Source: Cytophagaceae bacterium
GTDB lineage: Bacteria; Bacteroidota; Bacteroidia; Cytophagales; Spirosomataceae
Assembly: GCA_026785975.1 (NCBI GenBank)
Contig: JAJAZB010000216.1
Span: 1-34,185 of the forward strand
Direction: 5' to 3'
DNA length: 34,185 nucleotides
This document shows, piece after piece, positions 1-34,185 of this stretch. The position numbers and the translations under genes were made by a program. The notes under the pieces are model-generated. The model was not told the origin of the DNA. It made no database searches and saw only the letters and a program-made list of their open reading frames with translations. How positions within the stretch are numbered: the stretch's first letter is position 1; each line of letters starts with the position of its first letter.

Positions 1-777
1 ATAAATTTGGGCGGCGGGAATAATCACGTCGGCGCGGTCGTCGTTGAGGCGGAGTTTATTCACGCGGTCTTCGAGGCTGAAGCTGGCAATGTGGGCCTGC
101 AAACGTTCCAACTCGGTGATGGACAGGCTGGTTTCGGTGAGCTTGTTGGGCGATAGATTAAACAGTTTGCTGATGTTGCCGCCCGTGCCAACGGCGGCGA
201 TGTCAGCACTGCCCGGCTTCACCTGGTCTTCAATCCAGCGCTGCATTTTAGCCCAATCGCCTTTAACCTCCTTGCCTTCGAGCAGTCGAACCGAGCCGAT
301 TTTAAACGAGCGGCTGGCTATTTTTTCCCGGTTTACGTACAGGTTGAGTTCGGTACTACCGCCGCCCACGTCGATGTGGAGGTAGTTTTTGTCGTCGAGC
401 GATTGCACGACCACGTTGTTGATGAGTTCAGCCTCCCTGGCCCCCTCGATGATGTGAATCCGCATCGCCAACTGCCCATGAATGCGGGTGATGATGTCGG
501 CGGCGTTAGTGGCTTCGCGCATGGCCGAGGTCGCACAAATGAGGTAGTCGGTGACCTCGTGGAGTTCCATCAGGAGCCGGAACGAGAGCAGCATTTTGAA
601 AATACGGACTTCCCCTTCCGGGCTAATCAAACCGGTGTTGAACACGTCGTGGCCCAGTCGGAGTGGAAACCGCACGTACTCTACTTTTTTGAACGTGACT
701 CGTCCATCGTTGTGGAGGACTTTTGAAATTTGCAGGCGAGCGGCGTTGGAGCCGATATCGATGGCAGCGATTTTCAT
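1..777 (-). CDS. Ppx/GppA-type exopolyphosphatase/phosphatase (C-terminus truncated by window edge)
   Basis: Reverse-strand reading from ATG at 777: MKIAAIDIGSNAARLQISKV...YLHIDVGGGSTELNLY...AAVGTGGNISKLF; ASKHA-fold Ppx/GppA motifs. ORF is open at position 1. Confidence 0.9.
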   Translation of the reverse strand, partial: MKIAAIDIGSNAARLQISKVLHNDGRVTFKKVEYVRFPLRLGHDVFNTGLISPEGEVRIFKMLLSFRLLMELHEVTDYLICATSAMREATNAADIITRIHGQLAMRIHIIEGAREAELINNVVVQSLDDKNYLHIDVGGGSTELNLYVNREKIASRSFKIGSVRLLEGKEVKGDWAKMQRWIEDQVKPGSADIAAVGTGGNISKLFNLSPNKLTETSLSITELERLQAHIASFSLEDRVNKLRLNDDRADVIIPAAQIY

Positions 778-1039
778 GGGTAAGGAATTAATGCTGATGC
801 AATTGTCAATGAAAATGGAAAGTTAGCCAAAACCGAATGCGCTTAACATCGGGGGTGTCCGGCTCTAAAATTGTATCCTTTTCCGGTAGAATTCAATCCA
901 TTGCATTGTCTTTGTCCGTAGTTTTGCACTTTTGAAAGAAATTGGTTCTGAACAGGTCGGGTTTCTTGAAAAAGAACGAATCAAAAAAGAGGTCTTCCTG
1001 TTGAAATTTCAGAACCCCTGTTTGAGCTGCCAATAATTT

Positions 1040-4000
1040 ATGCCCGATACGATGCAAAAAACCGACCTGCGCGACCTTCTTCAACGCCGTATCCTCGTTC
1101 TGGACGGGGCCATGGGGACGATGATTCAACGGTATAACCTCACCGAAGAAGACTATCGCGGGATGCGTTTCCGCGATTGGCCGCAGTCGCTCAAGGGTAA
1201 TAATGACCTGCTCAGCCTGACCCGCCCCGACATCATCCGGGACATCCACGCACAGTATTTCGAGGCGGGAGCCGATATTGCCGAAACCAACACCTTTTCG
1301 GGGACGAGCATTGCGATGGCCGACTACGGCATGGAAAGCCTGGTGTACGAACTGAACTACGAATCGGCCCGGCTGGCCCGCGAGGTCGCTGATGAATTTA
1401 CGGCTCGTAACCCCGACAAACCGCGCTACGTGGCGGGTTCGATGGGACCGACCAACCGCACGGCCTCGCTTTCGCCCGACGTCAATAACCCCGGCTTCCG
1501 GGCCGTGAGTTTTGATGATCTGGTGGAAGCCTACACCGAGCAGGTGCGCGGGCTGGTGGATGGCGGCGTGGATGTGCTGCTGGTCGAAACCGTGTTTGAT
1601 ACGCTTAACGCGAAGGCCGCGCTGTTTGCGATTGACCAGTTTTTTAGTGTAGCTCCGACCTCTGGTCGGAGATCGACCGCAGGTCGAAATGTGTCCGCTC
1701 CGCTACAGAATCAGTCGGAAGTAGCGGGGGCGTTTCGACCTGCGGTCGATCTCCGACCAGAGGTCGGAGCTACCGGTCGGAGCCACCTTCCCATCATGAT
1801 CTCCGGCACCATCACCGATGCTTCGGGCCGTACACTTTCGGGGCAAACGACCGAGGCGTTTCTAACCTCGATTTCGCACCTGCCGCTGCTGTCGGTGGGG
1901 CTAAACTGCGCCCTGGGGGCCGACCAACTCCGGCCCTACGTGCAAACGTTGGCGCAGAAAGCCCCGTTTTTCACCTCCGCGCACCCCAACGCCGGGTTGC
2001 CCAATGAAATGGGTGAGTACGACCAGACGCCCGCCGAAATGGGGGTACTCATCGACGATTTTTTAAAAGACGGCTTCCTCAACATCATCGGCGGATGTTG
2101 CGGTACCACGCCCGAACACATCCGGGTGATTGCCGATACGGCGGCGAAGTACCCACCCCGCCCACTGCCACAAACCGACCGCACGTTGCGACTTTCCGGG
2201 CTGGAACCCCTGGAAGTGACGAAAGAAAAAATTCTGTTTTTGAACGTCGGTGAACGCTGCAACGTCACCGGCTCCAAGAAGTTCGCCCGGCTCATCCGGG
2301 ATAATAACTATGACGAAGCCCTGAGCGTGGCCCGCGAACAGGTTGAAAACGGGGCACAGGTCATCGACGTCAACCTGGACGAAGGCATGATCGACGGAAT
2401 AGCCGCCATGACGACGTTTCTTCATTTGCTCGCCGCCGAACCCGATATTTCCCGCGTACCCGTCATGATCGACTCCTCGAAGTGGGAGGTCATCGAGGCG
2501 GGGTTGAAGTGCGTGCAGGGTAAAGCCATTGTCAATTCCATTTCGCTCAAGGAAGGCGAAGGAGCGTTTCGCCAGCGTGCCCTGACCGTTCAGCGCTACG
2601 GCGCGGCGGTCGTCGTGATGGCCTTCGATGAGCAGGGGCAGGCCGACAGTTACGAGCGCCGCATTGAAATTTGTGAACGTGCGTACCGGATTCTGGTGGA
2701 CGAAGTCGGGTTTCCGGCCGAGGACATCATTTTTGACCCCAACATCCTGACCGTAGCCACGGGCATCGACGAGCACAACAATTACGCCGTGGACTTCACC
2801 AAGGCTACGCGCTGGATCAAAGAAAACCTGCCCTACGCGAAGGTGAGCGGGGGTGTTTCCAATGTCTCGTTCTCGTTTCGGGGCAACGAACCCGTTCGGG
2901 AGGCCATGCACTCAGCTTTTTTGTACCACGCCATCAAAGCGGGGATGGACATGGGCATCGTCAATGCCGGGCAATTGACGGTCTACGATGACATTCCCAA
3001 AGACTTTCTGGCACTGGTCGAAGACGTACTGCTCAACCGCCGCTCCGACAGTACCGAGCGCCTCGTGACGTTTGCCGAAACGATCAAAAATAAAGGCAAA
3101 TCCGAGCAAATTGTCGACGCCGCCGAATGGCGCGGATCGCCCGTGAACGAACGCCTTACCCACGCGTTGGTGAAGGGCATCGCCGATTTTATCGACGAAG
3201 ACGTCGAAGAGGCCCGCCACCTATTCAGTAGGCCGATCGAAGTCATCGAAGGGCCGCTGATGGATGGCATGAACGTAGTCGGCGATTTGTTTGGCGAAGG
3301 CAAAATGTTCCTGCCGCAGGTCGTGAAGTCGGCGCGGGTGATGAAAAAAGCGGTGGCGTATTTGCTGCCATTTATTGAAGCAACCAAAACCGCTGGGGTG
3401 AGTTCCTCCAATGGAAAAGTGCTGATGGCGACGGTGAAAGGCGATGTACACGACATTGGCAAAAACATAGTGGGCGTGGTGCTGGGTTGCAACAACTACG
3501 AAATCATCGACCTGGGCGTGATGGTGGCAACGGAGAAAATCCTGGCGGCGGCCAGAGAGCACCACGTCGACATCATCGGGTTGAGCGGCCTCATCACGCC
3601 GAGCCTCGACGAAATGGTGGGCGTGGCCAAAGAAATGGAGCGACAGGGTTTCAAAATACCCCTGCTCATCGGGGGGGCTACGACGTCGCGCATTCACACG
3701 GCGGTAAAAATCGACCCGCATTATTCCGGGCCGGTGATCCACGTACTCGATGCGTCGCGCTCGGTGCCGGTGGCCGGTCGCCTGACGCAATCGGCTCAGA
3801 GTCAGGAAGAAATCTGGAAGGAAATCAAAACGGAGTACGCCCGGCTCCGCGAAGAACACGCCCGTCGGAAAGCCGATAAAAACTTCGTTTCCATCGAAAA
3901 AGCCAGGGACAATAAAGCAAAAATTGACTGGTCGGGCTTCGTGCCCACCAAACCGCAGTTTCTGGGAACAAGGGTTTTCGACGACTACGATTTGGCCGAA

Positions 4001-4960
4001 ATCGCGAAGTACATCGACTGGACGCCCTTTTTCCAAACCTGGCAATTGCACGGTAAATACCCGGCGATTTTTGACGATAAAATCGTTGGTCAGGAAGCCC
4101 GGAAGTTGCACCACGACGCGGTGGTGATGCTCGGCGAACTCATCCGGGACAAGTCGTTGCAGGCCAAAGCGGTCATCGGCTTCTGGCCCGCCAACTCCAT
4201 GCAGGACGATATTCTGCTGCACGATTTTGAGGAAATCAACCGCGAAATTCCCTGCGAGCGGCACGGGAGTCACCAACATTTGGAGTATAAACTATCAAGT
4301 CCGAAGTATCAGGCCGAGCACCTGATTGCACCGGGCACCTTGGACTTAGGACTTTGTACGCTTCGGCATCTCCGCCAGCAAAGTGAGAAAGCCGCCAATC
4401 TGCCCAACTATTGCCTGAGCGATTTCATCGCTCCGCTCGAAAGTGGCCGCGAAGATTACCTCGGGGGCTTTGCCGTCACGGCGGGCATTGGGATCGAGAA
4501 ACTCATTGAAAAATACGAGCGCGACCACGACGACTACAACAGCATCCTGGTTAAATCGCTGGCGGACCGCCTCGCCGAGGCCTTTACCGAGTTAATGCAT
4601 CAGCGCGTCCGCCGCGAATTCTGGGGCTACGCACCGAATGAACAACTTGACAATGAGGCTCTTATCAAGGAAAAATATCAGGGTATCCGCCCTGCGCCGG
4701 GCTATCCGGCCTGCCCCGAACACACCGAAAAAGCAACCTTGTTCGAGCTGTTGCAACCCGAAAGCATAGGCATCACCCTCACGGAAAGCTTCGCCATGTA
4801 CCCCGCCAGCAGCGTGAGCGGTTGGTACTTTTCGCACCCAGAAAGCCGGTATTTCCCCGTTGGTAAACTCCAGAAAGACCAGGTAGTGGACTACGCCAAA
4901 CGCAAAAACAGGAGCGTGGAGGAGATGGAACGGTGGTTGGGATCGGTGTTGGGGTATTGA
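1040..4960 (+). CDS. metH: Cobalamin-dependent methionine synthase (full length)
   Basis: 1306 aa; [34 protein letters not shown], pterin-binding domain, cobalamin motif [21 protein letters not shown]-terminal activation domain. Contains an in-frame palindromic insertion at 1649-1774. Confidence 0.97.
1649..1774. repeat. REPIN-like composite palindromic element inserted in frame in metH
   Basis: Perfect 41-bp inverted arms 1649-1689 / 1733-1773 (GTAGCTCCGACCTCTGGTCGGAGATCGACCGCAGGTCGAAA). Each arm holds sub-hairpins CTCCGACC-TCT-GGTCGGAG and TCGACC-GCA-GGTCGA. GTAG occurs at both outer ends, and inner CGCTAC/GTAGCG flank the centre. Confidence 0.88.
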
Positions 4961-4972
4961 ATCGAGGTAGCC

Positions 4973-5021
4973 AAAAAGTTTGCTAATCGTAAACCTAACG
5001 TTTACTTTTAGCAAACTTTTT
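4973..5021. promoter_or_regulatory. 22-bp inverted repeat between metH and higBA: candidate metH terminator and higBA operator
   Basis: AAAAAGTTTGCTAATCGTAAAC (4973-4994) / GTTTACTTTTAGCAAACTTTTT (5000-5021), 20/22 complementary, ends 5 bp before the toxin ATG. Confidence 0.7.
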
Positions 5022-5026
5022 CGTTC

Positions 5027-5344
5027 ATGTTCAATATTATTGCGCGAAGAACCTTGATGGAATACATTCAAAGATATCCAGAGTCGGCGACGGCTTTACG
5101 CAAGTTGTACAACGAATTAGTGAAGGCCGAATTTCAGAGTTTCAATGAACTTAAACAGGCATACGGAAATGCCAGTATTGTTGGTGATAGCCGGGTGATT
5201 TTCAACGTAATGGGAAACAAATACCGTCTGATTATACGTGTTAGTTTTCAACATAAACGGATGATGATCAAGTGGTTTGGTACGCATCAGGAATACGATA
5301 AAATTAGTGCCGAGACCATTGAATACCCGTCTGCAACTTCATAA
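5027..5344 (+). CDS. higB: HigB-like type II toxin
   Basis: 105 aa; MFNIIARRTLMEYIQRYPES...FNVMGNKYRLIIRVSFQHKRMMIKWFGTHQEYDKI; HigB_toxin (RelE/ParE-like) signature, next to an HTH antitoxin. Confidence 0.85.
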   Translation: MFNIIARRTLMEYIQRYPESATALRKLYNELVKAEFQSFNELKQAYGNASIVGDSRVIFNVMGNKYRLIIRVSFQHKRMMIKWFGTHQEYDKISAETIEYPSATS

Positions 5345-5369
5345 TTTCACGCATAAACGACCCGTAGCC

Positions 5370-5729
5370 ATGAATGTCCGCGTCTTAAAAAATGAGCAAG
5401 ACTACGAGGCTGCGTTGCACCGGGCCGACGAAATATTTAATGCTGCACCGGGCACGGCAGAGGGTGAAGAGGTAGAGTTGTTGTTTCTGGTTATAAAAGA
5501 TTACGAGGATAAACACTACCCCATCCTGCCGCTCGATCCGATTGAAGCATTGAAATTGGCGATGGCCGAAAAAGGGATTAAAAACAAAGACCTGACCGAA
5601 CTCATTGGCAGCAAGGGCTACGTTTCGGCGATTTTGAACCGGAAAAAACCACTGACGCTAAAAATGGCCCGGCTCTTTCACCAAAAATTAGGTATTCCGG
5701 CGGAGACGTTGCTGGCCGGGGGCGACTGA
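5370..5729 (+). CDS. higA: HigA-like antitoxin with HTH domain
   Basis: From internal ATG: MNVRVLKNEQDYEAALHRADEIF...PLDPIEALKLAMAEKGIKNKDLTELIGSKGYVSAILNRKKPLTLKMARLFHQKLGIPAETLL; classical HigA organisation. Confidence 0.87.
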   Translation: MNVRVLKNEQDYEAALHRADEIFNAAPGTAEGEEVELLFLVIKDYEDKHYPILPLDPIEALKLAMAEKGIKNKDLTELIGSKGYVSAILNRKKPLTLKMARLFHQKLGIPAETLLAGGD

Positions 5730-5843
5730 GGGGGCCTGATAACTCGCCAGCCGCGCCGGTTTTTAGCCAATTGCCACATTGCGGGAGCGTCCGCAAATCC
5801 AAAGGGCTTTCTTCAGGTTTTCAACTTGTGGGTGTAGCAACGC

Positions 5844-6944
5844 TTACCCCCACGCCTCCCGCAAAAATCGCAGCCAGTTTTCGTAAAAAATATTCTCAAT
5901 ATCATCCGGCGAATAGCCCCGTTGGGCGAGCAGTCCTTGCAGGTTTTGTACGTCGGCGATGGTATCCACGTCGTAGGGAGATTGCTCAGTGCCAAAGGCT
6001 CCATCGAGGTCGCTACCAATGGCCACGTGCTGGCTGTTGCCGGTCAGTTGGCAAATGTGGTCGCAATGGTCGATGAGGGTATTCAAGCTGACGCCCGCTT
6101 CGCGCGGATTGATCTGTCGCTGCGTCAGGCCGGGTTTCAGCATCCAGGCGTCCAGGCAGCCACCAATCACGGCCCCCCGCTCCACGAGGCGTTTGATCTG
6201 ATCGTCAGTGAGTTGGCGTTGGTGGGGAACTAATACCCGGCAATTGTGGTGGCTGGCCCAAACCGGCCCCTGGTACAAATCGAGCGCTTCGCTAAACCCC
6301 TCGTCGGTTAGGTGCGTAACGTCGAGAATGATCCCCAGCCGGTCCATTTCCCGCACCAAATCGCGGCCCATCGGCGTTAGCGGGCCACTTTGCCCCGGCC
6401 CCGGTGCGTACCGGCCCGGCCCGTAATGCGCCGGGCCGAGCGCCCGTAAGCCGTAGGCGAAGGCTTTTTCGAGGTACGAAACATCAATCAGCGAATCGGC
6501 TCCTTCGAGGCTCAGGATGTAACCTACGGGTTTCTGCGCGTTGGGAATCGCCCCGTTCTGCCAGTGGGCCAGATGGGTTTCGAGTTGGGGCAGGTTGGTG
6601 ATCTGCACCATTTCGCCCGCCTCCTGCATGGCCTGGTACCAGCTTTGTTGGGCCTGGGTCATGGCCCAGGCCTGCGCCGGGGAATGCCAACCCGGTAGCG
6701 ATGTGTCCGGGGCCACAAACCGCGCAATCTGCGTGGCGACCACCAGGCCAATATTTCCTTTTCGTAAGTCGGGTAAAGCGACGGTGTTTCTACCCCGGTC
6801 GATGAAATCACTCAATCCGAGGGCTTTTTCCCGCGCCCGAATTGCCGAAACGGGTTGGGTCAGATCACGATTCCACTCGATGGCATTCATGGCCAGATCG
6901 AGGTGGGCGTCGATGAGGAATTTAGGGCATAGTGCAGAGGGCAT
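5844..6944 (-). CDS. Peptidase M19 (renal/membrane dipeptidase family)
   Basis: LIDAHLDLAMNAIEWNRD, LSLEGADSL, DVTHLTDEGFSEALD, WASHHNCR, IGSDLDGAFGTEQ. The candidate N-terminus MPSALCPK is encoded by repeat DNA. Confidence 0.9.
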   Translation of the reverse strand: MPSALCPKFLIDAHLDLAMNAIEWNRDLTQPVSAIRAREKALGLSDFIDRGRNTVALPDLRKGNIGLVVATQIARFVAPDTSLPGWHSPAQAWAMTQAQQSWYQAMQEAGEMVQITNLPQLETHLAHWQNGAIPNAQKPVGYILSLEGADSLIDVSYLEKAFAYGLRALGPAHYGPGRYAPGPGQSGPLTPMGRDLVREMDRLGIILDVTHLTDEGFSEALDLYQGPVWASHHNCRVLVPHQRQLTDDQIKRLVERGAVIGGCLDAWMLKPGLTQRQINPREAGVSLNTLIDHCDHICQLTGNSQHVAIGSDLDGAFGTEQSPYDVDTIADVQNLQGLLAQRGYSPDDIENIFYENWLRFLREAWG

Positions 6945-6959
6945 AGGGCATAGTTGAAC
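6920..6959 (+). repeat. Heptamer-periodic array, family GTGCATA (copy 1)
   Basis: ATTTAGGGCATAGTGCAGAGGGCATAGGGCATAGTTGAAC reads as 7-mers GGGCATA/GTGCAGA/GGGCATA/GGGCATA/GTTGAAC; 38/39 identical in inverted orientation to 13524-13562. Confidence 0.85.
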
Positions 6960-6970
6960 TGGTCAGGAAG

Positions 6971-7069
6971 GTTATTACACGGAGATTCACAGAGAAAGTA
7001 GAGATTCACAGAGACCGGGAAGATTTCTTCGTGAATCTCTACTTTCTCTGTGAATCTCAGTGCAATAAC
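6971..7069. repeat. Long inverted repeat (39-bp arms) of GAGATTCACAGAGA-type words
   Basis: 6971-7009 GTTATTACACGGAGATTCACAGAGAAAGTAGAGATTCAC versus reverse complement of 7031-7069; 37/39 identity, 21-nt loop. Confidence 0.92.
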
Positions 7070-7085
7070 TTCTTAAACCCATTCA

Positions 7086-7103
7086 CATAGGGCATAGTTG
7101 AAC
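7086..7103 (+). repeat. 18-bp direct repeat of 6942-6959
   Basis: CATAGGGCATAGTTGAAC occurs identically at 6942-6959 and 7086-7103, bracketing the long hairpin. Confidence 0.9.
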
Positions 7104-7139
7104 GGAACGGTTTGCAACGGTTTGACCGATAGTTTTTCA

Positions 7140-8255
7140 TCAAAACTGAAGCTGACGGTTGCGGGCGATGACGTTCCATTTTTTGGTAAAAACGCCGTTT
7201 TCAACGACAAATACCGCCTCGTATAGCGCGACCGTTGGGCAAACGTGCATGGGTACGGCGTACCAAACTTCGCCGACCTGGTGCTGCCGCGTGTCGGCCA
7301 CGCGAACCACCAAATGCTCCTCGCTTTGGCGGAGTTGCTCGGCGTCGGGTGCGTTGAGAAACTGAACACGGGGCAAGGGATTTTCGGCAGCGACCGATTT
7401 ATGGCCTAAATCGAGGCAAAGCGTTTGTTCGTCAAGGATTGAAATAACGCGCGTGAGCAGGACCGCCGCCCAGTCGAAGGGCAAATCGGGCAATGTTTGC
7501 GCGTATCCGGCATCCCAAAACACGAACGTACCCGGACTGACCTGCACACTCGCCGGTTCGGGGTATTCACGCCGGGCATGGATCACAAACGTTGGTGTAC
7601 CTCCGATAACCAGTGGAAGGGTTTTCCCGAAATTTTCCTGAATCACCTGCTGGGCAGTTTTCGCCAGGGTGTAAGCCGCATCGGCCCGCTGGCGACGACG
7701 CTCTAAATCGGTATCGTGAATGTGCCCGTCGTAGGCGTGAAGCCCCACGACGTTGAGGTTGGGTAGCATTTGGCAAGCGGCAACTAAAGTCAATGCGTCG
7801 GCAGGAAGTACGCCAGTCCGATTCATGCCCACGTTGAGATCAAGATACACATCAACTGCTCGACCATCAAATGCCTGAGCCAAGTGTTGTGCCGCCTGAA
7901 AATTGTCGATCAGGCAGGAGAATTTTACGTTTGGAAAAGCCTGCGTCAGGGCCGCGAACCGCGCTGCTTTGGGGCCAACGGGGGGATAGGCCAACAGCAC
8001 GTCGGGAGCATTGGCCAATGCCAGCATTTCGGCTTCGGCGATGGTCGCGCACTTGAACTGCTGAATCCCCGCCGCCAAAAGTAGTTCCGTGACTTCCCTG
8101 ATTTTGTGGGTTTTAACGTGCGGACGCAAACGAACCGCATCCCCGCTGAGTTGGAGGGCCGTTTGGATATTTTGCGCGACCCGATCCGGGTAAACGAGCA
8201 GCGCGGGCGAGTCGATGGCGTGAGCATTTTCGACGAAAAACCAAGGATTATTCAT
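7140..8255 (-). CDS. D-threonine aldolase / D-serine dehydratase-like PLP enzyme (alanine racemase N-terminal fold)
   Basis: DSPALLVYPDRVAQNI...RLRPHVKTHKIREV...KCATIAEAEMLA...LDLGHKSVAAENPLPRV. Confidence 0.88.
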   Translation of the reverse strand: MNNPWFFVENAHAIDSPALLVYPDRVAQNIQTALQLSGDAVRLRPHVKTHKIREVTELLLAAGIQQFKCATIAEAEMLALANAPDVLLAYPPVGPKAARFAALTQAFPNVKFSCLIDNFQAAQHLAQAFDGRAVDVYLDLNVGMNRTGVLPADALTLVAACQMLPNLNVVGLHAYDGHIHDTDLERRRQRADAAYTLAKTAQQVIQENFGKTLPLVIGGTPTFVIHARREYPEPASVQVSPGTFVFWDAGYAQTLPDLPFDWAAVLLTRVISILDEQTLCLDLGHKSVAAENPLPRVQFLNAPDAEQLRQSEEHLVVRVADTRQHQVGEVWYAVPMHVCPTVALYEAVFVVENGVFTKKWNVIARNRQLQF

Positions 8256-8646
8256 CGGTGTCCGGCGCTTTAGCGACTACGTCGATTTCCACTTTAATGC
8301 CATTGGCCAACCCTGATTGTACCGTGGTGCGGGCGGGTTTTACGCCCGAAAAATAACTGGCGTACACTTGGTTGTAGGCGGCAAAATCGGCGATGTCGGC
8401 CAGGTGAACCGTGCTTTTTACCACATTGTCCCAGGTGCAACCGGCGGCTTCGAGAATGCGCTGGACGTTGTGCAGGGTGAGGCGGGTTTCCTCCTCGATG
8501 GTACCTAGGACGAACTTGCCTTTGGCAAAATCGATGGGTCCCTGACCCGACACGTACAACCAGCCATCCACCAAAACGCCGGAGGAAAAGGCACCCGTCG
8601 AGAAGCCTTCGCGGGCGTCGGGGTGGGGGATTTCTGTTTTTTTCAT
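8248..8646 (-). CDS. RidA family (YjgF/YER057c/UK114) enamine/imine deaminase
   Basis: From ATG at 8646: MKKTEIPHPDAREGFSTGAFSSGVLVDGWLYVSGQGPIDF...NVQRILEAAGCTWDNVVKSTVHLADIADFAAYNQVYASYF...ARTTVQ. Overlaps the downstream gene by 8 bp. Confidence 0.92.
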   Translation of the reverse strand: MKKTEIPHPDAREGFSTGAFSSGVLVDGWLYVSGQGPIDFAKGKFVLGTIEEETRLTLHNVQRILEAAGCTWDNVVKSTVHLADIADFAAYNQVYASYFSGVKPARTTVQSGLANGIKVEIDVVAKAPDTDE

Positions 8647-8683
8647 GGCGTGTTTGAAATAAAATAGAGTGTTACAAAATTGA

Positions 8684-8731
8684 TTTTGCCGTCCGGCGGG
8701 TTGGCTGGCGTTCACCCGCCGGAAGGCAAAA
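8684..8731 (-). terminator. Hairpin terminator downstream of the DUF155 gene
   Basis: TTTTGCCGTCCGGCGGGT (8684-8701) / ACCCGCCGGAAGGCAAAA (8714-8731), 17/18 pairing with a T-run on the minus strand. Confidence 0.7.
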
Positions 8732-8763
8732 AAGCCGCCGGGGACGCCCAGTCCGATGGGGGT

Positions 8764-9540
8764 TTAAAGCACCCACCGGACGATCAAATCGCCGACTTCG
8801 ATCATAATCAGGATGATGATAATCCACTCCAGGCGGGTGCTTTCGCGGTTTTGGAGGAACTCGGTGAAGAGCGTCAGGTTTTCCTGAACGATTTTGAGTT
8901 TGTAATCCACGTCGCGGTAGCGCATCCGCAGGTCGAAAGTCTTCTTGAGGCCCTCGTCAATTTTCCCGAGCAACTCGTTTTCCCAAACACTGTCGGGCGC
9001 GTCGAAAATGTAGAGGTTGTCGATGATGCTATTTTTGATGTTGAGCGTTTTGCCGATGAATTTGAGCAGGTTAGTTTTTGAAATCGGCAGGCTTCCGTTG
9101 CGTTCGAGTTGGTCGGTGAGGCGTTTGGTATCGGTCAGGATGCCCAGGCCGAGGTCTTCGTAATAATCGAGTGCCACGGATTGCGCCACGTTGAGCATCA
9201 CGATGCGCAGCCCCTCGTCGGTGAGTTCGGGCAGGCTGATGGCGTTGTACGTGGTTTGGATGGGTACGCCGGGATTGATGAGAATCTCGAAGTCTTCGCG
9301 GTAATCCTGACTGATTTCGTCCTCGGCGTAGGTGCGGATGAATTTGAGCAAATTGCTCTTTTCCAAATCGCTGAACCCGGCGAAAGCCACCACACCGTAG
9401 CTGAAGAGGTAGAAATACTGGTCGGTATCCTGTTTGTAAAACAGTTCGGAGTTGTTGGCTTCGAGGGGCGAACTGGTGTATTCACTCCGAAACTTTTTCA
9501 ATTGAATCACCTCGGCGATCTGGTAGGCTTCGATGTTCAT
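8764..9540 (-). CDS. RMD1/DUF155 family protein with C-terminal transmembrane segment
   Basis: YFYLFSYGVVAFAGF...LNVAQSVALDYYE...VWENELLGKIDEGLKKTFDLRMRYRDVDYKLKIVQENLTLFTEFLQNRESTRLEWIIIILIMIEVGDLI. Confidence 0.8.
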   Translation of the reverse strand: MNIEAYQIAEVIQLKKFRSEYTSSPLEANNSELFYKQDTDQYFYLFSYGVVAFAGFSDLEKSNLLKFIRTYAEDEISQDYREDFEILINPGVPIQTTYNAISLPELTDEGLRIVMLNVAQSVALDYYEDLGLGILTDTKRLTDQLERNGSLPISKTNLLKFIGKTLNIKNSIIDNLYIFDAPDSVWENELLGKIDEGLKKTFDLRMRYRDVDYKLKIVQENLTLFTEFLQNRESTRLEWIIIILIMIEVGDLIVRWVL

Positions 9541-9618
9541 GCGCGGATAGGATTGTTTAATCCAAAGGTAGGAGTTCTACGGTGTAAGGTGACGCATTGG
9601 TCTGGAACCGGGCGGGCA

Positions 9619-10956
9619 ATGGCGATTTTGTTTCGTCAACTTGCTTATCTTGCCCGACGAACGACTCACAAACCCCTTGACGACGTACATCCGTTGAAAC
9701 CAATTCCCTACCGGTGGCGCATTTGCGCGCTCTTGTTTCTGGCCACAACCATCAACCACCTCGACCGGCAGGTGTTCGGTATTCTCGCGCCTCAACTTCA
9801 GGCCGATTTTAGCATTAGCGAAGAACAGTACGGGTGGATTGTCAGCGGGTTTCAAGCCAGTTTCGCGGTCGGGCTGGTGAGCGCGGGCTGGCTCCTCGAC
9901 CGGTTTGGCATCCGGCTCATTTATGCGGCGGCGATGCTGCTCTGGAGTATTTCCGACATGGCCCACGCGTTTGGTCGCGGGGCGGTGAGTTTTGGGTTGG
10001 CGCGGGTGGGGCTGGGCTTTGGTGAGGCGGGCAATCCGCCCGCGTTTGTGAAGGTACTGGGCGAATGGTTTCCGTTGAAAGAGCGGGCATTTGCGGCGGG
10101 TCTCGTCAACTCAGGCGCCAACATCGGCGCGATCGTGGCCCCGTTACTGGTTCCGTATCTGGCGATAAATTTTGGCTGGCAGTGGGCGTTTATCGGTACG
10201 GGACTGATTGGCTTTGTCTGGTTGGCGCTCTGGTTGCCCAGCTATCACCCGCCCCGGCTGCATCCGAAACTATCCGCGCAGGAATTGGCCTTTATCGAAA
10301 GCGATCGCCCGGAGGGACAGCCTTTAGTGACAACCGGCCCGGTATCGTACCGCTTTCTGCTGACGTTACGGGCCACCTGGGGCATTGGGTTGGCGCGTTT
10401 TCTGACCGACCCCGTCTGGTGGATTTTCCTGTACTGGTTACCTAAATTCCTGGCTAAAAACCACGGCTTGCAACTGGGTAGCATCGGCCCGCCACTGCTG
10501 ACGATTTACCTCGTGGCCGACGTGGGCAGCATCGGGGGTGGTTGGTTTTCGTCGTATTTGTTGAAACAAGGCTACTCCCTCAACACCGCCCGCAAAGTCA
10601 CCATGTTGCTGGCGGGCGTATGCGTGGTGCCAATTTTTTTCGCTTCCCGCACCACTGATCTTTGGACCGCCGTGGCGCTGACTTCGCTGGCCGTAGCGGG
10701 TCATCAGGCCTGGGCGGCTAATATTTTTACGCTGCATTCGGATATTTATCCACCCCGGATGGTCGCTTCGGCGACCGGGTTGACGGGCCTGATTGGGGCC
10801 ATCGGCGGTATGCTGGTCGCGCCGGTCGTGGGGGCCGTGTTGGGTTTTACGGGTAGTTATATCCCTATTTTTACAGTGGCGTCGCTGGCTTATTTGGCGG
10901 GTTGGGGATTGCTGCAGGGGTTGGTGCCCCGCATTGCGCCCCTGCAAGTAGACTAA
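9619..10956 (+). CDS. MFS transporter, anion:cation symporter (ExuT/GudP-like) type
   Basis: Hydrophobic 12-TM-like protein; INHLDRQVFGILAPQLQADFSISEEQYGWIVSGFQASFAVGLVSAGWLLDRFGIRLIYA; start chosen at ATG 9619 because the longer ORF runs antisense through DUF155. Confidence 0.87.
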   Translation: MAILFRQLAYLARRTTHKPLDDVHPLKPIPYRWRICALLFLATTINHLDRQVFGILAPQLQADFSISEEQYGWIVSGFQASFAVGLVSAGWLLDRFGIRLIYAAAMLLWSISDMAHAFGRGAVSFGLARVGLGFGEAGNPPAFVKVLGEWFPLKERAFAAGLVNSGANIGAIVAPLLVPYLAINFGWQWAFIGTGLIGFVWLALWLPSYHPPRLHPKLSAQELAFIESDRPEGQPLVTTGPVSYRFLLTLRATWGIGLARFLTDPVWWIFLYWLPKFLAKNHGLQLGSIGPPLLTIYLVADVGSIGGGWFSSYLLKQGYSLNTARKVTMLLAGVCVVPIFFASRTTDLWTAVALTSLAVAGHQAWAANIFTLHSDIYPPRMVASATGLTGLIGAIGGMLVAPVVGAVLGFTGSYIPIFTVASLAYLAGWGLLQGLVPRIAPLQVD

Positions 10957-10962
10957 AAAAAA

Positions 10963-10984
10963 GCCTACTCATTTCTGAATAGGC
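10963..10984. terminator. Putative bidirectional terminator between MFS gene and Hsp20
   Basis: A-run followed by GCCTA...TAGGC hairpin between convergent genes. Confidence 0.45.
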
Positions 10985-11013
10985 CTCGGGCAAAAGTAGG
11001 GATGCGCACCGGA

Positions 11014-11418
11014 TTATTGTTCAATTTCAACGTGTTTGCGGAAGCCCTTCGTCTTGTCGTTGAAGGGCAGGAATACCAACCAGTGGCCGTTCTGATATCG
11101 CGCCGAAATGCTGGTTACGTCCACGTCATTCGGCAAAACGAAGTTGCTAATCGAACTGGGCAGGTACGTGCTGGCTTCCGCGTCTTCACGGGAGGCGCTC
11201 CTCCGGGCCAGAACGGGGTGGAGTTGGTAAATCCACAAACGTCCGTCGGATACGTCGACCTGAAGTTGGTCGGCTTGTAGTCCGGGCACGTTCACCAAAA
11301 CTTCATAGCCTTCCTCTTGCCGGGCTACCTGCACCCGTGATTGACTGCGCCCCCCATTCAAGGTGTTGAACAAGTCGACACTGGCTAATATTTCTTTTGG
11401 AATTTTGATCGTCTTCAT
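11014..11418 (-). CDS. Hsp20/alpha-crystallin family small heat shock protein
   Basis: QEEGYEVLVNVPGLQADQLQVDVSDGRLWIY...FVLPNDVDVTSISARYQNGHWLVFLPF. Confidence 0.8.
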   Translation of the reverse strand: MKTIKIPKEILASVDLFNTLNGGRSQSRVQVARQEEGYEVLVNVPGLQADQLQVDVSDGRLWIYQLHPVLARRSASREDAEASTYLPSSISNFVLPNDVDVTSISARYQNGHWLVFLPFNDKTKGFRKHVEIEQ

Positions 11419-11618
11419 GATTTTTCGTGTTGATATCCGTGTTGTTAAAAGACTGTGCCGAATCCCACTTTTGTCAAAAAGGCAGGCTTAAAAACACGAA
11501 ACGGCCAATTTGACGGGGTGCGGTTTTCCGAACAAAAGGTATCAATACCCAATTGGAAAGCAGGATTGGAAACCACTCCCCGTGGCGGTACATTTGTATT
11601 TCTGAATGCGCTCGTACG

Positions 11619-12572
11619 ATGACTAAAATTACTGAATACATTCGCCAGGCTGCTGGTAAACCGCTTTTTTCCATTGAAATCATTCCACCGCTCAAAGGAG
11701 AAAGTATCCGTGCGCTGATGGATTCTCTTGAACCGCTGATGGAATTCAAACCGCCTTTTGTCGATGTCACCTACCACCGCGAAGAATATCTTGAGAAGGT
11801 AATCGATGGCCAGATTGCCCGGATTCCCATTCGCAAACGCCCCGGCACGGTGGGTATTTGCGCTTCGCTGATGCAACGTTTCGGAGTAGAAGCGGTGCCG
11901 CACGTGATCTGTGGCGGTTTTACGAAAGAGGAGACCGAAGATTTTCTCTTCGATCTGCACTACCTCGGCGTTGAAAATGTGCTCGTGTTGCGCGGGGACC
12001 CGCTGAAAGGGCACTCGACGTTTAGCCCCGAAAAAGGCGGCCATGCGTTTGCAACCGACTTGATTAAACAGGTTGTCGATATGAACAACGGGCGTCTCCT
12101 GCACGAAGAAACCAAATCATCACCCACCAACTTTTGCGTTGGCGTGTCGGGCTACCCGGAAAAGCATTTCGAGGCGCCCAACCGCAACGCTGATTTTAAG
12201 TTTTTGAAACAGAAAGTGGATTTGGGCGCGGAGTACATCGTCACGCAGATGTTTTTTGACAACCAGAAATTTTTCGATTTTGTCGCGAAATGCCGGGAAG
12301 CCGGGATCGACGTGCCGATCATTCCGGGCCTGAAACCGCTCTCGACCCGGAAGCAACTCACCGCGCTACCCCGGGTGTTTCACCTCGATATTCCCGACGA
12401 ACTCGAAGAAGCCGCGATGGCTTGCCAAACCGACAAGGAGGTTCGGCAGGTGGGTATCGACTGGGGCATTCAGCAATGCCGCGAACTGATCGCGGCGGGC
12501 GCGCCGGTGCTCCATTTTTACACGATGGGCAAGTCGGATAATGTGCGCAACATTGCGGAGGCTGTTTTCTGA
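11619..12572 (+). CDS. metF: Methylenetetrahydrofolate reductase
   Basis: MTKITEYIRQAAGKPLFSIEIIPPLKG...VDVTYHREEY...LVLRGDP...AEYIVTQMFFDNQKFFDFVAKCREAGIDVPIIPGLKPLSTRKQL. Confidence 0.95.
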   Translation: MTKITEYIRQAAGKPLFSIEIIPPLKGESIRALMDSLEPLMEFKPPFVDVTYHREEYLEKVIDGQIARIPIRKRPGTVGICASLMQRFGVEAVPHVICGGFTKEETEDFLFDLHYLGVENVLVLRGDPLKGHSTFSPEKGGHAFATDLIKQVVDMNNGRLLHEETKSSPTNFCVGVSGYPEKHFEAPNRNADFKFLKQKVDLGAEYIVTQMFFDNQKFFDFVAKCREAGIDVPIIPGLKPLSTRKQLTALPRVFHLDIPDELEEAAMACQTDKEVRQVGIDWGIQQCRELIAAGAPVLHFYTMGKSDNVRNIAEAVF

Positions 12573-12577
12573 CGACA

Positions 12578-12610
12578 AGCGTTGACAACTTTTTAAAAGT
12601 TGTCAACGCT
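12578..12610. terminator. Near-perfect palindrome / terminator between metF and HMG-CoA lyase
   Basis: AGCGTTGACAACTTTT-T-AAAAGTTGTCAACGCT, 16-bp perfect arms, directly after the metF stop. Confidence 0.75.
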
Positions 12611-12632
12611 AAACACAACCAACTTCTAAGTC

Positions 12633-13475
12633 ATGAAACTCGTCGAATGCCCCCGCGATGCCATGCAGGGTCTGGCGCATTTCGTGCCGACTGAGGTGAA
12701 AGCCGTGTATCTCAACCATTTGCTGGAGGTGGGTTTTGATACGCTCGACTTCGGGAGTTTCGTGTCGCCCAAAGCGATTCCGCAACTGCGCGATACGGCC
12801 CAAGTACTGGCGCAGCTTGACCTGTCGGCGACAAAAACCCGGTTGCTGGCCATTGTGGCCAACCCGCGTGGGGCCACGGATGCCTGTCAGTTTGAGGAGA
12901 TCAGTTATCTGGGTTACCCGCTGTCGGTATCCGAAACGTTTCAGCAACGCAACACCAACCGGTCGATTACGGAGGCTCTCGGCGAACTGGCCGAAATACA
13001 GAATTTGTGCATCCGGGCAGGAAAAACGTTGGTTGTGTACCTTTCGATGGGTTTTGGCAATCCGTACGGGGATGCGTACAGCCCGGAGATGGTCGCCGGG
13101 TTTGCGGAGAAATTAGCGGCCATGGGCGTAAAAATCGCGGCCCCTTCGGATACGGTTGGCTCGGCCACCCCCGCCGAAATCGAGGATTTATTCACGACGT
13201 TGATCCCGGCTTTCCCGGCGATTGAATTTGGTGCGCACCTGCATTCGACGCCCCAGGCAGTCGAAGCGAAAATCGCCGCTGCGTACAGCGCCGGAGTACG
13301 ACGTATAGACGGCGCGTTACGGGGTTACGGCGGCTGCCCGATGGCCAAAGACGACCTGACCGGCAACCTGCCCACCGAGCGCATTATTGATTGGCTGGAG
13401 AGCCAAAATATTGATTTACAATTGAATAAAGATGCTTTCGCCGAGTCGATGGCGTATTCCAGTCGGGTTTTTTAG
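12633..13475 (+). CDS. Hydroxymethylglutaryl-CoA lyase
   Basis: VECPRDAMQGL...FDTLDFGSFVSPKAIPQLRDT...ETFQQRNTNRSI...APSDTVGSATP...EFGAHLHSTP...RRIDGALRGYGGCPMAKDDLTGNLPTE. Confidence 0.9.
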   Translation: MKLVECPRDAMQGLAHFVPTEVKAVYLNHLLEVGFDTLDFGSFVSPKAIPQLRDTAQVLAQLDLSATKTRLLAIVANPRGATDACQFEEISYLGYPLSVSETFQQRNTNRSITEALGELAEIQNLCIRAGKTLVVYLSMGFGNPYGDAYSPEMVAGFAEKLAAMGVKIAAPSDTVGSATPAEIEDLFTTLIPAFPAIEFGAHLHSTPQAVEAKIAAAYSAGVRRIDGALRGYGGCPMAKDDLTGNLPTERIIDWLESQNIDLQLNKDAFAESMAYSSRVF

Positions 13476-13523
13476 AAATTAAGTGTAATGGGTTCAGACG
13501 ATTATAACCCGAAGTCTGACTCC

Positions 13524-13562
13524 TTCAACTATGCACTATGCCCTCTGCACTATGCCCTAAAT
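13524..13562 (-). repeat. Heptamer-periodic array, family GTGCATA (copy 2, inverted)
   Basis: TTCAACTATGCACTATGCCCTCTGCACTATGCCCTAAAT; 38/39 to the reverse complement of 6920-6958; overlaps the stop codon of the gene at 13557. Confidence 0.9.
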
Positions 13563-14087
13563 CTCCATAAAATTCGTCCGCACTTCTTCTTTCAAAAACC
13601 GCAGGGCTTCATCCGTTGGATTGGGGCTGAGTAGCACCCAACGTTCAAAAATTTGCCGGGAAAGTTCGATGGGAGCGGCTTCGGCGGGAAGTTCCTGCGC
13701 CGCCGTGTTGATGGTGGCCACGACTTCATTCATGGCGTGACGAATATGCGCCCAGGCTTCGTTGCTCAGGTACACTTGCTGAGCCAGGTTGTGGTTAAAT
13801 TCTTCGCGTAAATCGGTCAGTAGCACTTGCTGAAGTTCGAGGACACTTTGGGCATTGCCGCTTAGGCGTAGCAGGAGATTGTTGGGGCTGGAACGTTCCA
13901 GAAATAACACCATGCGTTCGTAAGCCTGCAACCGGATGGGCAACAGTGTGCGGGCGTAGTCGGCCTTCAGGTCGGTCTGCTTTTGAATTAACTCTTTGTT
14001 CAGAAATGCGCGCACCGTCAGGTACATGGCGTACAGCACGAGTGCGCCAGGAAGGACGATTTTTACCAGTTCGGTCAATAACTCCAT
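13557..14087 (-). CDS. Hypothetical protein with N-terminal TM segment
   Basis: 176-aa ORF MELLTELVKIVLPGALVLYAMYLTVRAFLNKELIQKQTDLKADYARTLLPIRLQAYERMVLFLERSSPNN...; coherent membrane-anchored protein. Confidence 0.7.
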   Translation of the reverse strand: MELLTELVKIVLPGALVLYAMYLTVRAFLNKELIQKQTDLKADYARTLLPIRLQAYERMVLFLERSSPNNLLLRLSGNAQSVLELQQVLLTDLREEFNHNLAQQVYLSNEAWAHIRHAMNEVVATINTAAQELPAEAAPIELSRQIFERWVLLSPNPTDEALRFLKEEVRTNFMEI

Positions 14088-14207
14088 ATTTCAAGCGAGT
14101 GCGTAGCCGGATTCCAGCGAATGAAGGGGCAAAACTACTAAATTCGCTTCCAAACTATTATATCCAAAGCAGTCCTTCAACGTCTGACGATGGGTTCGCC
14201 TCCGTTC

Positions 14208-14513
14208 ATGAACAAACCAATTGAACCGGTTCATTTGACCGCCGCCGCCCAACAGCAGATTCGCGCCATTGTGCGGGAAAAAGGCATCCCGGAATTTTAC
14301 AGCCTGCGAATCGGTCTGCGCGGGGCCAGTTGCGGGGCCTCGTACCTGTTGGGCTTCGATACCCGCGCCGAGGCCGATGAACTGTACGACGTGGCGGGCA
14401 TTTCCATTCTCATCGACCGCTGCCACCTGATGCACGTGCTGGGGCTGGCCATCGACTTTGAAGACGGGGAGGAAGGAGCCGGTTTTACGTTTAACAAACC
14501 GAATATTTCCTAA
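14208..14513 (+). CDS. IscA/HesB-like (Fe-S biogenesis A-type) protein lacking the C-terminal CxC
   Basis: IEPVHLTAAAQQQIRAIVREKG...YSLRIGLRGASCGASYLLGFD...GISILIDRCHLMHVLGLAIDFEDGEEGAGFTFNKPN. Confidence 0.75.
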   Translation: MNKPIEPVHLTAAAQQQIRAIVREKGIPEFYSLRIGLRGASCGASYLLGFDTRAEADELYDVAGISILIDRCHLMHVLGLAIDFEDGEEGAGFTFNKPNIS

Positions 14514-14566
14514 TTATGCATTCCCATTTTTTATGGATTGCGGGAGAATTCTGTTTCAATTGACGC

Positions 14567-14796
14567 CTTTTAACTGATGTTGCGTAAACCTCCCCAGGTA
14601 GGGCCTTGCTCGATGCCCCTTCAAAGTTAAAGTCTTGAATAAAGTAGGTTGAACGATGAGGTTGTCTTTGAAACTTTGTCAAAGTTTAGAACTTTGACAA
14701 AGTTGACGCAGCAGCATACCAACTAATCACTCAATACAAGTAGGGGCTATAGCCCAGAGCGGGGTTTGGGGAGGTTGGCGTAACATCAGCTTTTAA
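14567..14796. mobile_element. MITE-like element (14574-14789) with 7-bp target-site duplication
   Basis: TIRs CTGATGTTGCGTAAACCTCCCCA (14574-14596) and TGGGGAGGTTGGCGTAACATCAG (14767-14789), 20/23; flanking CTTTTAA at 14567-14573 and 14790-14796; no coding capacity for a transposase. Confidence 0.8.
14672..14704. repeat. 15-bp perfect inverted repeat near the centre of the MITE-like element
   Basis: AACTTTGTCAAAGTT-TAG-AACTTTGACAAAGTT; each arm is itself near-palindromic. Confidence 0.85.
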
Positions 14797-14886
14797 GTAT
14801 CTTGTCGACACATCTTATTTTGTTTTGCGGAAAATTGGCATGATTTTTCGGTAAGTACCTTTAATTCACTAACCCAATCCTTTAGC

Positions 14887-17800
14887 GTGCGCTTTCTGAA
14901 GAAGCATAGTTTGTTGATAGTGAGTCTGTTACTGCTTGGGTTAGGTTGGTTGATGTACCTAACCATTGAGCGAGGCCCGGTATCAGCCACCGAAACGCAG
15001 TACCTAACTTCGGTACAACAACACGCGCGCGACCAACTCAGCCGCTCGGAGGCCGACTTGCTGAAGGTGCAGGCCAATTTTTCCATCACGGCGGATTCAC
15101 GATTTATTTACAGTCCCACCCAAACTGAACACCCATTTTTTATTTTTCGCAACGGGAAGATTTTCTACTGGTCCGATCATCTGTTTGTGCCCGAGTACCG
15201 GCAGGTGCGGGGGAATTACCGGGTACGGGCCGTTGACTGGGAAGGCAATCGTTTTTTGGTCAACCGGGTGTTGGTTCGGCAGAAACCCGAGGTCGTGGAG
15301 CTTTTTTCACTGATTCCCATTTATCACAACTACCGGGTTGACAATCAGAACTTAACGCCGGGATACAATACCGAAATTTTTCCGATCGATCCCCAGTCGC
15401 TATCCCTGACCCCCGCCGATCAGCCTCACAACCTGTATTCGGCCCGGAATGAGTTTTTGTTTTCACTGAATCCCCCCCGTCAGGAATCGCTGCACAATCA
15501 ATCGGTGCCCAATGGAATTTTATGGGTTGGCGTGTTGGCGGTGGTATTAATGGGTGCCTACGTATTGCGTTGGGTGCCGGTGTTGGGTCAGAAACGGCAC
15601 TACGAAGTGGGGTTTGGCCTGCTGGCGGCCTATCTGTTGTTGGTCAGAGCGGTGATGTTGTTTTACGGCATTCCGTTCACGTTCGGCGAGAACGAATTAT
15701 TCAATCCTGCTTTCTACGCTTCGTCGGTGTTGTCGCCTTCCCTGGGTGATTTGCTGCTCAATGCGCTGGTGGTCACGTTGTTGCTGCTGTACATTGCCAA
15801 TTACTACTTCCGTTCCCGCGTTTACCGCCGACTGGTCAATCAACCCCGCTGGGTCCGAATCGTTCTGGTGACGATCCTAACCGCACTCAGCTACCTGGTT
15901 TACGAATGGGTTTACCAGGTTCTGAACAACCTGTACATCAATTCCAGCTACGCGTTAGACCTGAAACTTAGCCTATATTTCTACAGCGAAACCCTCAAAA
16001 TAGCCTGCCTGGGGGTATTTATCCTGGTTTCGATTGCGTACTTTCTGGCGCTGCATCTGCTGGCGAGTGTTTTTATACGCCTGAGGACCGGGTGGCTTTG
16101 GGGCTTGCTCAGTGTGATTATGGGCACGGGGTTGGGCGCATTGTTCATTTATCTGCTCGGGCATACCTCACCCAACTGGCCGCTTTTTGCGCTCAACGGG
16201 GGATATTTCGTGTTGTTGTGCCTGACGTGGCTACCCCGTTCGCTGTACTCGTTCCGGTACCAAACGTCGATTTATTTCTTCACCGGGGCCATCGTTGCCG
16301 CGCTCATCGGGGCCAATGTGGTGCATATTCAGGAACTCGGTAAAGATTTGCAGAACAAGCAGATTTATGGCGAAGAATACCTGGCCGAAAACGACAAATA
16401 CGGTGAATTTCTGATCAATCAGATGAACCAGGAAATTCGGCAGGATACCGCCATCCGCCAGATGCTCCGGGATTCGACGCTCTCGCGCGAACGCGTGCAG
16501 CAGCGCGTCAAGCAGGCCCACCTTAAGAATTACTTCGACAATTACGACGTCGAGGTGTCCGTTTTCAATGCCGCCGGAAGCCCCCTCGACAATAGCCCCA
16601 ATGCCCGGCCAATGGCCGATTTTGTGCGGCGCTACCAGCAGTCCCGCTACCGCACCCAGTACCCGAGTCTGTATTTCGTCAACGAGCCGGGCCAAAACTT
16701 CATTAAGGAATACGTGGATTTCGTGATCATTGATTCTACGGGAATACTACGAAATCCGGCGCGAGCCGTAGGAACGTTGCCGGGCCAGGCCCCGGCAACG
16801 TTGGGTGCCATCGTACTCGATTTGAAACTGCGCGATGCCATGCCCAAGCGGGTGTACTCGGAGTTGCCGGTCGATGTCCGGCAGCAGCAGATTCCCGAAG
16901 TTGCCAACGAATATAGCCACGCCATTTACGATGTCCGGGGGCGGCTGTTGTCGAGTGTCGGGGCCTTTAATTACAGGAAAAAATTACCAGCGCAGGTATT
17001 GAATGGAAAGATACTTTTTGAAGAGGGCGTTGAATTGCAGGATTTCCGGCATTTAGGCATTACGGGTGAAAACGGTCGCCGAATCGTTGTGTCATCCGAG
17101 GTCCGGTTTCTGGTGAGTATGCACGCCAGTTTTTCTTTTCTGTTTTTGATTCTGGTCGTATTCATCATTGGGTTGATTATTGGCTACGCGGTCCGGTACG
17201 GCTTTTCAACGAAGCGAATCAATTTTGCCACCAAAATTCAAATTTACCTTCACATTGCTTTTTTACTGCCCCTGCTGCTGGTGGTGGGTATTGCCATGAG
17301 TATCATTGGCGATACATTGCTCAAAAATCAGGAGAAATCGTACCTCGATCAAACCCGTAACGTGAGTACGGTTTTTGCGGGCCAACTCGACGCGTACGGC
17401 AAGGGAACAATCAGCCGGGGCTACCTGGAGCAGGAAGTGAAAAAACTGGGAACCGATGCAGGCCGAGACGTAAGCCTGTTTGACGCTACCGGACGACTGA
17501 TGATTCCGAGTCAACCCGAAATTTATGAAAAAGGATTACTGTCGCGCTATATCAACCCCGAAGCGTACGCCCACATTATCGAAGATCGCGAGCACGAAAT
17601 ACTGCTCTCCGAGGCCCTGGGGAGCCTGAATTACAAAACGGCCTACATGGGTTTGAATGCCCCGGAGGGCAGTTTGCTCGGGGTAGTGAGCGTGCCGTTT
17701 TATGAATCGGCCGGGACTTATGAAAAGCAGATTCTCGACGTTGTTGGGTCCATTCTCAACACGTTTACGTCGGTGTTTCTGGTCTTGCTGGCCTTGTCGT

Positions 17801-18681
17801 ACCTTGCTTCGCGGGCATTGACCGTACCCCTGCGGCTGATTACGCAGAAAATCCGCCGCACCAACCTCGACAAGCTCAATGAGCCGCTCAAGTGGAAATC
17901 GGATGATGAAATCGGGTTGCTCATTGGCGAGTACAACAAAATGCTCGTTAAACTCGAAGACAACAAGCAGGCCCTTTCGCAGAGTGAAAAACAGTCGGCC
18001 TGGCGCGAAATGGCCAAGCAGGTAGCGCACGAAATCAAGAATCCGCTGACGCCCATGAAACTGACGCTTCAGCAATTACAGCGCACACTGCCGACGGATC
18101 CCGCCACGAAACGGACGATCGACCGGGCCTTTAATTCGCTAATCGATCAGATTGACAACATCTCCGATATTGCCAACTCCTTCTCGGATTTTGCGAAAAT
18201 GCCGGTTCCCAAAAACGAACTCTTCGATTTGGTGCCGGTCGTGACCAAAACGGTCGACTTATACGTTGACGACCGGAGTATTTCCTTGCAGACGGACATC
18301 CGGCCCGGCCGGGCCTACGTACTTGGCGACCGGCAGTTGATGAGTCGCACGATTACCAATCTGATTATCAATGCGATTCAGGCCGTGCCCGTCACGCGCA
18401 AGCCAGAATTGAAAATCAAACTGTACAGCAGCGAAGATTTTGTCGTACTCGAAGTCATCGACAATGGATCGGGTATTCCCGAAGCCATCCGACAGAAGGT
18501 ATTCATGCCCAATTTCAGCACCAAAAACGGGGGGAATGGGGTTGGTCTGGCCGTAGCCAAACGGGGCATTGAACACGCAAGCGGAAGTATCTGGTTTGAA
18601 ACTGAAGAAGGTCAGGGCACAACGTTCTACGTCAGTTTACCACTGGCCGACGTGAAGCAGCCGAGGGAGGTAGTTATTTGA
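14887..18681 (+). CDS. Large membrane sensor histidine kinase (NtrY-like, multi-TM, HAMP, HisKA, HATPase)
   Basis: 1264 aa from GTG; multiple TM helices; RALTVPLRLITQKIRRTNLDKLNEPLKWKSDDEIGLLIGEYNKML (HAMP); MAKQVAHEIKNPLTPMKLTLQQLQR (H-box); LIINAIQAVP, EVIDNGSGIP, GVGLAVAKRGIEHASGSI (ATPase). Confidence 0.92.
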   Translation: MRFLKKHSLLIVSLLLLGLGWLMYLTIERGPVSATETQYLTSVQQHARDQLSRSEADLLKVQANFSITADSRFIYSPTQTEHPFFIFRNGKIFYWSDHLFVPEYRQVRGNYRVRAVDWEGNRFLVNRVLVRQKPEVVELFSLIPIYHNYRVDNQNLTPGYNTEIFPIDPQSLSLTPADQPHNLYSARNEFLFSLNPPRQESLHNQSVPNGILWVGVLAVVLMGAYVLRWVPVLGQKRHYEVGFGLLAAYLLLVRAVMLFYGIPFTFGENELFNPAFYASSVLSPSLGDLLLNALVVTLLLLYIANYYFRSRVYRRLVNQPRWVRIVLVTILTALSYLVYEWVYQVLNNLYINSSYALDLKLSLYFYSETLKIACLGVFILVSIAYFLALHLLASVFIRLRTGWLWGLLSVIMGTGLGALFIYLLGHTSPNWPLFALNGGYFVLLCLTWLPRSLYSFRYQTSIYFFTGAIVAALIGANVVHIQELGKDLQNKQIYGEEYLAENDKYGEFLINQMNQEIRQDTAIRQMLRDSTLSRERVQQRVKQAHLKNYFDNYDVEVSVFNAAGSPLDNSPNARPMADFVRRYQQSRYRTQYPSLYFVNEPGQNFIKEYVDFVIIDSTGILRNPARAVGTLPGQAPATLGAIVLDLKLRDAMPKRVYSELPVDVRQQQIPEVANEYSHAIYDVRGRLLSSVGAFNYRKKLPAQVLNGKILFEEGVELQDFRHLGITGENGRRIVVSSEVRFLVSMHASFSFLFLILVVFIIGLIIGYAVRYGFSTKRINFATKIQIYLHIAFLLPLLLVVGIAMSIIGDTLLKNQEKSYLDQTRNVSTVFAGQLDAYGKGTISRGYLEQEVKKLGTDAGRDVSLFDATGRLMIPSQPEIYEKGLLSRYINPEAYAHIIEDREHEILLSEALGSLNYKTAYMGLNAPEGSLLGVVSVPFYESAGTYEKQILDVVGSILNTFTSVFLVLLALSYLASRALTVPLRLITQKIRRTNLDKLNEPLKWKSDDEIGLLIGEYNKMLVKLEDNKQALSQSEKQSAWREMAKQVAHEIKNPLTPMKLTLQQLQRTLPTDPATKRTIDRAFNSLIDQIDNISDIANSFSDFAKMPVPKNELFDLVPVVTKTVDLYVDDRSISLQTDIRPGRAYVLGDRQLMSRTITNLIINAIQAVPVTRKPELKIKLYSSEDFVVLEVIDNGSGIPEAIRQKVFMPNFSTKNGGNGVGLAVAKRGIEHASGSIWFETEEGQGTTFYVSLPLADVKQPREVVI

Positions 18682-18743
18682 AAATGTGCTAATTTGAGAA
18701 TGTGCAAAATTCAGGCAATTTTCAAATTAGCACATTTTCAAAT
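18676..18743. repeat. Octamer-periodic inverted-repeat array (TTTGAAAA/TGTGCTAA words)
   Basis: ATTTGAAAATGTGCTAATTTGA (18676-18697) exactly complementary to 18722-18743; reads as 8-mers TTTGAAAA/TGTGCTAA/TTTGAGAA/TGTGCAAA; contains the kinase TGA stop. Confidence 0.88.
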
Positions 18744-18754
18744 TCTCAAATTAA

Positions 18755-19321
18755 TCATTCTTCCAACTTCACGTACCCCCAATTTTCGCCGGAGCGGATG
18801 CGGTTGAGTTGGGTATGCGTGATACCAAACTGCTTAGCGATCATTTTGAGGCGGCTTTTATCTTTTTTAAGCAGCTTTTTAATCATGATTACCTTGCTCT
18901 CCGTCAACTTATAATTCTTGGTGCGCCGAGGCATGGGTTTTTCCTTCAATGCCGGGTTCTCGCGGTTGTGCTCGTGCATTTGCTCACGCGTGGCCCACTT
19001 CAGATTTTCGTAGTGATTGTTAATCTTCTCGAAGTCAAGGTGGATCACAAACTTGTGTTCCGGGCTAGGTTTTTCCAGAAAAAAATCAGCTACCAATTTA
19101 TGCACGTACCGATTGGCACTTTTGTTGCCCGGCAACCGGATATTCAGCGACTTATACCCCTGAATGACGGAACCTTTAATGAAATCACCCTCCGGATTTG
19201 ATTGAAAGCTACGCAAGCGCCCGTAACTGGACACCTCGTAGTGGGGCGGGTTTTCGACCCCCTCAAACCGAATCAATTCCCAGCGTTCATTCCAGAAACT
19301 GTTATTTCTCTTTTCAATCAT
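18755..19321 (-). CDS. HNH endonuclease with NUMOD4-like N-terminus and C-terminal HTH
   Basis: WELIRFEGVENPPHYEVSSYGRLRSF (NUMOD4); VHKLVADFFLEKPSPEHKFVIHLDFEKINNHYENLKWATREQMHEHN (HNH); KMIAKQFGITHTQLNRIRSGENW (HTH). Confidence 0.87.
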   Translation of the reverse strand: MIEKRNNSFWNERWELIRFEGVENPPHYEVSSYGRLRSFQSNPEGDFIKGSVIQGYKSLNIRLPGNKSANRYVHKLVADFFLEKPSPEHKFVIHLDFEKINNHYENLKWATREQMHEHNRENPALKEKPMPRRTKNYKLTESKVIMIKKLLKKDKSRLKMIAKQFGITHTQLNRIRSGENWGYVKLEE

Positions 19322-19464
19322 GGCGTACCTCCATTGTTTGACCTGACCATTTTAGGGGCTAAACGTTTTACAGTAATAAATGTTCAGAAAAGGTCAGTAT
19401 GATGTAAATTTCCTGTACGAAATCAAGGATATGCCGCTTTTTATTGCACCTAACAGAAAAAGCC

Positions 19465-19824
19465 ATGAAAAAAACGCTGATTATCGGAGCATCAGAAAAC
19501 CCGGATCGTTATGCCAATAAAGCCGCGCACCGGCTACTGTTTCACGGCCATCCGATTGAACTACTGGGCCTGCGGGCGGGCAAGATTGCCGACCGGCCCA
19601 TTCAGACTGGTCAGCCTACCCTCGACGGGATCGACACGGTGACCATGTACGTTGGGCCGCCCCGCCAGCCTGTACTCTACGAGTACGTGTTGAGCCTGAA
19701 ACCAAAGCGAATCATTTTTAATCCCGGTGCCGAAAACCCGGAGTTTCAGCAACTGGCCGAGCAGCAGGGTATCAAAATTCTCGAAGCCTGTACGTTGGTA
19801 CTTCTGGCGACGGAACAATTTTAA
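19465..19824 (+). CDS. CoA-binding domain protein (YccU-like)
   Basis: MKKTLIIGASENPDRYANKAAHRLLFHGHPIELLGLRAGKI...DTVTMYVGPPRQP...KRIIFNPGAENPEF...GIKILEACTLVLL. Confidence 0.85.
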   Translation: MKKTLIIGASENPDRYANKAAHRLLFHGHPIELLGLRAGKIADRPIQTGQPTLDGIDTVTMYVGPPRQPVLYEYVLSLKPKRIIFNPGAENPEFQQLAEQQGIKILEACTLVLLATEQF

Positions 19825-19828
19825 ATTA

Positions 19829-19889
19829 GTGCTTAGTGCGCTGTGCTTGGTGCAGTGTTGTTCTGAACAAAGCACAGCGCACTGAGCAC
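19829..19889. repeat. Heptamer-periodic inverted pair, family GTGCTTA
   Basis: GTGCTTAGTGCGCTGTGCTT (19829-19848) / AAGCACAGCGCACTGAGCAC (19870-19889), 19/20; reads AGTGCTT/AGTGCGC/TGTGCTT/GGTGCAG. Confidence 0.85.
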
Positions 19890-19900
19890 AATGCACTAAA

Positions 19901-20902
19901 CTACCACCGGATGAGCGCTGAGGCCCAAGTAAATCCACTGCCGAAGGCGGCCAGACAAATCAAATCGCCGGGTTGGACGCGGCCCGCCTCCCAGGCTTCG
20001 GTCAGGGCGATGGGGATCGAGGCGGCGGTGGTGTTGCCGTAGTGCTGGATGTTGTTGACAACTTTATCTTCCGACAAACCCATTTTCTGCCGGACGTACT
20101 CCGAGATACGCAGATTAGCCTGGTGCGGCACGAGCAAACTGATGTCGCTGGTGGTGTACCCGTTGGCGTCGAGGGCTTCCTGAATGACCTCCGGGAAACG
20201 CTGAATCGCGTGTTTGAACACCGCGCTGCCGTTCATTTTAACTTCCATGTCGCCATTTTCGAGCATATCCGGCGCAAACCAGCGATCGGGTCGGCTGCCA
20301 CCGGGGCCTTTTACGTACAAGTCCTCGGCGTAGCGTCCGTCGGCGTGGAGATGGGTTGAGAGAATCCGATGGTCTTCAGAATCAGTGGCTTGTAAAACGA
20401 CTGCCCCGGCTCCGTCGCCGAAAATGACGGCTACGTTACGGCCCTCGGTGCTTTTGTCGAGGAAGGTCGACTGAATTTCGGCCCCCACCACGAGTATATT
20501 TTTGTACATCCCCGAACGCACAAACTGATCGCCAACCGAGAGCGCGTAAATGAAGCCCGAACACTGATTTTTGACATCGAGCGCCCCGATCGTTTCCAGG
20601 CCCAATTCCCGCTGGAGCAACACGCCGTCGCCCGGAAAATAGTAGTCGGAGGTGATGGTGGCCAGGATGATGAAGTCAATGTCGCCGGGTTGCAAACCGG
20701 CCCGCTCGATGGCCTGGCGCGAGGCATGGGCGGCCATGCTGGCGATGGAGTCGGTGCCATACGTGAAAAACCGTCGTTCACGGATGCCCGTCCGTTCCTG
20801 AATCCAGGCGTCGGAGGTATCCATTATTTTTTCTAAATCCTGGTTGGTAACAACCGTTTCGGGTACGTAATAACCCAGCCCGGCGATTTTGGAGTACGGC
20901 AT
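19901..20902 (-). CDS. fabH: Beta-ketoacyl-ACP synthase III
   Basis: MPYSKIAGLGYYVPETVVTNQDLEKIMDTSDAWIQERTGIRERRF...DVKNQCSGFIYAL...VPHQANLRI...HYGNTTAASIPIALTEA...FGSGFTWASALIRW; ATG at 20902 (track start 20914 would use TTG). Confidence 0.93.
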   Translation of the reverse strand: MPYSKIAGLGYYVPETVVTNQDLEKIMDTSDAWIQERTGIRERRFFTYGTDSIASMAAHASRQAIERAGLQPGDIDFIILATITSDYYFPGDGVLLQRELGLETIGALDVKNQCSGFIYALSVGDQFVRSGMYKNILVVGAEIQSTFLDKSTEGRNVAVIFGDGAGAVVLQATDSEDHRILSTHLHADGRYAEDLYVKGPGGSRPDRWFAPDMLENGDMEVKMNGSAVFKHAIQRFPEVIQEALDANGYTTSDISLLVPHQANLRISEYVRQKMGLSEDKVVNNIQHYGNTTAASIPIALTEAWEAGRVQPGDLICLAAFGSGFTWASALIRW

Positions 20903-20918
20903 TTGAGATGACAATTTC

Positions 20919-20994
20919 AGTGAAAAGTTAAAAGTTAAGAATGAAAAGTTAAGAATTCATCCAACTTTTCATTTTTAACTTTTAACTTTTCACT
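20919..20994. repeat. Heptamer-periodic inverted pair, family GTTAAAA
   Basis: AGTGAAAAGTTAAAAGTTAAGAATGAAAAGTT (20919-20950) versus reverse complement of 20963-20994, 31/32; periodic 7-mers AGTGAAA/AGTTAAA/AGTTAAG/AATGAAA; the array continues to about 21008. Confidence 0.92.
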
Positions 20995-21260
20995 GTTAAC
21001 TCTTCACTTTCAATTGGTACTACGCTAAATGAAAATTCTTCCATAATCAGGTTGGCCAGGAGTTTTTCGCAAGCGGTTCGCACCTGATTTTCCGCCGCCG
21101 TGCGGTCGGTAGCGTCTACTTCCAGCGTGATGTGCTTGCCAATGCGCACGTGGTCGATGGCATCCATGCCCAGGTTGTGCAGGCCCAGTTTGACGGCTTT
21201 GCCCTGCGGATCAAGGATTTCTTTCTGGGGCATGACGGTGATGTCGGCGAGAAATTTCAT
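20982..21260 (-). CDS. purS: Phosphoribosylformylglycinamidine synthase subunit PurS, C-terminal tail encoded by repeat
   Basis: MKFLADITVMPQKEILDPQGKAVKLGLHNLGMDAIDHVRIGKHITLEVDATDRTAAENQVRTACEKLLANLIMEEFSFSVVPIESEELTVKS. Confidence 0.88.
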   Translation of the reverse strand: MKFLADITVMPQKEILDPQGKAVKLGLHNLGMDAIDHVRIGKHITLEVDATDRTAAENQVRTACEKLLANLIMEEFSFSVVPIESEELTVKS

Positions 21261-21977
21261 TCAGATAGATGGCTTCGCGGAATCGCGCTTTTTAAAAAAA
21301 TGAGTAAGAACGGAAAGACCGATGTACAGGCCCACGATGAGTGGAATGGCGGCAAAATTGAGCAAAACCAGCAACATCGCCGACAAACCCAGAAAACTAA
21401 ATTGAAGCCGGTTGCCTTGCCAGCCAAACGATTTGAATTTCAACGCAAACAAGGGGAGTTCGCTCACCATCAAATACGCCATGACGACGCTGTACCCGAG
21501 CAGCACCCAGAGATTGAGAATAAGATTTTGAAAACGGGGCTGGTACGTTAAAATCAAAGGCAACGAAGCGACCAATATGCCGTTGGCGGGCGTGGGAACG
21601 CCGATGAAGGAGTCGCTTTGCCGGGTGTCGATATTAAATTTGGCCAGGCGTAGCGCCGAACAAACCACCAGCGCGAAGGCCACATACGGAAGCAGCGGAT
21701 GCAGTGGTTGACTTTGCCGGATCAATTGAAAAATCAGCAGGGTTGGAAGCAAGCCGAACGTAACCACGTCGGCCAGGGAATCGAGTTCTTTCCCGATCAA
21801 CGATTGCACCCGCAGAGCGCGGGCGACAAAACCATCCAGAAAATCGAGAACCCCTGCCAGGCCAATGAGCCACCCCGCCGTGACCAGATCGCCCTCCATC
21901 GCCCGCACGACGCCAATGCCGCCGCAGAGCAGATTGGCGCAGGTCAGGGCATTGGGTAGGTGGCGAAGAAGTTTCAA
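21261..21977 (-). CDS. pssA: CDP-diacylglycerol--serine O-phosphatidyltransferase
   Basis: LPNALTCANLLCGGIGVVRA...LDFLDGFVARALRVQSLIGKELDSLADVVTFGLLP (CDP-alcohol phosphotransferase motif). Confidence 0.92.
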   Translation of the reverse strand: MKLLRHLPNALTCANLLCGGIGVVRAMEGDLVTAGWLIGLAGVLDFLDGFVARALRVQSLIGKELDSLADVVTFGLLPTLLIFQLIRQSQPLHPLLPYVAFALVVCSALRLAKFNIDTRQSDSFIGVPTPANGILVASLPLILTYQPRFQNLILNLWVLLGYSVVMAYLMVSELPLFALKFKSFGWQGNRLQFSFLGLSAMLLVLLNFAAIPLIVGLYIGLSVLTHFFKKRDSAKPSI

Positions 21978-21998
21978 GTTTGGGGGTTTGAAGAAAGG

Positions 21999-22649
21999 TC
22001 AACGAAATCCCTGGAGCAAAAACGGGTTCGACCGGCGCTCCGTACCGATGGTCGTTTCAGGCCCGTGACCGGGGAAAATGCGCATGGCGTCGCCCAAGGG
22101 TAAAAGTTGGGTGTAAATGCTGTTCATCAAGGCTTCGTGGCTACAGCCCGGAAAGTCGGTTCGGCCAATGCTCCCCCGAAACAGCACGTCGCCGCTGAAG
22201 CAGAGGTTTTGATCGCGGTTGACAAACGCCACGTGTCCTGGCGCGTGCCCCGGCACCAGGAGCACTTCCAATTCAGATTCACCAAAATACACCCGCTCCC
22301 CCCCAACCAGGTAGGATTCGGGTAAAATTTCTTCATAATCCCTGATTCCATAATTCGGAGCCAGCATTTTGGCGGTCCGCAGTACCGGCAAATCAGCCTC
22401 GTGCAGGCGCAGCCCGACGTGGTACGTGCGTGAAACGAAGGCGTTGCCAAGCACATGATCGACGTGCGCGTGGGTGTTGAGCAACCCGATAATTTTCAAC
22501 TTCTGGGTTTCAATAAATTTCTTCAACGTGTCGCGCTCGCTCTGAGTGGCGCAACCGGGATCGATGATAACGGCCTCCAGGGTATCGTCCCAGAGGACGA
22601 ACGTGTTTTCGGCGAAAGCATTGAAAACAAAAGTCTGAAAGCGAATCAT
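21999..22649 (-). CDS. MBL-fold metallo-hydrolase (glyoxalase II-like)
   Basis: IIDPGCATQSERDTLKKFIETQKLKIIGLLNTHAHVDHVLGNAF...LLVPGHAPGHVAF...CFSGDVLFRGSIGRTDFPG...IFPGHGPETTIGTE. Confidence 0.92.
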   Translation of the reverse strand: MIRFQTFVFNAFAENTFVLWDDTLEAVIIDPGCATQSERDTLKKFIETQKLKIIGLLNTHAHVDHVLGNAFVSRTYHVGLRLHEADLPVLRTAKMLAPNYGIRDYEEILPESYLVGGERVYFGESELEVLLVPGHAPGHVAFVNRDQNLCFSGDVLFRGSIGRTDFPGCSHEALMNSIYTQLLPLGDAMRIFPGHGPETTIGTERRSNPFLLQGFR

Positions 22650-22692
22650 TTATCTGAACAGGTGTTGTAGACAGCGGCAAACTTACAACTGT

Positions 22693-22717
22693 TTTGTACA
22701 GCGGATTGCCTAATCCG
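22693..22717 (+). repeat. REP hairpin, left of RAYT
   Basis: TTTGTACAGCGGATTGCCTAATCCG with CGGATT/AATCCG stem; inverted 24/25 match at 23396-23420. Confidence 0.85.
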
Positions 22718-22732
22718 CAATAAAAAGCTGCG

Positions 22733-23368
22733 TTAGTAATCAGGATTCAGGTACGTGTACGGCCATTTTGTCCAGTCATCCACCAAGCCTGCTTTGACTG
22801 GATTATTCAGAACATAGGCAATAATTCGCGCCAGTTCAGCCGCATTGCGTACAATATGGTCATAGCTTTCTTCTTGCCAGAACGCCCCGGTTTGACCCAG
22901 TGAAAGGTTAGCCTTTTTGGCCGTGAATTGCTTGAACGATTGCATGACTTTATGCAAAGGGATTTGTGGGGGAATTTTGCTGATGACCAGGTGAGCGTGA
23001 TTTGGCATAATCGTGTAAGCGATTAGTTCAAAAACCGTTGGGTGGCGGTGATGAAGCGCATCTACCACAAGCCGGGCGATTTCTGGTTGTGACAGCCAGC
23101 GCGGTCCGAAAGCGGCGGCATCGAGTACTTTGTCGAATTTGCCGAAATAGCGTCGGCGTTGCTCGTCGAGCAGATGGAGACGGGTTTCGTAATTAGGTTC
23201 CCTCCGATGAATGGTCAGCAATGCGGTCTCTTGGTCTGCTTTCAACTGCGCAATGGCCTCGCCTGTCAGACTGCCACTAAGCCGAACGTTGACGAGAAAT
23301 GTAGCGCCATCGTGCTGAAAATGAGGAAGATTGCGGCGGTAGTACGTTTTGTACGCCATAATTGACAC
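22733..23368 (-). CDS. REP-associated tyrosine transposase (RAYT / Y1 TnpA-REP, IS200-like)
   Basis: YYRRNLPHFQHDGATFLVNVRLSGSL...FELIAYTIMPNHAHLVI (HxH motif)...FWQEESYDHIVRNAAELARIIAYVLNNPVKAGLVDDWTKWPYTY. Confidence 0.92.
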   Translation of the reverse strand: MSIMAYKTYYRRNLPHFQHDGATFLVNVRLSGSLTGEAIAQLKADQETALLTIHRREPNYETRLHLLDEQRRRYFGKFDKVLDAAAFGPRWLSQPEIARLVVDALHHRHPTVFELIAYTIMPNHAHLVISKIPPQIPLHKVMQSFKQFTAKKANLSLGQTGAFWQEESYDHIVRNAAELARIIAYVLNNPVKAGLVDDWTKWPYTYLNPDY

Positions 23369-23395
23369 TGATCTGCACGAAGATCGACTTTAGGA

Positions 23396-23420
23396 CGGAT
23401 TAGGCAATCCGTTGTACAAA
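23396..23420 (-). repeat. REP hairpin, right of RAYT, overlapping 3' end of alpha/beta hydrolase
   Basis: CGGATTAGGCAATCCGTTGTACAAA; reverse complement TTTGTACAACGGATTGCCTAATCCG. Confidence 0.85.
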
Positions 23421-24176
23421 TTCAGTAACCGCCTCGACGAACGCGACGGGCTGATCGGCCTGCACCCAGTGGCCCGCCCCGGCAATCGTCCGGATGAGGG
23501 CGCTGGGGAAAATTCGGAGAATATCCCGTTCATCTTCCGGCAAAATGTACGTTGATTCGGCCCCGCGCAGAAACAAAACCGGCTTCGGGGTTGGGCGGAG
23601 GTACGTGAGTTCGCTCCCCACCAAATGAATATCGCGCGTGAGCACGGGCAAGTTCAATCGCCAGCCGAAATGCCCCGTGGTCGCATCCCGGTAGAGGTTT
23701 TTTAGCAAAAACTGCCGAACCCCCGGATTAGCTTCGTAGCGGCTCAGCAGTTCTTCGGCCTGCTGCCGACCCGACAACGTTCGGAGGTCGATGGCATTGA
23801 GGCCAGCCAGAATCGGAGCGTGGTGAATCGGGTAAAATTTGGGCGCAATATCAACGACGACGAGCTTACTCCAGGCATCGGGATAGTTCATGGCAAACTG
23901 CATCGCCGTTTTCCCACCCATCGAATGACCGAGAATAATAGGTGCTTCCAGATTTTGATCGTCAATGAATTCCTTCAAATCGGCCGCCATCACCTCGAAG
24001 TCGAAATCATCATGGTGGGGCGAGCGCCCGTGGTTGCGTTGATCGAGGGTGAATACACGGAATTGGGTACTAAGCATTTTGGCCACCGTCAGCCAATTGT
24101 CGGCGGAGCCAAAAATGCCGTGTAAAATCACCAGCGCCGGGCCAGTTTCACCAGTTTGTCGGAAGAAGAGTTTCAT
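23400..24176 (-). CDS. Alpha/beta fold hydrolase (YbfF-like esterase)
   Basis: MKLFFRQTGETGPALVILHGIFGSADNWLTVAKML...LDQRNHGRSPHHDDF...ILGHSMGGKTAMQFA...GAGHWVQADQPVAFVEAVTEFVQRIA. Confidence 0.92.
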   Translation of the reverse strand: MKLFFRQTGETGPALVILHGIFGSADNWLTVAKMLSTQFRVFTLDQRNHGRSPHHDDFDFEVMAADLKEFIDDQNLEAPIILGHSMGGKTAMQFAMNYPDAWSKLVVVDIAPKFYPIHHAPILAGLNAIDLRTLSGRQQAEELLSRYEANPGVRQFLLKNLYRDATTGHFGWRLNLPVLTRDIHLVGSELTYLRPTPKPVLFLRGAESTYILPEDERDILRIFPSALIRTIAGAGHWVQADQPVAFVEAVTEFVQRIA

Positions 24177-24203
24177 GGAAAGTTGAACGCGGGCCGCCGC
24201 GCG

Positions 24204-24267
24204 GTTGAAAATTGAGAGTTCAAATTGCGGATTTTACCCGCGGGGCGGACCGCTTTCAATTTTCAAC
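24204..24267. repeat. Heptamer-like inverted pair, family GTTGAAA
   Basis: GTTGAAAATTGAGAG (24204-24218) / CTTTCAATTTTCAAC (24253-24267), 14/15; words GTTGAAA/ATTGAGA/GTTCAAA. Confidence 0.75.
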
Positions 24268-25310
24268 TACTGCACATAAATCACCTTTTCCCGCGATGCA
24301 ACCATTTTGCCAAAGGGTATGATCGGCAACCGATAGTCGCGCATGACTTCTTCAAACAACGTGGCCCCGCCGGGTTCCACTGCCACGAGCAATCCGCCGG
24401 AGGTTTGTGGGTCGGCGAGCAGGAAGCGGCGTTCGTCGGGAAGCTCGGCGATTTTGTCGCTGTAACTGTCCCAATTGCGGTGAGTGCCACCGGGAATGGC
24501 ATTTTGGGCAATATATTCAGCAAGATGGGGTAATTTTGGTACAGCACCGAAGTCAATTTCGGCGGAGAGCCTACTGCCCTCCGCCATCTCGATTAAGTGA
24601 CCAAGCAGCCCAAAACCAGTGACATCGGTCAGCGCCTTCACCTGGGGCAACTTACCCAAAACCATACCGATTTTATTGAGTTGGGCCATTTGCCGGGGGG
24701 CCAGATCAGCGTGTTCGTCCCGGAGAATCCCTTTTTTCTGGGCCGTGGTCAGAATGCCCACGCCGAGAGGTTTGGTCAGGTAAAGCAGGCATCCTGCCGT
24801 GGCCGTGTTGTTTTGTTTGAGATGATCGAGGCGGACCCGACCCGTTACGGCCAAACCAAAGATCGGCTCGGTGCTATCGATGCTATGCCCGCCTGCCAGC
24901 GGGATTCCCGCCTCGGCACAAATGGCCCGACTACCTTCCAGCACCTGTTGGGCAATTTCGGCGGAAAGCACGTTGACGGGCCAGCCCAGAATCGCAATGG
25001 CCATCAGCGGCTGCCCACCCATGGCGTACACATCGGAGATGGCGTTGGCCGAAGCGATGCGCCCGAAATCGTAGGCATCATCGACGATGGGCATGAAGAA
25101 ATCGGTGGTGCTGATGAGGGCCTCGCCGGTACCGAGATCGTACACGGCGGCGTCGTCGCGGCTTTCATTGCCCACCAACAGAGCGGGGTGAGAAGTCGGA
25201 ATTGCTTCGGATTTAAGAATCGTGTCGAGGATTTTGGGCGAAATCTTGCAACCGCAGCCTGCGCCGTGGCTGTACTGGGTGAGGCGAATGGCCGTATCAG
25301 GGGAGTTCAT
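24267..25310 (-). CDS. selD: Selenide, water dikinase (Cys form)
   Basis: From ATG at 25310: [32 protein letters not shown]...[33 protein letters not shown]...[20 protein letters not shown]...[16 protein letters not shown]...[13 protein letters not shown]. Confidence 0.94.
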
Positions 25311-25617
25311 GGAGAATGGGGGAGAAAGCCTGAACAAAAGTACATAGTCGAATTGGGTACTGACCGAATGCTTGGATAAATGCAAAAAAGGCCGAAATGG
25401 TTTTTAAAACAGGAGTTAACAATTTATTAATACGGAGAAAATGTATTTTTTCAACGACAGACTGGACTTGGGGTATAAATCAAGCCATTGGAAGGCTTTT
25501 CTCTCAATTCAGCCTGGGGCAGCAAGTTGGCGATGGAAGGGAAAAGTCGTTTCTTTGCGGCGAATTTTTCTGGCGTCTTACTTCTAAAAATTCAACACCT
25601 AACAAACTAACTCTTTT

Positions 25618-28600
25618 ATGTTGAAGCAAAATTTACCCAAATTCAAGGCAATGGCGTTGGTACTTGGGTTGGCCTTGCTCGGTCTAGGGCAAACCGCTCT
25701 CGGACAGGCCATCACCACGGCGGCGTTCAACGGAATTATCACCGACCAGAAAGGGGAATCCCTGCCAGGCGCCACGGTGGTGGCCATTCACCTGCCCACT
25801 GGTTCGCAGTACGGCACTGTCGCCCGCGCCGATGGGCGGTACAACCTACCCGGTGTCCGGGTGGGTGGGCCGTACCGGGTTACGGCTTCCTTTGTAGGCT
25901 ACAAAAACCAGGTGGAGGAAGACCTCACGCTGGCGCTTGCCGACGACCGGACCGTCAGTTTTACCCTCGCCGATAACGCGGGTCAGTTGCAGGAAGTGGT
26001 GGTGACGGGTGCCCGCAGCGGCGTCATCAACCCGGGCCGCACCGGGGCCGCGACCACCATCAACCGGGCCGCGCTCTCGACGCTCCCCACGCTGAACCGG
26101 AGTTTCAACGACTTCACCCGCGCCGACCCCCGCTCCAACGGGCAGAGCTTCGCGGGCCGCAGCAGCAGCTTCAACAACATCACCGTCGACGGTGCCCTGT
26201 TCAACAACGCCTTCGGTCTGGCCTCGACGGTGGGCGGGCAGACCAACTCGCAGCCTATTTCGATCGATGCTATCGACCAGATTCAGGTGACGATTGCGCC
26301 CTACGACGTGCGCCAGGGGTCGTTTACCGGGGCCGGAATCAACGCCGTTACCCGGAGTGGAACCAATGAATTCAGCGGGTCGGTGTACACCTTCGTTCGC
26401 AACAAGGAATTAGTGGGCAAGAAAGTGGCCGGTGAAGAACGCCAAATACTGGATTTCAGCAACCGTCAATTTGGCTTCCGCCTCGGTGGTCCGATCATCA
26501 AAAACAAGCTATTTTTCTTCGTAAACGCCGAACAGGAAAAGCGCAGCGATCCGGTAGATCCCAATTTTGTGCCCTTCCGCGCCGGGGGGCCAGCGCCTTC
26601 CTCGACCAACAACGTCTCGGAAGCCAACGCCGATAGCCTTCAGGCCCTGCGAAATTTCCTGGTTCAAAAGTACAACTACGATCCGGGCGCATTCGAGGGT
26701 TTTCAATACGAAACCTTCAGCCAAAAGGCCACGGCGAAAATCGACTGGAACATTTCGCAGAACCATAAATTCAACATCAAGTACAACTACCTGAAGTCGT
26801 ACCGCGACGTGAACCCGAGCAACTCCGGGGCCTTGAACAACGGACGCGCCCCTTCCAATACGAACATTCCGTTCCAGGCCAGTTTGTACCGCATCAACAA
26901 CAACCTCAATTCGGTGATTGCCGAATTGAACAGCACCTTCGGGGCCAAATTTGCCAACACCTTCCAGATTGGCTACACGGCCTTCCGGGATTTTCGCGAA
27001 AGCAGCGGGGGTATTTTCCCGACGGTGGACATTGGCAATGGCAAAGGGCAGTCGTTCACCTCGTTTGGGTACGAGCCATTTTCGGCCAACAACGTGCTGA
27101 ATACCAACGTGTTTCAGATTTCGAACAACTTTACCATTTACGCCGGAAAGAACACGTTCACCATCGGGACGTACAACGAGTTTTACAAATTCCAGAACGG
27201 GTTTGCCCCCAACTATTACGGCGGGTACCAGTTTCGGTCTTTGTCTGATTTCTACGCCTCCGCCAACGGGGGGCAAAGGGTACTCCAGTACCGCCTCCAA
27301 TACGCGCAGGGAGCGAGTGGGGAGTTTCCCTTCGTGAACATCACGGCCCGGCAGTTGGGCTTTTTCGTGCAGGATGAAATCGCGGTAAAACCCGGTCTGC
27401 GTCTGACCATCGGGTTGCGGGCCGACATCCCGACCATCCCCACGAAAATCGACCGCAACGAGAACGTCGCCAACCTGACCTTCCGCGACGGCGATAAGAT
27501 CAACACCGACCAGGTGCAGAAAACCTCGCTGCTGTTTTCGCCCCGGGTGGGATTCAACTGGGACGTGAAAAACGACCGCACCCTGCAAGTGCGCGGCGGA
27601 GCGGGCGTGTTTACGGGCCGGGTGCCCTACGTGTGGGTCTCCAACCAGGCCAGCAATACGGGTACGCTCTTCGGGAGCTTCAACGAAAATCCGATTGGGG
27701 CAGCTCCATTCGTGGCCAACCGGACGTTTAGTGGCGATGTCAACGCCTTTCGTCCCACGGCTGGGGCGGCTCCGGTGGCCTATAACATCGCCGTCACTGA
27801 CCGCAATTTCAAGTTTCCGCAGGTGTTCCGGGCCAACGTGGGTATCGACAAAACACTGGGAAATGGCTTCATCCTGACGCTGGAAGGCTTGTACTCGAAA
27901 GACATCAACGCCGTGTACCACGCGAATGCCAACCTGCCCGCCCCGAGCCAGACCCTGCGCGGATCCGAAGGCGGCGACAACCGCCCGATTTTCCTGACCA
28001 ACAACGCGGCGGGTTTCCCCGCAACGGCCTTCAACCGGATCTACGGGTCGATCCCAACGGCACAAGGTGGCAATACGGCGGCGCGTCCGAACATTTCCGA
28101 CGCCATCATCATGAAAAATACCAACCAGGGGTATTCGTATTCGCTGACGGCGCAGTTGCAGAAATCCTTCCGCAACGGGCTGTTTGCCACCGTCGCCTAC
28201 AACTACACCGATTCCAAGTCGGTCAACGACGGCGGGTCGATTGCCCAATCCATCTGGCGCGACCGCGTGGTGTCGGGCGATCCGAACGCCAACGTGCTTT
28301 CGTACTTCAATGGGTTGCTGCGGCACCGCATCGTGGCCACCGGGGCGTATCAGATCAAGTACGCCAAGTTTTTCGGCACCACGGTTTCGTTCCTCTACAA
28401 CCTGTCTCCGGGTAGCCGCTTCTCGTACATCTACTCCGGCGACCTCAACGGCGACGGCAGCGGCGGCGGCGGCAACGACCTGATTTTTGTGCCCCGCGAC
28501 CGCAACGACATTCTCCTGCGCAACGTCACCTCCGGCGCCACTGTCACGTATTCCGCCAACGATCAATGGCGCGATTTGAATGCCTACATCGAGCAGGACG

Positions 28601-28980
28601 AGTACCTGAAGGAACGCCGGGGCCAGTACGCCGAGCGCAACGGAGCCGTTAGACCCTGGGTGGGCCAGTTGGATGCGAAGTTGATTCAGGATTTCTACGT
28701 GAAAGTGGGCGGGAAAACCAACACGATCCAACTCAGCGTGGACATGTTCAACTTCGGCAATTTCCTGAATTCCGACTGGGGCGTATTCAAATCGACCAAC
28801 CGTCCGGCCTTGCTCAACTTCGTGGGGTACGACAACACGGGAGCCACTGCGACGGGCCGCCCAGTGTTCCAGTACAACTTTCAATCGGGTACCACGCCCC
28901 TGACGCAGACGTTCCAGAACAGCTTTGACATTTCCTCGCGTTGGCAGATGCAGTTTGGTCTGCGGTACATTTTCAACTAA
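25618..28980 (+). CDS. Oar-like TonB-dependent outer membrane protein with carboxypeptidase-regulatory-like domain
   Basis: Signal peptide; FNGIITDQKGESLPGATVVAIHLPTGSQYGTVARADGRYNLPGVRVGGPY; EVVVTGAR; NNITVDGALFNN; C-terminal beta-barrel ending FGLRYIFN. Confidence 0.92.
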   Translation: MLKQNLPKFKAMALVLGLALLGLGQTALGQAITTAAFNGIITDQKGESLPGATVVAIHLPTGSQYGTVARADGRYNLPGVRVGGPYRVTASFVGYKNQVEEDLTLALADDRTVSFTLADNAGQLQEVVVTGARSGVINPGRTGAATTINRAALSTLPTLNRSFNDFTRADPRSNGQSFAGRSSSFNNITVDGALFNNAFGLASTVGGQTNSQPISIDAIDQIQVTIAPYDVRQGSFTGAGINAVTRSGTNEFSGSVYTFVRNKELVGKKVAGEERQILDFSNRQFGFRLGGPIIKNKLFFFVNAEQEKRSDPVDPNFVPFRAGGPAPSSTNNVSEANADSLQALRNFLVQKYNYDPGAFEGFQYETFSQKATAKIDWNISQNHKFNIKYNYLKSYRDVNPSNSGALNNGRAPSNTNIPFQASLYRINNNLNSVIAELNSTFGAKFANTFQIGYTAFRDFRESSGGIFPTVDIGNGKGQSFTSFGYEPFSANNVLNTNVFQISNNFTIYAGKNTFTIGTYNEFYKFQNGFAPNYYGGYQFRSLSDFYASANGGQRVLQYRLQYAQGASGEFPFVNITARQLGFFVQDEIAVKPGLRLTIGLRADIPTIPTKIDRNENVANLTFRDGDKINTDQVQKTSLLFSPRVGFNWDVKNDRTLQVRGGAGVFTGRVPYVWVSNQASNTGTLFGSFNENPIGAAPFVANRTFSGDVNAFRPTAGAAPVAYNIAVTDRNFKFPQVFRANVGIDKTLGNGFILTLEGLYSKDINAVYHANANLPAPSQTLRGSEGGDNRPIFLTNNAAGFPATAFNRIYGSIPTAQGGNTAARPNISDAIIMKNTNQGYSYSLTAQLQKSFRNGLFATVAYNYTDSKSVNDGGSIAQSIWRDRVVSGDPNANVLSYFNGLLRHRIVATGAYQIKYAKFFGTTVSFLYNLSPGSRFSYIYSGDLNGDGSGGGGNDLIFVPRDRNDILLRNVTSGATVTYSANDQWRDLNAYIEQDEYLKERRGQYAERNGAVRPWVGQLDAKLIQDFYVKVGGKTNTIQLSVDMFNFGNFLNSDWGVFKSTNRPALLNFVGYDNTGATATGRPVFQYNFQSGTTPLTQTFQNSFDISSRWQMQFGLRYIFN

Positions 28981-29013
28981 GTTTTTTCAGTAACCCGACC
29001 CCTTAAAAATCGA

Positions 29014-29052
29014 AGCCCCTGACCCGACTACCCGGGGTCAGGGGCTTTTTTG
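29014..29052 (+). terminator. Rho-independent-type terminator downstream of the Oar-like gene
   Basis: AGCCCCTGACCC...GGGTCAGGGGCTTTTTT. Confidence 0.9.
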
Positions 29053-29077
29053 TAGCTTTGTTGAAAAGCGCCCGCTC

Positions 29078-29695
29078 ATGGAACGCATCACTGACATTTC
29101 CCAACTCGACCCCAACGGTACCTACACCTACGCCGATTACCTGCGGTGGCAGTTTGACGAGACCGTCGAACTCATCAAGGGGAAAATTTTCCGGATGTCG
29201 CCAGCGCCGCTGACGGCACACCAACTCATTTCTGGAGCGGTTTACGGAGAAATCTACCCTTTTTTCAAGCGAAAACCCTGCCGGGTGGTGGAAGCGCCCT
29301 TCGACGTTCGGCTGCCGAATCCGGAGTACCCGGTCACGAGCGATAAAATTTACACCGTCGTACAGCCCGATATCTGCGTCATCTGCGACCGGAGCAAACT
29401 CGACCGCCGGGGCTGCCTGGGCGCCCCCGACTGGATTGTTGAGATAACATCAGCGGCGACGATGAAAAAAGATTTTAGGGAAAAATTCAACCTGTACGAA
29501 GAGAATGGAGTACAGGAATATTGGATCATCGTACCGGAACAAAAATCCATCCAGCAGTACGTACTCAGTCAGGGCAAATATGCCTTGCAGGAATTGTTTG
29601 AATACAATCTGGAGCCTTCCAGCCAACGCATAACCCCCGCGCTATTCCCCGAGTTGACCATTGAACTCGAAGATATTTTTGGGGATTTGGAATAA
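29078..29695 (+). CDS. Uma2 family endonuclease-like protein (DUF820)
   Basis: YTYADYLRWQFDETVELIKGKIFRMSPAPLTAHQLISGAVYGEI...VVQPDICVICDRSKLDRRGCLGAPDWIVEITSAATMKKDFREKFNLYEENGVQEYWIIVPEQKSI. Confidence 0.93.
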   Translation: MERITDISQLDPNGTYTYADYLRWQFDETVELIKGKIFRMSPAPLTAHQLISGAVYGEIYPFFKRKPCRVVEAPFDVRLPNPEYPVTSDKIYTVVQPDICVICDRSKLDRRGCLGAPDWIVEITSAATMKKDFREKFNLYEENGVQEYWIIVPEQKSIQQYVLSQGKYALQELFEYNLEPSSQRITPALFPELTIELEDIFGDLE

Positions 29696-29696
29696 A

Positions 29697-29731
29697 AAAT
29701 GCCCTCCAGGTATCTTGATGGCATTTTTATT
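29697..29731. terminator. Bidirectional terminator between convergent genes
   Basis: AAAAATGCC ... GGCATTTTTA hairpin between Uma2 and epimerase stops. Confidence 0.75.
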
Positions 29732-29738
29732 AGAAAAC

Positions 29739-30746
29739 TTACTGACTCACCGCGTGGCTACCCTGTTCGTAGGGCGTACCGTACCGCGAATGCTCGGAGC
29801 CGTGCAACTCCTCCGGTGATAGGCTTTTGAAATAGTCGTAGGTGATCTTCAGACCCTCGGCGCGGGAAACTTTCGGTTCCCAGCCCAGAATTTCCCGCGC
29901 CCGGCTGATGTCGGGGCGGCGTTGCTTGGGATCGTCGGCGGGGAGAGGTTTTGAAATCAGCTTCTGGCGGGTTCCCGTCAGTTTGATGATTTCTTCGCCA
30001 AATTCCCGAATCGTGATTTCATCGGGATTCCCCACGTTGACGGGATACGCGTAGTCGCTCAGGAGCAGGCGATAAATCCCCTCGACCAGATCATCGACGT
30101 AGCAAAATGAACGGGTTTGCGAACCATCCCCAAACATCGTCAGGTCTTCGCCGCGCAGGGCCTGTCCGATGAAGGCGGGCAGCACGCGCCCGTCGTTGAG
30201 GCGCATCCGGGGGCCATAAGTATTGAAAATCCGTACGATGCGGGTCTCGATGGCGTGGTAGCGGTGGTAGGCCATCGTGATAGCTTCCTGAAACCGCTTG
30301 GCCTCGTCGTACACGCCGCGCGGCCCGATGGGATTGACGTTGCCCCAGTAGTCTTCGTTTTGGGGATGAACGAGCGGGTCGCCGTACACTTCCGACGTGG
30401 AAGCCACCAGAATTCGGGCGCCTTTGGCTTTGGCCAAACCCAGGCAATTGTGCGTCCCCAATGAACCAACTTTCAGCGTTTGAATCGGAATTTTGAGGTA
30501 GTCGATCGGACTGGCGGGTGAGGCAAAATGCAGAATGTAATCCAACTCGCCCGAAATGTGGATGTACTTCGAAACGTCCTGGTGATAAAAATCGAACTGC
30601 GGCAGTGGCGTCAGGTGCGCGATGTTCTTCATGTCGCCCGTGATGAGATTGTCCATCGCAATCACGTAGTACCCTTCTTTGATAAAACGGTCGCACAAAT
30701 GGGACCCTAAAAACCCGGCTGCGCCGGTGATAAGTACTTTTTTCAT
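29739..30746 (-). CDS. NAD-dependent epimerase/dehydratase, UDP-glucuronate decarboxylase (UXS)-like
   Basis: [45 protein letters not shown]...[84 protein letters not shown]. Confidence 0.92.
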
Positions 30747-30781
30747 CAGTGAGCAGTGATCAGTTATCAGTGATCAGGAAT
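30747..30781 (+). repeat. Heptamer-periodic array, family GTGATCA, immediately upstream of the UXS-like start codon
   Basis: CAGTGAG/CAGTGAT/CAGTTAT/CAGTGAT/CAGGAAT, perfect 7-nt phasing. Confidence 0.88.
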
Positions 30782-30836
30782 CTTTTGATGCTGAGAAAAT
30801 TACATTAAATAGCTGTCGTACTTCACTCCTCTCGCT

Positions 30837-31193
30837 ATGATTCCTGATAATAATCTTTACGAAAAATCGTATGCTTTTGCCATCCGCATTGTGAAAGCCT
30901 ATAAATATCTGGCTGACGACAAGAGGGAGTTTGTGCTTTCGAGACAATTACTCCGCAGTGGTATGTCCGTTGGTGCCAATGTGGCTGAGGCTAACGGGGC
31001 CATTTCAAAAGCAGAGTTTTCGGCCAAGATTTCGATTGCCTACAAAGAATGCCTTGAAACTAAATACTGGCTTTGTCTGCTGAAAGACACGGGCTACATG
31101 GACGAAAAGTCTTTTCCGAGTATTCATCACAATGCGGATGAATTAGGCAAAATTTTGTTTTCCATACTCAAAAAAACGCGCATCGGTGTTTAG
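30837..31193 (+). CDS. Four-helix-bundle protein (S23 / bIVP, 23S rRNA intervening-sequence-protein family)
   Basis: NNLYEKSYAFAIRIVKAYKYLADDKREFVLSRQLLRSGMSVGANVAEANGAISKAEFSAKISIAYKECLETKYWLCLLKDTGYM; diagnostic SVGANVAEAnga.sKaEF.kK motif. Confidence 0.93.
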   Translation: MIPDNNLYEKSYAFAIRIVKAYKYLADDKREFVLSRQLLRSGMSVGANVAEANGAISKAEFSAKISIAYKECLETKYWLCLLKDTGYMDEKSFPSIHHNADELGKILFSILKKTRIGV

Positions 31194-32542
31194 GAAACAC
31201 GGATGCTCTGGCTTTTCTGATCACTGATCACCGTTTCCCGCCCGATGCTGTAATACGTAAAACCAATCTCGCGCATTTGATCGAGTTCGTACACGTTGCG
31301 CCCGTCGAAGATGAGTTTATTTTTCAACAACACGCTCATCACTTCAAACTCCGGCGTGCGAAACTGCGGCCATTCCGTCATGATCAGCAGCGCATCGGCT
31401 TCCTTGAGCGCTTCGTAAGGACCCTTCGTGAACGTCACGCCGTCGGCTTGCCCATTGAGTTGATGCCGGACATTTTCCATCGCCTCGGGATCGTACACTT
31501 TTACGGTGGCGCCCGCTTCCACCAGGGCTTTGATGTTGTACAAAGCGGGCGCTTCGCGAATGTCGTCGGTGTAGGGTTTGAAGGCCAACCCCCAGATTGC
31601 AAAGCACTTACCGCTTAAATCGCCGCCAAAATAATCTTTGATTAACGGAATCAGCTTCATTTTCTGCTCCTCGTTGACGGCCATCACCGATTTGAGAATC
31701 TGGAAATCGTAATCGAAATCCTCGGAGGTTTTGTAGAGCGCCTGTACATCTTTGGGGAAGCACGAACCCCCGTAGCCGATGCCCGCAAACAGGAAACGCT
31801 TACCAATTCGACTGTCGGTACCGATGCCCCGCCGGATGGCATCCACGTCGGCACCTACTTTTTCGCACAGGTTGGCAATTTCGTTCATGAAGGTAATCTT
31901 GGTGGCCAGAAACGCGTTGGCGGCGTACTTCGTCATTTCCGCTGAACGCTCGTCCATAAAAATGACCGGATTCCCCTGACGCACCAGCGGGGCGTAGAGT
32001 TTTTCCATCATCGTCCTGGCCTTCGCCGAACTGGTGCCAATCACCACCCGGTCGGGTTTCATGAAATCTTCCACGGCGACGCCTTCGCGCAGGAATTCCG
32101 GATTGGAAACCACGTCGAACTCCACCTGGGCGTGTTTGGCGATATGCGCACGAACTTTCTCGGCGGTACCCACCGGTACCGTGCTCTTGTCGACGATGAC
32201 GGCGTACTGATCCAGGAGCGGGCCGAGGTCGTCGGCAACTTTAAGAATGTACTTCAGGTCCGCCGAGCCATCTTCCCCGGCTGGCGTGGGCAGGGCCAGA
32301 AAAATAACCTGAGCGCCTTTGATGCCCTCGGTCAGATTGGTGGTGAATTTCAAGCGACCTTCCGACGAGTTGCGGTGGAACAATTCCTCCAGGCCGGGTT
32401 CGTAAATGGGTACCTGGCCATTCTGCATTTTCTCGATTTTGCGGGCGTCGATGTCCACGCAAATGACCTGGTTCCCCGTCTCGGCAAAGCAGGTGCCGGT
32501 GACGAGGCCGACGTAACCGGTTCCAATAACAGCTAATTTCAT
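31190..32542 (-). CDS. UDP-glucose 6-dehydrogenase with repeat-encoded C-terminal tail
   Basis: From ATG at 32542: MKLAVIGTGYVGLVTGTCFAETGNQVICVDID...VDKSTVPVGTAEKVRAHI...SNPEFLREGVAVEDFMKPDRVVIG...GIGYGGSCFPKDVQAL...YYSIGRETVISDQKSQSIRVS. Confidence 0.94.
   Translation of the reverse strand: MKLAVIGTGYVGLVTGTCFAETGNQVICVDIDARKIEKMQNGQVPIYEPGLEELFHRNSSEGRLKFTTNLTEGIKGAQVIFLALPTPAGEDGSADLKYILKVADDLGPLLDQYAVIVDKSTVPVGTAEKVRAHIAKHAQVEFDVVSNPEFLREGVAVEDFMKPDRVVIGTSSAKARTMMEKLYAPLVRQGNPVIFMDERSAEMTKYAANAFLATKITFMNEIANLCEKVGADVDAIRRGIGTDSRIGKRFLFAGIGYGGSCFPKDVQALYKTSEDFDYDFQILKSVMAVNEEQKMKLIPLIKDYFGGDLSGKCFAIWGLAFKPYTDDIREAPALYNIKALVEAGATVKVYDPEAMENVRHQLNGQADGVTFTKGPYEALKEADALLIMTEWPQFRTPEFEVMSVLLKNKLIFDGRNVYELDQMREIGFTYYSIGRETVISDQKSQSIRVS
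31217..31231 (-). repeat. GTGATCA-family repeat (inverted partner) within the 3' end of UDP-glucose dehydrogenase gene
   Basis: CTGATCACTGATCAC; the 12-nt core ATCAGTGATCAG at 30766-30777 recurs inverted at 31217-31228. Confidence 0.75.
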
Positions 32543-32901
32543 ACGATAAAGGAAAAATAGTTTGGCGGATTTTTTGCACTTTCCAAATGTGCGCCACAAA
32601 AGTAGGTTTTTTTAACTGCTCGTCTAAAAGAGCATTGTGTTTTACCGAAACCGGATGAAACTTCCTGAATCTGTGCAAAAAGTTGATGGCGTGATGAAAT
32701 TTTTTGTTGCGCGAGGGCGTTGATTCGCCTAATTTCCTTTGGCAAATAAATTGGAGTCCAGTACAGATTTTATGAAATTTCCGCTACACTAAACCGACGC
32801 TGTTTCTGTGAATTTACCACTCGGTAACCAATTTGTCGTTTTTTAGTTGAAACCTGTATCTTCACAACAAATCATCAACAGGTTCTAAACCAACGAATAC
32901 C

Positions 32902-34065
32902 ATGACCACGATTGCGACCGGTGTGCCGACTGCCGCCGAAAACCAGGAACTCATCGCCCAAACCGTGCGCGATTTTGCCGAGCGGCACATTCGCCCCAAC
33001 GTGCGGCAATGGGACGAGACGCAGCACTTCCCGGCTGATCTTTTCCATCGCCTCGGCGAATTGGGCCTGATGGGGGTCGTGGTGCCTGAAATGTACGGGG
33101 GCGCGGGCCTGGGTTACCGCGAATACGTAACGGCGATTGTCGAACTTTCACGCGTCGATCCGGCCATTGGTCTGTCGATGGCGGCCCATAACTCGCTGTG
33201 TACCAATCATATTTTGATGTTTGGGAACGAAGAGCAAAAGTGCAGGTATCTGCCCAAACTCGCGAGTGGAGCGTGGATTGGCGCCTGGGGACTCACCGAA
33301 CCGAATACCGGCTCCGACGCGGGCAATATGCGCACCGTAGCCGCCCGGCACGAAACCACTGGCGATTGGGTGCTCAACGGCTCCAAAAATTTCATTACCC
33401 ACGGACGCAGCGGCCACGTGGCCGTGGTCATCACCCGGACGGGGCCAGCCGGAGATCGGCGCGGCGCAACAGCGTTTGTGGTCGAACGGGGAACGCCGGG
33501 TTTTTCGGGTGGAAAAAAAGAGGATAAACTTGGGATGCGGGCGTCTGAAACCGCCGAGATGCTTTTTCAGGATTGCCACCTGCCCGATAGTCAGCGCCTC
33601 GGCGACGTGGGCGAGGGCTTTGTGCAGTCGTTGAAAATTCTGGACGGCGGGCGGATTTCCATCGCCGCGTTGAGTTTGGGAACGGCCATCGGGGCCTTCG
33701 ACGCGGCGCTGGCCTACGCCCAGGAGCGGCAGCAATTCGGCAAACGTATCGCTGATTTTCAGGCGATTCAATTCAAATTGGCCGATCTGGCGACGGAAAT
33801 TGAAGCCGCCAAACTGCTCGTTTACCAGGCGGCCGATCTGAAAGACGCGGGTCTGCCCGTGACCAAAGAGGCCGCGATGGCCAAATATTTCGCCTCCGAA
33901 GTTTCGGTGAAAGCGGCCAATGAAGCCGTGCAGATTTTTGGGGGCTACGGGTTTATTAAAGATTTCCCGGTCGAGAAATTCTACCGCGACTGCAAACTCA
34001 ACACCATTGGCGAAGGCACCAGCGAAATTCAGAAACTGGTGATTGCCCGGCAGATTTTGCGGTAA
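32902..34065 (+). CDS. Acyl-CoA dehydrogenase
   Basis: [20 protein letters not shown]...[17 protein letters not shown]...[13 protein letters not shown]...[17 protein letters not shown]...[33 protein letters not shown]...[43 protein letters not shown]. Confidence 0.96.
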
Positions 34066-34069
34066 TCCC

Positions 34070-34096
34070 ATCGGGCCACGGTCTCCGTGGCCCGAT
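34070..34096 (+). terminator. Hairpin terminator after acyl-CoA dehydrogenase
   Basis: ATCGGGCCACGG-TCT-CCGTGGCCCGAT, 12-bp perfect stem. Confidence 0.75.
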
Positions 34097-34115
34097 TACA
34101 TTTTAGATTTTTAAC

Positions 34116-34185
34116 ATGGAAAAGCCCGTCATTCGCAAGTTCAAATCCTGGGACGAGGTACCGAAAAACGACCTCGACTTTTGGC
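34116..34185 (+). CDS. Hypothetical protein, N-terminal fragment cut by window edge
   Basis: MEKPVIRKFKSWDEVPKNDLDFW, open to the window end. Confidence 0.5.
   Translation, partial: MEKPVIRKFKSWDEVPKNDLDFW

Follow-up and report, generated by a model that had tools for sequence, protein, structure and literature searches.

Bacterial MITEs are 70–300 bp long, with TIRs of 15–30 bp and no coding capacity; they often lie beside genes and form a robust hairpin (PMC3733652). The CGTC-tagged REPs have stems of 8–9 bp, loops of 4–5 nt, a constant CGTC foot, a nearly invariable AT at the start of the stem and a CCA-like tail; they have been reported also from Bacteroidetes, and some REPs lie inside longer palindromes (PMC3733652). 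The window analysed here is a stretch of 34,185 nucleotides from a Cytophagaceae bacterium (contig JAJAZB010000216.1). It contains a 216-bp element (the outer element) that probably houses a degenerate relative (the inner element) of a 115-bp MITE family found elsewhere in this genome. Compared with the bacterial MITEs RUP, NEMIS, ERIC, Nezha and EFAR, the 115-bp family fits the description fully and the outer element fits it except in copy number, having been found once only. They differ from these MITEs in that a parental IS was found for neither, and in that the inner element carries a palindrome which is also dispersed alone. This palindrome resembles the CGTC-tagged REPs in being short and dispersed, in often having a GCGTC or GCGCC foot and in flanking no transposase gene, but its stem of 15 bp, its loop of 3–4 nt and its inconsistent foot place it outside that class. 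As in the REPIN/RAYT systems (PMC3116915, PMC2817692), palindromic units are dispersed in one genome which also has RAYT-like genes; unlike in those systems, no RAYT-like gene is flanked by the palindrome, and TIR-bounded copies with target duplications occur. Literature searches found no published description of the repeats reported here.

Structure of the outer element

The 216-bp stretch ends in 23-bp terminal inverted repeats (TIRs) that match at 20 of 23 positions, and is bracketed by perfect 7-bp direct repeats, CTTTTAA, as target-site duplications (TSDs; Table 1). These repeats, the TIRs and a double palindrome all lie where the original prediction had placed them, and its statement that no transposase is encoded inside is correct: the 216 bp contain neither a transposase nor any ORF of at least 80 aa. 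A scripted scan for perfect 7-bp direct repeats directly outside inverted ends (at most 5 mismatches in 20, spacing 60–600 bp) identifies this arrangement as the sole one in the 34-kb window, and returns none in 20 composition-preserving (block-shuffled) windows. The centre of the palindrome is 6.5 bp off the midpoint of the element, and GGGCTATAGCCC follows it at about 14744–14755. The 230-nt stretch folds into a single extended hairpin (−91.3 kcal/mol, z = −8.1). No terminator or sigma-70 promoter was found in the element, and a search of the stretch against Rfam gave no family. The element was also inspected by eye as an integron attC site, whose core sites do not fit. Of the features that define a MITE, the outer element, whether taken at 216 bp or at the 120 bp that remain without the inner segment, has TIRs with a flanking TSD, short length and no transposase gene.

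Table 1. Coordinates of the outer and inner elements in the window.
Feature	Position	Strand	Basis
Left TSD of outer element, CTTTTAA	14567..14573	.	repeat scan
Left TIR of outer element, CTGATGTTGCGTAAACCTCCCCA	14574..14596	+	TIR alignment, repeat scan
Left interior of outer fold-back element, ending in the inner duplication	14597..14648	+	end-to-end fold of the 120 bp left without the insert
Left copy of inner target duplication, AGTAGG (AAGTAGG from 14642)	14643..14648	.	fits NNTANN rule of 115-bp family
Inner element, 90 bp; right end ...CAATACA is the family terminus TGTATTG, left end appears without TGTA	14649..14738	+	family comparison
Dispersed palindrome with 15-bp arms, AACTTTGTCAAAGTT-TAG-AACTTTGACAAAGTT, then GACGC on + strand (GCGTC foot on − strand)	14672..14704	.	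genome-wide copies
Right copy of inner target duplication, AGTAGG	14739..14744	.	boundary comparison
Right interior of outer fold-back element	14745..14766	+	sequence; fold of emptied element
Right TIR of outer element, CTGATGTTACGCCAACCTCCCCA on − strand	14767..14789	−	TIR alignment, repeat scan
Right TSD, CTTTTAA	14790..14796	.	repeat scan

Genomic site

The element occupies intergenic DNA, with an iscA-type Fe-S gene (14190–14513; PF01521) before it and a histidine-kinase gene (14887–18681; HisKA/HATPase_c) after it. Many relatives from other genera retain these genes in the order DUF7935, iscA, kinase. In the window the iscA–kinase spacer measures 373 bp, or 150 bp once the element and one duplication (223 bp) are subtracted; among the 12 relatives with a measurable spacer, all of them of other genera, it is 47–176 bp in 11 and 381 bp in one. 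Empty sites in relatives had been proposed as a check, and the shorter spacers support an empty site at the level of synteny, not to the exact base. Because the TIR and TSD statistics are joined by a shorter syntenic spacer in relatives, it is well supported that the outer element is a non-autonomous, inserted MITE-like element with a 7-bp duplication.

A TTGGCAYGATTTTAGG-like motif is located upstream of the histidine kinase (14835–14851) and is conserved in the spacers of most relatives (L137–L162). This motif (TTGGCATGATTTTT, which is TTGGCAYGATTTT-like) starts 38 bp past the right duplication, with the element just upstream of it, and by its likeness is a putative sigma-54 promoter element.

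Search for further copies of the outer ends

The original prediction had the element moved by an IS with CTGATGTTRCG-type ends. When up to 3 mismatches are allowed, such ends are found in the host's draft genome only at the element and at one other site, which by our reading falls within a helicase-like coding gene. Across 223 genomes of the family, the host's included, a search at 2 mismatches yields elsewhere only unpaired matches with 1–2 mismatches, and exact searches of GTDB contigs and of IMG/VR yield one unpaired match each; these unpaired matches are at chance level. The whole element has no match in plasmids or phages. Thus the partner that was to be found through its ends in the host genome did not appear, and an IS carrying these ends was found neither there nor in the 222 other family genomes, GTDB contigs, IMG/VR, plasmids or phages, the end patterns used in these searches being strict. 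The host genome is a draft of 523 contigs and 88% completeness, so repeats may be missing from the assembly. The outer element does not qualify as a repeated family, since its ends occur nowhere else searched, and given the 88% completeness of the draft ‘MITE-like’ is the safe label for a single-copy element. Of the claim that a non-autonomous transposon was mobilized by an IS, the insertion stands, and the IS is unproven because neither a second copy of the ends nor an IS bearing them was found.

The dispersed palindrome

Far from being confined to the 216-bp element, the near-central palindrome forms the core of a repeat dispersed through the host genome. With at most one mismatch, the pattern AACTTTGNCAAAGTT has 78 occurrences there, compared with 3 when the pattern is reversed as a control. 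The double unit of the palindrome is present with a spacer of 3 nt at 11 sites, and at further sites the spacer is 4 nt long. The arms covary, with GC, UA and CG at one pair and CG for UA at another. In the alignment 97% of cells are paired and the covariation score is reached by 0 of 500 shuffles, a figure that is not a probability, the copies being related. A few genomes from two other genera of the family also have the palindrome, and in one of these genera a loop like ..TTAGAACCGGGGCGCGYAGCC.. is common to the copies. The palindrome had been taken as a feature of the 216-bp element itself; it belongs instead to a separate dispersed repeat family.

Several other palindromes were observed. 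The hairpins of L166 and L165 (genus g32) have differing stems and a similar loop, TTTAGAACCGGGGCGCGYAGCC, which suggests a loop-conserved, stem-variable repeat of a related genus. A long perfect palindrome, AAAAAGGCCCGTCCCGAGTACTCGGGACGGGCCTTTTT, adjoins the palindrome copy in L002/L015, just 5′ of it, and the similar CCCCACCCCGAGTACTCGGGGTGGGG is found near a Y1_Tnp remnant in L052 (1124–1149). The window itself encodes an IS200-like Y1_Tnp (RAYT-like) protein of 211 aa (22733–23368, − strand), whose gene is flanked by the inverted palindromes CGGATTGCCTAATCCG (starting at about 22703) and CGGATTAGGCAATCCG (starting at about 23397); together, gene and palindromes have the look of a REP/RAYT unit that possesses a REP of its own.

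A 115-bp MITE family

Alignment of palindrome copies with long loops reveals a MITE family with about 20 complete or almost complete copies in the host genome (e.g. L083–L103), most of them 113–116 bp long and with TGTATTGGKTCACGAGG inverted ends; full-length copies are mostly 93–100% identical to the query. The target duplications are of 6 bp, exact in 10 of the 19 copies with both flanks and matching at 5 or more of 6 positions in 15, and the flanking hexamers have a central TA in 19/19 cases on the left and 18/19 on the right (the NNTANN rule); the DNA around many insertions is of low complexity and could somewhat inflate these flank matches. The family is thus multi-copy, near-identical and non-coding, with TIRs and TSDs, as a MITE should be, and has apparently been active recently. 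No IS-length pair of its TIRs was found in the host assembly and no copy in plasmids, while five IMG/VR matches to the TIR are about the estimated chance level. Beyond the host genome, within the taxonomic family, only the palindromic core was found.

The inner segment and its probable nesting

The right terminus of the 115-bp family is recognizable at 14738/14739, where ...CACTCAATACA is followed by AGTAGG. At the other side AGTAGG stands directly before TTGAACGATGAGG, and this left boundary (TTGAACGAYGAGG, with TTGAACGATGAGG as the left end) recurs beside unrelated flanking DNA at L003. The AGTAGG duplication obeys the NNTANN rule as derived from the other family copies. Taken alone, a repeated 7-mer at some point in 170 bp is nothing unusual. 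Relative to the family TIR, the inner element has TGTATTG at its right end and appears to lack the first four bases (TGTA) at its left. Outside the palindrome it is weakly similar to the 115-bp consensus (p 0.09 for the left flank, p 0.48 for the right). The inner 90 bp share with the family the palindromic core, one terminus and a TA-centred 6-bp TSD. Deletion of 14649–14744 leaves a 120-bp element that keeps its end-to-end fold (z −7.3 against mononucleotide shuffles). Most likely a second MITE, nested in the first and with AGTAGG duplicated as its own target, brought the central palindrome with it, and we consider it probable that this MITE was related to the 115-bp one, old and degenerate, and that it entered a fold-back element of about 120 bp.

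The TIRs and TSD suggest that the outer element would have been excised or copied in trans by a DDE-type transposase recognizing CTGATGTTRCG ends and joined to a 7-bp staggered cut at CTTTTAA. A second transposase would later have put the inner element at AGTAGG; judged from the 19 flanked family copies, this would be a different enzyme, making TA-centred 6-bp cuts. Both elements would have decayed since. A transposase was found for neither.

Discussion

The reading of the original prediction takes the whole 216 bp, palindrome included, as one non-autonomous element moved by one IS. It accounts for the single TIR pair and the single perfect 7-bp TSD that enclose everything, and for the folding of 230 nt into a single hairpin whose apex is the palindrome. 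We regard it as unlikely, however, as dozens of other sites have the palindrome but not the CTGATGTT-type ends, the palindrome occurs also within a different MITE family, and the AGTAGG duplication brackets it where the 115-bp family predicts. It is barely credible that the stretch is not a mobile element and works in the iscA–kinase spacer as a structured RNA or as a hairpin with a regulatory role: the strong folding and the proximity to a motif that recurs in relatives' spacers would suit such a role, but the perfect direct repeats at the outer edges would not, there is no Rfam family or terminator-like site, and the relatives, which retain the gene pair and mostly also the TTGGCAYGATTTT motif, have spacers shorter by about the length of the element.

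Transposition of the REP type, in which a RAYT (REP-associated tyrosine transposase) and not a TIR-recognizing transposase placed the central palindrome, would explain an abundant dispersed hairpin with covarying arms and, at many copies, a GCGTC-like foot, in a genome with RAYT-like Y1_Tnp genes, one of them in the window. Yet no Y1_Tnp locus of this genome has the palindrome nearby, and the Y1_Tnp gene in the window has another palindrome on its flanks. IS200/IS605-type transposition is not known to make a target duplication, unlike what is seen at AGTAGG, and we hold placement by a RAYT to be very improbable. It might also be that different TIR elements have repeatedly acquired the palindrome to form their apex, as in the 115-bp MITE and in the element of the window, a REP-like hairpin acting as a module or preferred landing site from which fold-back MITEs are built; this we think distinctly doubtful. 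The reading we prefer is nesting, with a relative of the 115-bp MITE as the inserted element.

MITEs and nested mobile elements are already known, and the present case is a new, small example. What it documents, from the draft genome of a bacterium, is a nested relic together with a 115-bp MITE family whose target duplications are 6 bp long and centred on TA. It also illustrates how a single window is open to misreading: its striking palindrome is a genome-wide repeat and not a signature of the element that encloses it. Such nested relics are neat but ordinary genomic debris.

Follow-up and report, generated by a model that had tools for sequence, protein, structure and literature searches.

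The locus comprises a RAYT gene lying between two inverted copies of a short dispersed palindrome (REP), one of which overlaps the 3′ end of a neighbouring hydrolase gene. Positions are those of the window, meaning the whole 34,185-nucleotide stretch of DNA that was analysed:

22693–22717, plus strand: first REP copy, with tag TTGTA and a 7-bp hairpin; the full repeat unit covers about 22694–22727, and this is 1 of 25 genomic copies.
23396–23420, minus strand: second, inverted REP copy, overlapping the hydrolase 3′ end; full unit about 23386–23419.
22733–23359, minus strand: RAYT (TnpA-REP) gene, 208 aa, assigned from NCBIfam NF047646, Pfam Y1_Tnp, the alignment to PDB 4er8 and invariant columns.
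23400–24176, minus strand: alpha/beta-hydrolase gene, 258 aa; the codons for QRIA and the stop TAA (23400–23414) fall within the REP, and F-V is native by homology.
23400–23402, minus strand: hydrolase stop codon TAA, partly in the REP loop (GCCT) and partly in the stem.
21999–22649, minus strand: MBL-fold hydrolase gene (Pfam Lactamase_B), downstream of the REPtron.

Read along the minus strand, the order is hydrolase, REP, RAYT, REP (in plus orientation) and MBL-fold hydrolase, with the RAYT ATG 41 nt past the hydrolase stop. The 25-mers TTTGTACAGCGGATTGCCTAATCCG (22693–22717, plus) and TTTGTACAACGGATTGCCTAATCCG (23396–23420, minus) had been placed correctly in the first-pass annotation and are identical at 24 of 25 positions, with 0 matches expected for such a pair in shuffled sequence. 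A CGGATT/AATCCG stem had also been described; the hairpin is indeed present in both copies, but its stem is 7 bp long and encloses a GCCT loop. The left copy forms GCGGATT/AATCCGC and the right copy ACGGATT/AATCCGT, the single base that differs between them being compensated at its stem partner. Searching the window against Rfam returned no family match.

On sequence grounds, the gene is a RAYT (TnpA-REP), a domesticated Y1 (HUH) transposase. Its product matches Pfam Y1_Tnp and scores 81.4 bits against the NCBI REP_Tyr_transpos model (NCBIfam NF047646, cut-off 80), compared with 25.6 bits against the IS200 model, below the cut-off of 55. Alignment with E. coli TnpA-REP (PDB 4er8, the only solved TnpA-REP structure; E=4.8e-9) places the HUH motif at H121/H123 and pairs W161, Q162, D167, R171 and Y182 with W94, Q95, E100, R104 and Y115 of 4er8. 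The aligned HUH, W-Q...D/E-H...R and tyrosine residues are invariant or nearly so in our alignment of the family (A1), and W161, Q162, D167 and R171 are the predicted REP-contact residues. According to the same structural alignment, the tyrosine of SYDHIVRN, the motif singled out in the first-pass annotation, is not the catalytic one, which is instead Y182 in AYVLNNPVKAGL. The REP sequences TTGTANNGCGGATTGCCTAATCCGC and TTGTANNGCGGATTGCCTAATCCGCACTAAAA are candidate substrates of the enzyme.

We then analysed the distribution of the repeat. In the 4.93-Mb genome, a fragmented assembly of 523 contigs (87.7% complete) in which REP copy counts are lower bounds, CGGATTGCCTAATCCG occurs in 25 exact copies, a count that could miss strongly diverged copies. 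Every one carries TGTA at a fixed distance on its 5′ side, and a reversed control pattern of the hairpin gave 0 matches in the genome. As a multi-copy dispersed palindrome (25 copies, control 0), the hairpin is a genuine REP. The description of a RAYT bracketed by inverted REPs is thus borne out, the hairpin being present in 25 copies rather than only at these two sites. When the 25 copies are stacked, the REP unit (TTGTANMR-CGGATTGCCTAATCCG-YVCTVAAAA) is seen to begin at −8 and to end near +25 relative to the hairpin core, and it includes a 3′ tail that the first-pass annotation lacked. Hairpin bases are identical at 400/400 positions across the stack, while the outermost stem pair is G-C in 19 copies, A-T in 3 and A/C in 3, and the base after TGTA is A in 14, C in 5, T in 4 and G in 2. 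Measured against the pattern of GT[AG]G lying 0–2 nt 5′ of a 7–20 nt stem, GTA is present in 25/25 copies but strict GTAG in only 2/25; the fourth base of the tag is followed by one further base and then the 7-bp stem.

Besides the pair spanning the RAYT, a closely spaced inverted doublet was found at one place only (contig C267), the remaining copies being singlets. With one true REPIN doublet among 25 places, the REPs of this genome may be only weakly active or no longer active. Allowing up to 3 mismatches yielded no credible degenerate copies, only two poor hits with 3 mismatches each, which we took as chance, and CGGATTGAATAATCCG (L013) was excluded as a copy for want of the TGTA tag. The hairpin was found in none of 58 relatives, none of 222 other genomes of the family and no viral contigs. 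It is therefore species-specific, as is usual for REPs.

At the gene level, the genome contains one full match to the RAYT and no second copy of it, in contrast to the multiple transposase copies and movement as a unit of IS200/IS605. RAYT loci were compared across many phyla (92 in all, every stem sequence being particular to its locus); 63 of them carry a matching hairpin on both flanks, compared with 1.0 in mismatched controls, indicating that the arrangement seen here is that of a standard REPtron. We are accordingly confident that the locus is a REPtron, consisting of a single-copy RAYT gene and two head-outward copies of its cognate REP, with 25 dispersed copies in this genome only. It shares with published REPtrons (Nunvar 2010, PMC2817692; Quentin 2018, PMC6006769) the pairing of each REP family with a single Y1 HUH gene, two inverted flanking REPs, dispersed intergenic copies and a species-specific hairpin. 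It differs from them in carrying TGTAN rather than a strict GT[AG]G tag, and in having a small family (25) of nearly all singlets without hairpin variants. IS200/IS605 elements (IS608, ISDra2) have in common with it Y1/HUH chemistry, hairpin ends and a one-sided short target or guide, but the locus lacks TnpB and shows no sign of unit transposition. By analogy with the biochemistry of the E. coli, Stenotrophomonas and Marinomonas TnpA-REP enzymes, the RAYT presumably acts on the folded, single-stranded hairpin by nicking and joining it, which would disseminate the REP.

The right-hand REP coincides with the end of the hydrolase gene. As had been reported, the minus strand from 23420 to 23400 reads TTT GTA CAA CGG ATT GCC TAA, the last six codons of the hydrolase and its stop. 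To establish which of these codons the repeat contributed, we compared 29 hydrolase homologs from other genera. Most end 0–2 residues past a conserved F-[VIL] column, a few extend 3–4 residues more and one has a longer tail, whereas the window hydrolase ends EFV-QRIA. Because the homologs end around the F-[VIL] column, F-V (TTT GTA) is native, and Q-R-I-A with TAA is REP-coded. The first-pass annotation had assigned (F)VQRIA and the stop to the REP, which holds for QRIA and TAA but not for F-V. Its suggestion, one of two offered, that the hydrolase gained a new terminus when the RAYT cassette landed there is partly supported. The REP swaps or extends about 2–5 residues, which lie past the end of the alpha/beta fold. 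In 3/29 homologs, all REP-free, TTTGTA occurs natively at this position, so that of the DNA sought at the 3′ end of hydrolases without a RAYT, the tag is present and the hairpin absent. In genome G036, the hydrolase has the 12-mer GAATTTGTACAA followed by TAG and reads GAATTTGTACAATAG.

We infer an insertion at the hydrolase end from these homologs of other genera, the genus itself being represented by one genome. The hairpin would have been inserted 3′ of the native TTTGTA (codons F-V) and, in the most plausible order of events, would have pushed the old stop downstream, so that ribosomes would now read Q-R-I-A and stop at the hairpin TAA. Such an insertion would have survived because the changed hydrolase tail is, in all likelihood, harmless.

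A different reading is recruitment of the REP for a function at the 3′ end of the gene, where it would serve the hydrolase as a translation terminator, mRNA stabiliser or ribosome-stalling site and would also control the RAYT start. In its favour, the stop lies within a 7-bp hairpin, the RAYT start follows 41 nt later, and 11/25 copies are found directly at stops in the sense orientation. In E. coli, REPs close to stop codons reportedly affect translation (Liang and Deutscher 2015). However, the 49-nt RNA around the hydrolase stop is no better folded than its shuffles (z=−0.01), gene functions and reading frames are heterogeneous across sites, and heads, that is, the tag ends of the repeat, also adjoin start codons. 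The U-tract of a terminator is absent after the hairpin, for which reason a role in transcription termination was rejected. We consider recruitment improbable. The earlier suggestion that the REP is both terminus and recognition site describes the locus correctly, but we found no sign of selection for a double role.

REP-derived stops are not confined to the hydrolase. Four other genes in the genome stop at the tag TAA (TGTAA), which makes the loop stop of the hydrolase a minority arrangement, and in a gene for an ABC-transporter fragment the last codons and the stop are likewise those of a REP, read in a different frame from the hydrolase. Across 61 relatives, the GTA[AG] tag closes an ORF of ≥100 aa in 29/86 cases, whereas GTA[AG] in general does so at a rate of 12% within these flanks (Fisher P=2e-8); several of these ORFs are probably the RAYT gene itself. 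In RAYT relatives, at L033, L037, L110, L118, L131, L159, L164, L171 and L172, an ORF of 192–263 aa ends at the tag TAG/TAA of the 3′-flank REP; these ORFs are probably the RAYT gene itself. GTAG REPs that overlap a gene end and supply its stop codon were already known (Di Nocera 2013, PMC3733652), with just over 10% of intragenic REPs lying at ORF ends. In those cases the stop is the tag TAG, whereas the hydrolase stop is a TAA of the hairpin loop and stem that follows four REP-coded residues. Donation of a stop codon is thus an ordinary event for such repeats. REPs lie at gene ends generally. The hydrolase has a harmless tail of 2–5 residues, which is not evidence of dual function, and the stop codon inside the REP is very probably a tolerated by-product rather than a specially evolved terminus.

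The flanking-REP arrangement and the REP-supplied stop are therefore already published; less expected is the placement of the tag end at gene boundaries, which a second family in the same genome allowed us to examine independently. A second RAYT, on contig C491 and 40–58% identical to the window RAYT, has its own REP family, GGTAG-CTCCGACC-TCC-GGTCGGAG, with at least 31 copies (within 3 mismatches). In all nine of its start-codon cases, only 1–4 nt separate GTAG from an antisense ATG, indicating that the REP replaces the ribosome-binding region of the antisense gene. A Shine-Dalgarno role for these copies was rejected, as 5/9 have GGCG instead of GGAG. Loci L190, L193, L244, L248, L250, L252, L254 and L255 (G000) are examples of GGTAG-CTCCGACC with GTAG near an antisense ATG. 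Other second-family REPs (L199, L240, L241, L242, L245 and L256) lie inside long predicted ORFs, L242 being an inverted doublet.

We scored a gene boundary wherever a sense gene stops or an antisense gene has its ATG, and compared both ends of the repeat with a null model built from 333 kb of genome stretches. Genes were called by a simple codon-usage caller, which may be wrong in single cases but was the same for head and tail. Heads adjoin a boundary in 15 of the 25 first-family copies and in 17 of the 31 second-family copies, compared with 4/25 and 3/31 for tails; pooled, this amounts to 32/56 heads and 7/56 tails, with about 12% of random intergenic positions at a boundary. Two unrelated REP families thus follow one placement rule, in which the tag end, not the tail end, adjoins the gene boundary. 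REPs would accordingly settle tag end first at gene boundaries, and a stop within the REP would be a tolerated by-product of this.

Such a pattern could in principle arise from selection and space alone, with insertion anywhere, survival only between genes and chance overlap with stops. Coding density is about 85%, and a stop is met in 2/3 sense frames through the repeat, so surviving overlaps with gene ends would tend to end in the REP. Chance should, however, treat head and tail alike, and the asymmetry observed weakens this reading, which we regard as unlikely.

We also asked whether the 5′ tag belongs to the element or to the site in which it landed. The tag (TGTA here; GTAG/GTAA in relatives) may be a captured target site, a pre-existing sequence 3′ of which the RAYT sets the hairpin, as IS200/IS605 elements do. 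Stop codons (TGTAA, GTAG) and boundaries would then be recurrent landing places, with the native stop usually kept. Comparison with homologs leans towards this, two of the genes having REP-free homologs with TTGTA at the corresponding codons. Where the REP adjoins a sugar-isomerase-like gene, the gene ends TTG TAA, and its nearest REP-free homolog ends likewise at the same column; other homologs and a tandem paralog exceed this length by one or two residues. A phosphorylase-like gene with a REP stops at exactly the column of 5/12 homologs, and TTTGTA is, as described above, native in three REP-free hydrolases. The excess of heads over tails at boundaries in both families points the same way, as does the variation of the base following TGTA beside an invariant hairpin. 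The REPtron-internal tail varies too, however, making tag variability suggestive rather than proof, and for E. coli-type TnpA-REP enzymes GTAG is recognised as part of the REP, with cleavage at CT or CA (PMC8266576). Furthermore, no true empty site or same-genus genome was found among the 58 relatives or 222 other family genomes. Intergenic TGTA shows only a slight excess near stops (11.6% versus 9.7% by chance), so the target sequence alone does not explain the boundary enrichment. On balance, target capture is possible, though we would not count it as the probable outcome. Somewhat more tentative still is its extension, according to which RAYTs would be gene-boundary-seeking single-strand transposases that take the tag (GTAG/GTAA/TGTA) from the target, with stops and the antisense-start sides of genes as insertion sites and the coincidence of tag and stop as their footprint.

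The rule followed here by two unrelated small families, with the tag end at a stop codon or beside an antisense start codon, bears on the spread of REPs and on the choice of their insertion sites. Homologous genes that lack the REP offer a way of deciding between a tag that belongs to the element and one that belongs to its target. In the latter case the GTAG motif would take on a new significance and be open to a simple assay; in the former, the locus would be a neat instance of a repeat that has harmlessly given a protein its final residues.

A copy of the second family also lies inside a core metabolic gene of the window:

1648–1774, plus strand: REPIN of the second REP family (GGTAG-CTCCGACC...), 127 bp, in frame in metH (1040–4960, plus strand).

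The gene encodes cobalamin-dependent methionine synthase, and the REPIN adds about 40 residues (...GATGRS) between FF and LPIMISGT in the homocysteine methyltransferase domain. The same linker is 18–20 residues long in most relatives and is enlarged in other genera to 39–65 aa (L226 (G007) and L211–L216 compared). In G007 it is extended by 232 aa in frame, and the addition appears to include an endonuclease-like ORF between repeats. Judged from these sequences, insertions may recur at the metH linker, which would make it a hot spot within an enzyme of core metabolism.
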